Source: Litorivicinus sp.
GTDB taxonomy: Bacteria; Pseudomonadota; Gammaproteobacteria; Pseudomonadales; Litorivicinaceae
Assembly (NCBI GenBank): GCA_018401755.1
Contig: JAGYKJ010000007.1
Location: 372,001-436,000, forward strand
DNA length: 64,000 bases
Reading direction: 5' to 3'
Shown: piece after piece, positions 1-64,000 of the stretch
How the letters are laid out: each line of letters starts with the position of its first letter
Position numbering within the stretch: the stretch's first letter is position 1
Translations under genes and position numbers: made by a program
The notes under the pieces: generated by a model
Told to the model about the DNA's origin: nothing
Databases searched by the model: none
Seen by the model: the letters and a program-made list of their open reading frames with translations, nothing else

Positions 1-242
1 ACTGACTCGGCAAGCCCCTTAAGACGGCGCGCATATTCGAGGGCGATTTCTGGATCGTGAATCGAGCAAGGACCGACCACCACAATTAAGCGGTGGTCTT
101 TACGATCCAATATGGCTCTGACCGTTTCTCGGGCACTGGCAATAAAATGGCGTGCAGTGTCCGGCAGTGGTAATTCTGCCTTGAGCTGCGCGGGTGTCAT
201 GACCACTTGGTAGTTTTCGATATTCAAATCTGAAAGACGCAT
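1..242 (-). CDS. 3-deoxy-7-phosphoheptulonate synthase, N-terminal part (runs off window)
   Basis: DAHP synthase condenses phosphoenolpyruvate with erythrose-4-phosphate in the first step of the shikimate pathway. The 80 visible residues start at an ATG (MRLSDLNIENYQVV) and include VVVGPCSIHDPEIALEYARR, the N-terminal signature of type I (AroF/G/H) enzymes, in which the Cys-Ser of GPCSIHD lies at the phosphoenolpyruvate site. The rest lies to the left of the window, so the feedback-specific isozyme (Tyr, Phe or Trp type) cannot be told. The gene is divergent from the tRNA-Val/Asp unit. The family call is firm; the paralogue is not. Confidence 0.93.
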   Translation of the reverse strand, partial: MRLSDLNIENYQVVMTPAQLKAELPLPDTARHFIASARETVRAILDRKDHRLIVVVGPCSIHDPEIALEYARRLKGLAES

Positions 243-327
243 TGTTTCTACACTTCGTGATGTTTGTTGCGAAGCATCATATTGTAGGGAGGTCACCTGG
301 GATGGCAATGGAAAACTGGAATATCAG

Positions 328-355
328 TTGACATCAGTCAGTGACGCGCTAACAT
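328..355 (+). promoter_or_regulatory. sigma70-type promoter of the tRNA-Val/Asp unit
   Basis: TTGACA at 328-333 and TAACAT at 350-355 are separated by 16 bases. The -10 lies 21 bases before tRNA-Val, followed by a GC-rich stretch as expected of a stable-RNA promoter. Inferred from sequence only. Confidence 0.6.
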
Positions 356-376
356 GCGCCCCCATCGCGACTGACC

Positions 377-452
377 GGGTGGATAGCTCAGTTGGAAGAG
401 CATCGCCCTTACAAGGCGAGGGTCGGGGGTTCGAGCCCCTCTCCACCCACCA
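377..452 (+). tRNA. tRNA-Val (anticodon TAC)
   Basis: A 76-base cloverleaf with encoded CCA. Acceptor GGGTGGA pairs with TCCACCC, the D arm is GCTCAGTTGGAAGAGC, the anticodon loop CTTACAA carries TAC, and the T arm contains GGTTCGAGCCC. It is the first gene of a two-tRNA transcript with tRNA-Asp 16 bases downstream. Confidence 0.96.
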
Positions 453-468
453 AAGCAGTCGTACCGCC

Positions 469-545
469 GGAGCGGTAGTTCAGTTGGTTAGAATACCGGC
501 CTGTCACGCCGGGGGTCGCGGGTTCGAGTCCCGTCCGCTCCGCCA
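469..545 (+). tRNA. tRNA-Asp (anticodon GTC), copy 1
   Basis: A 77-base tRNA with encoded CCA. Acceptor GGAGCGG pairs with CCGCTCC, and the anticodon loop CTGTCAC gives GTC. It differs from the second copy at 1646-1722 by a single base in the T loop (TTCGAGT here, TTCGAGC there). It is cotranscribed with tRNA-Val. Confidence 0.96.
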
Positions 546-556
546 TATTTGAGAAG

Positions 557-580
557 AAGCCGCGCTCTGCGTGGCTTTTT
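557..580 (+). terminator. Rho-independent terminator after tRNA-Val/Asp
   Basis: The stem AAGCCGCGC with GCGTGGCTT around the loop TCT is followed by a T-run, 12 bases after the CCA of tRNA-Asp. Confidence 0.8.
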
Positions 581-742
581 GCTATTAACGCTCTTTCCTT
601 TTGTGCACCCTCGATTGAGCTATAAACTCAAGCGCAGTTCAGGTAACCTTATTTTAACTAATTTAATAATAATGTTTCGGATCGATCGCTTCGATGGGTT
701 TTTCAAGCAAATCGGTATCGATAACCCACTGGACAAGCACCC

Positions 743-1357
743 ATGAAATCAATTTTGAAGTTGTTACCGCTGAAGCGTCTCGCTCTGGCGTGCATCGTTT
801 CGTTCGTGACCGTTGCCGTGGCTGACGAAACTACTGTGTGGGCTCGCATAAAAGATAATCCTCAAACATCTATTTTTGCTGGATATATTACTGAGCTTGG
901 TTTGAGTGATGCGCTAGACGGCGGCGACTTGATCATTCCATGGACCGTCTTTGTCCCTGAGAATTCCGCGTTCGCTAAATTACCTGAGGTAATCCAGAGT
1001 AAGATCCGGTCGGATGCGCAATTTCGGCGCAAGTTAATCACCTCCCATTTGATCTTGGGGGCATCTGTTTCGGTGGATGGCATTGGCGGTGGAAATTCGC
1101 TAACAACTGCAAGCGGTGATGTGGTCGACTTGATCCAGAAAGATCAGTTGTACGTGAAGGACGTGGTTGTCACGAAGAAGGACATCATTGGATCGAATGG
1201 TGTGATTCACTTAGTTGAATGCGTGATGTACGTGCAACCGAGCAAGTCAGATGATCGACTCGACGCACAGATTCAAGGTGAGTTTGCCAGCACTGCGTGC
1301 TGTCTGGCTGATAGCCTCTCTGATCTGCACCACGCAGCGTTGACGGAGAATTACTAG
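743..1357 (+). CDS. Exported fasciclin (FAS1) domain protein
   Basis: A 204-residue protein with an N-terminal signal peptide (Lys/Arg start, then LALACIVSFVTVAVA before DE). A single FAS1 domain covers roughly residues 30-165. The H1 box is visible as TVFVPENSAFAKLP and the H2-like end as NGVIHLVECVMYV. FAS1 domains act in adhesion or surface binding; no bacterial substrate can be named. The C-terminal 40 residues are not FAS1 and contain a Cys-Cys pair. The gene sits alone between two nearly identical tRNA-Asp genes, so it is a plausible insertion. No strong ribosome site precedes the ATG. The ligand is unknown. Confidence 0.75.
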   Translation: MKSILKLLPLKRLALACIVSFVTVAVADETTVWARIKDNPQTSIFAGYITELGLSDALDGGDLIIPWTVFVPENSAFAKLPEVIQSKIRSDAQFRRKLITSHLILGASVSVDGIGGGNSLTTASGDVVDLIQKDQLYVKDVVVTKKDIIGSNGVIHLVECVMYVQPSKSDDRLDAQIQGEFASTACCLADSLSDLHHAALTENY

Positions 1358-1410
1358 GGCCATCTGGATCAGGTTTATTGAGTCTCGATGTGCGCACTGT
1401 CATGCAGGCC

Positions 1411-1644
1411 TTAGTCTGATTGTGGGGCGCGAAGTGCTTTCTCAGTAAAGTCATCAGGCATAACAAAGACGCGTAGCTCTTCCCGGTACGGCGGGTGTTT
1501 TCGAATCAGCGCGTAGCAAACGGCTTGCTCCGGACGGCACAGGGTCTTTGGAATTAAGGGCATTTCTGGCGGTTGGGCGATTGGCCCAATCCACTGCGCC
1601 CTTGGAACGAGTCGCCATCCACCAAGTCCGAAGCAATAACCGCG
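1411..1644 (-). pseudogene. C-terminal remnant of a second DUF1853-family gene
   Basis: On the minus strand an open frame without a start runs about 77 codons to a TAA at 1411-1413. Its end, FVMPDDFTEKALRAP, and the segment GGWRLVPRAQWIGPIAQPP parallel the C-terminus of the intact DUF1853 protein at 11130-12062 (WILPDDFVERAW and TFGWLPVGHDALIGQ). Similarity begins immediately beside the 5' end of the second tRNA-Asp. The N-terminal three quarters are therefore gone, with the break at the tRNA boundary. The two copies are clearly diverged, so this is not a recent duplication. The function of the family is unknown. Confidence 0.65.
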
Positions 1645-1645
1645 C

Positions 1646-1722
1646 GGAGCGGTAGTTCAGTTGGTTAGAATACCGGCCTGTCACGCCGGGGGTCGCGGGT
1701 TCGAGCCCCGTCCGCTCCGCCA
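1646..1722 (+). tRNA. tRNA-Asp (anticodon GTC), copy 2
   Basis: The same 77-base sequence as copy 1 apart from one T-loop base, with acceptor, anticodon loop CTGTCAC and CCA intact. Its 5' end abuts a truncated DUF1853 stub and an IS481 remnant begins 14 bases after its CCA. This makes it a likely breakpoint of past rearrangement. No own promoter or terminator is evident. Confidence 0.93.
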
Positions 1723-1735
1723 TTATTCGGCGGTC

Positions 1736-2259
1736 TGTTCCGAGCACATAGGTAACAGATCATTCCGGGAACATGGGTAACACTTTTGGAGCAAATGGGT
1801 TCACACTCATAGGCTCCACCCTATTCTCAGTCCTGTCAAAAAATCCTATGTCATAATCCATAAATGGGAGGCAGGCGGAAACACTCCCACCAGTTTGTCG
1901 CGTATCTTCGGAGCACCCCAGTCTGTGTAGTTTTTCTTCAGGCGAAGAACTTCTCTCTCTACCTGGAAGGGGATCTTGTTGGGATGCCGGTAAGGGCTTC
2001 TGGACTTATCTTCAAGCCCGGACAGACCTTCATCCTTGTACCGATTGTATAATTTGTAACCAGTTTTACGGGAAATACCAAACTCTCTGCAAAGAGGAGC
2101 CATTTTCTCGCCATCAAGAAGGCGAGCAACAAATCGAAGTCGTTCATCCATATGATTACACTCTTTCCACGGCATTTGAGAGCCTCCTCAAATACCTTCA
2201 TTATCGAAAATGTGTAACCCATGTGCCCGGAATAAAGTGTCACCTATGCGTCGAGAAGC
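1736..2259. mobile_element. Internally deleted IS481-family insertion sequence
   Basis: Two 37-base imperfect inverted repeats, 1747-1783 and 2212-2248, match at about 30 of 37 positions. They contain the GGGTAACAC / GTGTAACCC and CCGGGAACAT / ATGTGCCCGG blocks, with weaker matching outward to about 1736 and 2259. They enclose the start of an IS481 transposase on the minus strand. The element is about 0.5 kb, whereas intact members exceed 1 kb, so the catalytic core is missing. Confidence 0.7.
1846..2175 (-). pseudogene. IS481-family transposase, N-terminal fragment
   Basis: The fragment starts MPWKECNHMDERLRFVARLL. It keeps the helix-turn-helix (LCREFGISRKTGYKLYNRYK), the linker GLEDKSRSPYRHPN, and the segment WGAPKIRDKL. 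After about residue 93 the frame diverges into unrelated sequence and stops. The DDE integrase core is absent, so it cannot transpose by itself. Confidence 0.85.
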
Positions 2260-2339
2260 TCGATACACTCATAAACGGGGGATGGCCGATATTCATTGGA
2301 GCACGATTGATCACTCCCATCCATCCACGATCGGACGAG

Positions 2340-3479
2340 GACACGTGTTCTGTAGTTCACGAAAATTCCACAAACCCATAGGCACGGCGAGAGTCATTTT
2401 CATTTTAGTGTGGAATCCTTCGGTAATCCCATTGGATTTTGTAAATCGCCACATGCAGAACATTGGGTTCAAGCCAGCTTCTCAGTGTTTTAGCCAGTGC
2501 AGCCGCTGGGGGCTCTGTTCGAACCGTTGAATCAGCCGCCAAGAGTTGTGGGGCGTACTGACGGACTTTGTTCGGCCTAAGCGTTTTGAGCAGCAATAAT
2601 CGTATGAGTTGATGTTGTACGGTAGAGCGCCTCCAGCACGGGATACTGCGCCAGATAGGCCTGCAGTCGATGCTGCTGCGCGTCGCTCAAGTTCCAGTGA
2701 TGTCGGCGCGTGAGGCTCAACAGACCACGATTCTTGCGCCCTTCAGGGTCCTGTTGTTGCCAGAGCTTCAAGAAATGATGATTCACCAACCGCACCACGT
2801 GGAAGCGGTCTGCGACAATCAGTGCGTTCGGAAAGTAGCGCTTCACAATCCGTCGACCAGATCACTCAGTCCATCACCACCACCTTGACCCTGTTCGCGC
2901 GCCCCGGAAACTCCAGCGGAATACCCCAATTGCGCTTTGGTAGTCCAACGACATCGAAGACTTTATGGTTCTTCAGATCCACCAGGGTCGTGGCATACCC
3001 TGCTTTTTACTGAAGAGTAATCAGTCCCAGCACCTGGGGGCATGGGCGATTGGACATCTCCAGCAGAAGTCGTTGCACTTATGGTGTTGATACCAGCGTT
3101 CCACCATCGCCGCGCTGACTTCGTGTGTGCGGGACAACGCGCTGTGTCCGCCACGTAAGCGTGTCGCCACTCGCGCCTTTCATCCGATAGCCTTCTGTCG
3201 CGCGATAGCGAGGACGGATACACGTAAAAGAGTATCGAAAATATCGTTGACACTGAGGGCGAGAGTGGTGTAGCCGGCTGCTGGTGCATCACCCGGTTGC
3301 CTTGACGATGTCTTCACCCTGCGTTACGATGGCGGCGTAATCACGCGCCAGGCGCGTGCTGACCCAGTGCACACGAAGGCGGCGGCGCACTTCCGGTGAG
3401 CCCAAGCGTGGATCACATGACGATCCACCCGTTCAATCTCAAGTCCGGGTATGCCTACAATGGTACTTGCGTGGGACAT
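2340..3479 (-). pseudogene. ISL3-family transposase, broken by several frameshifts and stops
   Basis: On the minus strand successive frames read as an ISL3 transposase. The start MSHASTIVGIPGLEIERVDR lies at 3479, followed by a cysteine-poor damaged N-terminal region. Then come KAGYATTLVDLKNHKVFDVV near 3000-2950, the DDE-core segment FPNALIVADRFHVVRLVN at 2846-2780, and LTRRHHWNLSDAQQHRLQ. The C-terminal part KTLRPNKVRQYAPQLLA and KTLRSWLEP is near 2590-2470, with a frame-shifted tail to about 2340. At least four disruptions separate these blocks. A GAAGAGCC at 3553-3560 may mark the outer end of the element; the partner end was not found. Confidence 0.82.
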
Positions 3480-3560
3480 CGGTCATTCTCCATTAGCTGT
3501 TTGTTCGCAAAACTCCGGTCCCAATGAATGATCAGGTGTCCCCGATAATGATGAAGAGCC

Positions 3561-3796
3561 GCTTTTAATTTGCTCCTCAAGTCCGAGTCGGTATGTCCAG
3601 CCCATCCGGTGGGTTCATTGCCAAGCATCAAGCGGCTTCATGGCAGCGATATACCGGTTGAAATCACTGAAGACTGGGATTATTACAAGCCTTCAGGCCG
3701 CGGCCTGACTTAAACTTATAATTATCCCAAAAACCCGGGCGATTCAAGGTTTCGTGCATGGAATGACCTGAATACAACTCTCCACCCTTAGCCGTG
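3561..3796 (+). other. Decayed, unassigned reading frame upstream of the hydrolase relics
   Basis: No intact gene. One plus-strand frame from about 3614 reads GSDIPVEITEDWDYYKPSG, then a stop, then YPKNPGDSRFRAWNDL. This looks like coding sequence with a point lesion, but I do not recognise the family. It may be the lost N-terminus of the first hydrolase or a separate gene cut by the ISL3 element. Confidence 0.3.
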
Positions 3797-5187
3797 ACAG
3801 CGTAGTTGGTCTCTCGAAAGATCTTTTTGCAGACTGGAAACTGTTGAGCTGGGCGGCCGGGGAGCTATGTTCGGACCAGATCTCTGGGTTCTGGAGAATG
3901 GGATTTTGGCGTCGGCGTCTTTCAGCCCAAAGACCCGGCAAATCTGGCTGTCGGTCCGGATGGCCGAAAAATCGGCATTTTTATGCTCCATGGTGGTTCT
4001 GGCGACTACAAGCTGATGGTTCCGGTTGCAGGGCCTATACCGCACTCGGGCATAAAGTGGTCGCGATGAGCCTCCCAGGCCGTCTGTATCTTGACGATCA
4101 TAGCCGGGACTGGCCCGGCGACTATCCAGCCAGATGGCACGGTTCGGACACCGATCTGGAAAGCCGGTGAGGCAATCACACCCGATGATATGACGTTGTC
4201 ATTGACGAATCCAAAGCTCCTCGATACGGGCGACGCACCGTCGCCCGCCGCCAAACCTGGATCGCTATTCTATCTGCGCATGGCTGGATGGCCCGCAGCC
4301 TATGAGGTTGGGGCGGCCGAAGCGATGCGACGTCATCTGTCCGAACAGGAGTTTTCAATTTATGGGACGGGGCATTCCACCGGGGGTCCCCACATATTCA
4401 TGATGTCGCAACGGTACCCAACATGGTGGGCGTTCTGGCGGTCGAACATTCGCCTTTCGGTGTGATCCAGGCGCGCCAGCACGCATGGTCTGTGGTCGTT
4501 AGGGAAAATCAGCGGCTATGACCGTGTCGGCACCCAAACCAGCGCCGCGAAGGCTCGATCCGTTCAACGAGCTGCCGTATCCGTTCATGGCGCTGATCTT
4601 GCGCGCTACATGGGTCCCGGAAGCGCTTGGGCAAGAAGGCCCCGCAGTACCTGATGCGCCCGCCCTCGCTGATGGAAGAGAGAAATTCTGCATAAGTGGG
4701 AATCAGCCAGGGGAGCGGCCGCAGTCTCGGGCGCCGAATACACCATAACGCATAATATTGAATCATCCTTGTGCGTGCTGGCGCGCGAGCCGCAGCCGAA
4801 CATCTGGGCATGTCTGAAACCGACACCAAAGCCCTGGAAGAGAGATTTGCAGGCTATCCACACCCTGTCACCGGCCCGAACGCGTCCATGCCACCGATCC
4901 TGATCACGATCACCAAAAATAGCCGTGATCACAACATTGAGGTTTATCGCGAAGTAGTCATCCCCTCGTTCGAAGAACTGGCGCCGTCGACCAAGGTAAG
5001 GCTGATCCAGCTTGATGCAGGTGTTCACAGCTACTGGCGGCCCGAAGCCGATCTACCAAAGGGGGTGGCACCTGTCGCCGCCGAAACTCAATCACGACGC
5101 CATCATGAACGGATATTTCCTATGAGCATCGATGTTAAGAATGGCTGGGCGCCACCAGAAATTTTGCATTGCCGCGCGAAGATGTAA
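3797..5187 (+). pseudogene. Alpha/beta-hydrolase gene relic, copy 1
   Basis: In changing frames the region encodes, in order: GPDGRKIGIFMLHGGSGDYK (the oxyanion-type HGG region), HKVVAMSLPGRLYLDD, DHSRDWPGD, TVRTPIWKAGEAITPD and KPGSLFYLRMAGWPAAYEVG. These are followed by the nucleophile elbow GTGHSTGGPHIFM, the cap-like segment around RPPSLMEE, LITITKNSRDHNIEVYREV and YWRPEADLPKGVAPVA. Frameshifts occur near 4020, 4190, 4420 and 4720, and in-frame stops are present. The predicted ancestral length is about 430 residues. The Ser of GHSTGG would be the nucleophile. It lies directly before a homologous second relic and a Tct transporter, which suggests a former uptake-and-hydrolysis locus for a carboxylate or ester. 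Substrate unknown. Confidence 0.7.
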
Positions 5188-5199
5188 TAAACGGCTCCA

Positions 5200-6551
5200 A
5201 ACAAGTTCTGGACGCCAGACCAGATCAGGCAGACCGTCACTGAAGGTGTTTTCCGGATCGAAGAGCTTGGAATGCTCCTGAAAGGATATCACGGTGTCGA
5301 GGTCACAGGGAACCGTCAGGTCGACCGATTGTCTCAAGGGGCCCGACGGAAAGTTTGTGGGTATGCTCCTACTGCACGGCGGAGCGGGCGATTTCAAGTC
5401 AATGCGAGCACTGGCACAGGTTTTTGCTTCCCGATTCGGCGTCAAGGTTGTCACAATGAGTTTTCCGAACGGCACTATCTGCGGGACGAAAGCCGCGACT
5501 GGCCGGCGACACCACCATTTCCACGACGGGGCGGTCGTACGCCGATATGGGTCGAGCGAGATCATCTCGCCGGACGAATGAACTGGTCAGATCGACGAGG
5601 GCAAAGCGCCACAAATACGGCCGTCGTCTACATGCCCGGAGCCGAACCTGGGACCAGCTTCCATGCTCGCATGTCTGGCCACGGCCCGCCGCATTTGAAA
5701 ACCGGCGCTGACCGCGCCGTGCACGTCATTTTTGCCTGCTGATTGGTCAGTTTTCGATGCGTGGCCACTCCACTGGCGGCCTTTGTCTCGATGCTGTCAC
5801 AACGTGTTGACAATATTCGCGGCGTGTTTGCTCTGGAGAATTCTTCATTTGGTTATATTAATGAGCAGAAGCACATATGGGGCGGTAACAGTGGCAAGAT
5901 CGAGGGCTACGAGACAAACCCGACCCAAGGGCGACCCGTGGAAGGATCCGTTCACCGATCTTTATATCCGGACCTGGCGTGACCTGGCACGCTACAAAGA
6001 GCCAGAGGCACGCGGGGCAGGAAAGGCCCGCGGCGGCTGGTGCGGCTACCGTCGCTCATGGAGGAACTTTTTCGATAAATGGGGGAGACGGCCCGCCGCC
6101 GCCCCGGTTCAAGGCGGAATATATCGTTACTCATGACATCGAGTCGCTCGCTGGAGGCCGCCGCGTCCACCGTGGCTAAGCGTTTGGGCATGACGACCGC
6201 TGAAGCCGACCGTCTCAAGGACCGTTACCTGAGCTTCACGCGTGAGCTTTCAGGGGACGGGGTCAAGGCAGATCCCGCCTTTCTACTTCATCATTACCAA
6301 AGACAGCCGAGATCACAGCCCGGAAGTCTACGACGAAGTTATCCTGCCGATGTTCGCGCAGATGAACCCGGCGCCGCGCACAGCACTCACTCGGCTTGGT
6401 GCGGGTGGTGCATACCTATACCACCCCTGAGGAAGGCCTGCCTGAGGGGGTCACTCCGGTCGCAGTCGCGTTGTTCGTAGACGCCGTGAAAAACGGCTTC
6501 TTTCACGTGGAAAATAGTCTCAACACGAACGAGATTGACGTAAATCGATGA
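5200..6551 (+). pseudogene. Alpha/beta-hydrolase gene relic, copy 2
   Basis: Homologous along its whole length to the relic just upstream. Parallel motifs are PDGKFVGMLLLHGGAGDFKS, KVVTMSFP, LRDESRDWP, RTPIWVERDHL, a damaged HSTGGP region near 5770-5790, and NIRGVFALENSSFGYI. The C-terminal half carries AEYIVTHDIES, FIITKDSRDHSPEVYDEV, YLYHPEEGLPEGVTPVAV and a C-terminal GFFHVEN ending in TGA at 6549-6551. At least five frame changes are needed to read it. Equivalent parts of the two copies look only about half identical, so the duplication is old and both copies decayed in place. Confidence 0.68.
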
Positions 6552-6659
6552 ATCGATCTCCAGTGATGTACTATATAAATATTGGATAATGCTTAATCAC
6601 TACTGTGAATAGCTCATACCCCAAAGGGCTTATACATCTGGAAGAGCAGAGCGAACGAC

Positions 6660-8203
6660 ATGTTAGAAGCTGCGATTGATGGGCTGATCGGGATTCTGAG
6701 CTGGAAAGCATTTCTGCTGATGATAGTTGGCATCATTATAAGCAGCACGCTGGTGGCGATGCCCGGTGTAGGCAGTAAGACGGCCGTTGCCATGCTGCTG
6801 CCGTTTGCGTTTGTTCTGGAGCAGTATGAGGCCGTTGGCAATTGATCGTCAGCGTCTGGGCGGTCAGCGAAGCACGCCAATTCGATCACATCAATCCTTT
6901 TTCCCGTACCCGGTGGCGGCGGTTCGCCACGGCCACCATCATGAGACGGCTATCCCATGGCCCAGAGCGGCGGCGGCCCGGGCTCTGGCTGCTGCCTTCA
7001 CGGCTTCGGCGATTGGTGGTGTCATCTGACGCCTTCGTGCTCTTACTGTCTACTACCTGTTGGCAGACCTCTGGTTTTGCTGCTAGGGCCACCAGAATTT
7101 TTCATGCTCGTCATGTTGGGTGTGGCAATGGTAGGCGCCCTAAGCGGCAAAAGTTACGTCAAAGGTATCTCTGCAGGGCTTCTCGGTTTTGCGATATCCA
7201 TGATCGGTATTGAGACGCAAACAGCGGTACCGCGCTTCACCTTCGAGTTGATCTACCTGTTCGACGGTATCGGACTGGTCCCCCTGAGCATTGGCCTGTT
7301 CGCCATACCGGAACTGATTTTTCTGGCATCACAGAAGACGACGGTTTCAAAGGTGCCGCTGCTTGATCTCAAGGAAGGGAGGATGCAGGGCATCCGTGGT
7401 TGCTGGGATCACAAGTGGCTCCTCATCGTTACCGCAGCAGCTTTGTCGGTGTGTGGGTCGGCGTGTTATCCCCGGCTTGGGCTCTGCCGTGGCTGACTGG
7501 TTCGCATATGGCTACGCTCTGCAAACCTGCAAAGGGCGCGCTGAGACCTTCGGAAAGGGCGATGTCCGCGGTGTTATTGCAGTGGATGCAGCTACTAACG
7601 CTAAAGAAGGGGGTTCCCTGATTCCGACCCTGGCCTTCGGCATACCCGGCAGTAGCACCCTCGCACTAATTTTCGGTGGTCTGGTCATCGTGGGGATTAC
7701 ACCTGGGCGGGAGATTCTGACAACGCGTCTGGACATCACCTTTTCGATCATCTGGTTGCTCATCATCGGCTCCATACTGACGACAATCTTGTGTCTGATG
7801 TTTACGCGCCAATTGGCCATGGCAACCATGCTACGACCGTCAATTCTGGTGCCATTATTCTGGTCGCTGGCCTTTACGTCGGCAGCTTTGCCAATTCCAA
7901 CCGCCTGGATGACGCGTCTTCGTGATGGTGGCCTTCTGGGATCATCGGCTATTTCATGCGGGCGGGTGGTGGCCGCGACCCCCCTTGTTGCTCGGGGCGG
8001 TGCTTGGGCCTCTGGCCGAGACTTCCTCTGGACGTCCTACCAGATCGCAGGGGTATGGTTTCTCATGCAACCCGGGAGTTATCACACTCGCCGTGCTGGT
8101 ACTTGCGATCATGGCCTATCCTATCTATCAGCAGAGAAAAATGAATCAGCTAAAGAAGGAAATCCTGGCCGCGCTTGAAGTGATGAGTAAGGAGGATAAC
8201 TAA
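6660..8203 (+). pseudogene. tctA: Tripartite tricarboxylate transporter large permease TctA, frameshifted
   Basis: TctA is the large membrane permease (about 12 helices, near 500 residues) of TTT carboxylate importers. A good ribosome site (GGAAGAG) precedes the ATG of MLEAAIDGLIGILSWKAFLL. Family motifs follow in broken frames: VAMPGVGSKTAVAMLLPF, then a damaged stretch with VPGGGGS near 6900-6960, LLGPPEFFMLVMLGVAMVGA, VPRFTFELIYLFDGIGLVPL and LIPTLAFGIPGSSTLALIFG. Near 8060-8200 comes GVITLAVLVLAIMAYPIY. A stop at 6843-6845 and frame changes near 7420 and 7900 inactivate it. It overlaps nothing and ends 2 bases before tctB. Confidence 0.83.
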
Positions 8204-8205
8204 TC

Positions 8206-8709
8206 ATGATATTAAAAACTATCAACCACTTTGCTCTGACAGCCGCGCTATTTGCGCTATTCACTTACATGGTCGTTCAGAGCACGGGCTTTGAAGTCCA
8301 GGCTCGACTGTTCCCTCTGATTATCGGTCTTGGTGGGGCATTTCTGACCGGTATCCAGCTGATTCGTGACCTGCGTAAAGCGTTTTTCAAGGCAGGTGAC
8401 GAACCAGAACTGGCTACCGATGATCCGGCTGGCAATTCCGATTTTTCAATCACTGAGTCCGAGCTTACCCGGGAAGGCCGTTGGCGAGCGGTCGAACAAT
8501 TCGTCTGGATAGGTGGGCTTTTGGTAGGGGCCTGGCTTTTGGGGTACTACGTAGCGTTACCGCTGGCGGTGGCACTCTACACCCTGAGAAGAGAGCCTCT
8601 CAAAATCGTGATCCCCTCATTGGCGGGCGTTGCTTTGGTAATTTGGGGCGTATTCGATCAGTTCATAAGCCTGCCGTTTTCCCCAAAGGTATCATATTCA
8701 ATGCACTGA
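8206..8709 (+). CDS. tctB: TctB-family small permease subunit, nearly intact
   Basis: TctB supplies the four-helix small membrane subunit of a TTT carboxylate importer. The 167 residues show helices near 8-25 (FALTAALFALFTYMVV), 36-50, 108-135 (WIGGLLVGAWLLGYYVALPL) and 142-157. A ribosome site GGAGG lies inside the tctA tail. Near the C-terminus the frame departs from an alternative reading (FPKGIIFNAL), so a one-base change has probably altered the last eight residues. With tctA and tctC broken, no working transporter can be made from this locus. This gene looks like the last one to decay. Confidence 0.75.
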   Translation: MILKTINHFALTAALFALFTYMVVQSTGFEVQARLFPLIIGLGGAFLTGIQLIRDLRKAFFKAGDEPELATDDPAGNSDFSITESELTREGRWRAVEQFVWIGGLLVGAWLLGYYVALPLAVALYTLRREPLKIVIPSLAGVALVIWGVFDQFISLPFSPKVSYSMH

Positions 8710-8879
8710 AGCGACATACGAGGCACCCTGGTTTCGAAGATTATTGAACAGTCACAGACTGTTCAATAACAAAACAGTGAGGAATGCACCCAGGCAATAT
8801 AGATGCTGTCCGATACTCGGACGACGACCTACTAAAGGAACTGAAACTCGTAATAAAAAAATGCTAATGAGAGGCAACA

Positions 8880-9843
8880 ATGATAAAAGCAAAACGAACT
8901 ATCAGCGCAGTCTTCCCGCCTTGATATTGGCTATGGGCCTGACGGCCCGACCTCAAACGGTGGTAGCAGATGATAACTTTTGCAAGGCAAAACTCTCTGT
9001 CGGTCGTCATCGATCCACCCCGGTGGTGGCTATGATGATTTCGGACGACTTGTACTGGCGTAGCAAACACATCCTGGTAATCCTCTGGCGTCATTGCCGT
9101 CAACCGCGGGTGCCGGCAGCATGGTCACCAACAAACTATATGTACGAACCTCAGGACGGCACGGAAATCGATAGCGTCGAGATTTTGCGTTCGCCGAGAG
9201 GTGGTTGGCGTCGCTATGATTCCCTGAAGTTCAATTATCTTGGTAGTGCGGCATCAGTTGCGGTTTTCTTGTCGGGCCGGGATGTTCCCGTTGAAAATCT
9301 CGCCGACCTGAGAAACTTCGATGGAACTTTCAAATTCTCTGCCAGTGGTAGATCTGGAGGCACTTATGTGTCGATGCTGGTTTTTCGTGCAGGTGGTTAC
9401 GATGTCGATGTCGTTACCGGTTTTGAAGGCTCGAGTGACCAGGTCCTGGCAGTTCTTCGCGAGAGGATGTGCCTGGGATGTCGGGAACATATTCCAGTGT
9501 GATCGACGTCATCAAAAACGAGGGATTGAAGGTGTTCGCTAAAATGGGTGATACAACTGGACCTCTTATGTAAGGCCTACGTGACCACCTGTTGATACAT
9601 AGCAAGCTCCAGGTTCAAATGGCAAGCAGACTTGCTAGTCGCCCCTTTGTTACGGGGCCGGGTGTACCACAGGATCGTGTGAAAATTCTTCAGGATGCAT
9701 TCAAGGCGACACTGGGACCCCCGAATTCCTGGCAGATGCTGAGCGAGTCGGAAAACCAATAGACTACCTGGATCGGAAGAATGCGAAACTATAGCAAGAC
9801 AATCCATGCGCCGGATTCAGTTATTGAATATTCAAAATGAAAA
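8880..9843 (+). pseudogene. tctC: TctC/Bug-family periplasmic substrate-binding protein, broken
   Basis: After a ribosome site (GAGG), ATG at 8880 begins MIKAKRTISAVFP and then shifts into the signal-peptide core PALILAMGL. Later blocks in other frames fit the Bug fold: a GGYDDFGR-like stretch near 9025-9050, AVNRG and GAGSMVTN near 9100-9130, FNYLGSAASVAVFLSGRDVP, KFSASGRSGGTYVSMLVFRA, PFVTGPGVPQDRVKILQDAF and a C-terminal GKPIDYLDRKNAK. A premature stop near 9570 and several frameshifts make it non-functional. It completes the tctABC set downstream of the hydrolase relics. Confidence 0.75.
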
Positions 9844-10456
9844 CCAAAGCCCGAACTCAGATAAGCCTGGTACCCGGATATGACCTAGAGAGACTGCCCT
9901 TTCTAGGCTTACTAAGTACTCGACTTTGCAAAACTGGGGTCACTTAGTCCGTGCTGAACAAGGCTGATTGACGCGTATTTTCTTTTGCTTCATGCGATCA
10001 AGCCGCAGCCAAATTGCCAAAATCATCTGGTTGGCGGGTTTCCCATAAAAATAGACTCTGGTGAGGCCCAATGGTGTGTTAATACTCCTAAGTCGGAGGA
10101 TCAACCTCAGGTTTTGACCACATCCACAGAGCAGTGCAAACATCGCATCACCCAATTCTATATTTGGTGAACAGCGGTCAAGCGACCCTCCAGTATACAT
10201 ATGTCCAATCGTTGGTTTAATCCGCACTGCGCCATTTTAATACGCGATCGACCAGTCACCGCTTCTGTCCACTGATAGTCACCTCTATCTGACTCAGTAT
10301 GACCGCAGTATCAGCTCCCGCAAACCGCTTGGGGGCGCTTACGTCCTCTCATCCTAGTATCTGGACGATTCATTAGATGTATAGTTGGTTTTTGCGTCCT
10401 TGCTTGATTACCGCCGCTAAAGTACCCACTTCTGAAATAACAAAAGCGAGGTCACT
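9844..10456. other. Gene-free stretch between the tct relics and the oxidase gene
   Basis: About 610 bases without a recognisable gene. The longest open frame, on the minus strand at 9940-10227, has no similarity I recognise and no clear ribosome site. The last 60 bases should hold the promoter of the alternative oxidase gene, but no convincing -35/-10 pair or NsrR-type palindrome was seen. It is probably decayed accessory DNA at the right edge of the island. Confidence 0.5.
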
Positions 10457-11089
10457 ATGGAACATAGAAAGCCGGAGAATTTCTCGGATCGTATCGCATT
10501 GGGACTTACCCTCGCGCTCAGGTTTGTGGCTGATACATTTTTTGCAAAACGGTATGGCCATAGGGCCGTTGTGCTCGAGACTGTCGCCGGTGTGCCAGGC
10601 ATGGTCGCAGGCATGTGGCAACATCTCCGCAGTCTACGAGGAATGAAGCATGATTCGCGGGGTTGGATTAAAACACTCCTCGAAGAAGCTGAAAACGAGC
10701 GTATGCATCTTATGATTTTTGTCGAAATAGCAAAGCCAAGCGCATTCGAGCGTTATGCGATCTTGTTTGCGCAGGCAATCTTTTGGAACTTCTATTTTTT
10801 GCTCTATGTATTTTTCCCGAAGGTCGCTCATCGCATGGTTGGTTATTTCGAGGAGCAGGCTGTTATTAGTTACACGCAGTATCTCGAACAGGTTGATGCG
10901 GGCGAGATTGAGAATATTCCTGCTCCAGCGTTGGCGATCGAGTATTACGGTTTACAACAAGACGCGACGTTACGAGATGTCATCTTAAGTGTCCGCGCGG
11001 ATGAGGCAGGACATCGCGATGAAAACCATCAAATGGCGGATGTGTTATCTGCCACGAAAGGGGAACCACTGGGCAGTTCGGCTAAATAA
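10457..11089 (+). CDS. aox: Alternative oxidase (cyanide-insensitive ubiquinol oxidase)
   Basis: A di-iron, membrane-bound ubiquinol oxidase that reduces oxygen to water without pumping protons. The 210 residues carry all iron-ligand motifs. LETVAGVPGM is near residue 41 with the first Glu, LLEEAENERMHLM near 74 has Glu and the first His, YFEEQAV near 130 has Glu, and VRADEAGHRDENH near 179 has Glu and His. The usual DEAHHRD is DEAGHRD here, but the ExxH spacing is kept. Two hydrophobic stretches lie around residues 95-125. The start is ATG with GCGAGG eight bases upstream. The gene stands alone at the edge of the decayed region, convergent with the DUF1853 gene. Bacterial AOX genes are patchily distributed, so transfer is plausible. 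Confidence 0.93.
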   Translation: MEHRKPENFSDRIALGLTLALRFVADTFFAKRYGHRAVVLETVAGVPGMVAGMWQHLRSLRGMKHDSRGWIKTLLEEAENERMHLMIFVEIAKPSAFERYAILFAQAIFWNFYFLLYVFFPKVAHRMVGYFEEQAVISYTQYLEQVDAGEIENIPAPALAIEYYGLQQDATLRDVILSVRADEAGHRDENHQMADVLSATKGEPLGSSAK

Positions 11090-11129
11090 ATGGAAAGCCA
11101 GTCAGTGTTTCCGTTGTGCACCCACAGAT

Positions 11130-12062
11130 TTAGGAATGGGTGACCCAGGCCCGTTCAACAAAGTCATCGGGTAGGATCCATAAACGCGCGCGCTCGGGCC
11201 CCTTACTCATGGCGCGTGAGACTAATGCAAGGACAGTATGATGCGCATTCGCCACGAGATGCTGGGTGGCAATCAAAGGTAACTGGGCAGGACCATGATG
11301 TTGTCCGATCAGTGCGTCGTGACCAACTGGCAGCCAGCCAAAGGTGGAGCCGACTGGGCGGCTCAGAATACGGAATGCCTGATCTCGATCGCGATAACAA
11401 CACCAGTAATTTCCTGTTGTGCTGAACAAAGAGTCTGGCGTTGGTGGGGCACTATTGAGTGCCTCATGATAGGGGTGAATGAGACGTCCAAAGATCCACG
11501 CTTGTCGGTGTGTCGGAGCCGGCAAGTCGCGCCGGGCAAGCACCTGTAACGTGCCAGGATCTTCTGACAGCGGAAGTTGGTGCGTTAGGAGATGATTGAT
11601 CTTTCGATCCAAACGATCCTCGGTACTGGGACCGACCCAGCGGATCGGTGCAAGACGATCTGCTGCGTCGCCGACGCCCGCGTAGTATTTCAGGGCGACC
11701 TCGAGATGAATGATTGCGTCACGAAAGCTCAATAAGAAATCGATTTCACCGCGTGTCTGGTCACCAGCGTGAATCGGAATGCCGTGGCCCAATACGCGCA
11801 TGTCGGGAATCGCGTCAAACAGTGCAGAGAGCAAATGTTCAAATCGACGGCCAAGTCGCTTCGGTGGCCCATTCCATGCCCATTGCTCTGCGATCTCGGT
11901 AGCCAATAGGCCGGTATCGAGCGCGCCGAGCGCAGCCAAGGGGGCTTGTAGCGGCCCTGAGCCCAAGGATACGAGAGGCTGGCTTGCTAAAATCCAATCC
12001 AGTTCGCAACGAATCCAAGCCGGATGATTCGCGTGGCCCTCGGTTTGGTGTGTAATAGGCAT
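11130..12062 (-). CDS. DUF1853 family protein
   Basis: A 310-residue soluble protein of unknown function. The central block LGRRFEHLLSALF, then RGEIDFLLSFRDAIIHLEVA and a following DRLDRKINHLLTHQL are the DUF1853 signature. The acidic and hydrophobic pattern GEIDFL...HLEVALKYY resembles a nuclease-like core, which is inference only. The start ATG at 12062 has AAGGA upstream on the minus strand. This start region is interlocked with that of nadK on the other strand. A C-terminal stub of a relative lies at 1411-1644. Confidence 0.82.
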   Translation of the reverse strand: MPITHQTEGHANHPAWIRCELDWILASQPLVSLGSGPLQAPLAALGALDTGLLATEIAEQWAWNGPPKRLGRRFEHLLSALFDAIPDMRVLGHGIPIHAGDQTRGEIDFLLSFRDAIIHLEVALKYYAGVGDAADRLAPIRWVGPSTEDRLDRKINHLLTHQLPLSEDPGTLQVLARRDLPAPTHRQAWIFGRLIHPYHEALNSAPPTPDSLFSTTGNYWCCYRDRDQAFRILSRPVGSTFGWLPVGHDALIGQHHGPAQLPLIATQHLVANAHHTVLALVSRAMSKGPERARLWILPDDFVERAWVTHS

Positions 12063-12085
12063 TGAAACATCCTTGGGAGCATGCG

Positions 12086-12982
12086 GTGACGAAATTCAAA
12101 CGGGTCGGTCTGATTGGTCGATCAGGTAATCAACTGGCGGTCGATACGATAGCACGCCTTGTCGATTTTCTGCGGGATCAAGGATGTAGCCTGTGGATTG
12201 AAGATGATATTGCGGATGCCGGTGGATTCGAGGGATTGCCGCATTGCGCGCTTGAACGTATCGGTCAGAAAGTTGATCTTGCGATCGTTGTCGGTGGTGA
12301 TGGCAGCCTGCTCGGTGCGTCGCGCGCGCTGGCTCGATTTGAAACCCCAGTACTGGGCGTGAACCGGGGTACATTGGGATTTCTAACGGATATCAGTCCT
12401 GCCGATCTGTTCGAGAAAATCGGCTCAGCGCTTGCCGGCGAATTCACAGAAGAGTTACGGCCGTTACTTGATGTTGAGGTGACTCGTGATGCACGTGTGA
12501 TTGCCCATGCCAATGCGCTCAACGATGTGGTGTTGCATAAAGGGTCATCTGCGCGCATGTTGGGATTTGATTTGTGCATCGACCAGCAGTTTGTCTACTC
12601 AAGTCGGTCTGATGGGTTGATCGTTGCAACCCCAACTGGATCGACTGCCTATGCGTTGTCGGGTGGCGGACCGATTATGCATCCGGCACTCTCTGCAATC
12701 GTCTTGGTGCCGATGTTTCCGCATACCTTAAATGCCCGTCCGATTGTCATCGATGCGCGGTCGGAAATCGTGGTGACCATTACAGAAAAACATCAAGCAT
12801 TGCCACAGATCAGTTGTGATGGACAAACCCATATTTCGTTGTTGTTGGATGATCAAGTCTTCATTCGGCAATCCAGCCAGCAACTGACCCTCCTGCACCC
12901 ACCCGGATATAGCTATTATGAAGTGTGTCGATCGAAGTTGAATTGGGGTGGCCGGATTGAACATGAGCGGGATGGCGAATGA
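12086..12982 (+). CDS. nadK: NAD kinase
   Basis: Phosphorylates NAD to NADP with ATP or inorganic polyphosphate. The GTG start at 12086 is preferred because GGGAG lies seven bases upstream and the product then starts MTKFKRVGLIGR, like family members. A TTG at 12062 is an in-frame alternative. Motifs are VVGGDGSLLGASR near residue 67, NRGTLGFLTD, ANALNDVVLHKG (usually NEV) and GLIVATPTGSTAYALSGGGP. About 298 residues, normal length. It overlaps the next gene by ATGA, which suggests translational coupling. Confidence 0.96.
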   Translation: MTKFKRVGLIGRSGNQLAVDTIARLVDFLRDQGCSLWIEDDIADAGGFEGLPHCALERIGQKVDLAIVVGGDGSLLGASRALARFETPVLGVNRGTLGFLTDISPADLFEKIGSALAGEFTEELRPLLDVEVTRDARVIAHANALNDVVLHKGSSARMLGFDLCIDQQFVYSSRSDGLIVATPTGSTAYALSGGGPIMHPALSAIVLVPMFPHTLNARPIVIDARSEIVVTITEKHQALPQISCDGQTHISLLLDDQVFIRQSSQQLTLLHPPGYSYYEVCRSKLNWGGRIEHERDGE

Positions 12983-13242
12983 ATTCTGTTGATGAACTGA
13001 TTGCATCTCTGACTCCGGAGATGGTCATGGGCTTGAAAAATGCGGTGGAAGTGGGGCGCTTTCCAGATGGGCGAGCAGTGAGTGCACAGCAGCGTGAATG
13101 GATGCTGGAAGCCATTATTCGGTATGAGGAGACCTGCGTACCTGAACCAGAGCGCACCGGCTATATTGATCGAGGGCAATCCGAGTGTGGTTTGCCTGGC
13201 GATGATTTAATAGCGACAACACGGAGTGATGATGATGACTGA
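12979..13242 (+). CDS. DUF1315 family protein (YeaC-like)
   Basis: An 87-residue protein. The N-terminal part (SLTPEMVMGLKNAVEVGRFP, then DGRAVSAQQREWMLEAIIRYE) matches the DUF1315/YeaC pattern of a TPE..LK.AVE.G.WPDG motif. The tail is acidic (RSDDDD). It overlaps nadK by ATGA at its start and pepN at its stop, so the three genes form one unit. The function of the family is not established. Confidence 0.85.
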   Translation: MNSVDELIASLTPEMVMGLKNAVEVGRFPDGRAVSAQQREWMLEAIIRYEETCVPEPERTGYIDRGQSECGLPGDDLIATTRSDDDD

Positions 13243-15829
13243 CGCGCGCGGTCAAATGACCGAGCCTCGAATGACACGATTGACGGATTTTCAGCCCTAT
13301 CCATTTAGGGTGAATCAGGTCGAGCTTACTTTTGAGCTGGATCCGCTCTCCACTCGTGTGACACAGGTCAGTCAATTTGAACGAATTGGTGATGAGGCGG
13401 TCCCCTTAGTTCTGAATGGCCTCGATCTGGCGCTCGAGTCGATTTCGATCGATGGCATGCCCTTGGATCAGACACATTACCGTCGTGTCGACGAGACCCT
13501 GACGATTGATGAGATTCCCGAGTCCTTCACCTTAGTTGTGGTGACCCGGATTGCACCGGCTGCCAACACCGCGCTTGAAGGGCTGTATGTGTCCAACGGG
13601 ATGTTCTGTACGCAATGTGAGGCAGAGGGTTTTCGGCGGATTACTTACTATCCAGATCGTCCGGATGTGTTGGCAAAATTTCGAACTCGGATCGTCGCAC
13701 CAGCTGAGTATCCAACCTTACTCTCGAACGGTAATTTGATCGCAGAAACCACTCATCCAAACGCTGTGCGTGATGTTGTGTGGGAAGATCCATTCCCCAA
13801 GCCGTGCTACTTGTTTGCGCTGGTCGCGGGCGATCTCGCGTGTGTCGCTGATGAGTTTGTGACCATGTCTGGGCGCGCAGTGGATTTACGAATCTATGTG
13901 GAAGCCAAGGATCTGGATCGCGTTGATCACGCCATGCAGTCCCTAAAGCGCGCGATGCTGTGGGACGAGGAGGTGTATGGGCGGGAATATGATCTCGATG
14001 TCTTCATGATCGTTGCCGTGTCACATTTCAATATGGGCGCAATGGAGAATAAAGGGCTCAATATCTTTAACACCAGTTGCGTCTTAGCCAGCCCAGAGTC
14101 AGCCACGGACCAAGCATTTCAGAGAATTGAGGCGATCGTTGCACACGAGTATTTCCATAATTGGTCTGGTAATCGGGTGACCTGTCGGGATTGGTTTCAA
14201 TTGAGTCTCAAGGAAGGGTTTACGGTCTTTAGAGACAGTGCGTTTTCGGCGGATGTCAACAGCCCCGCAGTCAAGCGTATTCAAGATGTGAGTTATTTGC
14301 GGACCGCTCAGTTCAATGAAGACGGCGGCCCGACGGCGCATCCGGTGCAACCAGAGTCTTATCTTGAGATTTCAAACTTTTACACCCTGACGATTTATGA
14401 GAAAGGGGCTGAGGTCGTCCGAATGCTCGCGACGTTATTAGGACCTGAGTTATTTCGGAAAGGGACCGATTTGTATTTTGATCGGCATGATGGGTCGGCA
14501 GCCACCATTGAGGATTTTGTTGCTGCGATGGCCGATGTCTCGGGCCGAGATCTGACTCAGTTTATGCAATGGTATCGGATTGCTGGGACACCAAGGTTAT
14601 CAGTCGATACGACCATGGAAGGGGATACCTTGGTGGTGCAATTGCGACAAGCTGCCCCTGTCATCCACTCGGGCGAATTACCGCCATTTCTGATCCCAAT
14701 CCGCATGGCTGTGATTGATGCAATCTCGGGAGAGGAGATTGTTCCGGAAACAGTCGTCGAGTTGGCCACTGCGAGTCAGACCCTGCGCTTTCCAGGACTA
14801 ACCGGACAGCCTGTGTTATCTGTGCTCAGAGGCCTTTCAGCGCCAGTCAAGTTGGACGTGAGCCGATCACTTGATGAGCGTCTTGCGCTGGCTCGATTTG
14901 ATCAGGATGGCGTCTCACAATGGGATGCAATGCAATCGTTGTGGATCGACACCTTAGTGGACCTGGTCAGAGATGGATCATCTCCACTGCTGCTGCCGGT
15001 CACGGAACTCGTCTCTGGACTGCTACAGGACGCAACGGCCTTGCGTGATCCGGCTCGGCTTGCAGAGTTACTGACATTACCGGCAGATACCGTGTTGTGG
15101 GATCGAATGCGCCCGGCTGATCCGCAAGCCATTGTGTCAGTGCGTAAGCAATTGCGTACGCACTTGGCCAGGGAGTTGGCTGACCAATGGTCTGGGGTGT
15201 ATCACGCGATGCAGGTGGACGGTCCCTATCGACCTGTAGCAGGTGAGATTGGACAACGAAGCCTTGGATTACTTGCGCTTGGGATGATGGCCCGCCATGG
15301 CGGCTGTGATGCGGTTCTAACCGCCCTGTTTGACCACGCCACGAATTTGACCGAACGGTTTGCAGCCTATCGGATCGCGCGTGTGGATGCGTCGGCCGAT
15401 GTCGGGGTGACCCTTAGTGAGCGCTTTCTTGCCGCAGCCGAAACAGATGAAGTGCTTGACTTATGGTTGTCCACTGAAGCGGTGAATGAGTCGACAGCGA
15501 CACTTGAACGTGTGCAGGAGCTGACCATGCATCCTCGCTTTAGCTGGACAAACCCGAATCGAGTACGGGCCGTGGTGGGCGCTTTCGCACATCGCAATGT
15601 AAAAGCATTTCATTGTGCTGAGGGCTATGCATGGCTGGCCGATGTGATCGGTCGACTGGACCAGTCAAACCCACAGATGGCCTCTCGCATGGTACAACCT
15701 TTGGGACAGTGGGCGCTGTTGGCAACACCTTATGCAACGGCAATGCAGGCGGCACTGGAATCACTTGCTGTCATGAAGTTGTCAACAGATTTGTATGAAA
15801 TTGTCGAGAAGAGTCGTAAGCCGTCGTGA
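13235..15829 (+). CDS. pepN: Aminopeptidase N (M1 zinc metallopeptidase)
   Basis: Removes N-terminal residues from peptides in the cytoplasm. About 864 residues, close to the 870 of E. coli PepN. The substrate-binding GAMENKGLNIFN lies near residue 268. The zinc motif HEYFHNWSGNRVTC near 304 is followed 18 residues later by the third ligand Glu in LKEGFTVFRD. The C-terminal half is the helical domain typical of the bacterial enzyme. Four start codons occur in a row (GTG then three ATG at 13226-13237). GGAG at 13223-13226 favours the last ATG. Confidence 0.95.
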   Translation: MTDARGQMTEPRMTRLTDFQPYPFRVNQVELTFELDPLSTRVTQVSQFERIGDEAVPLVLNGLDLALESISIDGMPLDQTHYRRVDETLTIDEIPESFTLVVVTRIAPAANTALEGLYVSNGMFCTQCEAEGFRRITYYPDRPDVLAKFRTRIVAPAEYPTLLSNGNLIAETTHPNAVRDVVWEDPFPKPCYLFALVAGDLACVADEFVTMSGRAVDLRIYVEAKDLDRVDHAMQSLKRAMLWDEEVYGREYDLDVFMIVAVSHFNMGAMENKGLNIFNTSCVLASPESATDQAFQRIEAIVAHEYFHNWSGNRVTCRDWFQLSLKEGFTVFRDSAFSADVNSPAVKRIQDVSYLRTAQFNEDGGPTAHPVQPESYLEISNFYTLTIYEKGAEVVRMLATLLGPELFRKGTDLYFDRHDGSAATIEDFVAAMADVSGRDLTQFMQWYRIAGTPRLSVDTTMEGDTLVVQLRQAAPVIHSGELPPFLIPIRMAVIDAISGEEIVPETVVELATASQTLRFPGLTGQPVLSVLRGLSAPVKLDVSRSLDERLALARFDQDGVSQWDAMQSLWIDTLVDLVRDGSSPLLLPVTELVSGLLQDATALRDPARLAELLTLPADTVLWDRMRPADPQAIVSVRKQLRTHLARELADQWSGVYHAMQVDGPYRPVAGEIGQRSLGLLALGMMARHGGCDAVLTALFDHATNLTERFAAYRIARVDASADVGVTLSERFLAAAETDEVLDLWLSTEAVNESTATLERVQELTMHPRFSWTNPNRVRAVVGAFAHRNVKAFHCAEGYAWLADVIGRLDQSNPQMASRMVQPLGQWALLATPYATAMQAALESLAVMKLSTDLYEIVEKSRKPS

Positions 15830-15862
15830 CCTAACAGCCTATTGATCTGGAGATCTGATCCC

Positions 15863-18800
15863 ATGGTGACTACAGAAGCACACCGCGTGTCTATCTTAAA
15901 TGCCATCGGTGATCGGGCGCCGGCAGCGCTGAAGCCCTTCATGCCGGCGTTTTCCGAACGTTTTTTGACCAGTCTGTCAGATGATGATCTTGGCCGCTTT
16001 GACATTGACGATTTGGTGGGCGCAGTCTTGTTCGCATTTGAGCATTTTGCTGTCAAACCCCTGCCATCGTTCGATTTGCTTAACCCAGGTTTTGAGGAAT
16101 TTGGTTGGCAGAGCGAGCATACCGTGATGGTACTCCATCATGCCGATATTCCATTTTTGGTGGATACTCTTCGCATTGAGCTTGCACGGTTATCGATTGA
16201 GGTTCACACGCAGGTCAATCTTGTCTTAAGCACCGAGCGCGATGCGCAAGGCACGCTCGTTGGAGTTGCCCGCCTCGATGAATCGCCTCACGAACAGCGT
16301 GAAAGCCTGATTTGGCTCGAAATCGATCGGAAACCTCAGAACGACGAGTTGCGGCAGATTAAGGCTGCCTTGCAACAGGTCTTAGTTGATTTACGGCTGG
16401 TGGTTGCGGATTTTCCAGCGATGCAATCTGTCTGTCGTGAGCTCGCCGATCGCCTCGATCAAAAAGCTGACGTGATTGATGGTGCAAGTGAGGCCGCCGC
16501 CTTTGTGCGCTGGTTAATTGCGGATCAATTTACTTTCTTAGGAATTGAGTATTTTCAGGTTGCCGAAGATGGCGCCCTGGTGGGGCAATCAGAGCGTGCC
16601 TTAGGGGTTTCCAAACTGGTTGCGTTGACGGACAGCGTGCATTCTCGGGTGAGTCGATGTACAGCACCCAGCTCACTTGAGGATCTGATCGTATTCGCAA
16701 AGGCCCCGGTGAGATCGCGCATCCATCGTGCCGCCTATCCCGATGTCGTGGCGATTTTGGACTGTGATATGAACGGGCAGGTGTTGGGTGAGTTTCGGTT
16801 GATTGGGCTCTACACCGCACGCGCGTATCTGCAGGTCATCTCAGAGATTCCGGTGGTTCGTGCGAAGGTTGCGACGGTCGTGGCGCGATCAGGATTTTTC
16901 CCAGGAACTCATAATCACAAACAGCTGATGCAAATCCTGCAGGTTTATCCACGGGATGACTTATTTCAAAGTGGTACTGAACGCTTGGTTGAGCATTCTC
17001 TCGAAATCGTCAAGCTGCATGAACGTCGACGGGTCAAATTGCTCTTAAATCGGGATCCCTTCGGATTCTTCTGTTCCGCCCTACTGTTCATTCCGCGTGA
17101 TCTCTACACCACGGAATCGCGTTTGGCGATCCAGCATCTCCTCAGCGACGCCCTGCATGCAGACGACGCATCCTTTAGTACGTATTTTTCAGAGAGCATT
17201 TTTGCGCGGGTGCAGATGATTTTTCGGCTGCAACCGCACGCGCCGGTCCCTGAGGTGCGCGAGCTTGAGCGTGCCGTGACAGAGTCGGTGACTAGCTGGA
17301 GCGATCAGTTGCGGGCCGCTTTAGATGCAGACTTGGGGGATGAACGTGCCAACGCACTCTTTGCGCGCTATGGATCTGCGTTTCCAGCCGGGTATCGGGA
17401 AGACTTTAAGCCACGCCGTGCCGTCTATGATATCGCGCATGCGGAAGCGCTCACGGTCGATCAAGCGGTCGGAGTGTCTTTGTATCAACCGATTGAGTCC
17501 GGCCTGTCTGAACTGCGTCTAAAGCTCTTCAGTCTCGGCCAGCCGGTGCCTTTATCTGATAGTTTGCCGCTGATGGAAGATCTCGGTGCACGGGTATTAT
17601 CGGATACGTCTTATCAGGTTCGGGGGAAAGATCGCCTGGTCTGGATCCACGATTATCGCATTGATTTGCCTGGCTCTTTGGATGTGGTGGAGATTCGGGA
17701 GGCATTTCAAGAGGCTTTCATCAGCGCTTGGCAGCGCACTGCGGAGTCCGATGGACTGTGTCGACTTGTGGTCTTGGCGAATCTCGCATGGCGTGATGTC
17801 GCGTTGATTCGGGCGCTGTGTCGTTATTTGAAGCAAATCGGTTTTGAGTTATCACCGGATTGGATGGCCGACGCGTTGGCCTCTTATCCAGTCTTGGCGC
17901 GTGATCTTGTCGCCTTATTCTATGCCCGCTTTGATCCAAGTAAGAAGCGGCGTGATGCCGTGGAGGACAAAATTGCCGAACGGATTATCCAAGCCTTGGA
18001 TCGTGTCGAGGGCTTGAATGAAGACCGATTTTTTCGGCGGATGTTGGAGTGTATTCGTGCGATTGTGCGAACCAATTTTTTCCAAAAGGTCGGTCGGGCC
18101 TATCGCGGATATTTTAGCTTTAAGCTGACACCTGCTTCGATCTCAGAGATGCCGAAGCCCATCCCAATGTTTGAGATCTTTGTCTATTCGCCCCGGGTTG
18201 AAGGTGTGCACTTGCGCGGTGGTCCGGTGGCACGCGGCGGGCTGCGTTGGTCTGATCGCGGGGAAGATTATCGCACCGAGGTGTTGGGTCTAGTAAAAGC
18301 CCAGCAGGTGAAAAACTCCATGATTGTACCCGTCGGCGCGAAAGGCGGATTTTTTCCAAAGGCACTGCCAACGGGTGATCGCGATGCAATTCAGGCAGAG
18401 GCGATTGCGTGTTATGAACTCTTTATTTCTGGCTTATTGGATGTCACTGATAACCTCGTGCACGGTGAGATCGTGGCACCGAAAGAGACGCGTATCCACG
18501 ATCAATCTGATCCGTATCTTGTGGTGGCGGCGGATAAAGGAACCGCTACTTTTTCAGATATTGCCAATCGTCTGTCCGAATCGCGTGGATTTTGGCTTGG
18601 CGATGCCTTCGCATCGGGGGGTTCAGCAGGATATGACCATAAAAAGATGGGCATTACTGCACGCGGCGCGTGGGTGAGCGTGCAGCACCATTTTCGTGCG
18701 CTCGGTCGAAATTGCCAGACCGAGCCCTTCACGGCGGTTGGGGTCGGCGATATGGGCGGTGATGTGTTTGGGAATGGCATGATGTGCTCGCCAATGACAC

Positions 18801-20629
18801 ATTTATTGGCAGCCTTTAATCACCAACATATTTTTTTAGATCCGTCTCCGGATCCGATCCAAAGTTTTGCCGAACGGACACGACTCTTTCATCTGCCGCG
18901 GTCTAGTTGGTCTGATTATGATCCAACCCTGTTGAGCACCGGTGGTGGTGTCTTTAGTCGGTCGGCGAAGCACATCCTGATTTCTCAGGAAGTGGCATCT
19001 GCCTTGGGTATCGAGTCTGGTCAGTACACGCCCAATCAAGTGCTCAGCGCGATCCTGAAGGCCCCCGTGGACTTGCTGTTCAATGGAGGGATTGGGACCT
19101 ACGTGAAGGCCTCCTCAGAAACCCATCTGGATGTGGGTGATAAAGCCAATGATGCCATTCGCATTAACGCCAGTGCCCTGCGCTGTCGCATCATTGCCGA
19201 AGGTGGCAATCTCGGATGTACCCAGCGCGGTCGGATGGAAGCCTACGCGCACGGTGTGCTTGTGAATACAGATTTCATCGACAATGCCGCGGGAGTCGAT
19301 TGCTCCGACCGCGAAGTCAATATCAAAATCCATATGAATCAAGTGATGGCCGCGGGCGACCTCACCCGCAAACAGCGTGATCGGATTCTGGAGTCGATGA
19401 CAGATGAGGTGGCCGCACTGGTGCTTTCGAATAATGATCGTCAAGCACAGGCGGTGAGCCTGTCCCTCGCGCATGGTGTGGATTCGCCTGACGATCTTTT
19501 ACGGTTTATGCAAACCTTGTCGCAAGCTGGACGTCTCGATCGAGAGCTCGAGTTTTTACCCAGTGATGAAGTCTTCCACGAGCGCCTTGCAAGTGGCCAG
19601 CACCTGACGCGACCAGAGGTGTGTATTCTCATTTCCTATGCAAAAAATGACCTCAAAGCAATTTTTCGAACGGATGGATTACTGGCGGATCGGGTGCTGC
19701 GGGAGAAAGCGCTCGCGGCCTTCCCACCTGCACTTGTGGCGACTGATCGTGAAGGGCTCTTGTCGCATCAGTTGATTTTAGAAATCGCCGCGACCCAGTG
19801 GGCAAATGAGATTGTCAATTTCATGGGGGTGACCTTCGTACATCGTATGGAAGAGGCTAGCGGTCGGGATCCATTAACGATTCTCAAAGCCTACGCCGTG
19901 GCATCGGCTGTGTATGCGTTTGGGTCGCATTGGCAGGCTTTGGAGGCGGCACGTGAGCAACTACCTGAAGCCACCTTGATTAATCTGATGCGTCAACTCC
20001 ATCGTCTGGTGCGACGAGCGACCCGATGGATTCTGCGGAATCGTCGGTTGGATCAGTCTGTGTCGGACGAGATTGGTCATTTCAAAGAGGCGATGCAGGT
20101 ATTGATTGAAGAGGGCGCATCAGTCTTGTCTGTAGAGAACCAGCAGGCGATCGAGATGCAAGTCACGGCTTGGGTGGAGGAGGGTCTGGCACATCCGACC
20201 GCGCGAGTTCTTGCCGTTGGTCATGCCTATAACCAATTGATTTCGATTGCCGAGGTTGCCATGGAACATCAGCGGCCTTTGATGGAAGTTGCCGCTATCT
20301 TTGTTGCTCTTGGAGAGACGCTCGGATTGAATCGGTTTGCGCAGAGAATTAATGCGATTGAGGTTCATTCGAACTGGGAGGCATTGGCGCGAGAAGCGTT
20401 TCGAGACGATTTAAATGCCACACAGCAACGGATGGCGGATGCGTTAAGTAACGCCGAAGGCGACCCATCGATATTGGTCCAGGGCATGATCGATGGTCAT
20501 CAAGACGCGCTGGATCGTTGGCTGAAGCTACTGGTGCAAATAGAGCAGGCGTTTCAGTTGTCGTATCCAATGGTTTCGGTTGCTATGCGTGAATTGAAGG
20601 CACTTGAGCTTGAGGTCTGTCGTGACTAA
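15863..20629 (+). CDS. gdhB: Large NAD-dependent glutamate dehydrogenase
   Basis: Oxidatively deaminates glutamate to 2-oxoglutarate with NAD. About 1588 residues, typical of the 180-kDa class (PF05088). The N-terminal half holds ACT-like regulatory regions. The catalytic part begins near residue 790 with GGLRWSDRGEDYRTEVLGL and KAQQVKNSMIVPVGAKGGFF. Further on are HDQSDPYLVVAADKGTATFS, GGSAGYDHKKMGITARGAW and AEGGNLGCTQRGRMEA. ATG at 15863 is chosen because GGAG lies ten bases upstream; an upstream TTG at 15842 would add seven residues. The gene follows pepN by 33 bases, linking peptide and glutamate catabolism. Confidence 0.95.
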   Translation: MVTTEAHRVSILNAIGDRAPAALKPFMPAFSERFLTSLSDDDLGRFDIDDLVGAVLFAFEHFAVKPLPSFDLLNPGFEEFGWQSEHTVMVLHHADIPFLVDTLRIELARLSIEVHTQVNLVLSTERDAQGTLVGVARLDESPHEQRESLIWLEIDRKPQNDELRQIKAALQQVLVDLRLVVADFPAMQSVCRELADRLDQKADVIDGASEAAAFVRWLIADQFTFLGIEYFQVAEDGALVGQSERALGVSKLVALTDSVHSRVSRCTAPSSLEDLIVFAKAPVRSRIHRAAYPDVVAILDCDMNGQVLGEFRLIGLYTARAYLQVISEIPVVRAKVATVVARSGFFPGTHNHKQLMQILQVYPRDDLFQSGTERLVEHSLEIVKLHERRRVKLLLNRDPFGFFCSALLFIPRDLYTTESRLAIQHLLSDALHADDASFSTYFSESIFARVQMIFRLQPHAPVPEVRELERAVTESVTSWSDQLRAALDADLGDERANALFARYGSAFPAGYREDFKPRRAVYDIAHAEALTVDQAVGVSLYQPIESGLSELRLKLFSLGQPVPLSDSLPLMEDLGARVLSDTSYQVRGKDRLVWIHDYRIDLPGSLDVVEIREAFQEAFISAWQRTAESDGLCRLVVLANLAWRDVALIRALCRYLKQIGFELSPDWMADALASYPVLARDLVALFYARFDPSKKRRDAVEDKIAERIIQALDRVEGLNEDRFFRRMLECIRAIVRTNFFQKVGRAYRGYFSFKLTPASISEMPKPIPMFEIFVYSPRVEGVHLRGGPVARGGLRWSDRGEDYRTEVLGLVKAQQVKNSMIVPVGAKGGFFPKALPTGDRDAIQAEAIACYELFISGLLDVTDNLVHGEIVAPKETRIHDQSDPYLVVAADKGTATFSDIANRLSESRGFWLGDAFASGGSAGYDHKKMGITARGAWVSVQHHFRALGRNCQTEPFTAVGVGDMGGDVFGNGMMCSPMTHLLAAFNHQHIFLDPSPDPIQSFAERTRLFHLPRSSWSDYDPTLLSTGGGVFSRSAKHILISQEVASALGIESGQYTPNQVLSAILKAPVDLLFNGGIGTYVKASSETHLDVGDKANDAIRINASALRCRIIAEGGNLGCTQRGRMEAYAHGVLVNTDFIDNAAGVDCSDREVNIKIHMNQVMAAGDLTRKQRDRILESMTDEVAALVLSNNDRQAQAVSLSLAHGVDSPDDLLRFMQTLSQAGRLDRELEFLPSDEVFHERLASGQHLTRPEVCILISYAKNDLKAIFRTDGLLADRVLREKALAAFPPALVATDREGLLSHQLILEIAATQWANEIVNFMGVTFVHRMEEASGRDPLTILKAYAVASAVYAFGSHWQALEAAREQLPEATLINLMRQLHRLVRRATRWILRNRRLDQSVSDEIGHFKEAMQVLIEEGASVLSVENQQAIEMQVTAWVEEGLAHPTARVLAVGHAYNQLISIAEVAMEHQRPLMEVAAIFVALGETLGLNRFAQRINAIEVHSNWEALAREAFRDDLNATQQRMADALSNAEGDPSILVQGMIDGHQDALDRWLKLLVQIEQAFQLSYPMVSVAMRELKALELEVCRD

Positions 20630-20816
20630 CGCGTCTCGTTGAATCGCACCTTCTTCAGCTGACCACTGTGCTGTGCGAGAGCTCATTGAGCGCCTTCTCG
20701 ACTAGGGCACGAAACCAGATGTGCTCGTGCTTATGATGATTGCGATCAGTGCCATGCTCATCATGATTTTCGACTCAGCATCGATGAGTGGATGCTCATA
20801 CACATCGACCGCGTAA

Positions 20817-21050
20817 GTGCTGCATGGCGTCAAGTGCCGTGCGAGCTGGCACGCCCAGAGTATGGAGAAGTTGACCCCTGACCAAAAAATGCTGTGGTTC
20901 CGTTTTATTGTCCCAGCCCTGAATCCGTTTGAGCGGCAGATCATGATGGGTGGTGTCCGAGCGAGCGTGCCGGATGCGGTTTATCATGGAATTCTGGGGA
21001 TGTTGCGTCAGTATCTGTCAGAGGCTGAGCTCGCACCCTTGGCGGCTTAG
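20817..21050 (+). pseudogene. C-terminal remnant of a hemerythrin-domain protein
   Basis: The segment FIVPALNPFERQIMMGG followed by VRASVPDAVYHGILGMLRQYL resembles the C-terminal helix pair (MLPALNPAER...GMRA..P...F) of a group of bacterial hemerythrin-like proteins. The metal-binding N-terminal part with its His and Glu residues cannot be read in the same frame. The preceding 180 bases carry stops in every plus frame. The open frame as drawn starts at a weak TTG, and ATG at 20862 is equally possible. Either a decayed gene or a small unknown protein. Confidence 0.4.
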
Positions 21051-21155
21051 TCGAGCAGGGCGAGCCTACCGCACACGGTTGGTGCACTTGAGCGGTCCGA
21101 TTCGAGTGCGGTCTCGAGGTGGAGTCGGTATACTCGGCTCCCGCTCGGAGACACG

Positions 21156-22163
21156 ATGTATCAGTTACTACGCCCCTTTATTTTTTGCCTCGATGGTGAA
21201 CGCGCACATGATTTGGCGATTGCATCCATGCAACGGTTGGGTCGGTTGCGTGGGGTGCAGGCGCCGCTTGCTGGGCAAAGCGTTGATTTATTTGGGTTGC
21301 ACTTTGCAAACCCAGTCGGTCTTGCCGCGGGATTGGATAAAAATGCGGAAGCCGTGGCTGGGCTCTCGCATCTGGGCTTTGGGCACATTGAAGTGGGTAC
21401 GGTCACGCCGCGTCCTCAACCGGGCAACCCCAAGCCACGCTTATTTCGGTTAACCGACGACCAGGCGTTAATCAATCGATTTGGCTTCAATAACGATGGG
21501 GTTGATGCCTTGGTCGCGCGCCTTGTTGCACATCCCTATGCTGGCGTACTGGGTGTTAATATTGGGAAAAATAAAGACACCCCGAATGAGTCCGCGGTCG
21601 AGGACTACCTCTGTTGCTTAAGGGCTGTCGCCTGTGTTGCGGATTACGTCACCATCAATGTCTCGAGTCCGAACACCCCTGGACTTCGCGACTTGTCATC
21701 AGCAGATGCCATTATGGATCTGTTACAACCACTGGTGGTTGCCCGTCATGCGCTTGCAAATCGTCGAGGTCAGCGATTGCCACTCTTGGTGAAACTGGCG
21801 CCGGACTTTTCGGATGGGGCGCTTGTCTCGGTGCTACAAGCAATCCAAGACTGCGGCGTTGATGGTGTCATTTTGACCAATACTACGTTGAGCCGTGATG
21901 GACTGATCAGTCAGTCAGCGCGCGAGCAGGGTGGGTTATCCGGAGCACCGCTTGCCACGAAAGCACGCCATGCGTTGGCGATTGCGAGAGATGTGCTGGG
22001 TGATGCGCTACCGATCATCTCTGTTGGTGGGATCATGGATGGTGAAGAAGCACGCGTGCGTCTTGTGATGGGTGCACGATTGGTGCAGGTGTATTCGGGT
22101 TTGATTTACCGGGGACCACGGCTGATTAAGGAGGCTGTTGATGCAACGCGAGTTTTGCGTTAG
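21156..22163 (+). CDS. pyrD: Dihydroorotate dehydrogenase, class 2 (quinone-linked)
   Basis: Oxidises dihydroorotate to orotate in pyrimidine synthesis, passing electrons through FMN to quinone at the inner membrane. 335 residues, with the N-terminal amphipathic helix region (MYQLLRPFIFCLDGERAHDL) that marks class 2. Motifs are GLDKNAEAV near 60, NRFGFNNDG near 110, VNVSSPNTPGLR with the catalytic Ser near 172, LLVKLAPDF and LTNTTLSRDG. The FMN phosphate loop is VGGIMDGEEA. Convergent with rmf. Confidence 0.96.
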   Translation: MYQLLRPFIFCLDGERAHDLAIASMQRLGRLRGVQAPLAGQSVDLFGLHFANPVGLAAGLDKNAEAVAGLSHLGFGHIEVGTVTPRPQPGNPKPRLFRLTDDQALINRFGFNNDGVDALVARLVAHPYAGVLGVNIGKNKDTPNESAVEDYLCCLRAVACVADYVTINVSSPNTPGLRDLSSADAIMDLLQPLVVARHALANRRGQRLPLLVKLAPDFSDGALVSVLQAIQDCGVDGVILTNTTLSRDGLISQSAREQGGLSGAPLATKARHALAIARDVLGDALPIISVGGIMDGEEARVRLVMGARLVQVYSGLIYRGPRLIKEAVDATRVLR

Positions 22164-22166
22164 TCA

Positions 22167-22189
22167 CCGCACCCCTTGTGGGGGTGCGG
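22167..22189. terminator. Hairpin between pyrD and rmf
   Basis: CCGCACCCC pairs with GGGGTGCGG around a short loop, directly after the pyrD stop and 13 bases beyond the rmf stop on the other strand. It lacks a T-run on either side, so it may act as a bidirectional mRNA-end stabiliser or a Rho-assisted terminator. Confidence 0.5.
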
Positions 22190-22201
22190 CTCACGATACG
22201 C

Positions 22202-22411
22202 CTAGGAGGCGCGTCGTGGGTCACAATGGATGCCTGAGACGCCGGTCAGGCCATCCCACGCAGCGGTTCGTCCATCACGCCATCCGGACAACCAGGCATC
22301 TCGCCCTGGGCCTTGTGCCATCGGACATAGATCGCGCGATCGTCCCGCGCGTCCAGCCTCAAAGCCACGATTGTAGAACCGCTCATCCAGATTACGTTTT
22401 ATTGATCTCAT
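22202..22411 (-). CDS. rmf: Ribosome modulation factor
   Basis: RMF dimerises 70S ribosomes into inactive 100S particles in stationary phase. The 69 residues show the family core YNRGFEAGRAGRSRDLCP, then AWLSGWRDGRTAAWDGLTGV. The WDG.TG.AGIH-type extension is typical of Pseudomonas and longer than the 55-residue E. coli protein. The ATG at 22411 follows an ideal AAGGAGGT at seven-base spacing, which fixes the start and implies strong translation. It lies between pyrD and rlmKL as in Pseudomonas. High Arg content fits rRNA binding. Confidence 0.95.
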   Translation of the reverse strand: MRSIKRNLDERFYNRGFEAGRAGRSRDLCPMAQGPGRDAWLSGWRDGRTAAWDGLTGVSGIHCDPRRAS

Positions 22412-22481
22412 ATGATGTGACCTCCTTGGAGCCGAGCATCGCGATCGACCCCTCGTCCTTGGTTTGCACCAGTGATTCACC

Positions 22482-24677
22482 ATGAACCACAACTTCGACT
22501 CTAGCACAGGTATTTTCGCGTTGGGCACTCTGGCCTCCACGGATGATTTAGTTGCCGATGAGATTGTCCGACACGAATTGAGTGTTGATGCGCGAAAACT
22601 TGGCTGGGTGCGTGGACAGGGCAGTCTTGCCGATGCATATCGAATGATGCGGGATACTTGGATTGCCGATCGGGTGGTCTGGATTCTGGCAGAAGGTGAA
22701 GCAAAGACCGTCGATGCGGCTGAAGCGCTCTTGGCATCAATTGCTTGGACGGACTGTTTGTATCCTGGTGTACCGATTCGGATTGATATTTCTGGTCAGA
22801 CAAACTGGCTTCAAGACACCCGTTTTGCGCAACAATTGGTCATGGACGCCATTCGTGATCAAGCGAAAATTGCGCAATGGCCGCGCCCTGAAACGAATGC
22901 CACCTTTCCTGGCGTGCGGCTGGTCGTTCGCTTTGGTCGTGGCCAGATGGAAGTCGGTGTTCATCTCACACTTACACCCCTTAGTCAGCGGGGATATCGT
23001 CTCGATGGCGGGATTGCACCACTGCGTGAAACCGTGGCTCAGATCATTTTGATGCGGCTCGGCCTGGATCGATTGAATCCGGCCTTCATTCTTGATCCCT
23101 GTACTGGATCCGGAACGTTGTTAATCGAGGCGGCACTGCGGCTGGCAAGGCGCGCACCCCAGCTTGAACGGCCAATCACCCAACTGTCACGCTGGGTCGG
23201 TCTCGAATCGGTTGTCTGGTCGGATTTGATCGCCGAAGCCACACAACAGGTGATGGCACCGGGGATTCCATTAATCGGTTGGGATATTGATCGATTTGCC
23301 ATTGAGCGTGCGCGCGAGAATGCTGAGCGTGCCGGTGTCAGTGACTGGATTCAGTTTGTCGTCGGCGATTTTCGTGATCTAACGCCCAGTGACGTATCCG
23401 TGGATGCGCCTGGGTTAATTGTCGCCAATCCACCTTACGGGGAACGTCTGTCTGCTGGTGAATCGTTGGGCGGCCTCTATGCCGATTTAGGCCAGATGGC
23501 CCGTCAGTTTGAGGGATCTACCTTAGGAGTGGTGAGCTCAGACCCTGAGTTGATCCGTGAGCTGCGCCTGCGACCCGAGCGCAAGTGGCAGATGAGTGCT
23601 GGTCGACTTACCTTGGAGCTCATGCGTGCTCGTCTTGGTGCCCAGGATGCGAAATCTCCGCGCGAGGATGCTGTCATTCCAACTCCTGTTCAGGAACTGC
23701 TCAATCGTTTGGATAAGAATTTTGAACGTCGCAAAAGTTGGTTAAACAGAGAGGGACTGGATTGCTACCGCGTGTACGATGCAGACCTGCCTGAGTTCAA
23801 CGTTGTGATCGATCGCTACGGAGACTATTTGCACATTCAGGAGTATTTACCGCCCAAGCAGGTAGATGTGCAAAAAGCGCGACAGCGACGCCATTGGATT
23901 CGGGAGTTTGTGCCAAAGCACCTTGGCATTGCTGCACGCAATACCGTCTTCAAGGAGCGTTTTCGCCAGGTCGGGACCACGCAATACACCAAGCGTGATG
24001 AGCCCTTTTGGATTGAGGCGAGTGAGTATCACCTCCGTTTTCGCCTGAATCTCACCACCTACACGGATGTAGGTCTATTTTTGGATCACCGACCCCTGCG
24101 CAGACGGCTTGGCCAAGAGGCGCGTGGCCAGAAGGTATTGAATCTATTTGCATATACCGGCGCATTCAGTGTCGCTACGGCGGTTGGGGGTGCGCGCCAA
24201 GTGGTCTCGGTTGATTTATCCAATACCTACCTTGAGTGGGCCATGGACAACTTTGAGTTGAATGACCTAAACCCGGATCATTACGGCTTTATTCGGACCG
24301 ATGTGATGGCATGGATTGCCGGCCCACCTGACGAATTGTTTGACCTGATCGTGCTCGATCCACCATCGTTTAGTAACTCAAAACGTACTGAATCAGTCTT
24401 GGATATCCAGCGGGATCACGGAACCTTGATTCGGGACGCGATGCGCTGGTTGGCACCTTCTGGAAAACTCTATTTTTCTTGTAATTACAGTAAGTTCAAG
24501 ATGGATTTGGATTTACTTTCGGAGTTTTCAATGCAGGACATTACGGCGAAGACCTTGGATCCTGATTTTGATCGGAAGCCTCCACACCTGTGCTTTGTCG
24601 TGCAACATGCCGATCATGACCCATCCAAAGTATCCACCAAAATGCTGTCCAGCACAGCGTCAAAATCAGTGTTGTGA
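22482..24677 (+). CDS. rlmKL: Bifunctional 23S rRNA methyltransferase RlmKL
   Basis: The N-terminal RlmL part makes m2G2445 and the C-terminal RlmK part makes m7G2069 in 23S rRNA. 731 residues compared with 702 in E. coli. A THUMP-like region spans about 45-165. The first SAM site LDPCTGSGTLLIEAAL is near 204, with the NPPYGERL catalytic motif near 315. The second Rossmann domain has VLNLFAYTGAFSVATA near 549 and VLDPPSFSNSKR near 622. The last 137 bases overlap the convergent DUF2878 gene. Confidence 0.96.
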   Translation: MNHNFDSSTGIFALGTLASTDDLVADEIVRHELSVDARKLGWVRGQGSLADAYRMMRDTWIADRVVWILAEGEAKTVDAAEALLASIAWTDCLYPGVPIRIDISGQTNWLQDTRFAQQLVMDAIRDQAKIAQWPRPETNATFPGVRLVVRFGRGQMEVGVHLTLTPLSQRGYRLDGGIAPLRETVAQIILMRLGLDRLNPAFILDPCTGSGTLLIEAALRLARRAPQLERPITQLSRWVGLESVVWSDLIAEATQQVMAPGIPLIGWDIDRFAIERARENAERAGVSDWIQFVVGDFRDLTPSDVSVDAPGLIVANPPYGERLSAGESLGGLYADLGQMARQFEGSTLGVVSSDPELIRELRLRPERKWQMSAGRLTLELMRARLGAQDAKSPREDAVIPTPVQELLNRLDKNFERRKSWLNREGLDCYRVYDADLPEFNVVIDRYGDYLHIQEYLPPKQVDVQKARQRRHWIREFVPKHLGIAARNTVFKERFRQVGTTQYTKRDEPFWIEASEYHLRFRLNLTTYTDVGLFLDHRPLRRRLGQEARGQKVLNLFAYTGAFSVATAVGGARQVVSVDLSNTYLEWAMDNFELNDLNPDHYGFIRTDVMAWIAGPPDELFDLIVLDPPSFSNSKRTESVLDIQRDHGTLIRDAMRWLAPSGKLYFSCNYSKFKMDLDLLSEFSMQDITAKTLDPDFDRKPPHLCFVVQHADHDPSKVSTKMLSSTASKSVL

Positions 24678-25083
24678 TCCATAACGGATATGGAAGCTCG
24701 ACCGCATCGAGTCGTGCCCCTGCCAGGTAACTGGCGGCCGCGCCAAGACCACCAAGAGGCAGTAACCAGCGTTGCCGAGTCCACAGCCACCGTAGGCTGT
24801 GTTTCAGGGTGGTCGCGAAAATTAGCCACAGTACGCAGAGCCAAATAGGGAGCCAAAGTGGCTCCGGTGCAAACTGAAACACCCCGAGCACGGTCAACGA
24901 TCCATCAAGAAGAATCCCTGCAATCACGACAAGTGCTGTCAACCGACGCTCTGACGCATCGGCGATCATCAGGAGGTGCCACAATGCATAGGCGAGTGCG
25001 ATTGGAATGGCGAGTGGTAGCTTGAGAACAAGCCCAAGCCAGCAGACCTGAAAACCAATGATGTTAATCAGGAGCATTTTCAT
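24541..25083 (-). CDS. DUF2878 family membrane protein
   Basis: A 180-residue integral membrane protein with about five hydrophobic segments. Those seen are INIIGFQVCWLGLVL, LAIPIALAYALWHLLMIA, ALVVIAGILLDGSL, LWLPIWLCVLWLIF and a C-terminal LWITTLILTLCWTAFWWILW. The pattern N.IGF...W and the G.LLD..L..LG.F block fit DUF2878. It is the last gene of the photolyase-CFA operon and overlaps the preceding gene by four bases. Its tail after about residue 160 is polar and runs into rlmKL. The role is unknown, though the family often accompanies CFA-like synthases. Confidence 0.8.
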   Translation of the reverse strand: MKMLLINIIGFQVCWLGLVLKLPLAIPIALAYALWHLLMIADASERRLTALVVIAGILLDGSLTVLGVFQFAPEPLWLPIWLCVLWLIFATTLKHSLRWLWTRQRWLLPLGGLGAAASYLAGARLDAVELPYPLWITTLILTLCWTAFWWILWMGHDRHVARQSTGVEASDQNQDPRSSP

Positions 25084-26369
25084 CCGCGTAAGAACACCGG
25101 ACTGAACGCCACCTCGTGATGCGCTTTGGGTTTGGCGAGTAACAACTGCGCTAATCCGAGCTGCCGCTCGGCGAAGCCTCCTTCACAGTATGCGAGATAA
25201 AACTCCCACATCCTGCAAAACCGTTCGTCGTATCCAAGCGCATGGATGTCCTCGCGTCGTGCATTGAATCGAACCCGCCAGTCAGCCAGCGTTCGCGCAT
25301 AGTGGCTGGCAAAATCTTCAAGATGCAGGATGCGTAAATCCGATGTCTTTCCCATGGATTTCATGATCGCGCCGATGGAGGGCAAGAATCCACCCGGGAA
25401 AATATATCGCTTGATAAAATCAACGCTTTGTACGGCTAACTGATACCGATGTTCGACAATGGTGATGGCTTGAATCAAGGCCAATCCAGTGGGCTTCAAT
25501 CGATCTGAGAGCGTTTTGATGTAGGTGTCTAAAAATTGATGGCCCACCGCTTCAATCATTTCAATCGAGACCAGTTTGTCGTACTGGCCTGAGAGTGCTC
25601 GGTAGTCTTGCTTCAAGACAGTCACGCGGTCAGATAGACCATGGGCAACAACCTGTGTATTGGCATGCACAAACTGCTCTTCTGAAATCGTGGTTGTCGT
25701 GACTCGGCATCCGTAGTTCGTGGCAGCATGAAGTGCGAAACCGCCCCAACCCGTTCCAATTTCAAGCACATGATCGTCTGGGCCAAGTGCCAATTTTTGA
25801 CAAATGTGGTCAAGCTTGGCGATTGAGGCTTGGTGTAATTCCGACTCAGGTTGCGGATAAAGTGCGGAGGAATACATCAGGGTGGGGTCAAGAAAGGTTT
25901 GAAACAGGTCATTGCCGAGGTCATAGTGCGCTTCGATATTGCGTTTGGATCCGGTGAGGGTATTTCGGTTTAGCCAATGCATGCCCCGAATCATCGCGCT
26001 AAATGCCCGGGTAATTCCAGTTTCCATCCGGTCTGTAAGATGGGTATTTGCAACAAATAAACGGGTCACCTCTTGAAGCGATGGGGTTGTCCAATACCCA
26101 GCCATATAGGCTTCGCCAGCACCAATGGACCCGCGGAATGCCACATCACTCCATGCCGCTGACTGCAGGACTTCGATCTGCGCGCGGGGACCAGGCTCTG
26201 ATCCCTCGAAGTAGTAGGTGTGCTCACCATCCTCAATCGTCAGCGTACCCTCACGGAGGTGCCGAAAAGTTCCTAAAATCAGACGGCGAGCCAGTGGGTT
26301 CAAAAAACCTGGATCACGACGTTTGGTGGTTGTTAACCCAGTGTGTGAGGACAGGGGTGCGTCAGGCAT
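25080..26369 (-). CDS. cfa: Cyclopropane-fatty-acyl-phospholipid synthase family methyltransferase
   Basis: A SAM-dependent enzyme acting on unsaturated acyl chains of membrane phospholipids. 429 residues. The N-terminal domain has YFEGSEPGPRAQIEVL and GSIGAGEAYMAGYWTTPSLQ. The SAM loop VLEIGTGWGGFALHAA lies near 208. It is followed by TTTISEEQF, SIEMIEAVGHQFLDTY and the C-terminal MWEFYLAYCEGGFAERQLG. In this operon type the enzyme may make furan or cyclopropane fatty acids under light stress. That is inference from context, and the exact product cannot be told. Confidence 0.9.
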   Translation of the reverse strand: MPDAPLSSHTGLTTTKRRDPGFLNPLARRLILGTFRHLREGTLTIEDGEHTYYFEGSEPGPRAQIEVLQSAAWSDVAFRGSIGAGEAYMAGYWTTPSLQEVTRLFVANTHLTDRMETGITRAFSAMIRGMHWLNRNTLTGSKRNIEAHYDLGNDLFQTFLDPTLMYSSALYPQPESELHQASIAKLDHICQKLALGPDDHVLEIGTGWGGFALHAATNYGCRVTTTTISEEQFVHANTQVVAHGLSDRVTVLKQDYRALSGQYDKLVSIEMIEAVGHQFLDTYIKTLSDRLKPTGLALIQAITIVEHRYQLAVQSVDFIKRYIFPGGFLPSIGAIMKSMGKTSDLRILHLEDFASHYARTLADWRVRFNARREDIHALGYDERFCRMWEFYLAYCEGGFAERQLGLAQLLLAKPKAHHEVAFSPVFLRG

Positions 26370-26381
26370 TGGGTTTCCTTC

Positions 26382-27143
26382 TCAGGGATGGGAATGATAA
26401 GGCACATGTTTGCGCCATAATCGAAACGCTTCACGGTAAATCCCGCCAAGCACGACAAATGTTTGCGGCCATATTCCCAAAAATAAAGGGCGTGCGGACC
26501 GACCATTAAAGGGAGTCAAGGTAAGCGAGAGACCTGCCTCGAACAGCGGATCGCAGTTTGTGTCATCGGTGAGTGCCAGATAGAGGGTCATGCGCTCTTG
26601 GTTGGGCCAGCGAAGTCGAACCGCGTAAGTCTGTGCCATTGGGTTAAAGGGCGAGACATGGAATGTCTTGGCAAACTGGACCGTGTGCCCCGCGATCAGG
26701 GGATCTGCCGGCAGGACATAGCGATGGATTTCGTTCCAAGGCGTATTGGAGACCTCTAAGATCACCGCCGATGGGTTGGTATCCGCATCGTGGAGGAAGT
26801 ACGCACTCAGTGGATTGAATCCAACCCCAAGGCAATGCGGATTCGTCAGCAATTGGCAGGGTCCGGAGACATCCAGTTCCGGGTACTCGGCGCACACCGC
26901 ATCGCGCGCAGCCTGTCCACCGGCAGTGGTTGCGTCATAGAGGTGACGGTTTGTCCGAAGGCTGATGACTCCCCATCGATTAAGACCCATCCAGCGGCGG
27001 CTGAATAGGGTCGACAGATGGTCAAGATCAACCAACAACATGGCGGTTGGATACTCGAAGTGATGATGGGCCGGGCGATGACGGGTATGCCATAAGCTGC
27101 CTCGGCCTGCGTAGTGCTCTGTTGTCATGCAGCCAGATTGCAT
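26382..27143 (-). CDS. DUF1365 family protein
   Basis: A 253-residue protein with the DUF1365 pattern: RGSLWHTRHRPAHHHFEYP at the N-terminus, LLVDLDHL, LLTNPHCLGVGFNPLSAYFL near 115, VLEVSNTPWNEIHRYVL, and KTFHVSPFNPMAQTYAVR. Its start overlaps the end of the FAD oxidoreductase gene by 19 bases. The family is almost always found with CFA-like synthases and FAD-dependent oxidoreductases. A role in modifying membrane fatty acids is inferred; no catalytic residues are established. Confidence 0.88.
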   Translation of the reverse strand: MQSGCMTTEHYAGRGSLWHTRHRPAHHHFEYPTAMLLVDLDHLSTLFSRRWMGLNRWGVISLRTNRHLYDATTAGGQAARDAVCAEYPELDVSGPCQLLTNPHCLGVGFNPLSAYFLHDADTNPSAVILEVSNTPWNEIHRYVLPADPLIAGHTVQFAKTFHVSPFNPMAQTYAVRLRWPNQERMTLYLALTDDTNCDPLFEAGLSLTLTPFNGRSARPLFLGIWPQTFVVLGGIYREAFRLWRKHVPYHSHP

Positions 27144-28411
27144 GTCCGAGCCAACGTTGTCGAGAGCGCTGCCGCTGCTGCTTCGCCGGAGACGACCCCA
27201 TCTTCATGAAATCCATGGCGACACCATGCACCGGCAAGCACAATCCGTGCGTTCGTATTTAGGGTTGCGATTTGTGATTGCGCGTCGAGAGATCCAGGTC
27301 CAAATTCGGGGTGAGCATACTGATAGCGCGCTAGAATTGTGGAGGGGTCAATCGCCGGGGTGTTGTTTAAGGTCACAAAAAACGCATCTGGGCCGGTCAG
27401 GCACTGAAGGCGATTCATGTCATAGGTGACCACGGCTCGGGGACTTGAAGACTGCCCAAGGCGATAGTTCCAGCTCGCATGTGCACGTGAATTTGCAGGC
27501 ATCTGTCGCTTATCTTGATGCAGAACCACATCATTCTCGGTGTAGGGAATCGCCCTTAGCACCGCTTTGGTATGTACCGGGGCTTCAGGCCACAGCGTCA
27601 GCGCTTGATCCGAGTGAGTGGCCAGTACGACGCCATCAAAGCTGCGTGCACCTTGAGCACTGTGAACAAGAATTCCTGTTGCCGTTTCAGTGAGCTGGGT
27701 CACCGGTGTTGCTAAATGAATCTGGTCAGCAAATCCGCGTGTCAAGGGTGCAATATACTGCCGAGACCCACCGGGCAAGGTAAACCATTGCGGTCGGTTT
27801 ATCAGATTCAGTAATCCGTGGTTATGGAAGAATCGAATAAAGAACAGTGCTGGCATGTCCTCGATACAATCGAGGTCTGACGACCAAATCGCAGATGCCA
27901 TTGGATAGAGGTAAAACCGTGTGAGACGTGGTCCAAAGTGCCCAGCTTCCAAGTACTGGCCGAGGCTCATGGCGGGATCTAAACTGGCGTCACGGAAGTC
28001 ACGAATCGCTTCTCTGTTGAATCGTACGATATCGAGTAAAAACCGATAATGCGCTGGGCTCAGTAGATTCTTGCGCTGTGCAAATAGGGTCGATAGGTTG
28101 TTTCCCGCGTATTGCAGTCCGGTTTCCAAGCAATGCACACTAAAGCTCATATCTGTCGGCTGTGTCTTGACGCCCAGTTCATCCAAGAGTCCTAGAAAAC
28201 GGGGATAGGTCCAGTTGTTACAGACAATAAAGCCGGTATCGACGGCTGTGGTTCGATCCTCGATGGTAATGTCGAGTGTATGGGTGTGGCCGCCCACCCA
28301 GTCCGCAGACTCAAACACGGTTACGTCATGGTCTGCATGGAGTCGATACGCTGCGGTCAGGCCGCTGATTCCAGAACCAATGACGGCAACAGACGGGCGT
28401 TTAGGTGTCAT
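27125..28411 (-). CDS. FAD-dependent amine-oxidase-like oxidoreductase
   Basis: 428 residues with a dinucleotide-binding fold at the start: VAVIGSGISGLTAAYRL, the Glu of VFESADWVGGHTHT, and TAVDTGFIVCNNWTYP. The FAD-closing motif near the end reads IVLAGAWCRHGFHEDGVVSG, then EAAAAAL. The family is annotated as NAD(P)-binding or amine-oxidase-like protein and co-occurs with DUF1365 and CFA synthase. In related clusters such enzymes desaturate or oxidise methylated acyl chains. It overlaps the photolyase gene by four bases. Confidence 0.85.
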   Translation of the reverse strand: MTPKRPSVAVIGSGISGLTAAYRLHADHDVTVFESADWVGGHTHTLDITIEDRTTAVDTGFIVCNNWTYPRFLGLLDELGVKTQPTDMSFSVHCLETGLQYAGNNLSTLFAQRKNLLSPAHYRFLLDIVRFNREAIRDFRDASLDPAMSLGQYLEAGHFGPRLTRFYLYPMASAIWSSDLDCIEDMPALFFIRFFHNHGLLNLINRPQWFTLPGGSRQYIAPLTRGFADQIHLATPVTQLTETATGILVHSAQGARSFDGVVLATHSDQALTLWPEAPVHTKAVLRAIPYTENDVVLHQDKRQMPANSRAHASWNYRLGQSSSPRAVVTYDMNRLQCLTGPDAFFVTLNNTPAIDPSTILARYQYAHPEFGPGSLDAQSQIATLNTNARIVLAGAWCRHGFHEDGVVSGEAAAAALSTTLARTCNLAA

Positions 28412-29808
28412 GAAGAAAGTCCTTTGAAGGCATCAATTGCCCGCTGTCGAGTGGCTTTAAGATCGACCATTGGAGCGGGGTAATCCAAACCATGAGGGGC
28501 CATCCATGGTGCGTGACGGGCCTTGGGGGGTAGGGCCGATAGGACCGGTAGATAACGTGTCAAATAGATCCCGTCAGGATCATGGGCTTGGCTTTGACTG
28601 ACAGGATTAAACACCCGAAAGTAGGGCGCTGCATCAGTCCCGGTCGATGCACTCCACTGCCAACCACCGTTATTTGCCGCGAGGTCTGAGTCAAGCAGAT
28701 ACCGCATGAAAAAGGCTTCACCGATTCGCCAGTCGACCAATAGATTTTTGGTGAGGAATTGAGCCACGATCATCCGTACGCGGTTATGCATCCAGCCAGT
28801 GGATGTCAGCTCTGAGATGCCCGCATCAATGATTGGGATCCCGGTGGTCGCAGACATGAACCGTTCAATCTCCTTGGGATCATTGCGCCAAGCGAGCTTC
28901 TCTGTCTCCGGACGAAAGGCACGATTCTTTGATAAGCGTGGAAAGGCAACCAGCAAATGCTTGTAAAAATCGCGCCAAATGAGCTCGTTGACCCAACCGA
29001 AACTCTCACTTGGGAACTCATGGATAGATCGATTAAGTGCGCGCTCAGCGGCTGCGATGCATTGCCGTGGACTGAGGAGTCCACGCGCGAGATAGGGGCT
29101 TAGTTGTGACGTGCCGGGGAGTGCGGGTGCGTTGCGTTGCGAATCATAATGCAGCACGCCCTCCTGACAGAATGCCTCGAGCCGTGCGAGCGCATCGTCT
29201 TCAGTGATCGCCCAGCAGTGGATGTCTGATTCAGGAGTATGGGAGACAGCGCTCATTGAGGGGAAAGTCCGGGCGTGTGGGATCGGTGCTGGCTTTCTAA
29301 AGGGACCCTGTCCAGCATGGCGATAGGTCTCCAGCCAGCGTTTTTTAAAGGGGCTAAACACTGTGTAGGGAGTCCCTTGCGCGGTGAGCACTGACCCTGG
29401 CGGGAGCAGGCAAAGATCATCGTATTCAATGCAGGCAATCGACTGATCCGTCAGCCGAGTACGCACAGCGTAATCGCGTCGGCGTTCGAGAATTTCATAC
29501 TGTCGATTGAAATGAAGATGCGTAATTCCAAGTGTCTTGCAAAGATCGGCAAGCATCTCTGCCGCACCGTCATAAGTGGTCGTTTGAACATGTAACGGGA
29601 TATTTAGGCTGTTGAGTTCGTGATACAGCGAATTCAACAGCTGTTCGGTATATGCCAAGCGATTGGTGCCAATGTCAAACGACGCCCATGTTTCTGGCGT
29701 TCGTTGATACACCGCCGTGACCGGATGTTCGGACAGACAGGCCGCAGCGAGGGCAGTATGATCTGTGGTGCGAAGGTCCTCTCGAAACCAAACCAGGTGA
29801 TGTTGCAT
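28408..29808 (-). CDS. phrB: Deoxyribodipyrimidine photolyase (class I CPD type)
   Basis: Repairs UV-made cyclobutane pyrimidine dimers with light and FADH. 466 residues, close to the 472 of E. coli. The N-terminal antenna domain begins HLVWFREDLRTTDHTALAAA. The FAD domain includes SQLSPYLARGLLSPRQCIAA near 237, FGWVNELIWRDFYKHLL near 272, and TGWMHNRVRMIVAQFLTKNL. Then WRIGEAFFMRYLLDSDLAAN and NGGWQWSASTGTDAAPYFRV follow near 370. It is the first gene of the five-gene operon. No regulator gene (rpoE/chrR or LitR type) is seen beside it. Confidence 0.95.
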   Translation of the reverse strand: MQHHLVWFREDLRTTDHTALAAACLSEHPVTAVYQRTPETWASFDIGTNRLAYTEQLLNSLYHELNSLNIPLHVQTTTYDGAAEMLADLCKTLGITHLHFNRQYEILERRRDYAVRTRLTDQSIACIEYDDLCLLPPGSVLTAQGTPYTVFSPFKKRWLETYRHAGQGPFRKPAPIPHARTFPSMSAVSHTPESDIHCWAITEDDALARLEAFCQEGVLHYDSQRNAPALPGTSQLSPYLARGLLSPRQCIAAAERALNRSIHEFPSESFGWVNELIWRDFYKHLLVAFPRLSKNRAFRPETEKLAWRNDPKEIERFMSATTGIPIIDAGISELTSTGWMHNRVRMIVAQFLTKNLLVDWRIGEAFFMRYLLDSDLAANNGGWQWSASTGTDAAPYFRVFNPVSQSQAHDPDGIYLTRYLPVLSALPPKARHAPWMAPHGLDYPAPMVDLKATRQRAIDAFKGLSS

Positions 29809-29882
29809 GATTCCTCACGAGACGCCTCCGGCGTATTAGTTAGCCGAACTTCCAGTTCGAACAGTGAGTTTCAGTCAATAAT

Positions 29883-30353
29883 GTGGTAAACACAAACCCG
29901 AACTGTTGTCTTCGTCCTACAACATTACTGGATATCGGCTTGATGTTTGCCCGTCTTTTGGTTGGATTGAACTTAATTCTCTTTGTCGCACTGGCGATCG
30001 GCACGCTGTTTGATCCCGACGCGGTGCTTGCAGCGATCGGCTTATCGGCGGTAAGCGGTAGTGGCAGAATCGAATTTCAAGTCCTGATGTCCGGCACCTT
30101 TTTTGGGTTAGCGGTGCTATTAACCGGCGGTGCCTTTGCCGGTCGAAGTATGGCGAGAGTGCTCTCTGGGTTATTGATATTGTATGTTGCGTGGCTGGTC
30201 TCTCGCCTCATCGCGCTTGCCACGACGGCTCCTGATCAGCCAGCAACACTCGCATTTTTGACCTTTGAAGTCGCAATGGTGGTGCTGTTATTACTTGCGA
30301 GCTTTCTCGAAAAGCGTTCTCGGCAACGGAGTATTTTCAGTCGAGATCTATAG
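29883..30353 (+). CDS. Small inner-membrane protein, DUF4345-like
   Basis: Up to 156 residues with four hydrophobic helices: LLVGLNLILFVALAIGTLF, VLMSGTFFGLAVLLTGG, ARVLSGLLILYVAWLVSRLIA and TFEVAMVVLLLLASFL. Between the first two is FDPDAVLAAIGLS, then a GRIEF segment; this DP..L...GL...G..E arrangement resembles DUF4345. The GTG at 29883 has no ribosome site. ATG at 29944 (MFARLLVGLN) is a plausible true start. It is divergent from phrB and ends six bases inside the renalase-like gene. Function unknown. Confidence 0.6.
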   Translation: MVNTNPNCCLRPTTLLDIGLMFARLLVGLNLILFVALAIGTLFDPDAVLAAIGLSAVSGSGRIEFQVLMSGTFFGLAVLLTGGAFAGRSMARVLSGLLILYVAWLVSRLIALATTAPDQPATLAFLTFEVAMVVLLLLASFLEKRSRQRSIFSRDL

Positions 30354-31329
30354 GTCTTCGAGTATGCGCGTGGCGACTTCGAGGCCACTCAAGTACGCCC
30401 CTTCGCATCGTCCTCCCGCGTACCCATCACTGCAGGCCCACAGTCCCAGGCGCCAGTTGAACCGCGCCTTTCTGGGCCACTCTGGCGGCGTCAGCAGGTC
30501 TCGCGAATCGCCATCGATGCGCCAGGATTGGAGTGGCCTGAAATTTGAGATGTTGTTTGAGCATCTCGCAGAGTTGTCGAGCCACCTCGGCTGCGTCGGC
30601 TTCCAGATGGGACTGACTAAATGCCGGTGCGGCGTGGCATACCCAAAAAGCACTTGTTCGATTAGGTTTTGACTGCTCGCTGCTTAAAAAGTCCAGCCAT
30701 TGCCCGTCTCCAAAGGCTGCATTAATCACTCGGCCATCATCTGTAAGTAGTGGTTGACTCGATTCCACCACGGCTGTCCAAGTGGGAAGTGATTGAAAGC
30801 CATACAGCATGTCATGAAGGGCCGTCTCTGGAAGCAGTTCACGAGTCTGCTCAACCGGTGATGTGAGAACCACCTGCCGTGCAATCAACTGTGTGTCTTG
30901 GGTTGTGATGCACCATCCTGCATCCACTTGTGTCACCGATTGCACGCGTTGTTGGGTATCAATGGGTATGTCCTCTGCGAGGAATCGTGCGAATGCATTC
31001 ATATAGGGGTTACCGACATACCGAATATGCTGATCAGGCGAATGCACCAGCCCATGCGCAGTCAGCTTCCCCATCACAGGTGACCAGACAGCGACGGCAT
31101 TGACCGACAGCGCATCGTCAATCACCGCTTGAAATCTGGGGTCACGGGCTGTCATAAATTGCGCACCAATATCTGCGCGCATCTCCTGGATTCGCTTGCT
31201 CGCGAGACGTCCGCCGGGACCGCGACTCTTCTCCAGCGTCATGACAGTGAGGCCAGTCTGCCCTTGCAATGTTCGCGCGATCGCGAGACCTGAGAGTCCA
31301 GCGCCAATGATTACGACATCAATTGTCAT
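30348..31329 (-). pseudogene. Renalase-like FAD/NAD(P)-dependent oxidoreductase with one frameshift
   Basis: The N-terminal frame (300 codons from ATG 31329) has VVIIGAGLSGLAIARTL, EKSRGPGGRLASKR and ADIGAQFMTARDP, then LAHRWRFARPADAARVAQK. It then runs out as GAVQLAPGTVGLQ and stops at 30427. The missing C-terminal FAD motif continues in the next frame as ARFNWRLGLWACSDGYAGGR and CEGAYLSGLEVATRILEDL, ending at 30348. Removing one base from the AAAGG run at about 30466-30471 restores a single frame of about 326 residues. Everything else looks healthy, so this is a recent mutation or a sequencing error. Renalase-type enzymes oxidise NAD(P)H-related substrates; the role here is unknown. Confidence 0.8.
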
Positions 31330-31407
31330 ATGGGGTGCCTAAATCGGGGGTACAGATTTATGATGATGCCTATATAGTGTAGGAACAAGAACTAACAGGG
31401 CAAGGCG

Positions 31408-31992
31408 ATGACACAGGTAACCGTAACTGAATCTGCACAAGTCTATCTAAAATCGTTACTCGATAAGCAGGATGTCGACGGGATCGGCGTGCGGTTGTTT
31501 GTTTCCCAACCGGGAACGACCTATGCGGAGACCTGTTTAGCTTATTGTCGTCCAGGCGAAGAAAAACGCGATGATGAGCGCCTGCAGTTGGAGAGCTTCG
31601 TCGCTTACTTAGATCAGCCAAGCCTGCCCTATCTCGATGAAGCCATTGTCGATTACGTCGCGGACAAACTGGGTGGGCAACTGACGATCAAGGCGCCCAA
31701 AGCAAAGCAGCCCACGGTGGCCTTTGAGGGCCCGCTTGAGACCCAGATCGTCTCGATTTTAACGACCGAGGTCAATCCAAGTTTGGCATCACACGGGGGC
31801 GAGGTGCGCTTGATTCGCTTGGAAGACGATGTTGCGATTTTACAGTTTGGCGGTGGTTGCCAAGGGTGCTCGGCGGTTGACATGACGCTAAAGGACGGTG
31901 TCCAGCGCACTTTGATGGAGCGTATCCCAGAATTGAAGGGTGTGCGCGACGTCACCGATCACAGCCAACGTGACAACGCCTACTACCGCTAA
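31408..31992 (+). CDS. nfuA: Fe-S biogenesis protein NfuA
   Basis: Delivers iron-sulfur clusters to target enzymes. 194 residues, close to the E. coli 191. The N-terminal degenerate A-type domain ([26 protein letters not shown]) lacks its cluster cysteines, as expected. The C-terminal Nfu domain has [18 protein letters not shown] and the cluster-binding CQGCS in [19 protein letters not shown]. The ribosome site GGGCAAGG precedes the ATG. The stop overlaps the miaE start as TAATG. Confidence 0.96.
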
Positions 31993-32648
31993 TGCCTCGG
32001 ATCGCCTCACAGGTGAAGGATATCGACCGAATCGTCGACGAGGTTCGGTCATTTCTTCGTCTCCAAACCCCCGCTGCATGGATTGAGCGTGCCAAGCATC
32101 GCTTGAATGATTTACTGGTGGATCATGCCAACTGTGAGTACAAGGCTGCAGCGACTGGCATGGCGTTGTTAAGCCGCTATCGCCACATTCCCAGCCTGCA
32201 GCAGTTAATGGCCCGTCTGGTCCGGGAAGAGATGCTGCATTATGAGCAAGTCTTGGCGTTGATGGCTCGGTATGATTATCCATATTACACCCTCAGTGCG
32301 TCTCGTTATGCCGCGGGGTTACATCAGCATATTCGGGGAGACGCCCAAGGGCGCTTGGTCGACACATTGATTGTGGGTGCGGTTGTGGAGGCCCGTTCTT
32401 GTGAGCGGTTCGCGGCCTTATATCCTGAGCTCCCAGAGACGCTTGGGCGTTTTTACCGGGGCTTATTACGGTCTGAGGGGCGTCACTATCAGGATTATTT
32501 GGCACTTGCTCAGCTGCAGGCATCGGAGACTGAGATTCAGCAGAGACTTGATGTCTTTTTGACAGAGGATGCGCGTTTGGTGATGGCTCCGGATCCTCAG
32601 TTCAGGTTCCATTCGGGTGAGCCCACTTGCCAGGTCGCGGTCGCCTGA
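31992..32648 (+). CDS. miaE: tRNA 2-methylthio-N6-isopentenyladenosine hydroxylase
   Basis: A non-haem di-iron enzyme that hydroxylates ms2i6A37 in tRNA. About 218 residues. Di-iron ligands are in HANCEYKAAATGMALL (Glu), REEMLHYEQVL (Glu..His), GAVVEARSCERFAAL (Glu) and LLRSEGRHYQDYLALA (Glu..His), the ferritin-like pattern of MiaE. It sits next to nfuA; the upstream modification by MiaB needs Fe-S clusters, a sensible pairing. The end overlaps lpxH by 52 bases. Confidence 0.94.
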   Translation: MPRIASQVKDIDRIVDEVRSFLRLQTPAAWIERAKHRLNDLLVDHANCEYKAAATGMALLSRYRHIPSLQQLMARLVREEMLHYEQVLALMARYDYPYYTLSASRYAAGLHQHIRGDAQGRLVDTLIVGAVVEARSCERFAALYPELPETLGRFYRGLLRSEGRHYQDYLALAQLQASETEIQQRLDVFLTEDARLVMAPDPQFRFHSGEPTCQVAVA

Positions 32649-33367
32649 ACCGAGCTTCGGTTGGTATCGCAGACGACCTGTTCAACTCTGCATTCGGATG
32701 CTGTATCGATCAGCCGAATGACCGTCGCTGCTTGGTGCCAGTCCGAGGTCACCGCGCGTAAATATGAACCATTGAGGTGCAGCCCTGGTCGATGCGTGTG
32801 ACCGTGAATAACAAGCTGTGCGTGATGATCGCAGGCGTCAACACGGACGCTGTGCTCAGTCACATCGAGGATGTCTGGACGCGCTGTTGTCTGCGCCAAT
32901 TGGCTGGCCTGCCGCATTTCCTGAGCAATGCTCCGGCGTACGGTTAAGGGTTGTTGTAAGAATGACTGCTGCCAGGCAGGCGTGCGAACTTCTGCCCGAA
33001 ACCGTTGGTATGCCGTGTCATCCGTACACCATTCGTCGCCGTGGCGTACCAGTAGATTGAGTCCGCAGTTGAGGCGTTGGGATGGGGAAAGAGAGATCCA
33101 GCCGCAGAGCGCGCCGAATTCGGCGCCGACTAAAAAATCGCGATTCCCAGGAGTCCAGTAGACGGGGTAGGGGCGTGAGCACAGAAACGCGGCAAGCCTA
33201 AGGTCAGCCTGCTCAGCCCCATCATCGCCCACCCATGCCTCGAATAAATCCCCGAGAATCCAGAGCGCATCGATCGCCTCTCTGGCGATCACGGATTCTA
33301 CAATCGCGTAGTCTTCCGGTCGCCCTGGATCCAGGTGCACATCCGAGAGAATGAGCGTTGTTGTCAC
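32597..33367 (-). CDS. lpxH: UDP-2,3-diacylglucosamine diphosphatase
   Basis: A peripheral inner-membrane metallophosphoesterase that makes lipid X in lipid A synthesis. 256 residues. Motifs are [13 protein letters not shown] at the start, [14 protein letters not shown] near 35, PGNRDFLVG near 73, [18 protein letters not shown] near 107 and [14 protein letters not shown] near 187. It starts with GTG and overlaps the end of ppiB by four bases, the same ppiB-lpxH order as in many gammaproteobacteria. Confidence 0.95.
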
Positions 33368-33855
33368 ACAATTGTTGCTTTGGTGATGATGACATCGTCG
33401 GCTGGAACATCCGAATGGCCGGCACGACGGGTTGTCTCAACCACTCGAATCGCATCGAGTGTTTCCATTCCATCAAATACGCGACCAAAGACACAGTAAC
33501 CCCAGCCATCGCGAGATTCTGAACGGAAGTTCAAGAAGTCGTTATCAACCACATTGATAAAAAACTGTGCAGTTGCCGAATGGGGATCCATCGTACGCGC
33601 CATCGCAAGGGTGCCACGGTTATTGGCAAGCCCATTATTGGCCTCATTTTGAATTGGTGCGCGGGTCGACTTTTCTTTCATACCAGGCTCAAAACCGCCT
33701 CCCTGAATCATAAAGCCGTCGATGACGCGATGGAAAATGGTGTTGTCGAAAAATCCATCCTCAACGTATTGCTTGAAGTTGGCAGTGGTTTCCGGGGCAT
33801 CTGTTTCAAACAACTCGATGGTGAAATTCCCGAGGGTGGTTTCCATTAAAATCAC
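33364..33855 (-). CDS. ppiB: Peptidyl-prolyl cis-trans isomerase B (cyclophilin)
   Basis: A cytoplasmic cyclophilin of 163 residues. The active-site Arg is in [19 protein letters not shown], and further residues are in [20 protein letters not shown] and NDFLNF. The GTG start at 33855 is supported by GAGGAG upstream; an inner ATG lies three codons later. Divergent from cysS with a 73-base gap that should hold both promoters. Confidence 0.96.
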
Positions 33856-33928
33856 GTGTCATCTCTCCTCAATGCATGCATGTCGTGAAAAAGGACCCTA
33901 TCATACCGGCTCACTTAGGGAAGCACTC

Positions 33929-35293
33929 GTGACTTTAGCAATATTTGATACCTTGGCTCGGGGTAAACGGCCGTTTCTACCTCGTCTGCCAGGAAAAATT
34001 GGGATGTATGTCTGTGGCATGACCGTCTACGACCGCTGTCATCTCGGGCATGGACGTGTGATGGTCGCGTTTGATGTGATCGTGCGACATCTCCGGACAT
34101 TGGGTTTTGGCGTGCAATATGTGCGTAACATTACGGATGTCGATGATAAAATCTTTGCCCGAGCATTGGAGCGTGAGATTCCGTTTACCGCACTTACGAC
34201 GGAAATGATTGCGGCGATGCATGCCGATGAGCGCGCACTCAACTGTCGCTTGCCCGATGCAGAACCGCGCGCGACCCAGCATATTCCGCAGATGTTGGAT
34301 TTGATTGCGCGATTGATCGAGAAGGGCGCTGCCTACCAGGGAGAATCAGGTGATGTGTATTTTCGGGTGAGTGCGTTTCCAGAATACGGAAAATTAAACA
34401 ACCGAAATTTAGAAGATATGGTGGCCGGTGCGCGCGTGCAGGTTGCTGAGGATAAGGAACATCCCGCGGATTTTGTGCTTTGGAAAAGCGCCAAGCCGGG
34501 CGAAGCATCCTGGGATAGCCGCTGGGGCGCAGGTCGTCCAGGCTGGCACATTGAATGTTCCGCGATGAGTATGGATCTGCTCGGCACACAGTTTGATATT
34601 CACGGTGGCGGACCTGATCTGAAGTTTCCGCATCACGAAAATGAAATTGCACAATCTGAAGCCGCGACCGGTTGTACCTTTGCCAATTACTGGATGCATG
34701 CGGGTCCGGTGCGGGTGAATGATGAGAAAATGTCGAAGTCGCTGGATAATTTTGTGACGCTTCAGGCGCTGTTTACCCGACATGATCCTGCTGTCATCCG
34801 TTTCTTTTTATTACAAAGCCACTATCGAAGTGCGATCTCGTTCTCAGAAGATGCATTGACGCAGGCGGAAGCCGCCTATGTTCGACTGGTGCAGTCGCGC
34901 TCAGATGTTCCCGTCGATGCGGAAACTGATGTTGAGGCGATTGGGCGGTATATGGACGCAATGAATGATGACTTCAATACGCCACGAGCAATCGCTGTGT
35001 TGTTTGATTTAGCGAAACGGACAGATGCCGCTGCCGCTGCCACACTTGAGTTTCTTGGCGATGCACTTGGCTTATTTCCAAAGTCGAAAGCAGCCTTCCT
35101 CGCCGATCGACAGGCCTTGAAGGCGCAACTCACTGGGCTGTCCGATGCACGCATTGATACCCTTGTCATTGAGCGGAGTCAGGCTCGGGCTGAGCGTGAT
35201 TTTGCGCGCGCCGATGCAATCCGTGCCGAGCTGACGGCTGCTGGCATCTCAATTGAGGACTCGCCAACGGGAACGGTGTGGACCAGAGACTGA
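33929..35293 (+). CDS. cysS: Cysteinyl-tRNA synthetase
   Basis: Charges tRNA-Cys. 454 residues from a GTG at 33929, chosen for AGGGAAG upstream and for matching the usual N-terminus (TLAIFDTLARGKRPF). The zinc and ATP site is MYVCGMTVYDRCHLGHGR with the HIGH-type HLGHG. The second zinc ligands are in WHIECSAM and HHENEIAQSE, and the KMSKS loop reads EKMSKSLDNF. The upstream open frame to 33722 is not part of the protein. Confidence 0.96.
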   Translation: MTLAIFDTLARGKRPFLPRLPGKIGMYVCGMTVYDRCHLGHGRVMVAFDVIVRHLRTLGFGVQYVRNITDVDDKIFARALEREIPFTALTTEMIAAMHADERALNCRLPDAEPRATQHIPQMLDLIARLIEKGAAYQGESGDVYFRVSAFPEYGKLNNRNLEDMVAGARVQVAEDKEHPADFVLWKSAKPGEASWDSRWGAGRPGWHIECSAMSMDLLGTQFDIHGGGPDLKFPHHENEIAQSEAATGCTFANYWMHAGPVRVNDEKMSKSLDNFVTLQALFTRHDPAVIRFFLLQSHYRSAISFSEDALTQAEAAYVRLVQSRSDVPVDAETDVEAIGRYMDAMNDDFNTPRAIAVLFDLAKRTDAAAAATLEFLGDALGLFPKSKAAFLADRQALKAQLTGLSDARIDTLVIERSQARAERDFARADAIRAELTAAGISIEDSPTGTVWTRD

Positions 35294-35334
35294 ATCCATG
35301 ATGGGGCTGGTCTTGAAAAAGTCAGCGGTGAGCA

Positions 35335-35363
35335 TTGACTCAGAAGACCCGACTGCCTAATAT
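35335..35363 (+). promoter_or_regulatory. Strong sigma70 promoter of the tRNA-Pro/Arg/His operon
   Basis: TTGACT at 35335-35340 and TAATAT at 35358-35363 are exactly 17 bases apart. The -10 is followed by a GC-rich discriminator (TCCGCACC), a feature linked to stringent control of stable RNA. tRNA-Pro begins 13 bases after the -10. Confidence 0.8.
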
Positions 35364-35375
35364 TCCGCACCTTGT

Positions 35376-35452
35376 CGGGGTATAGCGCAGTCTGGTAGCG
35401 CATCTGCTTTGGGAGCAGAGGGTCGTTGGTTCGAATCCAGCTGCCCCGACCA
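35376..35452 (+). tRNA. tRNA-Pro (anticodon TGG)
   Basis: A 77-base tRNA with encoded CCA. Acceptor CGGGGTA pairs with TGCCCCG and the anticodon loop is TTTGGGA. The 5' C1-G72 pair is typical of bacterial tRNA-Pro. First of a three-tRNA operon. Confidence 0.96.
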
Positions 35453-35463
35453 TTTCAGACCAT

Positions 35464-35540
35464 GCGCCTGTAGCTCAACCGGATAGAGCAACGGCCTTCT
35501 AAGCCGTAGGTTGCAGGTTCGATTCCTGCCAGGCGTGCCA
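35464..35540 (+). tRNA. tRNA-Arg (anticodon TCT)
   Basis: A 77-base tRNA with encoded CCA. Acceptor GCGCCTG pairs with CAGGCGT (first pair G-T), and the anticodon loop CTTCTAA gives TCT for AGA codons. It lies 11 bases after tRNA-Pro. Confidence 0.96.
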
Positions 35541-35556
35541 GCCTGGTCACTGCATT

Positions 35557-35633
35557 GGTGGGTGTAGCTCAGTTGGTAGAGCCCCGGATTGTGATTCCGG
35601 TCGTCGTGGGTTCGAGTCCCATCATCCACCCCA
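35557..35633 (+). tRNA. tRNA-His (anticodon GTG)
   Basis: A 77-base tRNA including the encoded extra G(-1) at 35557, paired with C73, the identity element for HisRS. Acceptor GTGGGTG pairs with CATCCAC and the anticodon loop TTGTGAT gives GTG. CCA is encoded. No clear terminator follows. Confidence 0.96.
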
Positions 35634-35714
35634 TTTCAATGCATCGGTGAGCTTCAACAGCCATTGAACCAAATCCGACGTATTCCCCAATGACCGGAAA
35701 CCCTTGCGTCACGA

Positions 35715-35903
35715 CTACTGTGGATTTTTGTGAAGATCAATGGCCAGTAACAGCAGTCGTTCAATATCAAGCTTCGTATAGTTTTGCTGGCTCCAAGCCA
35801 ATCCGTCTTCGAGTTGGTCTAAGTTGAGCCCCATCAGACCCTCAATAATCTGATCATGCGCATTTCGTATCAGGGTTTCGACTGCATTGTCGGCGTTGGC
35901 CAT
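35715..35903 (-). CDS. Small acidic helical protein of unknown function
   Basis: 62 residues from an ATG at 35903 preceded by AAGGA. The sequence (ADNAVETLIRNAHDQIIEGL, then LNLDQLEDGLAWSQQNY and IERLLLLAIDLHKN) is likely all helical and acidic, without Cys or a membrane segment. I do not recognise the family. It lies between the tRNA-Pro/Arg/His operon and the copper-chaperone gene, on the opposite strand to the tRNAs. The longer frame to 35993 has no support. Confidence 0.55.
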   Translation of the reverse strand: MANADNAVETLIRNAHDQIIEGLMGLNLDQLEDGLAWSQQNYTKLDIERLLLLAIDLHKNPQ

Positions 35904-36031
35904 TCCGTTTATTTCCTTATTCCATTGCAATTGAGTGAATTGTTTCACGATACCAGTCGTTGTCGAGCCCTGATTACGATGAACCCATGACAAATAGCGA
36001 TCCGCGCTGTGCTTGGGATCTCATCACGGCA

Positions 36032-36550
36032 TTAATGGCCATGCCCCTTCATCCCGCCAGGCGTTGTGTTGCCATGATTTGGCATGATGCCCTTGATGGG
36101 GATTTGCAGCTCAACAGTGCCGGCCTTCTCAAACTGCAGTGTGAGTGGAATTGACCCACCCACTTGCAAAGGTGTCACCAGATTGATCAGCATCACATGA
36201 TAGCCGCCGGGTGCCATGACGACAGGCATATCTGCTGGGATGGCTAATCCACCAGCGATTTCACGCATCCGCATGACCCCTTGATCATGGATATGCTCAT
36301 GTATTTCAACAATAGTCGCAGCTGGCGAACTGCCGCTGATCAATCGATCGTCCATCGTACTGAGGATCTGACCATAGCCCCCTGAGTTGGGGGCCATCCC
36401 AATCGATGCTCGCGCCCAGAAATTAGACAGGGTGAGATGGCGATGTATCACCGTATCGAATTGGTGGTTTGCATGATGACCCGTCGCGAGCGAGAGAGGC
36501 GCTGAGATCATCGCAAGAAAAGCCCAAAAATACTTGATATTAAATAGCAT
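36032..36550 (-). CDS. Periplasmic copper chaperone PCu(A)C family
   Basis: About 172 residues with a signal peptide (FWAFLAMISAPLSLATG). The PCuAC domain shows VEIHEHIHDQGVMRMREI near 95 and MAPGGYHVMLINL near 125, giving the H..M...H..M copper ligands. Extra His clusters lie at both ends (GHHANHQFDTVIHRH and GMKGHGH). Known members pass Cu(I) to the CuA site of cytochrome c oxidase. ATG at 36550 is chosen over 36568 because AAGGA lies seven bases upstream. Third gene of an operon with znuA and a DUF2946-like gene. Confidence 0.88.
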   Translation of the reverse strand: MLFNIKYFWAFLAMISAPLSLATGHHANHQFDTVIHRHLTLSNFWARASIGMAPNSGGYGQILSTMDDRLISGSSPAATIVEIHEHIHDQGVMRMREIAGGLAIPADMPVVMAPGGYHVMLINLVTPLQVGGSIPLTLQFEKAGTVELQIPIKGIMPNHGNTTPGGMKGHGH

Positions 36551-36601
36551 ATATAATTCCTTAATCATTGATTAAATTAATAAAATGTTGTGACCAGATG
36601 A

Positions 36602-36913
36602 TTAGGGAAGAGGCGGGCCTCGGATGTCGGGGCGTGCATAGAGCCAGCCACTGCTTCGAGGCTCGGTGTGATCAACTGCCCAACGAGTCTCCGATCCAAT
36701 TGCAGCTGCGAGTTTTGGTGAGACTGAATCAAAGACACCCGTGAAACAGCAATCATCGCAAACTACATCGGGAGGATTGATCGAATCCAAGGAAACACGG
36801 CACCACTCACTGAGCGAGTCGGTTCGGGCATGACTTTCCGGGGGTAGGAGTACCTGAATGAAAACCAGGCTTAGGCAGAGAGTGATCAGGAGATATCGGG
36901 GATGATCGCGCAT
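36602..36913 (-). CDS. DUF2946-like small exported protein
   Basis: 103 residues with a signal or anchor segment (YLLITLCLSLVFIQVLLPP), a Cys-rich middle (VVCDDCCF) and the C-terminal RGPPLP that resembles the RAPP end of DUF2946 proteins. These small proteins often accompany copper or zinc genes, and the CxxCC motif suggests metal binding (inference). It starts nine bases after znuA and ends 51 bases before the PCuAC start. Confidence 0.6.
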   Translation of the reverse strand: MRDHPRYLLITLCLSLVFIQVLLPPESHARTDSLSEWCRVSLDSINPPDVVCDDCCFTGVFDSVSPKLAAAIGSETRWAVDHTEPRSSGWLYARPDIRGPPLP

Positions 36914-36922
36914 GTCTCGAGT

Positions 36923-37813
36923 TTAGGGTTTTCCACGTTGAAAGCAATCTAAAAACCCATCCCCAATGGCCTCGATCAGCTCAAGATACAGCTCGGCGCC
37001 GGGTGCGCGTGCAAAGCCGAGCGGATCAAGCTCAATGACTGGGATGGCGTACTCTGACTCGAGGCGTTTTAATATTCGGGAACTGAGGGCCGGCTCACTG
37101 AACAAGCATGAGACCTCAGCCTTGGCGATTGCATCTGCCATAAGCCGAACTCTAAATGCTGACGTGCCGGCATGTGGATCGCGGGAGAGGATCGCTTTTG
37201 AGGTCAGCCCGTAACGCGCCTCGAAGTATTGATAGGCGTCATGTGAGACCGCATAGCCGCGACGAGCACTGTCCTCAAATCGTTTCGCCAGGGTGCGGTC
37301 GAGTTGCTCGATGCGCACAATGAGATTGCGTGCATTGACATTAATTTGCGATGCCTGATCAGGAAATGTTGTTCCCGCATCGGCAGCCATGGCATGTACC
37401 AATGCCTTGCCGTTCTCAAGATCGAGCCAAATGTGGGGATCACGGGTTGACGTGTATGACTGGTCCTGATCCCCCCACGCGCGGATGGGTCGCCAGATCA
37501 CGCTGGGGTGCAGGGAAACATCCACCCAGTGTGTTGCCTGAAACGTTGACAATTCCGGCTCAACCAGCGGGCCAAGCCAGTAGACGCGGTCCGCATCACG
37601 CGCCAGGAGGGCTTGACTTGGTTTGAGGTTCTGGAAATGCAGGGATTGACTATTTGGCAGCAGTAAGATCGGCGTTGTCACACCCTCGAGAACACTCGTT
37701 GCAAGACTATGAAGAGGGCGATTCGACACAACAATGGTGCTTGCGATCACGAGACCACTCACCACAGAAAGTGTGATCAACGAAAATAAGCGCGCGAACA
37801 CAGCGGTCCTCAC
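36923..37813 (-). CDS. znuA: Zinc ABC transporter substrate-binding protein ZnuA
   Basis: Periplasmic zinc-binding protein feeding ZnuBC. 296 residues with a signal peptide (LITLSVVSGLVIASTIV). Candidate zinc ligands are His in NRPLHSLATSVLEGV, QSLHFQNLKPSQ and AVSHDAYQYFEARYG. Glu or Asp follow in ELDPLGFARAPGAELYLELI, and DPHIWLDLENG is conserved. The long His-rich loop of many ZnuA proteins is absent. Divergent from znuCB across 65 bases. Confidence 0.92.
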   Translation of the reverse strand: MRTAVFARLFSLITLSVVSGLVIASTIVVSNRPLHSLATSVLEGVTTPILLLPNSQSLHFQNLKPSQALLARDADRVYWLGPLVEPELSTFQATHWVDVSLHPSVIWRPIRAWGDQDQSYTSTRDPHIWLDLENGKALVHAMAADAGTTFPDQASQINVNARNLIVRIEQLDRTLAKRFEDSARRGYAVSHDAYQYFEARYGLTSKAILSRDPHAGTSAFRVRLMADAIAKAEVSCLFSEPALSSRILKRLESEYAIPVIELDPLGFARAPGAELYLELIEAIGDGFLDCFQRGKP

Positions 37814-37828
37814 TGACGAATTGGGGGG

Positions 37829-37843
37829 CGTGATACTATCGTG
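37829..37843. promoter_or_regulatory. Weak palindrome between znuA and znuC, candidate Zur operator
   Basis: GATACTATC at 37832-37840 is a perfect palindrome around its central C and lies mid-way in the znuA-znuC divergent promoter region. It resembles only the inner part of a Zur box, so the assignment rests mainly on position. Confidence 0.25.
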
Positions 37844-37878
37844 GTCCGCGTTGAATGTAACCTCGGAGTCTTGAAAAG

Positions 37879-38661
37879 TTGGAGCCTGGAGTTCTTGTCG
37901 AGTTGAGTCATGCCGGTCGTCGTGAGAACGGTCAATGGCTCGTGCGTGATGTGTCGCTGTCGATTGAGCGCGGTGAGATTGTCACCTTAATTGGGCCAAA
38001 TGGTTCTGGGAAATCGACCACGGTGAAGTTGGCACTCGGGATTCATCGTGCAACATCGGGCTCGGTTCAGCGTGCACGTGGGTTAAAGGTTGGCTATGTT
38101 CCGCAATCACTCGCCATTGATCGGTCGCTGCCGATGACCGTTTGGCGCCTGATTCGGACGAGTGGCGAAAAAAATGAAGATGCGATTAAAGAGGCGCTGG
38201 CTGCGGCGGGCATCGCCCATCTTGGACATGCCGATGTGCATAGTTTGTCTGGTGGCGAGTTTCAACGTGCGCTGATTGCGCGTGCGATTGCGCGTGCCCC
38301 TGATCTACTTGTCCTTGATGAACCAGTGCAAGGAGTTGATTTTAGTGGTGAGATTGCGCTCTACGAGCTGATCGCATCGCTTCGTGATCGGATCGGCTGC
38401 GCCATTTTATTGGTATCCCATGATCTCCATGTGGTGATGGCGAAGACCGATCGCGTGCTCTGTCTCAATGGACACGTGTGCTGCGAGGGTGAACCCCAGT
38501 CTGTCTCTGTGAGCCCCGAGTATCGGGCATTATTTGGGCCGCGTGGTGCCGAAACGCTCGCGATTTATGAACATCATCATGATCATGACCACGGATTGGA
38601 TGGTGGAGTCGAACGTCTCGTGCATCGCCCGGATGGGGTCGGAGCGCATGCGCATGATTGA
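37879..38661 (+). CDS. znuC: Zinc ABC transporter ATP-binding protein ZnuC
   Basis: ATPase of the ZnuABC zinc importer, 260 residues. Walker A is IGPNGSGKST near 40, the signature is SLSGGEFQRALIARAIA near 125, Walker B is PDLLVLDEPVQGVD near 145, and the switch His is in ILLVSHDLHVV. The C-terminus is His/Asp-rich (EHHHDHDHGLDGG), a probable zinc-sensing tail. The start is a TTG at 37879; it keeps the usual LVEL N-terminus. The end overlaps znuB. Confidence 0.94.
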   Translation: MEPGVLVELSHAGRRENGQWLVRDVSLSIERGEIVTLIGPNGSGKSTTVKLALGIHRATSGSVQRARGLKVGYVPQSLAIDRSLPMTVWRLIRTSGEKNEDAIKEALAAAGIAHLGHADVHSLSGGEFQRALIARAIARAPDLLVLDEPVQGVDFSGEIALYELIASLRDRIGCAILLVSHDLHVVMAKTDRVLCLNGHVCCEGEPQSVSVSPEYRALFGPRGAETLAIYEHHHDHDHGLDGGVERLVHRPDGVGAHAHD

Positions 38662-39451
38662 TCCACTATTTTTGCAAGCAATTCTTGGTGGCTGTGGGAT
38701 TGCGCTGGTCGCTGCGCCCCTGGGCAGCGTCATGGTATGGAGGCGCTTAGCGTACTTCGGCGATACCTTGTCTCATTCGGCTTTGCTTGGTATTGCCTTG
38801 TCGCTGGTGACTGGATTATTTTTGACAGCAGCTGTTTTTCTGACTGCGGTCGTTGTTGCCTTGACGTTGAACGGACTGCGTCGCATGGAACAGGTCAGCT
38901 CAGATGCACTATTGGGGTTACTGTCGCATGCCAGTTTAGCGATCGGCTTGGTTGTGATCGCGTTAATTCCGAGCGCGCGCGTGGATCTTTTTGCATTTTT
39001 ATTTGGCGATATTCTATCAATCGATCAAACCGATCTTTGGATTATTGGTGTCGGCGGCGCTGCGGTGTTTGCGATCCTCGCGGTCATCTGGCGTTCCTTA
39101 CTGCTGGCGACGCTTGATCGCGCATTGGCTGAGGCGGAAGGGGTGCGCCCTGGCCTGGTGGAAGCCATTTATACGGTTTTATTGGCGTTAGTCATCGCCA
39201 CAGCCATTAAATTGGTTGGTGCGTTATTGATCACAGCCTTACTGATCATCCCGGCGGTTACTGCCCGTAGCTTGGCAAGGACACCCGAGCGGATGGTGTT
39301 TTTGGCAATGCTCTTTGGGATAGCTGCTGTGATTGTCGGACTCTCGGCAAGCTATCTGATTGACATTCCATCAGGTCCGAGCATCGTTGTGGCTGCCTTT
39401 ATTGGATTTTCAGTTGTCTTTTTTTATCAACTACTGTTGCGGCGGGATTAG
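38654..39451 (+). CDS. znuB: Zinc ABC transporter permease ZnuB
   Basis: Membrane subunit of the zinc importer. About 265 residues and eight predicted helices, for example AILGGCGIALVAAPLGSVMV and LGLLSHASLAIGLVVIALIP. The permease motif YFGDTLSHSALLGIAL is near 30. Conserved late blocks are IKLVGALLITALLIIPAVTA and YLIDIPSGPSIVVAAFI. ATG at 38654 overlaps the znuC stop; ATG 38648 is an alternative. The end overlaps the convergent mscS by 21 bases. Confidence 0.94.
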   Translation: MIDPLFLQAILGGCGIALVAAPLGSVMVWRRLAYFGDTLSHSALLGIALSLVTGLFLTAAVFLTAVVVALTLNGLRRMEQVSSDALLGLLSHASLAIGLVVIALIPSARVDLFAFLFGDILSIDQTDLWIIGVGGAAVFAILAVIWRSLLLATLDRALAEAEGVRPGLVEAIYTVLLALVIATAIKLVGALLITALLIIPAVTARSLARTPERMVFLAMLFGIAAVIVGLSASYLIDIPSGPSIVVAAFIGFSVVFFYQLLLRRD

Positions 39452-40279
39452 GCTGGCATCCTGAAACTGATGCACCTCATATCGTGGGAACGGGATTGTC
39501 ACCCCTTGGGCATCAAATGCTTTTTTGATGCGATCCAACAGCAACAGCTTGCCACTGAGCACATGCGCGCTCGGAACCCAGACCCGGACCAGTAAATTTT
39601 GTCCAAAATCAGCCAGTGTGTCGATGCCCACGACGGGTTCTGGATCCGCTAAGCAAATCTCTGATTGAGCAATGACTCCTCGAATGATGTCTGCAGCCTC
39701 TGCTGCGTCATCTTCGTATGAAATCCCGATGATAAATTCGATGCGGCGTGTCTCGTAGGCTGAGTAGTTAATGATATCTGCATTCATGAGTTTGCCATTG
39801 GGAATGGTGACCCGGCGATTATCTGGTGTTTGTAATTCAGTGGTGAGTAAGTCCACCACTGTCACCGTTCCAATCATGCCGCCGACTTCAATGGTGTCAC
39901 CTTTCTTAAAGGTTCCTTGGAATGCCAAAACTAAGCCAGCGGCCAAGTTTGAGAGTGAGTCCCGAAGCGCTAAACCGATGGCTAAACCAGCCGCGCCCAA
40001 GGCCGCCAGTAAGCTCGTCGTGTCGACGCCAATTGTCCCAAGAATTGCAACTGCCGCAATGACATAGATGGCTATTCGAACCACAGTCTTAATGAATTGT
40101 GTTGCCAGAGCTTCTAACCGTGTTCGCGCCAGTGCAGCGCCAATCAGCTGAGAGAAGGTACGGCTGGCCACGACTGCGACCACAATGATGACAGCAACAG
40201 TGACCAGTCCCGAGAGTACCTTCGGCAAAAGAGCCAGGGCATTGTCGATTAATACGTCAGATGACAAGACAAATTCCAT
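39431..40279 (-). CDS. mscS: Small-conductance mechanosensitive channel, MscS family
   Basis: An osmotic-shock safety valve, 282 residues, near the 286 of E. coli MscS. Three N-terminal helices are VLSGLVTVAVIIVVAVVASR, VVRIAIYVIAAVAILGTIG and the pore helix LLAALGAAGLAIGLALRDSL. Then follow the beta domain signature FKKGDTIEVGGMIGTV and DLLTTELQTPDNRRVTIPNG, and a C-terminal VTIPFPRYEVH. Monocistronic. Confidence 0.94.
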   Translation of the reverse strand: MEFVLSSDVLIDNALALLPKVLSGLVTVAVIIVVAVVASRTFSQLIGAALARTRLEALATQFIKTVVRIAIYVIAAVAILGTIGVDTTSLLAALGAAGLAIGLALRDSLSNLAAGLVLAFQGTFKKGDTIEVGGMIGTVTVVDLLTTELQTPDNRRVTIPNGKLMNADIINYSAYETRRIEFIIGISYEDDAAEAADIIRGVIAQSEICLADPEPVVGIDTLADFGQNLLVRVWVPSAHVLSGKLLLLDRIKKAFDAQGVTIPFPRYEVHQFQDASLIPPQQ

Positions 40280-40428
40280 ATGTGCATCCTGAGTGAATGA
40301 ATCCTCGATACCCTAGCGAATCATCGGCCACTTGGCTATCGTCGCCGTGAGCGTGGTTTGCTTCGCACGGCTATGTTCAGACGGCAATCTCCGCGGTATG
40401 CTATGCGCCGCCAGTATAGGTGCTCTTC

Positions 40429-40513
<85 letters not shown>

Positions 40514-40648
40514 TTGAATTGTAAAATGCACGCAACCCGTGCGAAGACGCGGCCCTCAATTGTCTCTCCCTCGAGACTGTACGACCTCGCTTGAAGGCGG
40601 TATGCTTCGCGGCTTTAAGCCGAACTCTTCATTTATCCGAGGTTTCTC

Positions 40649-41962
40649 ATGCAGGTTGTCCTGGAATCCCCCTCCGCACTGGAGCGTCAATTTACGATCA
40701 CTATTCCATCTGTGGATGTGGAGGCTCAATTTGAGGCGAAGGTCGTTGAAACATCAAAGCGAATTCGGGTCGATGGGTTTCGTCCTGGCAAGGTGCCTGC
40801 CAGCGTTGTTCGGCAACGCTATGGTCAGTCCATTCGTCAAGAAGTGATTAGCGATGTGATGCAGTCATCGATTGGCCAAGCGCTTGAAGAGCATGACGTG
40901 AGCCCGATTGGGCAGCCGAAGATCGAGAATGTGAATTTCGAAGAGGGTTCGGATTTTAGTTTTCAAGCCACCTTTGAAGTGTTCCCTGAAATCGATCTCA
41001 AAACATTGGATGGAGTGACCATCGAACAGTCGAAGTCAGAGGTAAAAGCCTCAGACATTGATGAGTTGATCAAGAACCTGCAAGAACAGCGGCAGACTTG
41101 GAAAGAATCGAAGCGCGCCCAGGCAAAACCTGCGGACCGGGTGACAATTAATTTTGAAGGGTTTCTGGACGGCGAGGCCTTTGAGGGTGGGAAGGGCGAA
41201 GATCACCCGCTGGTGTTGGGCAGTGGTGCAATGATTCCCGGCTTTGAATCTGGGATTGAAGGGATGAAAGCAGGCGAGTCTCGTGAGATCGAGGTCACCT
41301 TTCCTGAAAAGTATCAAGCGGAAAATCTGGCTGGCAAGCTGGTCGTATTTAAGATCGAGGTGACGAAACTCGAGCGGGCAGATCTCCCAGTGGTTGATGA
41401 AGCCTTCATTCAAGGCTTTGGGGTCGCCAGCGGGGTCATGGATGATTTTCGCGTCGAGCTCGAACAACAAATGCGTCGTGAGCTATCGATGACGTTAAAA
41501 AATGTAAATAAGGGCAAAGTATTTGATGCCTTGCTTGAGCAGAATTCTGAGATTTCCGTGCCTCATGCAGCGGTGCATTCTGAGATTCACACCCTGAAGA
41601 ATCAGGCGGTTGAGCGTTTTGGAGGCAGTGCCAAAATGGATCCTAACCAATTGCCAGATCAACTATTCCAAGAGCAAGCAATGCGCCGCGTGAAGCTGGG
41701 GCTCTTGCTCGCCGAGAGCGTGAAACGGTTCGAAGTGAAGGCGGATGCGGATCGTGTACGCGGATATATTGATGAAATGGCCTCTGCGTATGATGATCCG
41801 GAACAGGTGGTTAATTTTTATTACAGTAACACCGAAAACTTGCGCCAGATCGAGGCTCTCGCAATCGAAGAGCAGGTTGCTGACATCTTATTGGGGACGG
41901 CAACGGTCAATGCAGTTGAAATGTCGTACGCTGACGTCATGAAGAGTCGTCAAGCGAACTAA
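40649..41962 (+). CDS. tig: Trigger factor (ribosome-bound chaperone and prolyl isomerase)
   Basis: 437 residues. The N-terminal ribosome-binding domain has the signature [19 protein letters not shown] near 42. The FKBP-type domain covers about 160-245 ([20 protein letters not shown] and [20 protein letters not shown]). A C-terminal helical cradle follows. A GAGG ribosome site precedes the ATG. It leads the classical tig-clpP-clpX-lon-hupB-ppiD order. Confidence 0.97.
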
Positions 41963-41976
41963 AAAGGAAGACATCT

Positions 41977-42582
41977 ATGCCTGGTCTGGTCCCGGTTGTT
42001 ATTGAGCAAAGTGCACGTGGTGAGCGTGCATATGATATTTACTCAAGGTTACTGAAAGAGCGTGTGATTTTCATGGTGGGTCAGGTCGAGGATTATATGG
42101 CCAATCTGATCGTTGCACAGCTGCTGTTTCTAGAATCTGAAAATCCAGACAAAGATATCCATCTGTACATTAATTCGCCAGGCGGGTCAGTCACTGCCGG
42201 AATGGCGATTTACGACACCATGCAGTTCATCAAGCCAGATGTTAGCACGCTGTGTATTGGTCAGGCTGCGAGCATGGGTGCTTTCTTGTTAACTGCTGGG
42301 ACAAAGGGCAAGCGGTTTGCGTTACCGAACGCACGCATGATGATTCACCAGCCGCTAGGCGGTTTCTCTGGACAGGCCTCTGACATTGATATTCACGCGC
42401 GTGAGATCCTTAAAATTCGCGAACGGCTGAATCAAAAGTTAGCTGAGCATACCGGGCAATCTATTGAGACGATCTCAAAAGACACGGATCGCGACCGATT
42501 TATGGATGCAGAGGAAGCAAAAGTGTACGGCTTGATCGATGAAGTGATGTCACATCGTGTGAAGGCCGAGGCGACGGCTTGA
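41977..42582 (+). CDS. clpP: ATP-dependent Clp protease proteolytic subunit
   Basis: A serine protease forming a double heptamer with ClpX or ClpA. 201 residues. The nucleophile Ser is in [19 protein letters not shown], His is in [18 protein letters not shown], and Asp follows in the DTDRDRFM region. The N-terminus has [29 protein letters not shown] precedes the ATG, 14 bases after tig. Confidence 0.97.
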
Positions 42583-42628
42583 TTTTGAATCTGGAGAGGC
42601 GCACTGTTTCTCCAAGGGCGAGGTTGGA

Positions 42629-43918
42629 ATGACAGAAACAACGGACAAAGGCTCAGACGGTAACGGTAAAGTGCTCTACTGCTCTTTTTGCGGAAAGAGT
42701 CAACATGAAGTACGTAAGCTGATTGCCGGACCGAGCGTGTTTATCTGCGATGAATGCGTGGATCTGTGTAACGACATCATTCGGGAGGAAGTCCACGAGG
42801 CTGATGAAGCTGACAGTGGTGACCGGCTCCCAGTGCCCCGCGATATCAAAAATACGCTCGATGAGTACGTGATTGGACAGACGCGCGCTAAGACTGTGTT
42901 AGCGGTCGCCGTCTACAACCATTACAAGCGGTTACGATATGGTGAGCGAGCCACTCGCGATGTTGAGTTGGGTAAATCGAATATTTTGCTGATTGGTCCG
43001 ACTGGGTCCGGGAAAACACTTCTGGCCGAAACCCTGGCACGCTTACTCAATGTTCCCTTTACGATGGCGGATGCGACAACCCTCACTGAGGCGGGCTACG
43101 TGGGTGAGGATGTTGAAAATATCATCCAAAAGCTCCTGCAAAAATGTGATTACGATGTTGAAAAAGCGCAGCAAGGGATTGTCTATATTGATGAAATCGA
43201 CAAGATCTCTCGGAAGAGTGATAACCCGTCGATTACCCGTGACGTCTCTGGTGAAGGTGTTCAGCAAGCATTGCTTAAACTGATTGAGGGGACCGTCGCC
43301 TCAGTCCCACCTCAAGGGGGGCGAAAGCATCCTCAGCAAGAGTTCTTGCAGGTGAATACGGCAAACATTTTGTTTATCTGCGGCGGTGCATTTTCTGGCT
43401 TGGATAAAGTCATTCGCGCTCGAAGCGAACAGGGTGGCATTGGCTTCGGCGCTGAAGTACGGTCAAAAGATCAGAGCAGTAACATTGGCAAAGCGTTGGC
43501 GGATGTCGAGCCGGAAGATCTTGTGAAGTATGGGTTGATCCCTGAATTCGTGGGTCGTTTGCCTGTGGTGGCGACTCTCGAAGAGCTTGATGAAGCGGCC
43601 CTCATTCAAATTTTGTCTGAGCCAAAGAATGCGCTGATCAAGCAATATCGTGAGTTATTCCAGATGGAAGGTGTCGAGCTTGATGTGCGGACCGAAGCGT
43701 TACGTGCAGTGGCGCGCAAGGCAATGGAGCGTAAAACAGGGGCACGTGGGTTGCGTTCGATTCTTGAATCTGTGCTGTTGCACCCCATGTTTGAGATACC
43801 TTCCGATCCGGATATTTCCAAAATTGTGATCGATGAGGGCGTAATCACCGGAGACAGTGAGCCTCTGAAGATTTACGCCAATACGGACGAAAAACGCTCG
43901 GCGAGTGTCGCCGACTGA
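42629..43918 (+). CDS. clpX: ClpX unfoldase, ATP-binding subunit of ClpXP
   Basis: 429 residues. The N-terminal C4 zinc domain shows [15 protein letters not shown] and CDECVDLC. Walker A is [17 protein letters not shown] near 120 and Walker B is [10 protein letters not shown] near 187. The pore loop follows in the GYVGEDVEN region. The ClpP-binding IGF loop is visible as GGIGFGAEV. The gene is preceded by AAGGGCGAGG. Confidence 0.97.
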
Positions 43919-43933
43919 CTTAGGAACCTGTTG

Positions 43934-46351
43934 ATGACTACCGATCAGCTGGAACTCCCGTTGCTCCCGCTGAGGGACGTCGTGGTGTATCCACACATGG
44001 TGTTGCCGCTCTTTGTTGGGCGCGAAAAATCGATCCGTGCGTTGCAGCAAGCAATGGACGGGGGTAAAGAAATTCTATTGGTCGCGCAAAGGCTCGCCAA
44101 TGAGGATGAGCCGCGCGCCTCAGAGCTCTACGAAATCGGGACCATCGCCTCGATTCTGCAATTGCTCAAGCTCCCCGATGGCACCGTAAAGGTTCTCATC
44201 GAAGGCGGCCAGCGTGCAAAAATCAGCCAATTTTCGCTTGATGGCGATCATTATCGGGCAACAGCTGTGCCTGTCCCCTCGATCCCACTGAAAGAACATC
44301 ATCAAGATGCGTTGCTGCGAGTTTTGATGGATCAGTTTGAAAAGTACGTGAAGGCGTCTAAGAAGATCCCTGCCGAGGTCATGGCCTCATTGCAGAGCAT
44401 CGAGGAGCCAGGTCGTCTGTGTGACACCATGGCTGCGCATCTCTCATTGCCGTTGAAAGAAAAGCAAGCATTGCTGGCTTATGAAGATGTGAAAGAGCGT
44501 CTTGAATATCTTGTTGCCTTGATGGAATCCGAGTTGGACTTATTGCAGGTCGAGAAGCGGATCCGCGGTCGGGTCAAGGAGCAAATGGAGAAAAGTCAGC
44601 GCGAGTACTATCTGAATGAGCAGATGAAAGCTATTCAGAAGGAAATGAATGACCTCGATGACACTCCCAACGAAATGGAAGCCTTGCAAAAACGGATCGA
44701 TGAATCTGGTTTAAGTAAGGAGGCCAAAGAAAAGGCAGATGCCGAACTCGCCAAACTCAAGATGATGTCGCCAATGTCTGCTGAGGCGACGGTTGTTCGG
44801 GCGTATTTAGATTGGTTATTGGGAGCTCCGTGGAATAAGCGATCACGCGTCAAGCATGATTTGCTCCGTGCACGGGATATCCTAGAAGCAGATCACTACG
44901 GTCTCGATGACGTGAAGGAGCGAATCCTTGAATATTTGGCTGTGCAGATGCGGGTCAAAAAGTCGAAGAGTCCCGTGTTATGTCTCGTCGGACCGCCAGG
45001 AGTCGGGAAGACATCCCTGGGAGAATCGATTGCGCGGGCGACCAACCGTGAATTTGTGCGGATGGCGCTGGGCGGAGTACGAGATGAGTCCGAGATTCGT
45101 GGACATCGTCGAACCTATATCGGCTCAATGCCGGGCAAGATCATCCAAAAAATCTCCAAGGCTGGCGTGAAGAATCCACTATTTTTATTGGATGAGATCG
45201 ACAAGATGGGAATGGACCATCGGGGTGATCCAGCTTCCGCCTTACTTGAAGTATTAGACCCTGAGCAAAACCACACCTTCAATGACCATTACCTCGAGGT
45301 CGATTTCGATCTGAGCGAAGTGATGTTCGTGTGCACGTCAAACTCGATGAATATGCCTGCGCCTTTGTTGGATCGTATGGAAGTCATTCGGATTCCAGGC
45401 TATACCGAACACGAAAAGCTCAATATTGCGAGGCGTTACTTGGTGCCGAAACAAATCAAGAATAATGGTTTGGGCCAGGGTGAAATTGAGATTCCGGACG
45501 CGACCCTCACCGACTTGATTCGGTATTACACGCGTGAGGCTGGGGTGCGAGGATTGGATCGTGAAGTCTCCAAGTTGGCACGAAAGGCGGTTCGGGAGCG
45601 TATTGAAGCAGGATTTCGAAAAACTGAGCGACTCGAGTCTCCAGCGATTGTGATTAGTCCAGAGCGTTTGGAGGATTACTCCGGGGTTCGCAAGTTTACC
45701 TACGGGCTGAAGGAAGTTGAGGACCGAATTGGTCAGGTGACTGGTTTGGCCTGGACCAGTGTGGGTGGCGAGCTATTGACGATCGAAGCAGTGGCGGTTC
45801 CAGGAAAGGGTAAGCAGATTCGGACTGGAAAGCTGGGTGATGTGATGCAAGAGTCCATCCAAGCGGCAATGACGGTGGTACGTTCGCGTGCCATGGCCCT
45901 TGGCATTGATCCGAATTTTCACGAGAAAAGTGATTTGCATATTCACGTCCCCGAGGGAGCGACTCCGAAAGATGGTCCAAGTGCTGGAATTGGAATGTGT
46001 ACAGCCTTGGTCTCTGTGCTGGCAAATGTGCCGGTTCGTGCCGAAGTTGCAATGACTGGCGAGATTACCTTGCGTGGCCAGGTGCTCCAGATTGGTGGCT
46101 TGAAAGAAAAATTATTAGCGGCGCATCGTGGTGGTATCAAAACTGTCATCATTCCCGACGAGAATATACGTGATCTCAAGGAAATTCCGGAGAACGTAAA
46201 AGCCGATCTTGAGATCCGTCCGGTGAAATGGATTGATGAAGTTTTGGATATTGCGTTGGCTTATATGCCTGAGCCCTTTGTGGTGAAGGAGACTCCAACG
46301 GCGGTGGATTCGGACACGGATCCATTAAAAAATCCTGCCAGAGCGCATTAA
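43934..46351 (+). CDS. lon: ATP-dependent protease Lon
   Basis: 805 residues. The substrate-binding N-domain (ELPLLPLRDVVVYPHMVLPL) is followed by the AAA+ module with Walker A GPPGVGKTSLGESIA near 353 and Walker B PLFLLDEIDKMG near 417. The protease domain has the catalytic Ser in EGATPKDGPSAGIGM and Lys in GGLKEKLLAAHRGG. ATG at 43934 with AGGA upstream is preferred over a TTG one codon earlier. It degrades damaged and regulatory proteins. Confidence 0.97.
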   Translation: MTTDQLELPLLPLRDVVVYPHMVLPLFVGREKSIRALQQAMDGGKEILLVAQRLANEDEPRASELYEIGTIASILQLLKLPDGTVKVLIEGGQRAKISQFSLDGDHYRATAVPVPSIPLKEHHQDALLRVLMDQFEKYVKASKKIPAEVMASLQSIEEPGRLCDTMAAHLSLPLKEKQALLAYEDVKERLEYLVALMESELDLLQVEKRIRGRVKEQMEKSQREYYLNEQMKAIQKEMNDLDDTPNEMEALQKRIDESGLSKEAKEKADAELAKLKMMSPMSAEATVVRAYLDWLLGAPWNKRSRVKHDLLRARDILEADHYGLDDVKERILEYLAVQMRVKKSKSPVLCLVGPPGVGKTSLGESIARATNREFVRMALGGVRDESEIRGHRRTYIGSMPGKIIQKISKAGVKNPLFLLDEIDKMGMDHRGDPASALLEVLDPEQNHTFNDHYLEVDFDLSEVMFVCTSNSMNMPAPLLDRMEVIRIPGYTEHEKLNIARRYLVPKQIKNNGLGQGEIEIPDATLTDLIRYYTREAGVRGLDREVSKLARKAVRERIEAGFRKTERLESPAIVISPERLEDYSGVRKFTYGLKEVEDRIGQVTGLAWTSVGGELLTIEAVAVPGKGKQIRTGKLGDVMQESIQAAMTVVRSRAMALGIDPNFHEKSDLHIHVPEGATPKDGPSAGIGMCTALVSVLANVPVRAEVAMTGEITLRGQVLQIGGLKEKLLAAHRGGIKTVIIPDENIRDLKEIPENVKADLEIRPVKWIDEVLDIALAYMPEPFVVKETPTAVDSDTDPLKNPARAH

Positions 46352-46352
46352 A

Positions 46353-46392
46353 CCTGTTGTTTATCCCAATTTGCATTGGTATAAACGACAGG
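46353..46392 (+). terminator. Long hairpin between lon and hupB
   Basis: CCTGTTGTTTATCCCAAT and ATTGGTATAAACGACAGG form an 18-base stem with two mismatches around the loop TTGC, starting right after the lon stop. No T-run follows. It may end or stabilise the lon mRNA, or partly insulate hupB. Confidence 0.6.
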
Positions 46393-46473
46393 CGCTAGTT
46401 GTTGCTGTAGTGACTAATCAAAACGAAAACGCACTGCAGTGTGATTGAAATAGACCAATAGGGGTATTAGAGA

Positions 46474-46746
46474 GTGAATAAAGCAGAATTGATTGATGCG
46501 ATCGCCGCTTCAGCGGGTTTGTCCAAAGCTGATGCTGGCAAAGCGCTTGATGCAACACTTGCAGCCGTCACAGGTGCATTGAAGGGCGGCGACTCCGTCT
46601 CATTGGTTGGTTTCGGTACCTTCCAAGTGAAGGAGCGCGCTGCACGTACAGGCCGTAACCCGCAAACCGGTGCGACCATTCAAATTGCTGCGGCCAAAGT
46701 ACCAGGCTTTAAAGCCGGTAAAGCGTTGAAAGACGCTGTGAACTAA
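46474..46746 (+). CDS. hupB: DNA-binding protein HU-beta
   Basis: A nucleoid protein that bends DNA, 90 residues. The product [20 protein letters not shown] starts at a GTG, which is uncommon for such a highly expressed gene. The HU signature is [20 protein letters not shown], with the DNA-intercalating arm Pro in GRNPQTG. It is followed by a strong terminator, so it probably has its own transcript. Confidence 0.97.
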
Positions 46747-46765
46747 GTCGCTTCGCTGCGTACCG

Positions 46766-46790
46766 AAAAGGGGCCTAGGGCCCCTTTTTT
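46766..46790 (+). terminator. Rho-independent terminator of hupB
   Basis: AAAAGGGGCC and GGCCCCTTTT pair around a three-base loop, followed by a T-run, 20 bases after the hupB stop. Confidence 0.92.
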
Positions 46791-46810
46791 GAATTTATTC
46801 AGGACTCTCC

Positions 46811-48657
46811 ATGCTGCAATCCATACGTGACCGTTCTTCTGGGCTTCTCGCTAAATTCATTGTTGGGTTAATCGCGATTACGTTCGTGATTACAGGTGTG
46901 AACTTTTTTGTAACAGATGACGGTGAGACGGTTATTGATACCGTAGGAACTGTCGAAATCACTGAGCGGCAGTTCGTTGAAGCCCTTGATCGTGAGCGAC
47001 GAGAAGCGCTGCAGATTGTGGGTGACCCTGCTGCGATTGATGAGAATCTGCTTCGCAATAGCGTGATGCGTGCCCTTATTGATGATGCGGCATTGATCAG
47101 CTATGCAAATGATCTCGGGTATTCGGTCTCTGACGCACAGTTGGATGCTGTGATTGTGCAAATTCCTCAGTTTCAAATCGACGGGCGATTTGATGCGGGT
47201 GCCTATGATCGCGCGCTTGGACAACTGGGGTTGAGTCGATTGGGATTTCGTGACGAGCTGCGTCGAAATCTATTGCGCTACCAGGTACAGGGCGCTGTAG
47301 AGGTATCTAGTTTCGTGCTGCCCTCAGAGGTGATGCGTCTGAGTGAATTACAAAATCAGACCCGGAGCGGGCTGTTTGTTGAGATTCCTGTTGAACCTTT
47401 GGTTGCCGACAGTCAGGTGAATGACTCAGAAATTCAAGCGTATTACGCGCGCGAGCAGTCACGCTATCAGGCACCTGCCCGAATTGATGTGGACTACGTG
47501 ACCTTGGATGCAGGGCACTTTCTAGCCGATGTGGTGGTGACGGATGCTGATATCGAAACGGCATATGACGTCGAAGTCGATGCGTTGCGTGGACGGCTTG
47601 AGCGTCGGGCGCGGCATATTTTGTTTGTCGGTGAGGATGCAATGACCCGTGCGGAAGCCGCGGTTGCCGCGTTGGCATCAGGCGCCGTTTTTGCGGAGAT
47701 CGCGCGTGAGCAATCTGACGATATCGCGTCACGCGAATCAGGTGGTGATCTCGGCTTTGCGCCGGCAGGTACTTATGTTCCTGAGTTTGAGGCTGCATTG
47801 GATCAGTTGGTCATTGGCGAGCGATCGAAGCCTGTCGAGACACCTTTTGGCGTGCATTTGATCGAGCTGTTGGAATCTCGTGCCGAGCCAATTCCATCCC
47901 TTGCTGAGCGTTCGCCCATGCTTCGTGAAGAGCTGCGCGAAGCGGCAGCGACACGGGCATTACAAGAGCGAATCGAAGAATTCGCCAACATTGCATTTAG
48001 TGGGTCGTTAACCGAGCTGCGGGATGTGTTCGGCGTTGAGGTGATATCAGTGGCGGATGTTCCGGAGAGTGGTGGCTCAGGATTGCTGGCAAGCCCAGCG
48101 TTCATTCGCCGTGCATTTGCTGATGATCAACGCGCCTCGGAACTGAATGCGGATGCGTTTGAAGTAGAACCAGGTGTGTTTATGACCTTTCGTGTTCGGA
48201 ATTATCGTGAGGCCGCCCCAAGACCTCTGGATGAGGTGCGTGACGAGATCATTGCGGATCTGGGTCGAGAGAAAGCACTGGGAGCAGCACGTGCGATTGC
48301 TGAGGATGCGATCGTCAAGATGCGTGATATGCAATCAAATGACGAGCTGGGTACCATATTGGGCCGACCCGTATTCGTGGCACAGGACGTTCCTCGGATG
48401 GGTAACGAACAAGTGACAGCGAGTCGCAGTCGTATTCTGTTTGATATTCCGATGACTTCCGATGGATCGCCTGCCTATGGTGTTTCAGATATTGGGGAAA
48501 TACGGTCGTTGCAGCGCGGATTGATAGCCTTGGGGTGGCGCCGGTAGACGAAGAGCTTCGTGTGGATGTGCAAGATGCCTTAGTCCGTTACCGAGCAAGC
48601 CAAGAGGCTGGCGAATACTGGAGTGATTTACGGAATACGTTGAGGTCGACCCGCTAA
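46811..48657 (+). CDS. ppiD: Periplasmic folding chaperone PpiD (frameshift near C-terminus)
   Basis: An inner-membrane anchored SurA/PpiD-type parvulin chaperone. One N-terminal helix (KFIVGLIAITFVITGVNFFV), then the SurA_N-like region. The parvulin domain at about 262-360 has RRARHILFVGEDAM and SGGDLGFAPAGTYVPEFEAA. The first frame ends at 48547 as LQRGLIALGWRR. The next frame continues as TVVAARIDSLGVAPVDEELR, then VDVQDALVRYRASQEAG, and stops at 48655-48657 overlapping the sohB start as TAATG. Adding one A in the GGGGAAA run near 48495-48501 joins them into about 615 residues. Possibly a sequencing error. Confidence 0.9.
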
Positions 48658-49694
48658 TGGATGTGTGGTCTCAATATGGACTGTTCGTTCTCCAAGCGCT
48701 GACAGTTGTTCTTGTTGTTGTATTCATTGCGGCCGCCTTCGGCCGACAATCCCAGCTAGATGAATCGAAGGGGCGGCTCGTTATTACTGACTTAAGTGCG
48801 CGTTTTGATGCGCAGCGCGATCAGTTAGGGGAGGCCGTAAAGCGTGCCTCGAGTCACCCATCAAAAGGTCGTTGGGGTCGGGTTCGAGAAATGTTCGCTC
48901 GAAGTGAGAAGTCGAAACAACCGTCTCCGAGTCGAGATGGTGTTGTGTATGTCTTGGATTTTAAGGGCGATATTCAGGCATCTCGGGCGGAAGCGTTGAA
49001 GCAAGAAATCACCACAATTCTTAATTTGGATGTTCGACCGATTGAGGTTGTGGTACGCCTTGAGTCGCCCGGTGGGCTCGTTCATCGCTATGGCTTTGCT
49101 GCCAGTGAGTTAGCTCGCCTGGAGGCTGCGGATATTCCAACCACGGTCTGCGTCGATACGGTTGCCGCCAGTGGTGGCTATATGATGGCTGTATGCGCAC
49201 GGCGAATTGTCGCGTCGCCCTTTGCGATCCTTGGATCAATTGGTGTGGTTGCCCAGGTACCTAATATTCATCGCTTTCTAAAACGTCACGATGTTGATGT
49301 TGAACTGCATACCGCGGGATCGCACAAACGGACCTTGACTGTGCTGGGTGAGAATACCCCAGAGGGTCGCAGGAAGTTCAGAGATGACTTGGCCAATACG
49401 CATCGATTATTTAAATCCTGGATTCATGACAAGCGTCCTGAGCTAGACGTTGAAGCTGTTGCTGATGGATCGATCTTTTATGGTCAAGAGGCCTTGGAGA
49501 AGGGGCTCGTCGATGTTATCTCTCCGTCTGATGACATCTTGCGGCATTTAGCAACACAGCACACGGTGCTACATCTGGCATGGGTCCAGAAAAAATCGCT
49601 TGCGCGGCGCCTGACTGGTGATGTGTTATCCGAGGCTACAACCCGTGCAGAGTCTTGGCTGACAAAGCGCTCAGAGGATTTTACGCGGTTGTGA
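48657..49694 (+). CDS. sohB: Inner-membrane serine protease SohB (S49 family)
   Basis: 345 residues, near the 349 of E. coli SohB. An N-terminal membrane helix ([20 protein letters not shown]) precedes a charged linker. The catalytic domain shows [17 protein letters not shown] and [15 protein letters not shown] with the nucleophile Ser near 176. [13 protein letters not shown] follows, then the catalytic Lys in [19 protein letters not shown]. The start overlaps the ppiD stop and the end overlaps rnhA by GTGA. Confidence 0.93.
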
Positions 49695-50131
49695 AAGTGA
49701 CACTATTTACCGATGGAGCCTGTAAAGGGAATCCAGGTCTAGGTGGATGGGGTGCAGTGTTACAGTGGGGTAAGCACGAAAAGCGTCTCTGCGGTGGTGT
49801 AGATAACACCACAAATAATCGCATGGAATTGATGGCGGCGATTGAGGGGCTGCGCGCTTTGACCCGGCCCTGTGAAGTGGATCTCTGGACCGATTCAGTC
49901 TACGTAAAAGATGGGATCACGAAATGGATGGTGAACTGGAAGGCAAATGGATGGCGGACGGCATCCAAAAAGCCTGTTGCCAATCAAGATTTATGGCAAG
50001 CACTGGATGATCAAGTTGGACGGCATCAAGTGCATTGGCATTGGGTCAAGGGGCATGCTGGCCACCCCGGAAATGAATTGGCCGATCAACTTGCAAATCA
50101 AGGGGTAGAGCAATGCGTCAAGTCGTTTTAG
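49691..50131 (+). CDS. rnhA: Ribonuclease HI
   Basis: Cleaves RNA in RNA-DNA hybrids. 146 residues from a GTG at 49691 that overlaps the sohB stop. The product starts [20 protein letters not shown] with the first Asp. Other catalytic acids are in [12 protein letters not shown] (Glu) and [15 protein letters not shown] (Asp). The C-terminus has [20 protein letters not shown] with the active His and last Asp. Overlaps dnaQ by 19 bases. Confidence 0.97.
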
Positions 50132-50823
50132 ATACCGAGACGACTGGACTCGACCCAGATCAAGGGCATCGAATAATTGAAATTGGGTGTGTTGAGTTGA
50201 TCAATCGCCGGCTGACCAATCGTCATTTTCATGTCTATATCAATCCAGAACGAGAGATTGACCCAGGTGCTATCGAAGTACACGGGATCACCAATGAATT
50301 TTTAGCAGATAAGCCCAATTTTGCAGGCGTCGTTGATGAATTTATCGCGTTCGTGCGTGGTGCCGAACTCATCATTCACAATGCAGCCTTTGATCTTGGG
50401 TTTCTCAACGCAGAGCTTGTGCGTCTGGGTCGAGAGTTACGCATGGGCGATTTGATGGCTGGTGGCGAAGCCCTGGATACGCTCGCCATGGCGCGCTCCA
50501 AACGTCCAGGTAAGCGAAATTCGTTAGATGCCCTGTGCCGAGATTACAAAATCGATGCCTCTGAACGGTCACTGCATGGGGCTTTGTTGGATGCAGAGCT
50601 TTTGACTCTGGTCTATCTCTCCATGACCCGCGAGCAATCGAGTTTGCTCGGCGGAGATTTCTCCGATGATCGCAGTCAAGGCCGTGAGCAGTGGCATCCG
50701 ATTGAGCGGACACAGGTCGGGCCGGTGATCCGTGCAAGCGAAGACGAAATTGCAAACCATGCCAGTTTTCTTGACGTCATGCGTGAGCAAGGAACGCCAT
50801 TATGGGATCGGCTGGATTCATGA
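50113..50823 (+). CDS. dnaQ: DNA polymerase III epsilon subunit (proofreading exonuclease)
   Basis: 236 residues. Exonuclease motifs are [20 protein letters not shown] (ExoI), [16 protein letters not shown] (ExoII) and [16 protein letters not shown] (ExoIII, with His and Asp). The C-terminal tail for binding alpha follows. It is coupled with rnhA upstream and nudC downstream by overlaps; rnhA-dnaQ neighbourhood is common in gammaproteobacteria. Confidence 0.97.
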
Positions 50824-51662
50824 CCGGCTGGCTTGGTGATCATGCGGGCTTGCATTGGGCTCCTGGGATCGATCAGGGCAGTACCCATCATGTGATCGTT
50901 GGTGGTCCTGAGCGCACGCTGGCAGCGGACACGACCGGGCGTGCGCTTCTGATCGAACGTCACGATCAACGAATTGAGGGGCTTGAGCAGCATTTGATTG
51001 GAACCGTGGATCAACGGACATATTGGGTGGTAGATAGTTCTGGCACCTTTGAGGAAACTTGGATTTGGTCGCCACCGCGACCACTCATTATTGGTGCAAC
51101 CAGTGCCGAGTTCATTCCACTCAGTGCAGCATTGCAGTGGCTGGATTTTCTACGAGAGCATCGTTTTTGCGGGGCGTGTGGACAGTCGATGCGCCCGTCG
51201 TCCTCAGACCGAGGCAGGCAGTGTGTGTCCTGTAGTTTAATCAGCTATCCGCGAGTTTCGCCCTCGATCATTATATTGATCACCCGTGGCGATGAGATGT
51301 TATTAGCCCGGTCACCGCGATTTACCAATGGCATGTATTCCACCTTGGCAGGTTTTGTCGAAGCCGGCGAGTCCGCTGAACATGCCTGTCATCGGGAAAT
51401 TTTTGAAGAGGTGAGGGTACACATTCATCCACCAAAATTTCTCGGGAGTCAAAGTTGGCCATTTAAGCATTCGTTGATGTTGGGCTATCGGGCGGAATGG
51501 CGCTCAGGTGAGATACAAGTCGATGGCGTTGAGATTATTGATGCGCAATGGTTTCATCCGGATCGGTTACCACCATTACCCCAACATGCGTCGATTTCGC
51601 GTGGGTTGATTGATCATTTTCTGACTGAGCGTGGATATCCGCTGACATCTCACACTGCCTGA
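50820..51662 (+). CDS. nudC: NADH pyrophosphatase / NAD-cap hydrolase NudC
   Basis: Hydrolyses NADH to NMNH and AMP and removes NAD caps from RNA. About 280 residues. The zinc ribbon is FCGACGQ with QCVSCSLISYPRVSPS. The Nudix box is GFVEAGESAEHACHREIFEE. The family motif SQPWPFP.S appears as SQSWPFKHSLMLGY. ATG at 50820 overlaps the dnaQ stop by ATGA; an alternative ATG is at 50802. Confidence 0.95.
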   Translation: MTGWLGDHAGLHWAPGIDQGSTHHVIVGGPERTLAADTTGRALLIERHDQRIEGLEQHLIGTVDQRTYWVVDSSGTFEETWIWSPPRPLIIGATSAEFIPLSAALQWLDFLREHRFCGACGQSMRPSSSDRGRQCVSCSLISYPRVSPSIIILITRGDEMLLARSPRFTNGMYSTLAGFVEAGESAEHACHREIFEEVRVHIHPPKFLGSQSWPFKHSLMLGYRAEWRSGEIQVDGVEIIDAQWFHPDRLPPLPQHASISRGLIDHFLTERGYPLTSHTA

Positions 51663-51670
51663 GGTGCGCG

Positions 51671-53278
51671 TTAGTTGAGAGGGATCGTCAACCACTGCCC
51701 TGGTCGAATCAATGTGCTCGCATTATTGAGATCTTTGAGAGAATTCACTGTGGTATTAAATCGACGCGCAATCTCCCATAACGAATCCCCAGACCGCACT
51801 TTGTAGCGGAAGGTATCGCCTGGGCCGCCGTCACTCATCGCGACCAGTGTACTTGCGGATTCACCGGTATTCGGAACGCGCAGCGTTTGTCCAGCAATGA
51901 TGCGTGAAGACTTGAGTCCGTTAAGGACTTTGAGTTCATCGACCGTCGCGCCGACCTTTTGGGCAATGCGGCTCAGACTGTCGCCAGTTGCAATTTTGTA
52001 TGGCCGGGTTCGGATATAGTCGCGGACTGATACCGACACCAATCGAGCCGCAAAGCTACCTGCCGCATCCGTCGGTAGCAATAGGGTGTACGGTTGGTGC
52101 GATGGGGTGATCCAACTGCGGATACAGGGGTTGAGACGACGGATCTCATCAATACTGAGTTGACTGAGTTCAGCGGCCAACGATACTTCCATGGGTGCTT
52201 CAAGAAAGACGGTTGTAAAGGCGATCTCCGACGGGAGGTCAGGTAAGCGAACCTTCAGTGCATCCGCATCCCGAATTAGATCTCGCAGCGTGAGGAGCCG
52301 AGGCACATACCGGGTAGTTTCACGGGGTAGTTTGAGTGACCAGAGGTCGATTGGCAGTTTTTTGGCTTGGTTTGCCTTAAGCGCACGTTCGACCCGCCCT
52401 GGGCCCGCATTATAGGCGGCCAAGGCAAGCATCCAATCACCATCAAATCGTTTCGCTAAGCTCTCTAAATAGTCCAATCCTGCACGGGTGGATTCGACTA
52501 AATCTCGTCGTTGATCACAGGTATTGTCACGCTTTAACGAGAGTATCCGCGCGGTACCGGGCATGATCTGCCACATTCCCATAGCACCCATGGGAGAGAC
52601 AGCCCACGGTGAATAACCTGACTCAACGTAGGGTAGGAGCGCAACCTCGAGAGGCATTTGACGCTTCTCAACCTCACTCAAAACAAAGGGTAAATACAGT
52701 GCTCCCTTGTTCAAAAAGTCATCCAGTGCGCCCGGGTTATCGACCAAGCCCTTGATGTGTCCTGTCGCTTCTCGATTACCTGGGAGATCTGGCAAGCTGA
52801 ACCCGCGACGCAGACGTTCCCAGATCGCAGACTCTGGTTCGACGCTCGGTGGTTGGATGGGCTCACTTTTGTCAAGGGGTTCAACCCGCTCAGGTTGTTC
52901 AGACGCGATAGGCATGGACGGAATCAGGTCGTCGACCGGAGGCTTGGGGAAATCGGCGGTGAGGTCGCGCGAGGGACTGATCTCAGGTGTCATCAGTTCG
53001 TCAGGGACGATTTCGGGTGAATCCTTTGCTTGCCCAAGCTCCCGAATAATGGCGAGGGGATCATAGAGATCTTGCTCAGAAAGCGGTTGTACCTGATTGA
53101 CCTCGTCGTTTCCTGGCTCGTTCTCAACCGTGACTTCTGCGGCAGCAGGCTGAATCACGACCGGTATTGGCTCGACACGATCTGGTGTCGATGACGTCTG
53201 AGACACGGGCGTGATCGGTTGGCATGCATTGAGCGCAATCGATGCAAGCACCAATGTTGAGAGTGTTACCCGAGTCAA
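51671..53278 (-). CDS. mltD: Membrane-bound lytic murein transglycosylase D
   Basis: A periplasmic lipoprotein that cleaves glycan strands of peptidoglycan. About 535 residues. The lipobox LASIALNACQP marks lipidation. The SLT domain near 190-310 has the catalytic Glu in LPYVESGYSPWAVSPMGAMG, then WQIMPGTAR and LALAAYNAGPGRVERAL. Two LysM repeats end the protein (YKIATGDSLSRIAQKVGATV and YKVRSGDSLWEIARRFNTTV). The TTG at 53278 after AAGGA, overlapping the gloB stop, is preferred; ATG 53293 is the alternative. Confidence 0.94.
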   Translation of the reverse strand: MTRVTLSTLVLASIALNACQPITPVSQTSSTPDRVEPIPVVIQPAAAEVTVENEPGNDEVNQVQPLSEQDLYDPLAIIRELGQAKDSPEIVPDELMTPEISPSRDLTADFPKPPVDDLIPSMPIASEQPERVEPLDKSEPIQPPSVEPESAIWERLRRGFSLPDLPGNREATGHIKGLVDNPGALDDFLNKGALYLPFVLSEVEKRQMPLEVALLPYVESGYSPWAVSPMGAMGMWQIMPGTARILSLKRDNTCDQRRDLVESTRAGLDYLESLAKRFDGDWMLALAAYNAGPGRVERALKANQAKKLPIDLWSLKLPRETTRYVPRLLTLRDLIRDADALKVRLPDLPSEIAFTTVFLEAPMEVSLAAELSQLSIDEIRRLNPCIRSWITPSHQPYTLLLPTDAAGSFAARLVSVSVRDYIRTRPYKIATGDSLSRIAQKVGATVDELKVLNGLKSSRIIAGQTLRVPNTGESASTLVAMSDGGPGDTFRYKVRSGDSLWEIARRFNTTVNSLKDLNNASTLIRPGQWLTIPLN

Positions 53279-54000
53279 AACTGATCCTTCCATGACCGGC
53301 GACGACCAAGTTCGGCTGCGGTATCAGCACGCAAGAAAGGGTTTGTAAGCCGCTCCAAGCCCAGTGTTGAGGGCACTGTTGATTGGCCGAGCGTAACCAG
53401 CGTTTGCGCATCTTGCAATCGAGTGAGCGTCTCAGAATTATGGGGTTCACAGGCCACAGCAAAGCGTAAATTAGCAACTGTGTACTCATGTGCACAATAG
53501 ATTTGGGTATTGCCTGGGTAGCAATTCAATCTCTGCAGACTGGAGAACATGAGGGCTGCGTCGCCTTCAAACAAACGCCCGCACCCACCGGCGAACAAGG
53601 TGTCTCCCGTGAACGCGATTGGGGCATCCAACCGCGGGTCGGTGCACACATAGCAGACATGGTCGAGTGTGTGCCCAGGGGTCGCATGAACTTGAAAGTC
53701 CAGTCCAAGGACTTGAATCAAGTCACCATCCGAAACCGGTGACGAGGGTCCATTGAGAGGCTTTAGAGAGCCAATCACAGGAATTGTTGGGAACACATGC
53801 AACAGGGCGTTCACGCCACCCTGATGATCGTTATGCCAATGGGTGAGCAAAATTCCTTGTAATTGACATGACGACGCAGCAAGCCACTCAAGGACGGGCA
53901 CCGCGTCACCAGGGTCGACGACCCACGCGTTCTGTCCTTGATGCAAGGCCCAAATATAGTTGTCGTTGAACGCGGTAATCCGCGCGATCTGCCAACTCAT
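53275..54000 (-). CDS. gloB: Hydroxyacylglutathione hydrolase (glyoxalase II)
   Basis: A binuclear metallo-beta-lactamase-fold hydrolase that completes methylglyoxal detoxification. 241 residues. The start [19 protein letters not shown] is typical. The metal motif is [13 protein letters not shown] near 52 (THxHxDH with Trp instead of the usual His at the second place). Further ligands are in [33 protein letters not shown] and [14 protein letters not shown]. Coupled by overlaps with fabI before and mltD after. Confidence 0.95.
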
Positions 54001-54794
54001 GCGTTATCCGATTCACCCATTGCCGTAATGCTAAAGCCATTGTCCACGTAGATGACCTGCCCAGTGATTCCTGACGCCAGATCAGATCCTAAAAAAGCAG
54101 CCGTATTTCCGACTTCCTCGATAGTTGTATTTCGGCGTAAGGGGGTTCGTGATGCGTTGTATGCAAGCATCGACCGAAAATCCTTAATCCCACTTGCAGC
54201 CAAGGTCCGGATCGGTCCGGCTGAGATTGCGTTTACACGATGACCTTCCGGTCCCAAGCTTGTCGCAAGATAACGCACCCCAGCTTCTAGGCTCGCTTTT
54301 GCCAGTCCCATGACGTTGTAGTTCGGCATGGTTTGCACAGCGCCCAGATACGATAGGGTGATGATGCTGCCGGCCCGGCCCGACATCAAGGGCTGCGCTG
54401 CCCGTGTGACACCAATCAAGCTGTAAGCCGAGATATCATGCGCAACGTGAAATCCTTCCCGAGTGGTGACATCCACGAATCGTCCCGCGAGTTGATCGCC
54501 AGGCGCAAAAGCCACGCAGTGGATGAGGATATCTAGGCCATCCCATTGGGAAGCCAACTCAACAAATGCATGGTCAATGTCTGCATCACTTGCGACATCA
54601 CATGGAAAGCAGCGAGAGGCAGGAGTACCCCAACCTTCTGCAAAGCCTAAGACGCGATCCTTCAGCTTGTCATTTTGATATGTGAATGCGAGGTCGCAGC
54701 CTTCGCGATGCAATGCATCGGCGATGCCATAAGCGATGGAGAGTTTGCTGGCCACGCCAATCACAAGAGCGCGTTTTCCTGACAACATTCCCAT
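53997..54794 (-). CDS. fabI: Enoyl-[acyl-carrier-protein] reductase (NADH)
   Basis: Last reduction step of type II fatty-acid synthesis. 265 residues from ATG 54794, chosen because AAGGAAG lies just upstream; the open frame to 54851 has no support. The FabI signature is [20 protein letters not shown], followed by [15 protein letters not shown] and [20 protein letters not shown]. Then come [13 protein letters not shown] (Tyr/Lys catalytic pair) and [16 protein letters not shown]. Divergent from the methyltransferase gene by 55 bases. Confidence 0.96.
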
Positions 54795-54849
54795 GGTGTC
54801 TTCCTTTTGTTGTGCTTGAAGCATAAGCCGCGAATGGTAGCATGAAGAC

Positions 54850-55638
54850 ATGGGAAAACGTCGTGCCTTTAGATTATCGCCGAGTGAGCGCCAGATCGCC
54901 TGGGATCGCTGGATCAGTGGTCAGTTAGGACATCGGGTACAGGTTGAAGAACGCCGTTTGGCGCGTAAGGAACTGCGCCGATTATTCGGCAAAACTGTGG
55001 TGCAAATTGGAGGCAGCTCCCGATTTCCGTTGATTGCGGATTCGCTCGCGCCTGTGCGTTTTCATGTGATGACAGGAACCGATATGCCTGCGCATACACA
55101 CTGTCCGACCCTGCAAGCAGAGCTTGAGTTGCTCCCGCTGGCGAGTGAATCGATCGATATTGTTGTTCTTCAACACACCCTTGAATTAAGTGAAGAGCCG
55201 CATCAGTTGTTACGCGAAGTGGAGCGTATTTTAAAACCGGGGGGACGCTTACTGATCTTTGGTTTTAATCCGCAGTCGACCTGGGGAGTTCGACGGCTTC
55301 TCAGTACACGGTTGGACAGCATTGTTCCTTGGCAATTCAAATATCTCAGTGTGTGGCGGGCTGAGGATTGGTGTCGCTTGTTGGGGCTTGAGCCTGAGTT
55401 AACACGCTATGCGGTGTACAGTTTGCCGTTTGCGAAGCGTCTGTTAAGGCGTGTCTTCAAAGGTGCAGAGCATCGAATGGCTCGTCGCGAATGGCCGATC
55501 GGAGCGGTGTATTGTTTGCGTGCAAAGAAAGATCGGCTCAGTCTCATTCAACCATCACGTAATCCGTTGCGTCGGTTTGCTCAGGTTCAGCCACTACGAC
55601 CAATTGCCGGCGTTGGACGCCGGCAAAGTCGGGTTTAG
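54850..55638 (+). CDS. Class I SAM-dependent methyltransferase
   Basis: 262 residues. SAM-fold motifs are weak at motif I ([15 protein letters not shown]). They are clear at [20 protein letters not shown] and [20 protein letters not shown], then STWGVRRLL. The same family lies next to gloB and rnhA in Pseudomonas (as I recall, beside PA1813). The substrate is not established. The end overlaps ydiJ by four bases, tail to tail. A basic C-terminus ([14 protein letters not shown]) may bind nucleic acid, which is inference. Confidence 0.85.
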
Positions 55639-58600
55639 CTGGGTTCTGAGACGGCATCCAAAAGCGCAGATATCGGATGTTGCAGTGATTGTGCTGAGAG
55701 GCGTTTGACCTGTGAACGGCAGGAATAGCCGGTGGCAAGATAGGTCACGTCTGATCGCGCTTCCACTTTCGGCTGCCAACTTTGACTATAAATCACTCGA
55801 GAGGTCTGTTGATGCTGAGTCTCATGGCCATACGTTCCCGCCATTCCACAACAGCCGACCTGCTCTAGATCGAGTCGGTGACCAGCCAGCGCAAACAGCG
55901 TTTGCCAGTCTTTCAATGTGGTTTGGGCCATGGTCGCCTCGGTACAGTGCGCGAGTAGACTAAAGCGTCGAACAGGAAGGCGCGTTGTGAGTGTGAGCTC
56001 TGCTTGACGGCTCATCAGGAATTCTTGAATCAGAAAAACGTTCGGGGGGTTCAGGCCTGACTCGAGATATTCTGAGCGATATGTCAGCGTCATGGATGGA
56101 TCGATTCCGACTAAGGGTATCCCCAAGACATCGAGACGATTGAGCACACGAACCTGTTTGTCAGCAACTCGTTGGAACCAACCGAGAAAGCCATGTACGT
56201 GCAACGGTTTTCCATTAGCGCGGAAGGGCAGCACAGTTGGCTCAAACCCACTGAGTTTGAGTAGGCGGAGCACATCGATTAATAAAGATGTTTCAAAGTA
56301 ACTGGTAAATGCATCCTGGACGATCACGACTTGGCGCGCGAAACGGTCAGGGTCCGTCTTTGCCAGGGCCTCTAAGTGATCGAGTTTAGTGACTGCAAAC
56401 CCGGCCTCGACAGCGGCGCGATGCGGATCTACGCCGGTGAGACGAGGCGAATCAATCATGCCGAGTCGTTTAAGAACGGCGCGTCCAATCCGACCGTCAA
56501 TGGCCCCATTGTAGAGTGCTGGCACCTGCGCTGCGAAGGGGACTACGAACTCAAGTGTACTGATCAGCCAATCCTTCACAGGACGGGCATAACGGGTGTG
56601 ATAGGCCTGTAAAAACTGAGCACGGAAGGTGGGCACACTGACTTTAATCGGGCATTGACCTGCGCAGGACTTACAGGCGAGGCAACCGGACATGGCGTCG
56701 TAAACCTCATGACTAAAGTCAGGTTGCGAATCCCGGCGCATCGAATTCCAGACAGTCATGGGAAAATCAAGAATTTGCGACGCGATGCCAGCTTGGGGAA
56801 GGGCGGGTACGCCTTCATCGGATAAGCGCGTGACCCACTCGCGCATCAGACCTGCGCGCCCTTTTGGGGTGTGTTTTCGATCACGCGTGCCCTTCCAACT
56901 TGGACACATACGATCATCAAACTCGTAGTTGTGGCACGCGCCATTGCCATTGCAGGTCATGGCTGTTGAGGCTGCCTCTGTCAGCGCTGGATTGACTCGT
57001 CGATCGCGGGCGCCACGCAATGGGACGGCATCCAACTTCAACAGGTCGATGCTTTGGTCTGGGGCAGCAATTTTCCCTGGATTGAGTCGATTCTCGGGAT
57101 CGAACAGTGCCTTCACCTCACAAATCACAGGGTAGAGGTCCCCGAAAAACAAAGGTGCATATTCGGATCGAACGCCTTTTCCATGTTCGCCCCAGAGAAG
57201 CCCATGATATTTATGGGTCAGTTGAACCACCGCGTCGGTGATCGTGCGCACCATGGCGATTGCGTCTGGATCCTTGAGGTCGAGAGCAGGGCGCACATGT
57301 AAGACGCCAGCATCCACGTGACCAAACATGCCGTATTGCAGGCCATGGCTATCGAGCAAATCGCGGAACTCTGCAATGTAGGGCGCAAGGTTCTCCGGCG
57401 GAACGCAGGTATCCTCCACAAAGGCGACTGGCTTTTTAGTCCCGGCGGTACCACCGAGTAGACCGACAGCACGCTTTCGCATTGCCCAGATTTGATTAAC
57501 TTGGGTATGTCCGCGCGCCACTGTGTGAGCAAATGATCGCCCACCGTCTGCGGCGATGCCAGACAGGTAAGCGCTAAATTCATCGACCTTGATGGCCAGG
57601 GATTCCGTATCAAAGGCTGTGAATTCGACCAAGTTAATTCCCGAGAGCGTCTTCTCATGTGCGGGGAAAAACGCCTTTACCTGATCCCAAATGAAGTCCT
57701 TCATGGCCAGATTGAGCACGTTGGAGTCCACGGTTTCGATGGAGGTTGCGCCGTGGGTCATGAGTGTCCGCGCATCAAGCAGGGCATCCATGAAGCTTTC
57801 ATACTGAACTGCAACCAACGCAACTTCTGTGGGTAAGGGCTCAAGACCAATCACCGCCTCAGTCACAATTGCTAAGGTCCCTTCGGAGCCGCACAGCACG
57901 CTATTGACATCCAAGCGTCCGTCATCGGTCCTTAGGTGCGCGAGATCATATCCAGTCAGGCAACGATTGAGCGTTGGAAAGGCAGCTTTGACTGCATCAT
58001 GATGTGTGACATCGATCTGATGCAACGCAGATGCCAAACGGAATTCCGCTGAGTCTTGGGGGAACGCTTGCCATTGTGCATCGGCCCATGGACGCGTTGT
58101 GATGCATTCGCCGGTGACTAAGATTGCAGTCAATGCATGCACGTGATCCCGCGTTTTGCCGTACCGCACGGACCCCTGTCCTGAGGCGTCTGTATTGATC
58201 ATTCCGCCGATGGTGGCTCGATTGGAGGTAGATAGATCTGGAGCGAAGAACAGTCCAGCAGATCGTATTTGGGCATTAAGATGATCCTTCACGGCGCCTG
58301 CCTGCACGCGCGCCCAGCGCTCGTCAAGATTGATCTCTAGAATTTGATTCATGTGTCGTGATAGATCGATCATGACGCCAGCCCCCAACGACTGGCCGTT
58401 AGTCCCGGTACCGCCGCCGCGTGGATAGAGATTGAGATGCGCAAAGTCTGGCTCACGGCGGACAGTCATGATTCGCTGAACATCAGCGGTGTGTTTGGGA
58501 AAGCAGACGGCATCTGGCGTGATTTGGTAAATACTGTTGTCTGTGCCTAAGACAGTTCGCGTCGCATCGTCACTTGCCAATTCTCCCTCGAATCCAGCCA

Positions 58601-58670
58601 ATTCAAGGGCGTGCAAAAAAGCGCCAATCGCAGCGTCCTCAGGTGGGCGAGGGGGCAACAGTGGGATCAT
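55635..58670 (-). CDS. ydiJ: FAD- and Fe-S-dependent D-2-hydroxyacid dehydrogenase, YdiJ type
   Basis: 1011 residues, near the 1018 of E. coli YdiJ, reported to act on D-2-hydroxyglutarate. The N-terminal FAD-binding type 4 domain has TDNSIYQITPDAVCFPKHTA, LYPRGGGTGTNGQSLGAGVM, LSTSNRATIGGMINTDASGQ and CGSEGTLAIVTEAVIGLEPL. The FAD oxidase C domain has FGHVDAGVLHVRP. A ferredoxin-like Fe-S domain carries CLACKSCAGQCPIKVSVPT near 665. A C-terminal CCG-like domain has VGCCGMAGTYGHE. Divergent from ycgN. Confidence 0.93.
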   Translation of the reverse strand: MIPLLPPRPPEDAAIGAFLHALELAGFEGELASDDATRTVLGTDNSIYQITPDAVCFPKHTADVQRIMTVRREPDFAHLNLYPRGGGTGTNGQSLGAGVMIDLSRHMNQILEINLDERWARVQAGAVKDHLNAQIRSAGLFFAPDLSTSNRATIGGMINTDASGQGSVRYGKTRDHVHALTAILVTGECITTRPWADAQWQAFPQDSAEFRLASALHQIDVTHHDAVKAAFPTLNRCLTGYDLAHLRTDDGRLDVNSVLCGSEGTLAIVTEAVIGLEPLPTEVALVAVQYESFMDALLDARTLMTHGATSIETVDSNVLNLAMKDFIWDQVKAFFPAHEKTLSGINLVEFTAFDTESLAIKVDEFSAYLSGIAADGGRSFAHTVARGHTQVNQIWAMRKRAVGLLGGTAGTKKPVAFVEDTCVPPENLAPYIAEFRDLLDSHGLQYGMFGHVDAGVLHVRPALDLKDPDAIAMVRTITDAVVQLTHKYHGLLWGEHGKGVRSEYAPLFFGDLYPVICEVKALFDPENRLNPGKIAAPDQSIDLLKLDAVPLRGARDRRVNPALTEAASTAMTCNGNGACHNYEFDDRMCPSWKGTRDRKHTPKGRAGLMREWVTRLSDEGVPALPQAGIASQILDFPMTVWNSMRRDSQPDFSHEVYDAMSGCLACKSCAGQCPIKVSVPTFRAQFLQAYHTRYARPVKDWLISTLEFVVPFAAQVPALYNGAIDGRIGRAVLKRLGMIDSPRLTGVDPHRAAVEAGFAVTKLDHLEALAKTDPDRFARQVVIVQDAFTSYFETSLLIDVLRLLKLSGFEPTVLPFRANGKPLHVHGFLGWFQRVADKQVRVLNRLDVLGIPLVGIDPSMTLTYRSEYLESGLNPPNVFLIQEFLMSRQAELTLTTRLPVRRFSLLAHCTEATMAQTTLKDWQTLFALAGHRLDLEQVGCCGMAGTYGHETQHQQTSRVIYSQSWQPKVEARSDVTYLATGYSCRSQVKRLSAQSLQHPISALLDAVSEPS

Positions 58671-58761
58671 TCGACGCTCCTATATGCGAAACACAAATAC
58701 TCGCATACAGTGGTTACGAATTCACCGGAAACCAAGCCCATTGGACAAGAAGAGGTCAGTT

Positions 58762-59214
58762 GTGTCATCACCAGACGTATTGCCATTTTGGCAAACCAAG
58801 ACCTTGGATGCGATGACTGATTCTGAGTGGGAATCGCTTTGTGATGGTTGTGGACTGTGCTGTTTGCACAAGTTTGAAGATGAGGATACCGGTGAGGTGG
58901 AATTCACCTGTGTGGGCTGTCAATACCTCAGCGCATCGCGGAGTTGCCAGGTGTATTCGGACCGTACAGAACGTGTCGATGGCTGCTTGAATGTCCGGAC
59001 GTTATCTCGCGATCAATATCACTGGCTACCAGACACCTGTGCGTATCGCCGGATTGATGCAGGATTACCCTTACCACTGTGGCATCCACTGCGAACTGGT
59101 TCGAGCGAAGCCATGGAAGCGGGTGGGTACTGTGTTGGGGACTGGATGCTCTCGGATGCTGAGGTCGATGTGGATACAGATTTCATCGTTCGCCTCCCAG
59201 TGAGTCGTAGCTAG
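58762..59214 (+). CDS. ycgN: YcgN family cysteine-rich protein (UPF0260)
   Basis: 150 residues from a GTG at 58762 with AGAGG six bases upstream. The product starts VLPFWQTKTLDAMTDSEWES and then LCDGCGLCCLHKFEDEDTGE; the closely spaced Cys residues and later CVGCQYLSASRSCQVY and WLPDTCAYRR suggest a metal cluster. The family function is unknown. The end overlaps the convergent hydrolase by four bases. Confidence 0.93.
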   Translation: MSSPDVLPFWQTKTLDAMTDSEWESLCDGCGLCCLHKFEDEDTGEVEFTCVGCQYLSASRSCQVYSDRTERVDGCLNVRTLSRDQYHWLPDTCAYRRIDAGLPLPLWHPLRTGSSEAMEAGGYCVGDWMLSDAEVDVDTDFIVRLPVSRS

Positions 59215-60047
59215 TCGGACGCTAAAAACTGCTTAATCGCTCGAATTTGACTGGTTGTATTGAGATATGGAGCATGCCCAGCATTCTTAAAATCAACACG
59301 TTGAACATTATTTCTAGACAGTCTCATCCGTTCTGCGATGGCGTCAGTTAGGAGATCTGAGGTCTCGCCTCGAATGACCAGTGTTGGACAGCTCATGGCT
59401 TCAAACCGTGCCCAAGCAAGCGCACTGTCGCGCGGCGGAACCCCGAAATGCTTGTTAATGTTTGGATCATAATGTGGTGTCCAGAGTCCATCGGCAGTCC
59501 GTCGGACGGAGGACACCGTCAATTGGGCCCATTCGTTGTCTGTGAGCGGCCCAAACGGCACATAGACCGCTCGAAAATGCGCCTCGGCTTCCTGTAATGA
59601 CGGGAAAATTGGAAGAATGCCGGTATAACTGGCGATACGATCGATTGCAGATTGAGGAACTTCCGGACCAATATCGTTTAAGACTAATGACCGAATCAGC
59701 TCAGGGCGCTGCTCGGCGACCAGCATGCCAATAATGCCTCCCATGCTCGTGCCGATCCAATCAACGGGCTTGGGCGCGGCAAAGTGCTCAATCATCAACT
59801 GAGCGAGATCTGTATAGGTTTCAAAGCGATACAGCTCAGGGGAAAGCCAGGCACTCAGCCCACGCCCCGGTGTGTCTGGTGCAATGACAAAATAGGTCGC
59901 ACACAAAGACTCCGCTAAGGTATTAAAATCGAGACTGTTCCGTGCAAATCCATGCCAGGCGATCAGAGGCTTTAACCCAGAGTGCCCCCAGGTTCGCACA
60001 GCGCACTCCATGCCATGAAGATCGAGTCGATGAAGGGCGCTGGTCAA
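59211..60047 (-). CDS. Alpha/beta hydrolase
   Basis: 278 residues of the alpha/beta-hydrolase fold. The oxyanion region is LIAWHGFARNSLDFNTLAE. The nucleophile elbow is VDWIGTSMGGIIGMLVAEQR with Ser near 101. The acid is in LVIRGETSDLLTDAIAE and the catalytic His in VDFKNAGHAPYL near 260. A cap insert lies between. It follows ppnP by four bases, so they are probably cotranscribed. Substrate unknown; unrelated in detail to the two hydrolase relics at 3.8-6.6 kb. Confidence 0.85.
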   Translation of the reverse strand: MTSALHRLDLHGMECAVRTWGHSGLKPLIAWHGFARNSLDFNTLAESLCATYFVIAPDTPGRGLSAWLSPELYRFETYTDLAQLMIEHFAAPKPVDWIGTSMGGIIGMLVAEQRPELIRSLVLNDIGPEVPQSAIDRIASYTGILPIFPSLQEAEAHFRAVYVPFGPLTDNEWAQLTVSSVRRTADGLWTPHYDPNINKHFGVPPRDSALAWARFEAMSCPTLVIRGETSDLLTDAIAERMRLSRNNVQRVDFKNAGHAPYLNTTSQIRAIKQFLASD

Positions 60048-60051
60048 CCGA

Positions 60052-60336
60052 TTAGCCAGCCAAATAGGTGCAGAGATAAGCAGTCATCTCAGTGGCTTCG
60101 CATTGAAAACGTTGATGCGCCGGTACATCGAAGGATTCACCTTCAGAGAATAACTGCGGCTCGTCATCGCCATCTCGCTGAATCACAAGGGTCCCTGAGA
60201 TCACCACCATGTGCTCATGTTGAGAGGTGGAAAACTCGTATCGGCCTGGATTCATCACGCCTACCGTATGATGTCCCGCGGCGTTGTCTAAACCGATTGA
60301 GAGAACATTATCGTCGAAGTAGTGGTTGACCTGCAT
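60052..60336 (-). CDS. ppnP: Pyrimidine/purine nucleoside phosphorylase PpnP
   Basis: A small cupin of 94 residues that phosphorolyses several nucleosides in E. coli. The sequence follows the family: VNHYFDDNVLSIGLD, HTVGVMNPGRYEFSTSQHEH, MVVISGTLVIQRDGDD and ESFDVPAHQRFQCEATEMTA, ending in YLCTYL. GAGG precedes the ATG. A Fur-box-like element lies about 40 bases upstream. Confidence 0.93.
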   Translation of the reverse strand: MQVNHYFDDNVLSIGLDNAAGHHTVGVMNPGRYEFSTSQHEHMVVISGTLVIQRDGDDEPQLFSEGESFDVPAHQRFQCEATEMTAYLCTYLAG

Positions 60337-60376
60337 GGGAGCTCCTCATCACGATTTGGTTGAACATCTTCTATTT

Positions 60377-60393
60377 AACATAATAATCATTAT
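60377..60393. promoter_or_regulatory. Fur-box-like element upstream of ppnP
   Basis: AACATAATAATCATTAT matches 13 of 17 central positions of the consensus ATAATGATAATCATTAT. It lies between DUF1330 and ppnP, 41 bases before the ppnP start. Such AT-rich matches can also arise by chance. Confidence 0.4.
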
Positions 60394-60398
60394 GCGCG

Positions 60399-60689
60399 TT
60401 ATGCATCGAGCGCCAAGAGGGTGAACTGACCAGCCTGTTCACGCAGCGCCAGTAAATCATGGTATGCATCCGACTCATACCAATCTAGACACGCAGACTC
60501 CGATGGGAATTCGAACAAGGCAACTTGTGAAAAGTCACCGAGATGATTTTCATCATCGAGCGTTAAACTCGCATTCGCCCGAAATTGTAACGAACCACCA
60601 TAGGGCTCGAGCGTTTCCGGAACACGTGCGCGATATTCGCTAAACAACACGCTATTCTTAATCCGAATTAACGCAATCATATGGATCAT
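60399..60689 (-). CDS. DUF1330 family protein
   Basis: 96 residues of a ferredoxin-like (dimeric alpha-beta barrel) fold: MIALIRIKNSVLFSEYRARV, then PETLEPYGG, FSQVALFEFPSESACLDWYE and SDAYHDLLALRE fit DUF1330. GAGGAG upstream supports the ATG at 60689. Divergent from the glycosylase gene with almost no spacer, so the two translation starts nearly touch. Function unknown. Confidence 0.88.
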   Translation of the reverse strand: MIHMIALIRIKNSVLFSEYRARVPETLEPYGGSLQFRANASLTLDDENHLGDFSQVALFEFPSESACLDWYESDAYHDLLALREQAGQFTLLALDA

Positions 60690-60691
60690 GA

Positions 60692-61324
60692 GTGGAGTCT
60701 CCTCATTTTACGATGTCTGCTCAGATGGCACTCAACGCACATCTCCATCTAATCAAGGTGATGCCAAAAAAGCTATCCCTAATGATCGCATCACTTGGGC
60801 CGATCGAGATCCCGCATCGGTATGGGGATGATCCACGGGATGGATTGGTCGGCGTCGTCATTGGGCAGCAAGTGTCGGCACAGGCGGCGCGCGCGATTCG
60901 CGAGCGTGTGTTTACTTCGTTTGCCAGTCGAGAGGCCCTGTATGCGGCAGCACAACGTGGCCAGCTTGACGCACATGGTCTTTCTAAAGCGAAGCAAAAA
61001 ACGATTCAATTCATCAGCTTATTGAGTGATATTAAATTCTCTCAATGGCAAAACCTAGCTTATCCGCAGCGACTGACCGAGATGACGCAGGTCCCTGGCA
61101 TTGGTCCATGGACGGTTGCAATGTGGTCGATGTTTGTCTGCCAAGATCCGGACTGTTGGTCTGATGGCGATCTTATTTTGCGGACACGGATGGACGGTCT
61201 TGCACAGGAGGCTCAAATTAATCGTCAGCAGATGTTGCGTCAGGCAGAGCCTTATCGCACCTATTTGGCGCTGTACCTTTGGACATTCAAAGATCAACTC
61301 CCTCGGGAGAGCACGACCCCTTGA
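60692..61324 (+). CDS. DNA-3-methyladenine glycosylase II-like (AlkA/HhH-GPD)
   Basis: Removes alkylated bases from DNA. About 210 residues, a glycosylase core without the extra N-terminal domain of E. coli AlkA. LVGVVIGQQVSAQAARAIRE is near 52. The helix-hairpin-helix is QVPGIGPWTVAMWSMFVC near 137, followed by the catalytic Asp in CWSDGDLILRT. The start is uncertain: GTG 60692, ATG 60713 or ATG 60725. The 3' end overlaps the convergent ogt gene by 31 bases. Confidence 0.88.
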   Translation: MESPHFTMSAQMALNAHLHLIKVMPKKLSLMIASLGPIEIPHRYGDDPRDGLVGVVIGQQVSAQAARAIRERVFTSFASREALYAAAQRGQLDAHGLSKAKQKTIQFISLLSDIKFSQWQNLAYPQRLTEMTQVPGIGPWTVAMWSMFVCQDPDCWSDGDLILRTRMDGLAQEAQINRQQMLRQAEPYRTYLALYLWTFKDQLPRESTTP

Positions 61325-61782
61325 TCAGTCACGGCCCAGCCCTCTCGTGTGAGCAGTTTTATCTTCAGATCGATACCCCAGGCATACCCTCCCAACCCTT
61401 GATTGCGTCGTATGACCCGATGACAGGGAATCAAAACGGCGCAGGGATTTGATCCACAGGCATTGGCCACAGCGCGAGTCGCGCGAGGATTGCCCACCTG
61501 CTCTGCCAACACCGAATAGGTCAGCAATTGGCCGCGGGGAATGGTCCGTAAAGCGTGCCAAATCGTCTGTTGAAATGCACTTCCTTGCAAAGCAATGGGT
61601 AGGTCGAGAGCGTCAGATCGACCATCTAAGCAGTCCTGAATCTCCGCATAGACGGCCTTTGGAAACTTGCGCGCGGTGTCGCCGAGAGTCTCTGATTGAA
61701 GGAACTCAATCCGCGTGACGGCACATCCATTCCAGTGCGCGGTCACAGCGCCGAGAGGGCTCATGAACCAAGCTTGCATCAT
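61294..61782 (-). CDS. ogt: Methylated-DNA-protein-cysteine methyltransferase
   Basis: A suicide enzyme that takes methyl groups from O6-methylguanine. About 162 residues. The C-terminal domain has GSAFQQTIWHALRTIPRGQL and YSVLAEQVGNPRATRAVANA. The acceptor Cys is in VLIPCHRVIR, followed by GLGGYAWGIDLKIKLL. The start at ATG 61782 overlaps the stop of the upstream small gene (ATGA), with GAGGG before it. It pairs convergently with an alkyl-base glycosylase. Confidence 0.94.
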   Translation of the reverse strand: MMQAWFMSPLGAVTAHWNGCAVTRIEFLQSETLGDTARKFPKAVYAEIQDCLDGRSDALDLPIALQGSAFQQTIWHALRTIPRGQLLTYSVLAEQVGNPRATRAVANACGSNPCAVLIPCHRVIRRNQGLGGYAWGIDLKIKLLTREGWAVTDQGVVLSRGS

Positions 61783-61958
61783 TGCCCTCGCGTTGGCGGC
61801 GCAAATGTACAGATGGCACCGCTGCCTCCGGATGTCGACCCCCATGCGATCGGATCTGGGGCACGGTAAGGGTCGGGCGCCGCGCCAAGTAACCAGTCCC
61901 CACTGATGACGATCATCAGCCAAAGCATGGCGAGTCCAATGCCAGCACGGCGGGTCAT
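61779..61958 (-). CDS. 59-residue membrane-anchored small protein
   Basis: The product begins MTRRAGIGLAMLWLMIVISG, then DWLLGAAPDPYRAPDPIAWG and a Gly/Ser-rich end with one Cys (GSGAICTFAPPTRGQ). One N-terminal hydrophobic helix could be a membrane anchor or a signal peptide. AAGGGG precedes the ATG. It overlaps the transporter stop by ATGA and the ogt start by ATGA, so it is coupled on both sides. I do not recognise a family. Real expression is inferred from the overlaps and the ribosome site. Confidence 0.6.
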   Translation of the reverse strand: MTRRAGIGLAMLWLMIVISGDWLLGAAPDPYRAPDPIAWGSTSGGSGAICTFAPPTRGQ

Positions 61959-63046
61959 ATTATCCCCTTGGGCACGGCGCATTGCCACAGCCAGTCGCGA
62001 GCACTGACCCCTCCGATAGAACCAATGAAGGCGGCGATGAGCCATATCCATCCATGTAAGCTGCCTGAGGCGATGCCACTAAATAAGGCGCCGACATTGC
62101 ATCCAAACGCGAGACGGGACGAGATGCCGAGCGCCAATCCTGCAGCCAGGATCGCGCCATAGAACCACCATTGCACAGACGGGCGAAGCGCGGTCTGTTC
62201 TGCGCCCTTCCATGCTGCTAAGGCGGCTCCAGCGATTAATCCAAAGTCGGTGAGCGATGTGGTGTCTGTCAGCACAGACTGTGACAGTGCCTGGGCGTTG
62301 ATTGGGTGTATCCAAAAGTCTGCAGTGCTGGGATCCCAGCCAAGCCCTGTCGCGAATTTGGCCGCCCATAGTCCGAGTCCATAGACCACACCCCAGGGTT
62401 GCCCTGCGATGACGACATGCAAGCTAGCCAATACGGCAACACCGACAGCGGCAATCAGAAGCTGCTTATTCCATCGTGCCGTGCCCTGCCCGCGAGTCGC
62501 CCACGCGGCTAACCCAATAAGGCCGACCACGGTGATCACGAGACTTGGTGCGACCCCAAAGGTCTCTGGGAGTGACACAGTGATGTGGGTGGTGTTGATG
62601 ATCGCGAGCGGCAGGATTAATGTGCCCAGAAAGCTACCCACACAGAATGCAGGCAGTGCAACCAATGCAATGAGATTTCCAGATCCCGCGTTGACTAGCG
62701 TCCCTGATCCGCACCCGAGGATCAGTTGCATGGCAAAGCCAAAGATCAACGCGCCTAAGATCATCGTGACTGACACTGGCGCGATTGCGCCGATTAAGGA
62801 TGACGATTGGGCAATCAAGGGCTGGATGATAATTGCGGTCAAACCAATCGCGACACACTGGGCAAGAACCCCCTGCCCTTGCCGTTCTCGAATGAGGCGC
62901 CGCCAAGGACCGGCGAAGCCGAACCCAAATCGTTCCAAGATAAATCCAATACCCAACCCAACCAGAGCGGTCAGTGAATAGCGAACGCCCGCCATAATAG
63001 CGAGCGCTCCCAGAAGAATCACGATCAGACCGACACGAAGAATCAT
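61955..63046 (-). CDS. YeeE/YedE family transporter, probable thiosulfate uptake
   Basis: 363 residues with about ten membrane helices (PF04143). The two family motifs around conserved Cys are LILGCGSGTLVNAGSGN near 110 and LAFGCNVGALFSGIASGSLH near 310. A further Cys is in LVALPAFCVGSF. E. coli YeeE (TsuA) imports thiosulfate with such cysteines. A rhodanese gene 36 bases upstream in the same direction supports thiosulfate as substrate. Confidence 0.88.
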   Translation of the reverse strand: MILRVGLIVILLGALAIMAGVRYSLTALVGLGIGFILERFGFGFAGPWRRLIRERQGQGVLAQCVAIGLTAIIIQPLIAQSSSLIGAIAPVSVTMILGALIFGFAMQLILGCGSGTLVNAGSGNLIALVALPAFCVGSFLGTLILPLAIINTTHITVSLPETFGVAPSLVITVVGLIGLAAWATRGQGTARWNKQLLIAAVGVAVLASLHVVIAGQPWGVVYGLGLWAAKFATGLGWDPSTADFWIHPINAQALSQSVLTDTTSLTDFGLIAGAALAAWKGAEQTALRPSVQWWFYGAILAAGLALGISSRLAFGCNVGALFSGIASGSLHGWIWLIAAFIGSIGGVSARDWLWQCAVPKGII

Positions 63047-63082
63047 AGGTAGAGTGTGCTTCCTGACTGTTGTTGGCGTCCT

Positions 63083-64000
63083 TTAATTTGCGAGCTCGTT
63101 AAACCATTTTTTGGTTTTCAACACGGCAAACTGGATCGCTGATGGCACATTATCCATGCGTGAGTCGGTATTTGACCAGGCCACGATGGATTCTGCATAG
63201 AGCTTGACGTCGGGCACTTGGGCGACTTCGCTTAACACAAACCAATTGGTTGCTGCCCAGTGTCCAGTGTTGCAATAACTGATTGTATTGGCGGTATCCA
63301 GTCCGTTGGCCTTGACGATTTCCACAACCTCACCTTGCGCTTTTAAAAAAGGAGACTTGGGTGCGAAGAATGCGTCAAATGCCAAATTGTCTGCACCAGG
63401 CAGTGCGCCGGGCTTGCTGGCAGCACCATGCCATGCTTTGCCATTAAAGAAGTCGGCAGGACGTGCGTCGAGTAATCGTGTTCCCGGATTTTGTGTCTCG
63501 GCTTGCACATCTGCAGTTGAGGCATACCACTGATTGTTAAATACAAGTGTTGGGGATGTCGCCAGTACCTGAGGCACCCCTGAGGCCATCGCGAATCCGG
63601 CACTTTGATAGGCTTTGACCCCGCCATTTAGGACCGCCAAATTTTCGAAACCAACGGATTTAAGCGTCCAGTACACGCGCGCCGCAGCCCCAAAATCTGA
63701 GCTGTTTTTTCCTTCATGTGCAACCACGACTGAATCACTGAGATCCAGGCCTGCAGCACCGAAAATGGCCGCCAGTTGCGTTAACTCAGGTAATTTCCCT
63801 GGGTTTTCTGCAGGCCCACGGAATTTCCCGTACGGAATCTGGACGGATCCCGTGATGTGCGCTTGCGCGAACGCTTTTACGTCACCGCGAATATCGACGA
63901 TCTTGACCGCCTGCTGTTGTACCAGGGCGTCTAAATCCGAAGCCTCGATGATTGGTGACAGGGTTGCCGCCTGCGTCAAAGAGACAGAGGTGACAACGGC
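63083..64000 (-). CDS. Exported double-rhodanese thiosulfate sulfurtransferase (partial, start outside window)
   Basis: Transfers sulfane sulfur from thiosulfate to an acceptor. The frame stays open to the window edge; its first visible residues AVVTSVSLTQAATLSPIIEA look like the end of a signal peptide, so the true start is upstream. Domain 1 (about residues 10-130) has KIVDIRGDVKAFAQAHITGS without a catalytic Cys. Domain 2 has RLLDARPADFFNGK and the active loop ISYCNTGHWAATNWF. First visible gene of an operon with the YeeE-type transporter. Confidence 0.92.
   Translation of the reverse strand, partial: AVVTSVSLTQAATLSPIIEASDLDALVQQQAVKIVDIRGDVKAFAQAHITGSVQIPYGKFRGPAENPGKLPELTQLAAIFGAAGLDLSDSVVVAHEGKNSSDFGAAARVYWTLKSVGFENLAVLNGGVKAYQSAGFAMASGVPQVLATSPTLVFNNQWYASTADVQAETQNPGTRLLDARPADFFNGKAWHGAASKPGALPGADNLAFDAFFAPKSPFLKAQGEVVEIVKANGLDTANTISYCNTGHWAATNWFVLSEVAQVPDVKLYAESIVAWSNTDSRMDNVPSAIQFAVLKTKKWFNELAN

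Follow-up and report, generated by a model that had tools for sequence, protein, structure and literature searches.

A cysteine-tailed single-pass membrane protein encoded between yeeE and ogt in Litorivicinus is a candidate partner of a rhodanese-linked YeeE transporter

At the end of the window (the whole 64,000-nucleotide stretch of Litorivicinus sp. DNA analysed here), a 59-codon open reading frame (ORF) lies between a YeeE-type transporter gene and ogt. Comparison with other genomes placed it in a conserved module consisting of a tandem rhodanese, probably exported, a two-cysteine YeeE, and a single-transmembrane (TM) protein with a predicted periplasmic, cysteine-bearing tail. On balance, we read the 59-residue protein as the Litorivicinaceae form of a dedicated YeeE partner that would pass sulfane sulfur from the rhodanese to YeeE. 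As far as our searches reach, and as judged from sequence, the small protein is a previously undescribed partner of a known transporter family.

Gene organization at the end of the window

The genes are arranged on the minus strand in the order rhodanese, yeeE, 59-codon ORF and ogt. The window edge cuts the rhodanese gene (63083-64000; contig end at 64051), which has two Rhodanese (PF00581) stretches, and a second rhodanese gene follows the first on the same strand, just beyond the window. The yeeE gene (61955-63046) encodes a 363-aa transporter matching Sulf_transp (PF04143, 1.2e-40, 140.4 bits versus a gathering cut-off of 27), with the codons of C112 at 62711-62713 and of C316 at 62099-62101. 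The ogt gene (61294-61782) was identified by its match to DNA_binding_1 (PF01035, 3.2e-32) and judged to lie outside the module by neighbourhood comparison.

The 59-codon ORF (61779-61958) overlaps both neighbours by 4 nt. Its ATG (61958-61956) and the yeeE stop TGA (61957-61955) form an ATGA junction, and its own stop TGA (61781-61779) overlaps the first ATG of the sequence ATGATG (61782-61777), in which either ATG is a possible ogt start; the coordinates thus confirm the ATGA overlaps that the initial annotation had noticed on both sides. The encoded protein has one hydrophobic segment, at about residues 5-24 (codons 61887-61946), predicted from hydropathy to be a TM helix with the N-terminus inside according to the charge rule, followed by a predicted periplasmic tail (residues 25-59, codons 61782-61886) that contains PDPYRAPDPIAWGSTSGGSGAICTF and the single cysteine, Cys50 (codon 61809-61811). 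No Pfam match was obtained for this protein up to E = 1, and no NCBIfam or Pfam family exceeded its cut-off, either for the 59-mer or for seven distant partner proteins. The possibility of a lipoprotein was rejected on inspection, as Cys50 lies ~25 residues past the TM segment and there is therefore no lipobox.

Conservation and selection of the small gene

The genomes of relatives searched for YeeE numbered 57. Named relatives include the strains LSUCC0096 and HIMB30 and metagenome-assembled genomes called Litoricola and Litorivicinus. Besides the window, 16 loci retained the yeeE 3' end and enough downstream DNA to be assessed. The small ORF was located directly after yeeE in 14 of these (13 from the same genus and one from a sister genus), with YeeE about 61-80% identical to that of the window. 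The two loci lacking it carry distant YeeE copies from the sister genus, one 32% identical (L019) and the other 48% identical over a 44-residue piece (L027). The search for conserved small genes after other yeeE genes, suggested with the initial annotation, thus yielded homologues rather than their absence.

Fifteen residues, including one Cys, were invariant across 14 small proteins (that of the window included), and M1, A38, G40, S41, G47 and C50 were invariant across 17 aligned direct-family sequences. Among 12 coding sequences, mean pN was 0.22 and mean pS 0.74, with pN lower than pS in all 66 pairs, these ratios being rough since synonymous sites are near saturation. Constraint was much stronger on the tail (pN 0.10, pS 0.76) than on the N-terminal region with the TM segment (pN 0.34).

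A strict classifier was applied, which asks for an ORF of 45-130 aa that starts close to the preceding stop codon and encodes an N-in TM segment and a tail with Cys. Of 66 yeeE ends, 32 were positive, all of which belong to the partner set, and block-shuffling of the downstream regions gave 10 positives in 5000. Long ORFs (at least 250 aa, not all of them genes), taken on both strands from the window, L047 and L033-L046, provided a further 104 ends, 15 of them positive; 14 of these 15 corresponded to the small gene itself, which leaves 1 out of 90 others. The partner label combines a classifier with a reading of three frames and is a judgement; the classifier in the form first used missed L010, recorded in the family survey, and several distant partners that were recognised by reading. 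Judging from its retention after yeeE in 14 of 16 loci, purifying selection on the tail and the rarity of such ORFs in shuffled DNA, the 59-codon ORF is very probably a real gene.

Small partner proteins in other Proteobacteria

A search with profile A1 in 369 genomes of the class returned the window itself as the sole strong match; four weak matches (E 3.5e-4 to 0.01, one with an internal stop) were rejected as relatives, and no relative of the 59-mer was found on viral contigs. Distant partners, which this profile missed, were located by position, by reading the DNA behind remote yeeE genes. After many Proteobacteria YeeE genes, this position encodes a short protein with one N-terminal TM segment, a predicted periplasmic tail and cysteines; in these distant partners, the TM segment ends in Asp, often Asp-His, and is followed by the Cys-bearing tail. 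A partner was present at 51 of 101 YeeE loci, with a tail Cys in 50 of the 51 proteins. The sole exception, L069, keeps the TM segment and the DH motif ahead of a tail without Cys. Charge distribution was evaluated for L018 and for 37 of the 51 proteins, and indicated an N-in/C-out orientation in all 38.

Several types of tail were observed. The type NPY.AP...ALGSG..A.GGFCG, found in L048, L080, L081 and Rhodobacterales, is close to the window's form; the others are CAPCGAPC, SPCGL repeats and PCAA-type (NPCAA) repeats. Profile comparison between tail types with hhalign gave probabilities of 77%, 49% and 2.8%, values that do not demonstrate homology. The partner proteins of L125 and L158 have 11 and 8 Cys, respectively, and L086 (2631-3245, plus strand) encodes a 205-residue form with 28 Cys in NPCAA/NPCGA repeats. 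In the SPCGL-type loci, a gene for a DUF6969 (PF22308) protein was observed after the small gene (L108, 6302-6895; L109, 3286-3894; L111, 4091-4708; L114, 4088-4768; L117, 6298-6975), mostly with rhodanese next; a literature search found no paper mentioning DUF6969.

Plasmids of Haematobacter, Qingshengfaniella, Paracoccus alcaliphilus and Marivivens carry, in this order, genes for a rhodanese-like protein, YeeE and a 54-aa 'hypothetical protein' with a 4-nt overlap, so that all three genes are present, and the small one annotated as a protein, on four RefSeq Rhodobacterales plasmids. The gene table of a Sinorhizobium meliloti RCAM1115 plasmid lists a sulfurtransferase, YeeE and a 195-aa hypothetical protein, with nothing between the last two; the DNA of that interval contains an ORF for a TM peptide whose tail has APCAAGAPC, and pSymB of S. 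meliloti 1021 carries an ORF matching this peptide. These PLSDB gene tables are incomplete and the original S. meliloti records may list the peptide. No description of the small partner was found in the accessible parts of the literature, including PMC11582611, PMC11073785, PMC10812762, PMC13047784 and PMC8269220, subscription papers being mostly beyond reach.

Cysteines, fold and phylogeny of YeeE

Profile alignment to SpTsuA showed that C91 and C293 are kept in the window's YeeE, as C112 and C316, respectively, and that the C22 site is occupied by Gly. Over 101 YeeE sequences, this site was G in 91, S in 4, A in 2 and L in 1, with 3 unread, and was never Cys in the 98 readable sequences. NCBIfam cut-offs for TsuA were far above the scores obtained (35 bits versus 400, and 14.7 versus 645). 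Selenium transport was rejected, the best NCBIfam match, YedE/FdhT, scoring 69.5 bits against a cut-off of 350. The genome has three TusA-family matches, none adjoining the module, and one SoxY match. Thiosulfate is thus not assured as a substrate, because these YeeE proteins are without the third, cytoplasmic cysteine of TsuA, and the initial assignment as a thiosulfate-type transporter appears doubtful.

A search of the PDB with the single YeeE sequence gave no match, and profile A2 retrieved 6LEO and three related entries. For the relative L050, an AlphaFold model of YeeE fused by read-through to the peptide had a mean pLDDT of 88.6, and its best Foldseek matches were 6LEO (E 3.5e-10), 8J4C and 8K1R. 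In this model, the peptide helix (pLDDT 64-73) and the tail (<50) were uninformative on docking.

In a YeeE tree of 65 rows, a single branch (SH-aLRT 90-91) separated the 39 partner-bearing rows from the rest, corresponding to 1 change. When the tree was enlarged by 36 loci (51 bearers out of 101), the trait required 4 changes, at least two of them forced by starred branches, versus a mean of 34 after shuffling; the two trees come from rapid searches, and their internal branches are weak. The small number of changes suggests that the peptide was largely inherited with its YeeE, with few losses or gains. A Gly after the second YeeE cysteine was found in 49 of 51 sequences with a partner versus 14 of 50 without; it follows the tree and was not taken as proof. 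The 66-YeeE set excludes sequences that were truncated, duplicate or too weak (L015, L017, L018, L020, L023-L027, L097, L102, L103), copies of the window (L001, L002, L028) and L033-L046, whose genomes were already included. L021 and L022 were left out of the trees and retained among the 28 non-partner loci of the rhodanese count, and L135, L137, L138, L140 (repeats of L081, L086, L090, L085) and L124 (a repeat of L134 of S. meliloti) were dropped.

Cys was the last YeeE residue (..SGC, ..TAC) at 12 of 50 loci without a partner (L054, L072, L083, L084, L089, L091, L092, L094, L096, L130, L131, L132) versus 0 of 51 with one. This terminal Cys is probably cytoplasmic, since natural YeeE-YeeD fusions join at the C-terminal end of YeeE (PMC11073785, available text).

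Association with rhodanese genes

The rhodanese gene, which the initial annotation did not include, is the third component of the module. Among the loci examined, it preceded yeeE in those of the Litorivicinaceae, Rhodobacterales and CAPCGAPC types, and lay downstream, after the DUF6969 gene, in those of the SPCGL type. Co-occurrence was scored by tblastn at 1e-8 (the window being counted from its Pfam match) in the flanking DNA; the flanks of genome loci measured at most 1.5 kb, or less where a contig ended, and those of plasmid records 2.5-4 kb. A rhodanese match was obtained at 36 of 38 partner loci versus 0 of 28 others, in a first set that favours the link since the queries were drawn from partner loci, and at 48 of 51 versus 4 of 50 in the enlarged set. 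The later samples are fairer: 26 added loci, whose class was inferred to be Alphaproteobacteria, comprised 5 with both genes, 1 with the partner only, 3 with rhodanese only and 17 with neither, and 10 plasmid loci comprised 6 with both, 3 with neither and 1 with rhodanese only. A test on independent pairs did not reach significance (median p 0.5): YeeE proteins with and without a partner diverge at few points of the tree, which left 2-4 pairs, with an average of 1.9 out of 2 concordant.

Three partner loci had no rhodanese match: L056, with a Cys tail, in 18 kb; the Cys-less L069 in 11.5 kb; and L161 within its 2.2-kb locus. A match with no partner seen was recorded for L133, L147, L151 and L162. 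The YeeE proteins of L147 and L151 are related, and the nearby rhodanese match, at 35-39% identity, is perhaps of another type.

Export and tandem organization were inspected in 19 rhodaneses, all of which share an active-site-like motif, C-N-[T/S]-G-H. By eye, a signal peptide was plausible in 15 of the 19 as called, and the window's rhodanese and those of L107, L119 and L123 need a later start. With such a start the window's rhodanese has a plausible signal peptide, and it is probably exported.

Proposed function and alternative explanations

Several known systems resemble parts of the module. TsuA/YeeE with TsuB/YeeD, which takes up thiosulfate (PDB 6LEO, 8K1R), has the same fold as that predicted for the relative L050, and its C293 and C91 are kept here, whereas its third Cys is Gly in the present YeeE. 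YeeD is TusA-like and lies on the cytoplasmic side, whereas the present partner is a membrane peptide whose tail is predicted to be periplasmic, and a rhodanese joins the set. In the available text on SpYeeE, C293, C91 and C22 are the first, second and third cysteines, C22 being at the interface with cytoplasmic YeeD (PMC11073785); C293 would therefore face the periplasm. The split YedE1E2 (PmpAB) has two conserved Cys only, as in the present YeeE, but consists of two four-helix halves instead of a single 363-aa chain. According to the accessible part of its description (PMC10812762), the two conserved Cys of YedE1E2, one per half, are both essential for its import of zero-valent sulfur, uptake was not accelerated by full-length E. 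coli YedE3, and no small Cys-tail partner was found there. Given that the C22 site was never Cys in the readable sequences and that a two-Cys YedE1E2 imports zero-valent sulfur, the substrate is more likely to be sulfane sulfur than intact thiosulfate. In Hyphomicrobium denitrificans, SoxT1A, a YeeE-like importer, also adjoins a periplasmic thiol protein; this neighbour is DsbA-like, with a Cys motif at its extreme C-terminus, and a role in releasing sulfur to the importer has been considered (PMC11582611, in part). Unlike the present module, the neighbour is thioredoxin-like and SoxT proteins have three conserved Cys, as far as the available text goes (PMC11582611).

In the proposed mechanism, thiosulfate or some other donor in the periplasm would first supply sulfane sulfur to the rhodanese, whose C-N-T-G-H cysteine would hold it as a persulfide. 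The tethered, flexible tail would take the sulfur onto its own cysteine and deliver it to the first, periplasmic cysteine of YeeE, C316, from which it would pass via C112 into the cytoplasm to a TusA-like acceptor; the many-Cys forms (SPCGL and NPCAA repeats) may constitute a larger relay or buffer. The sequences show conservation, linkage and the missing third Cys, topology and export are predicted, and we infer the persulfide on the tail, its docking and the direction of transfer. A sulfur-carrying tail is the best reading because the protein would hold a tethered thiol beside the periplasmic YeeE cysteine and is genetically tied to a probably exported rhodanese. The flexible C-terminal Cys of SoxY carries sulfur in the periplasm as a swinging arm, to which the present tail may be likened; SoxYZ is a soluble folded protein, and the tested small proteins had no significant Pfam match, SoxY included. 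The SoxY and TusA-family matches, together with the growth on thiosulfate of LSUCC0096, a member of the same group with predicted thiosulfate-oxidation genes (PMC8269220, available text), indicate that possible donors and acceptors exist.

More tentatively, and in our judgement a little short of probable, the module may represent an undescribed three-part importer of protein-bound sulfur, in which an exported rhodanese loads a tethered tail of 1-28 Cys, the tail feeds a two-cysteine YeeE, and covalent hand-over replaces free thiosulfate. SoxYZ-bound sulfur enters the cytoplasm by unknown means and sulfur import is poorly understood, according to the accessible part of the SoxT paper (PMC11582611). 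For this import the module offers candidates, namely the rhodanese and a peptide that had been overlooked; they occur both in the class to which the window belongs and in Alphaproteobacteria, among them the laboratory strain S. meliloti 1021. It also calls for caution before every YeeE is taken for a thiosulfate transporter.

The suggestion that the 59-mer is a small subunit of the transporter was supported as regards conserved linkage and, with part of the YeeE family, largely shared inheritance; binding to YeeE is presumed. A purely structural or assembly subunit, whose TM helix stabilises or gates YeeE in the way of small subunits of other transporters and whose cysteines only form tail-anchoring disulfides, would agree with the position and overlap of the peptide gene and with L069, whose Cys-less peptide is difficult to reconcile with an indispensable carrier role; we consider it unlikely, though worth keeping in mind, as the Litorivicinaceae tail is far more conserved than the N-terminal/TM part and Cys occurs in nearly all tails, expanded into arrays in L086. 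Less probable still is a role in metal binding, in which the tails would sense or scavenge soft ions (copper, zinc, mercury) near the transporter: the CAPCGAPC and NPCAA arrays may resemble metal-binding motifs, but the linked genes are those of rhodanese and YeeE, the window's one-Cys form is a poor metal site, and a Pfam scan that covered 20 of 111 neighbour ORFs revealed no recognisable metal gene.

A part in a sensor reporting periplasmic sulfane sulfur is improbable. The YeeE-like SoxT1B of Hyphomicrobium acts in signal transduction, according to the available text (PMC11582611), and a LacI-family regulator gene adjoins the module in Paracoccus alcaliphilus, but no regulator is listed in the other three Rhodobacterales stretches or was recognised among the 20 scanned neighbours and the scanned window-side genes, one ORF of which had no Pfam match. 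The small gene/ogt junction is close or overlapping throughout the window's genus, and could suggest that alkylation repair draws on the sulfur supply or on cysteine chemistry. By tblastn, however, ogt was present at 13 of 103 loci, which were all 13 loci of the window's genus, and at 0 of the 90 others, the sister genus (L005) included. Because the module occurs elsewhere without ogt, a functional link is very improbable, and Ogt is best regarded as a local bystander; the reservation in the initial annotation that the link might be only positional was borne out, and its idea of a sulfur operon tied to alkylation repair was not. A chance ORF without product is barely credible in view of the conservation, selection and controls and the protein annotation in four RefSeq relatives, and a carrier of sulfane sulfur to YeeE remains the reading that we prefer.

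Other neighbouring genes

An ORF convergent with ogt (60692-61324, plus strand) had no Pfam match at 1e-3 and contains the sequence VPGIGPWTV, which we take to be a DNA-glycosylase-like motif; if it is a real glycosylase-like gene, ogt would lie beside another alkylation-repair gene. In L006, L007 and L009, an ORF starting after ogt, about 0.8 kb past yeeE, presumably resembles the RuBisCO large subunit. At three loci with no peptide (L070, L095 and L098), yeeE is followed by genes for other exported-looking proteins, which we assume to be thioredoxin-like in L070 and DUF302-like in L095 and L098, the latter two being similar to each other.
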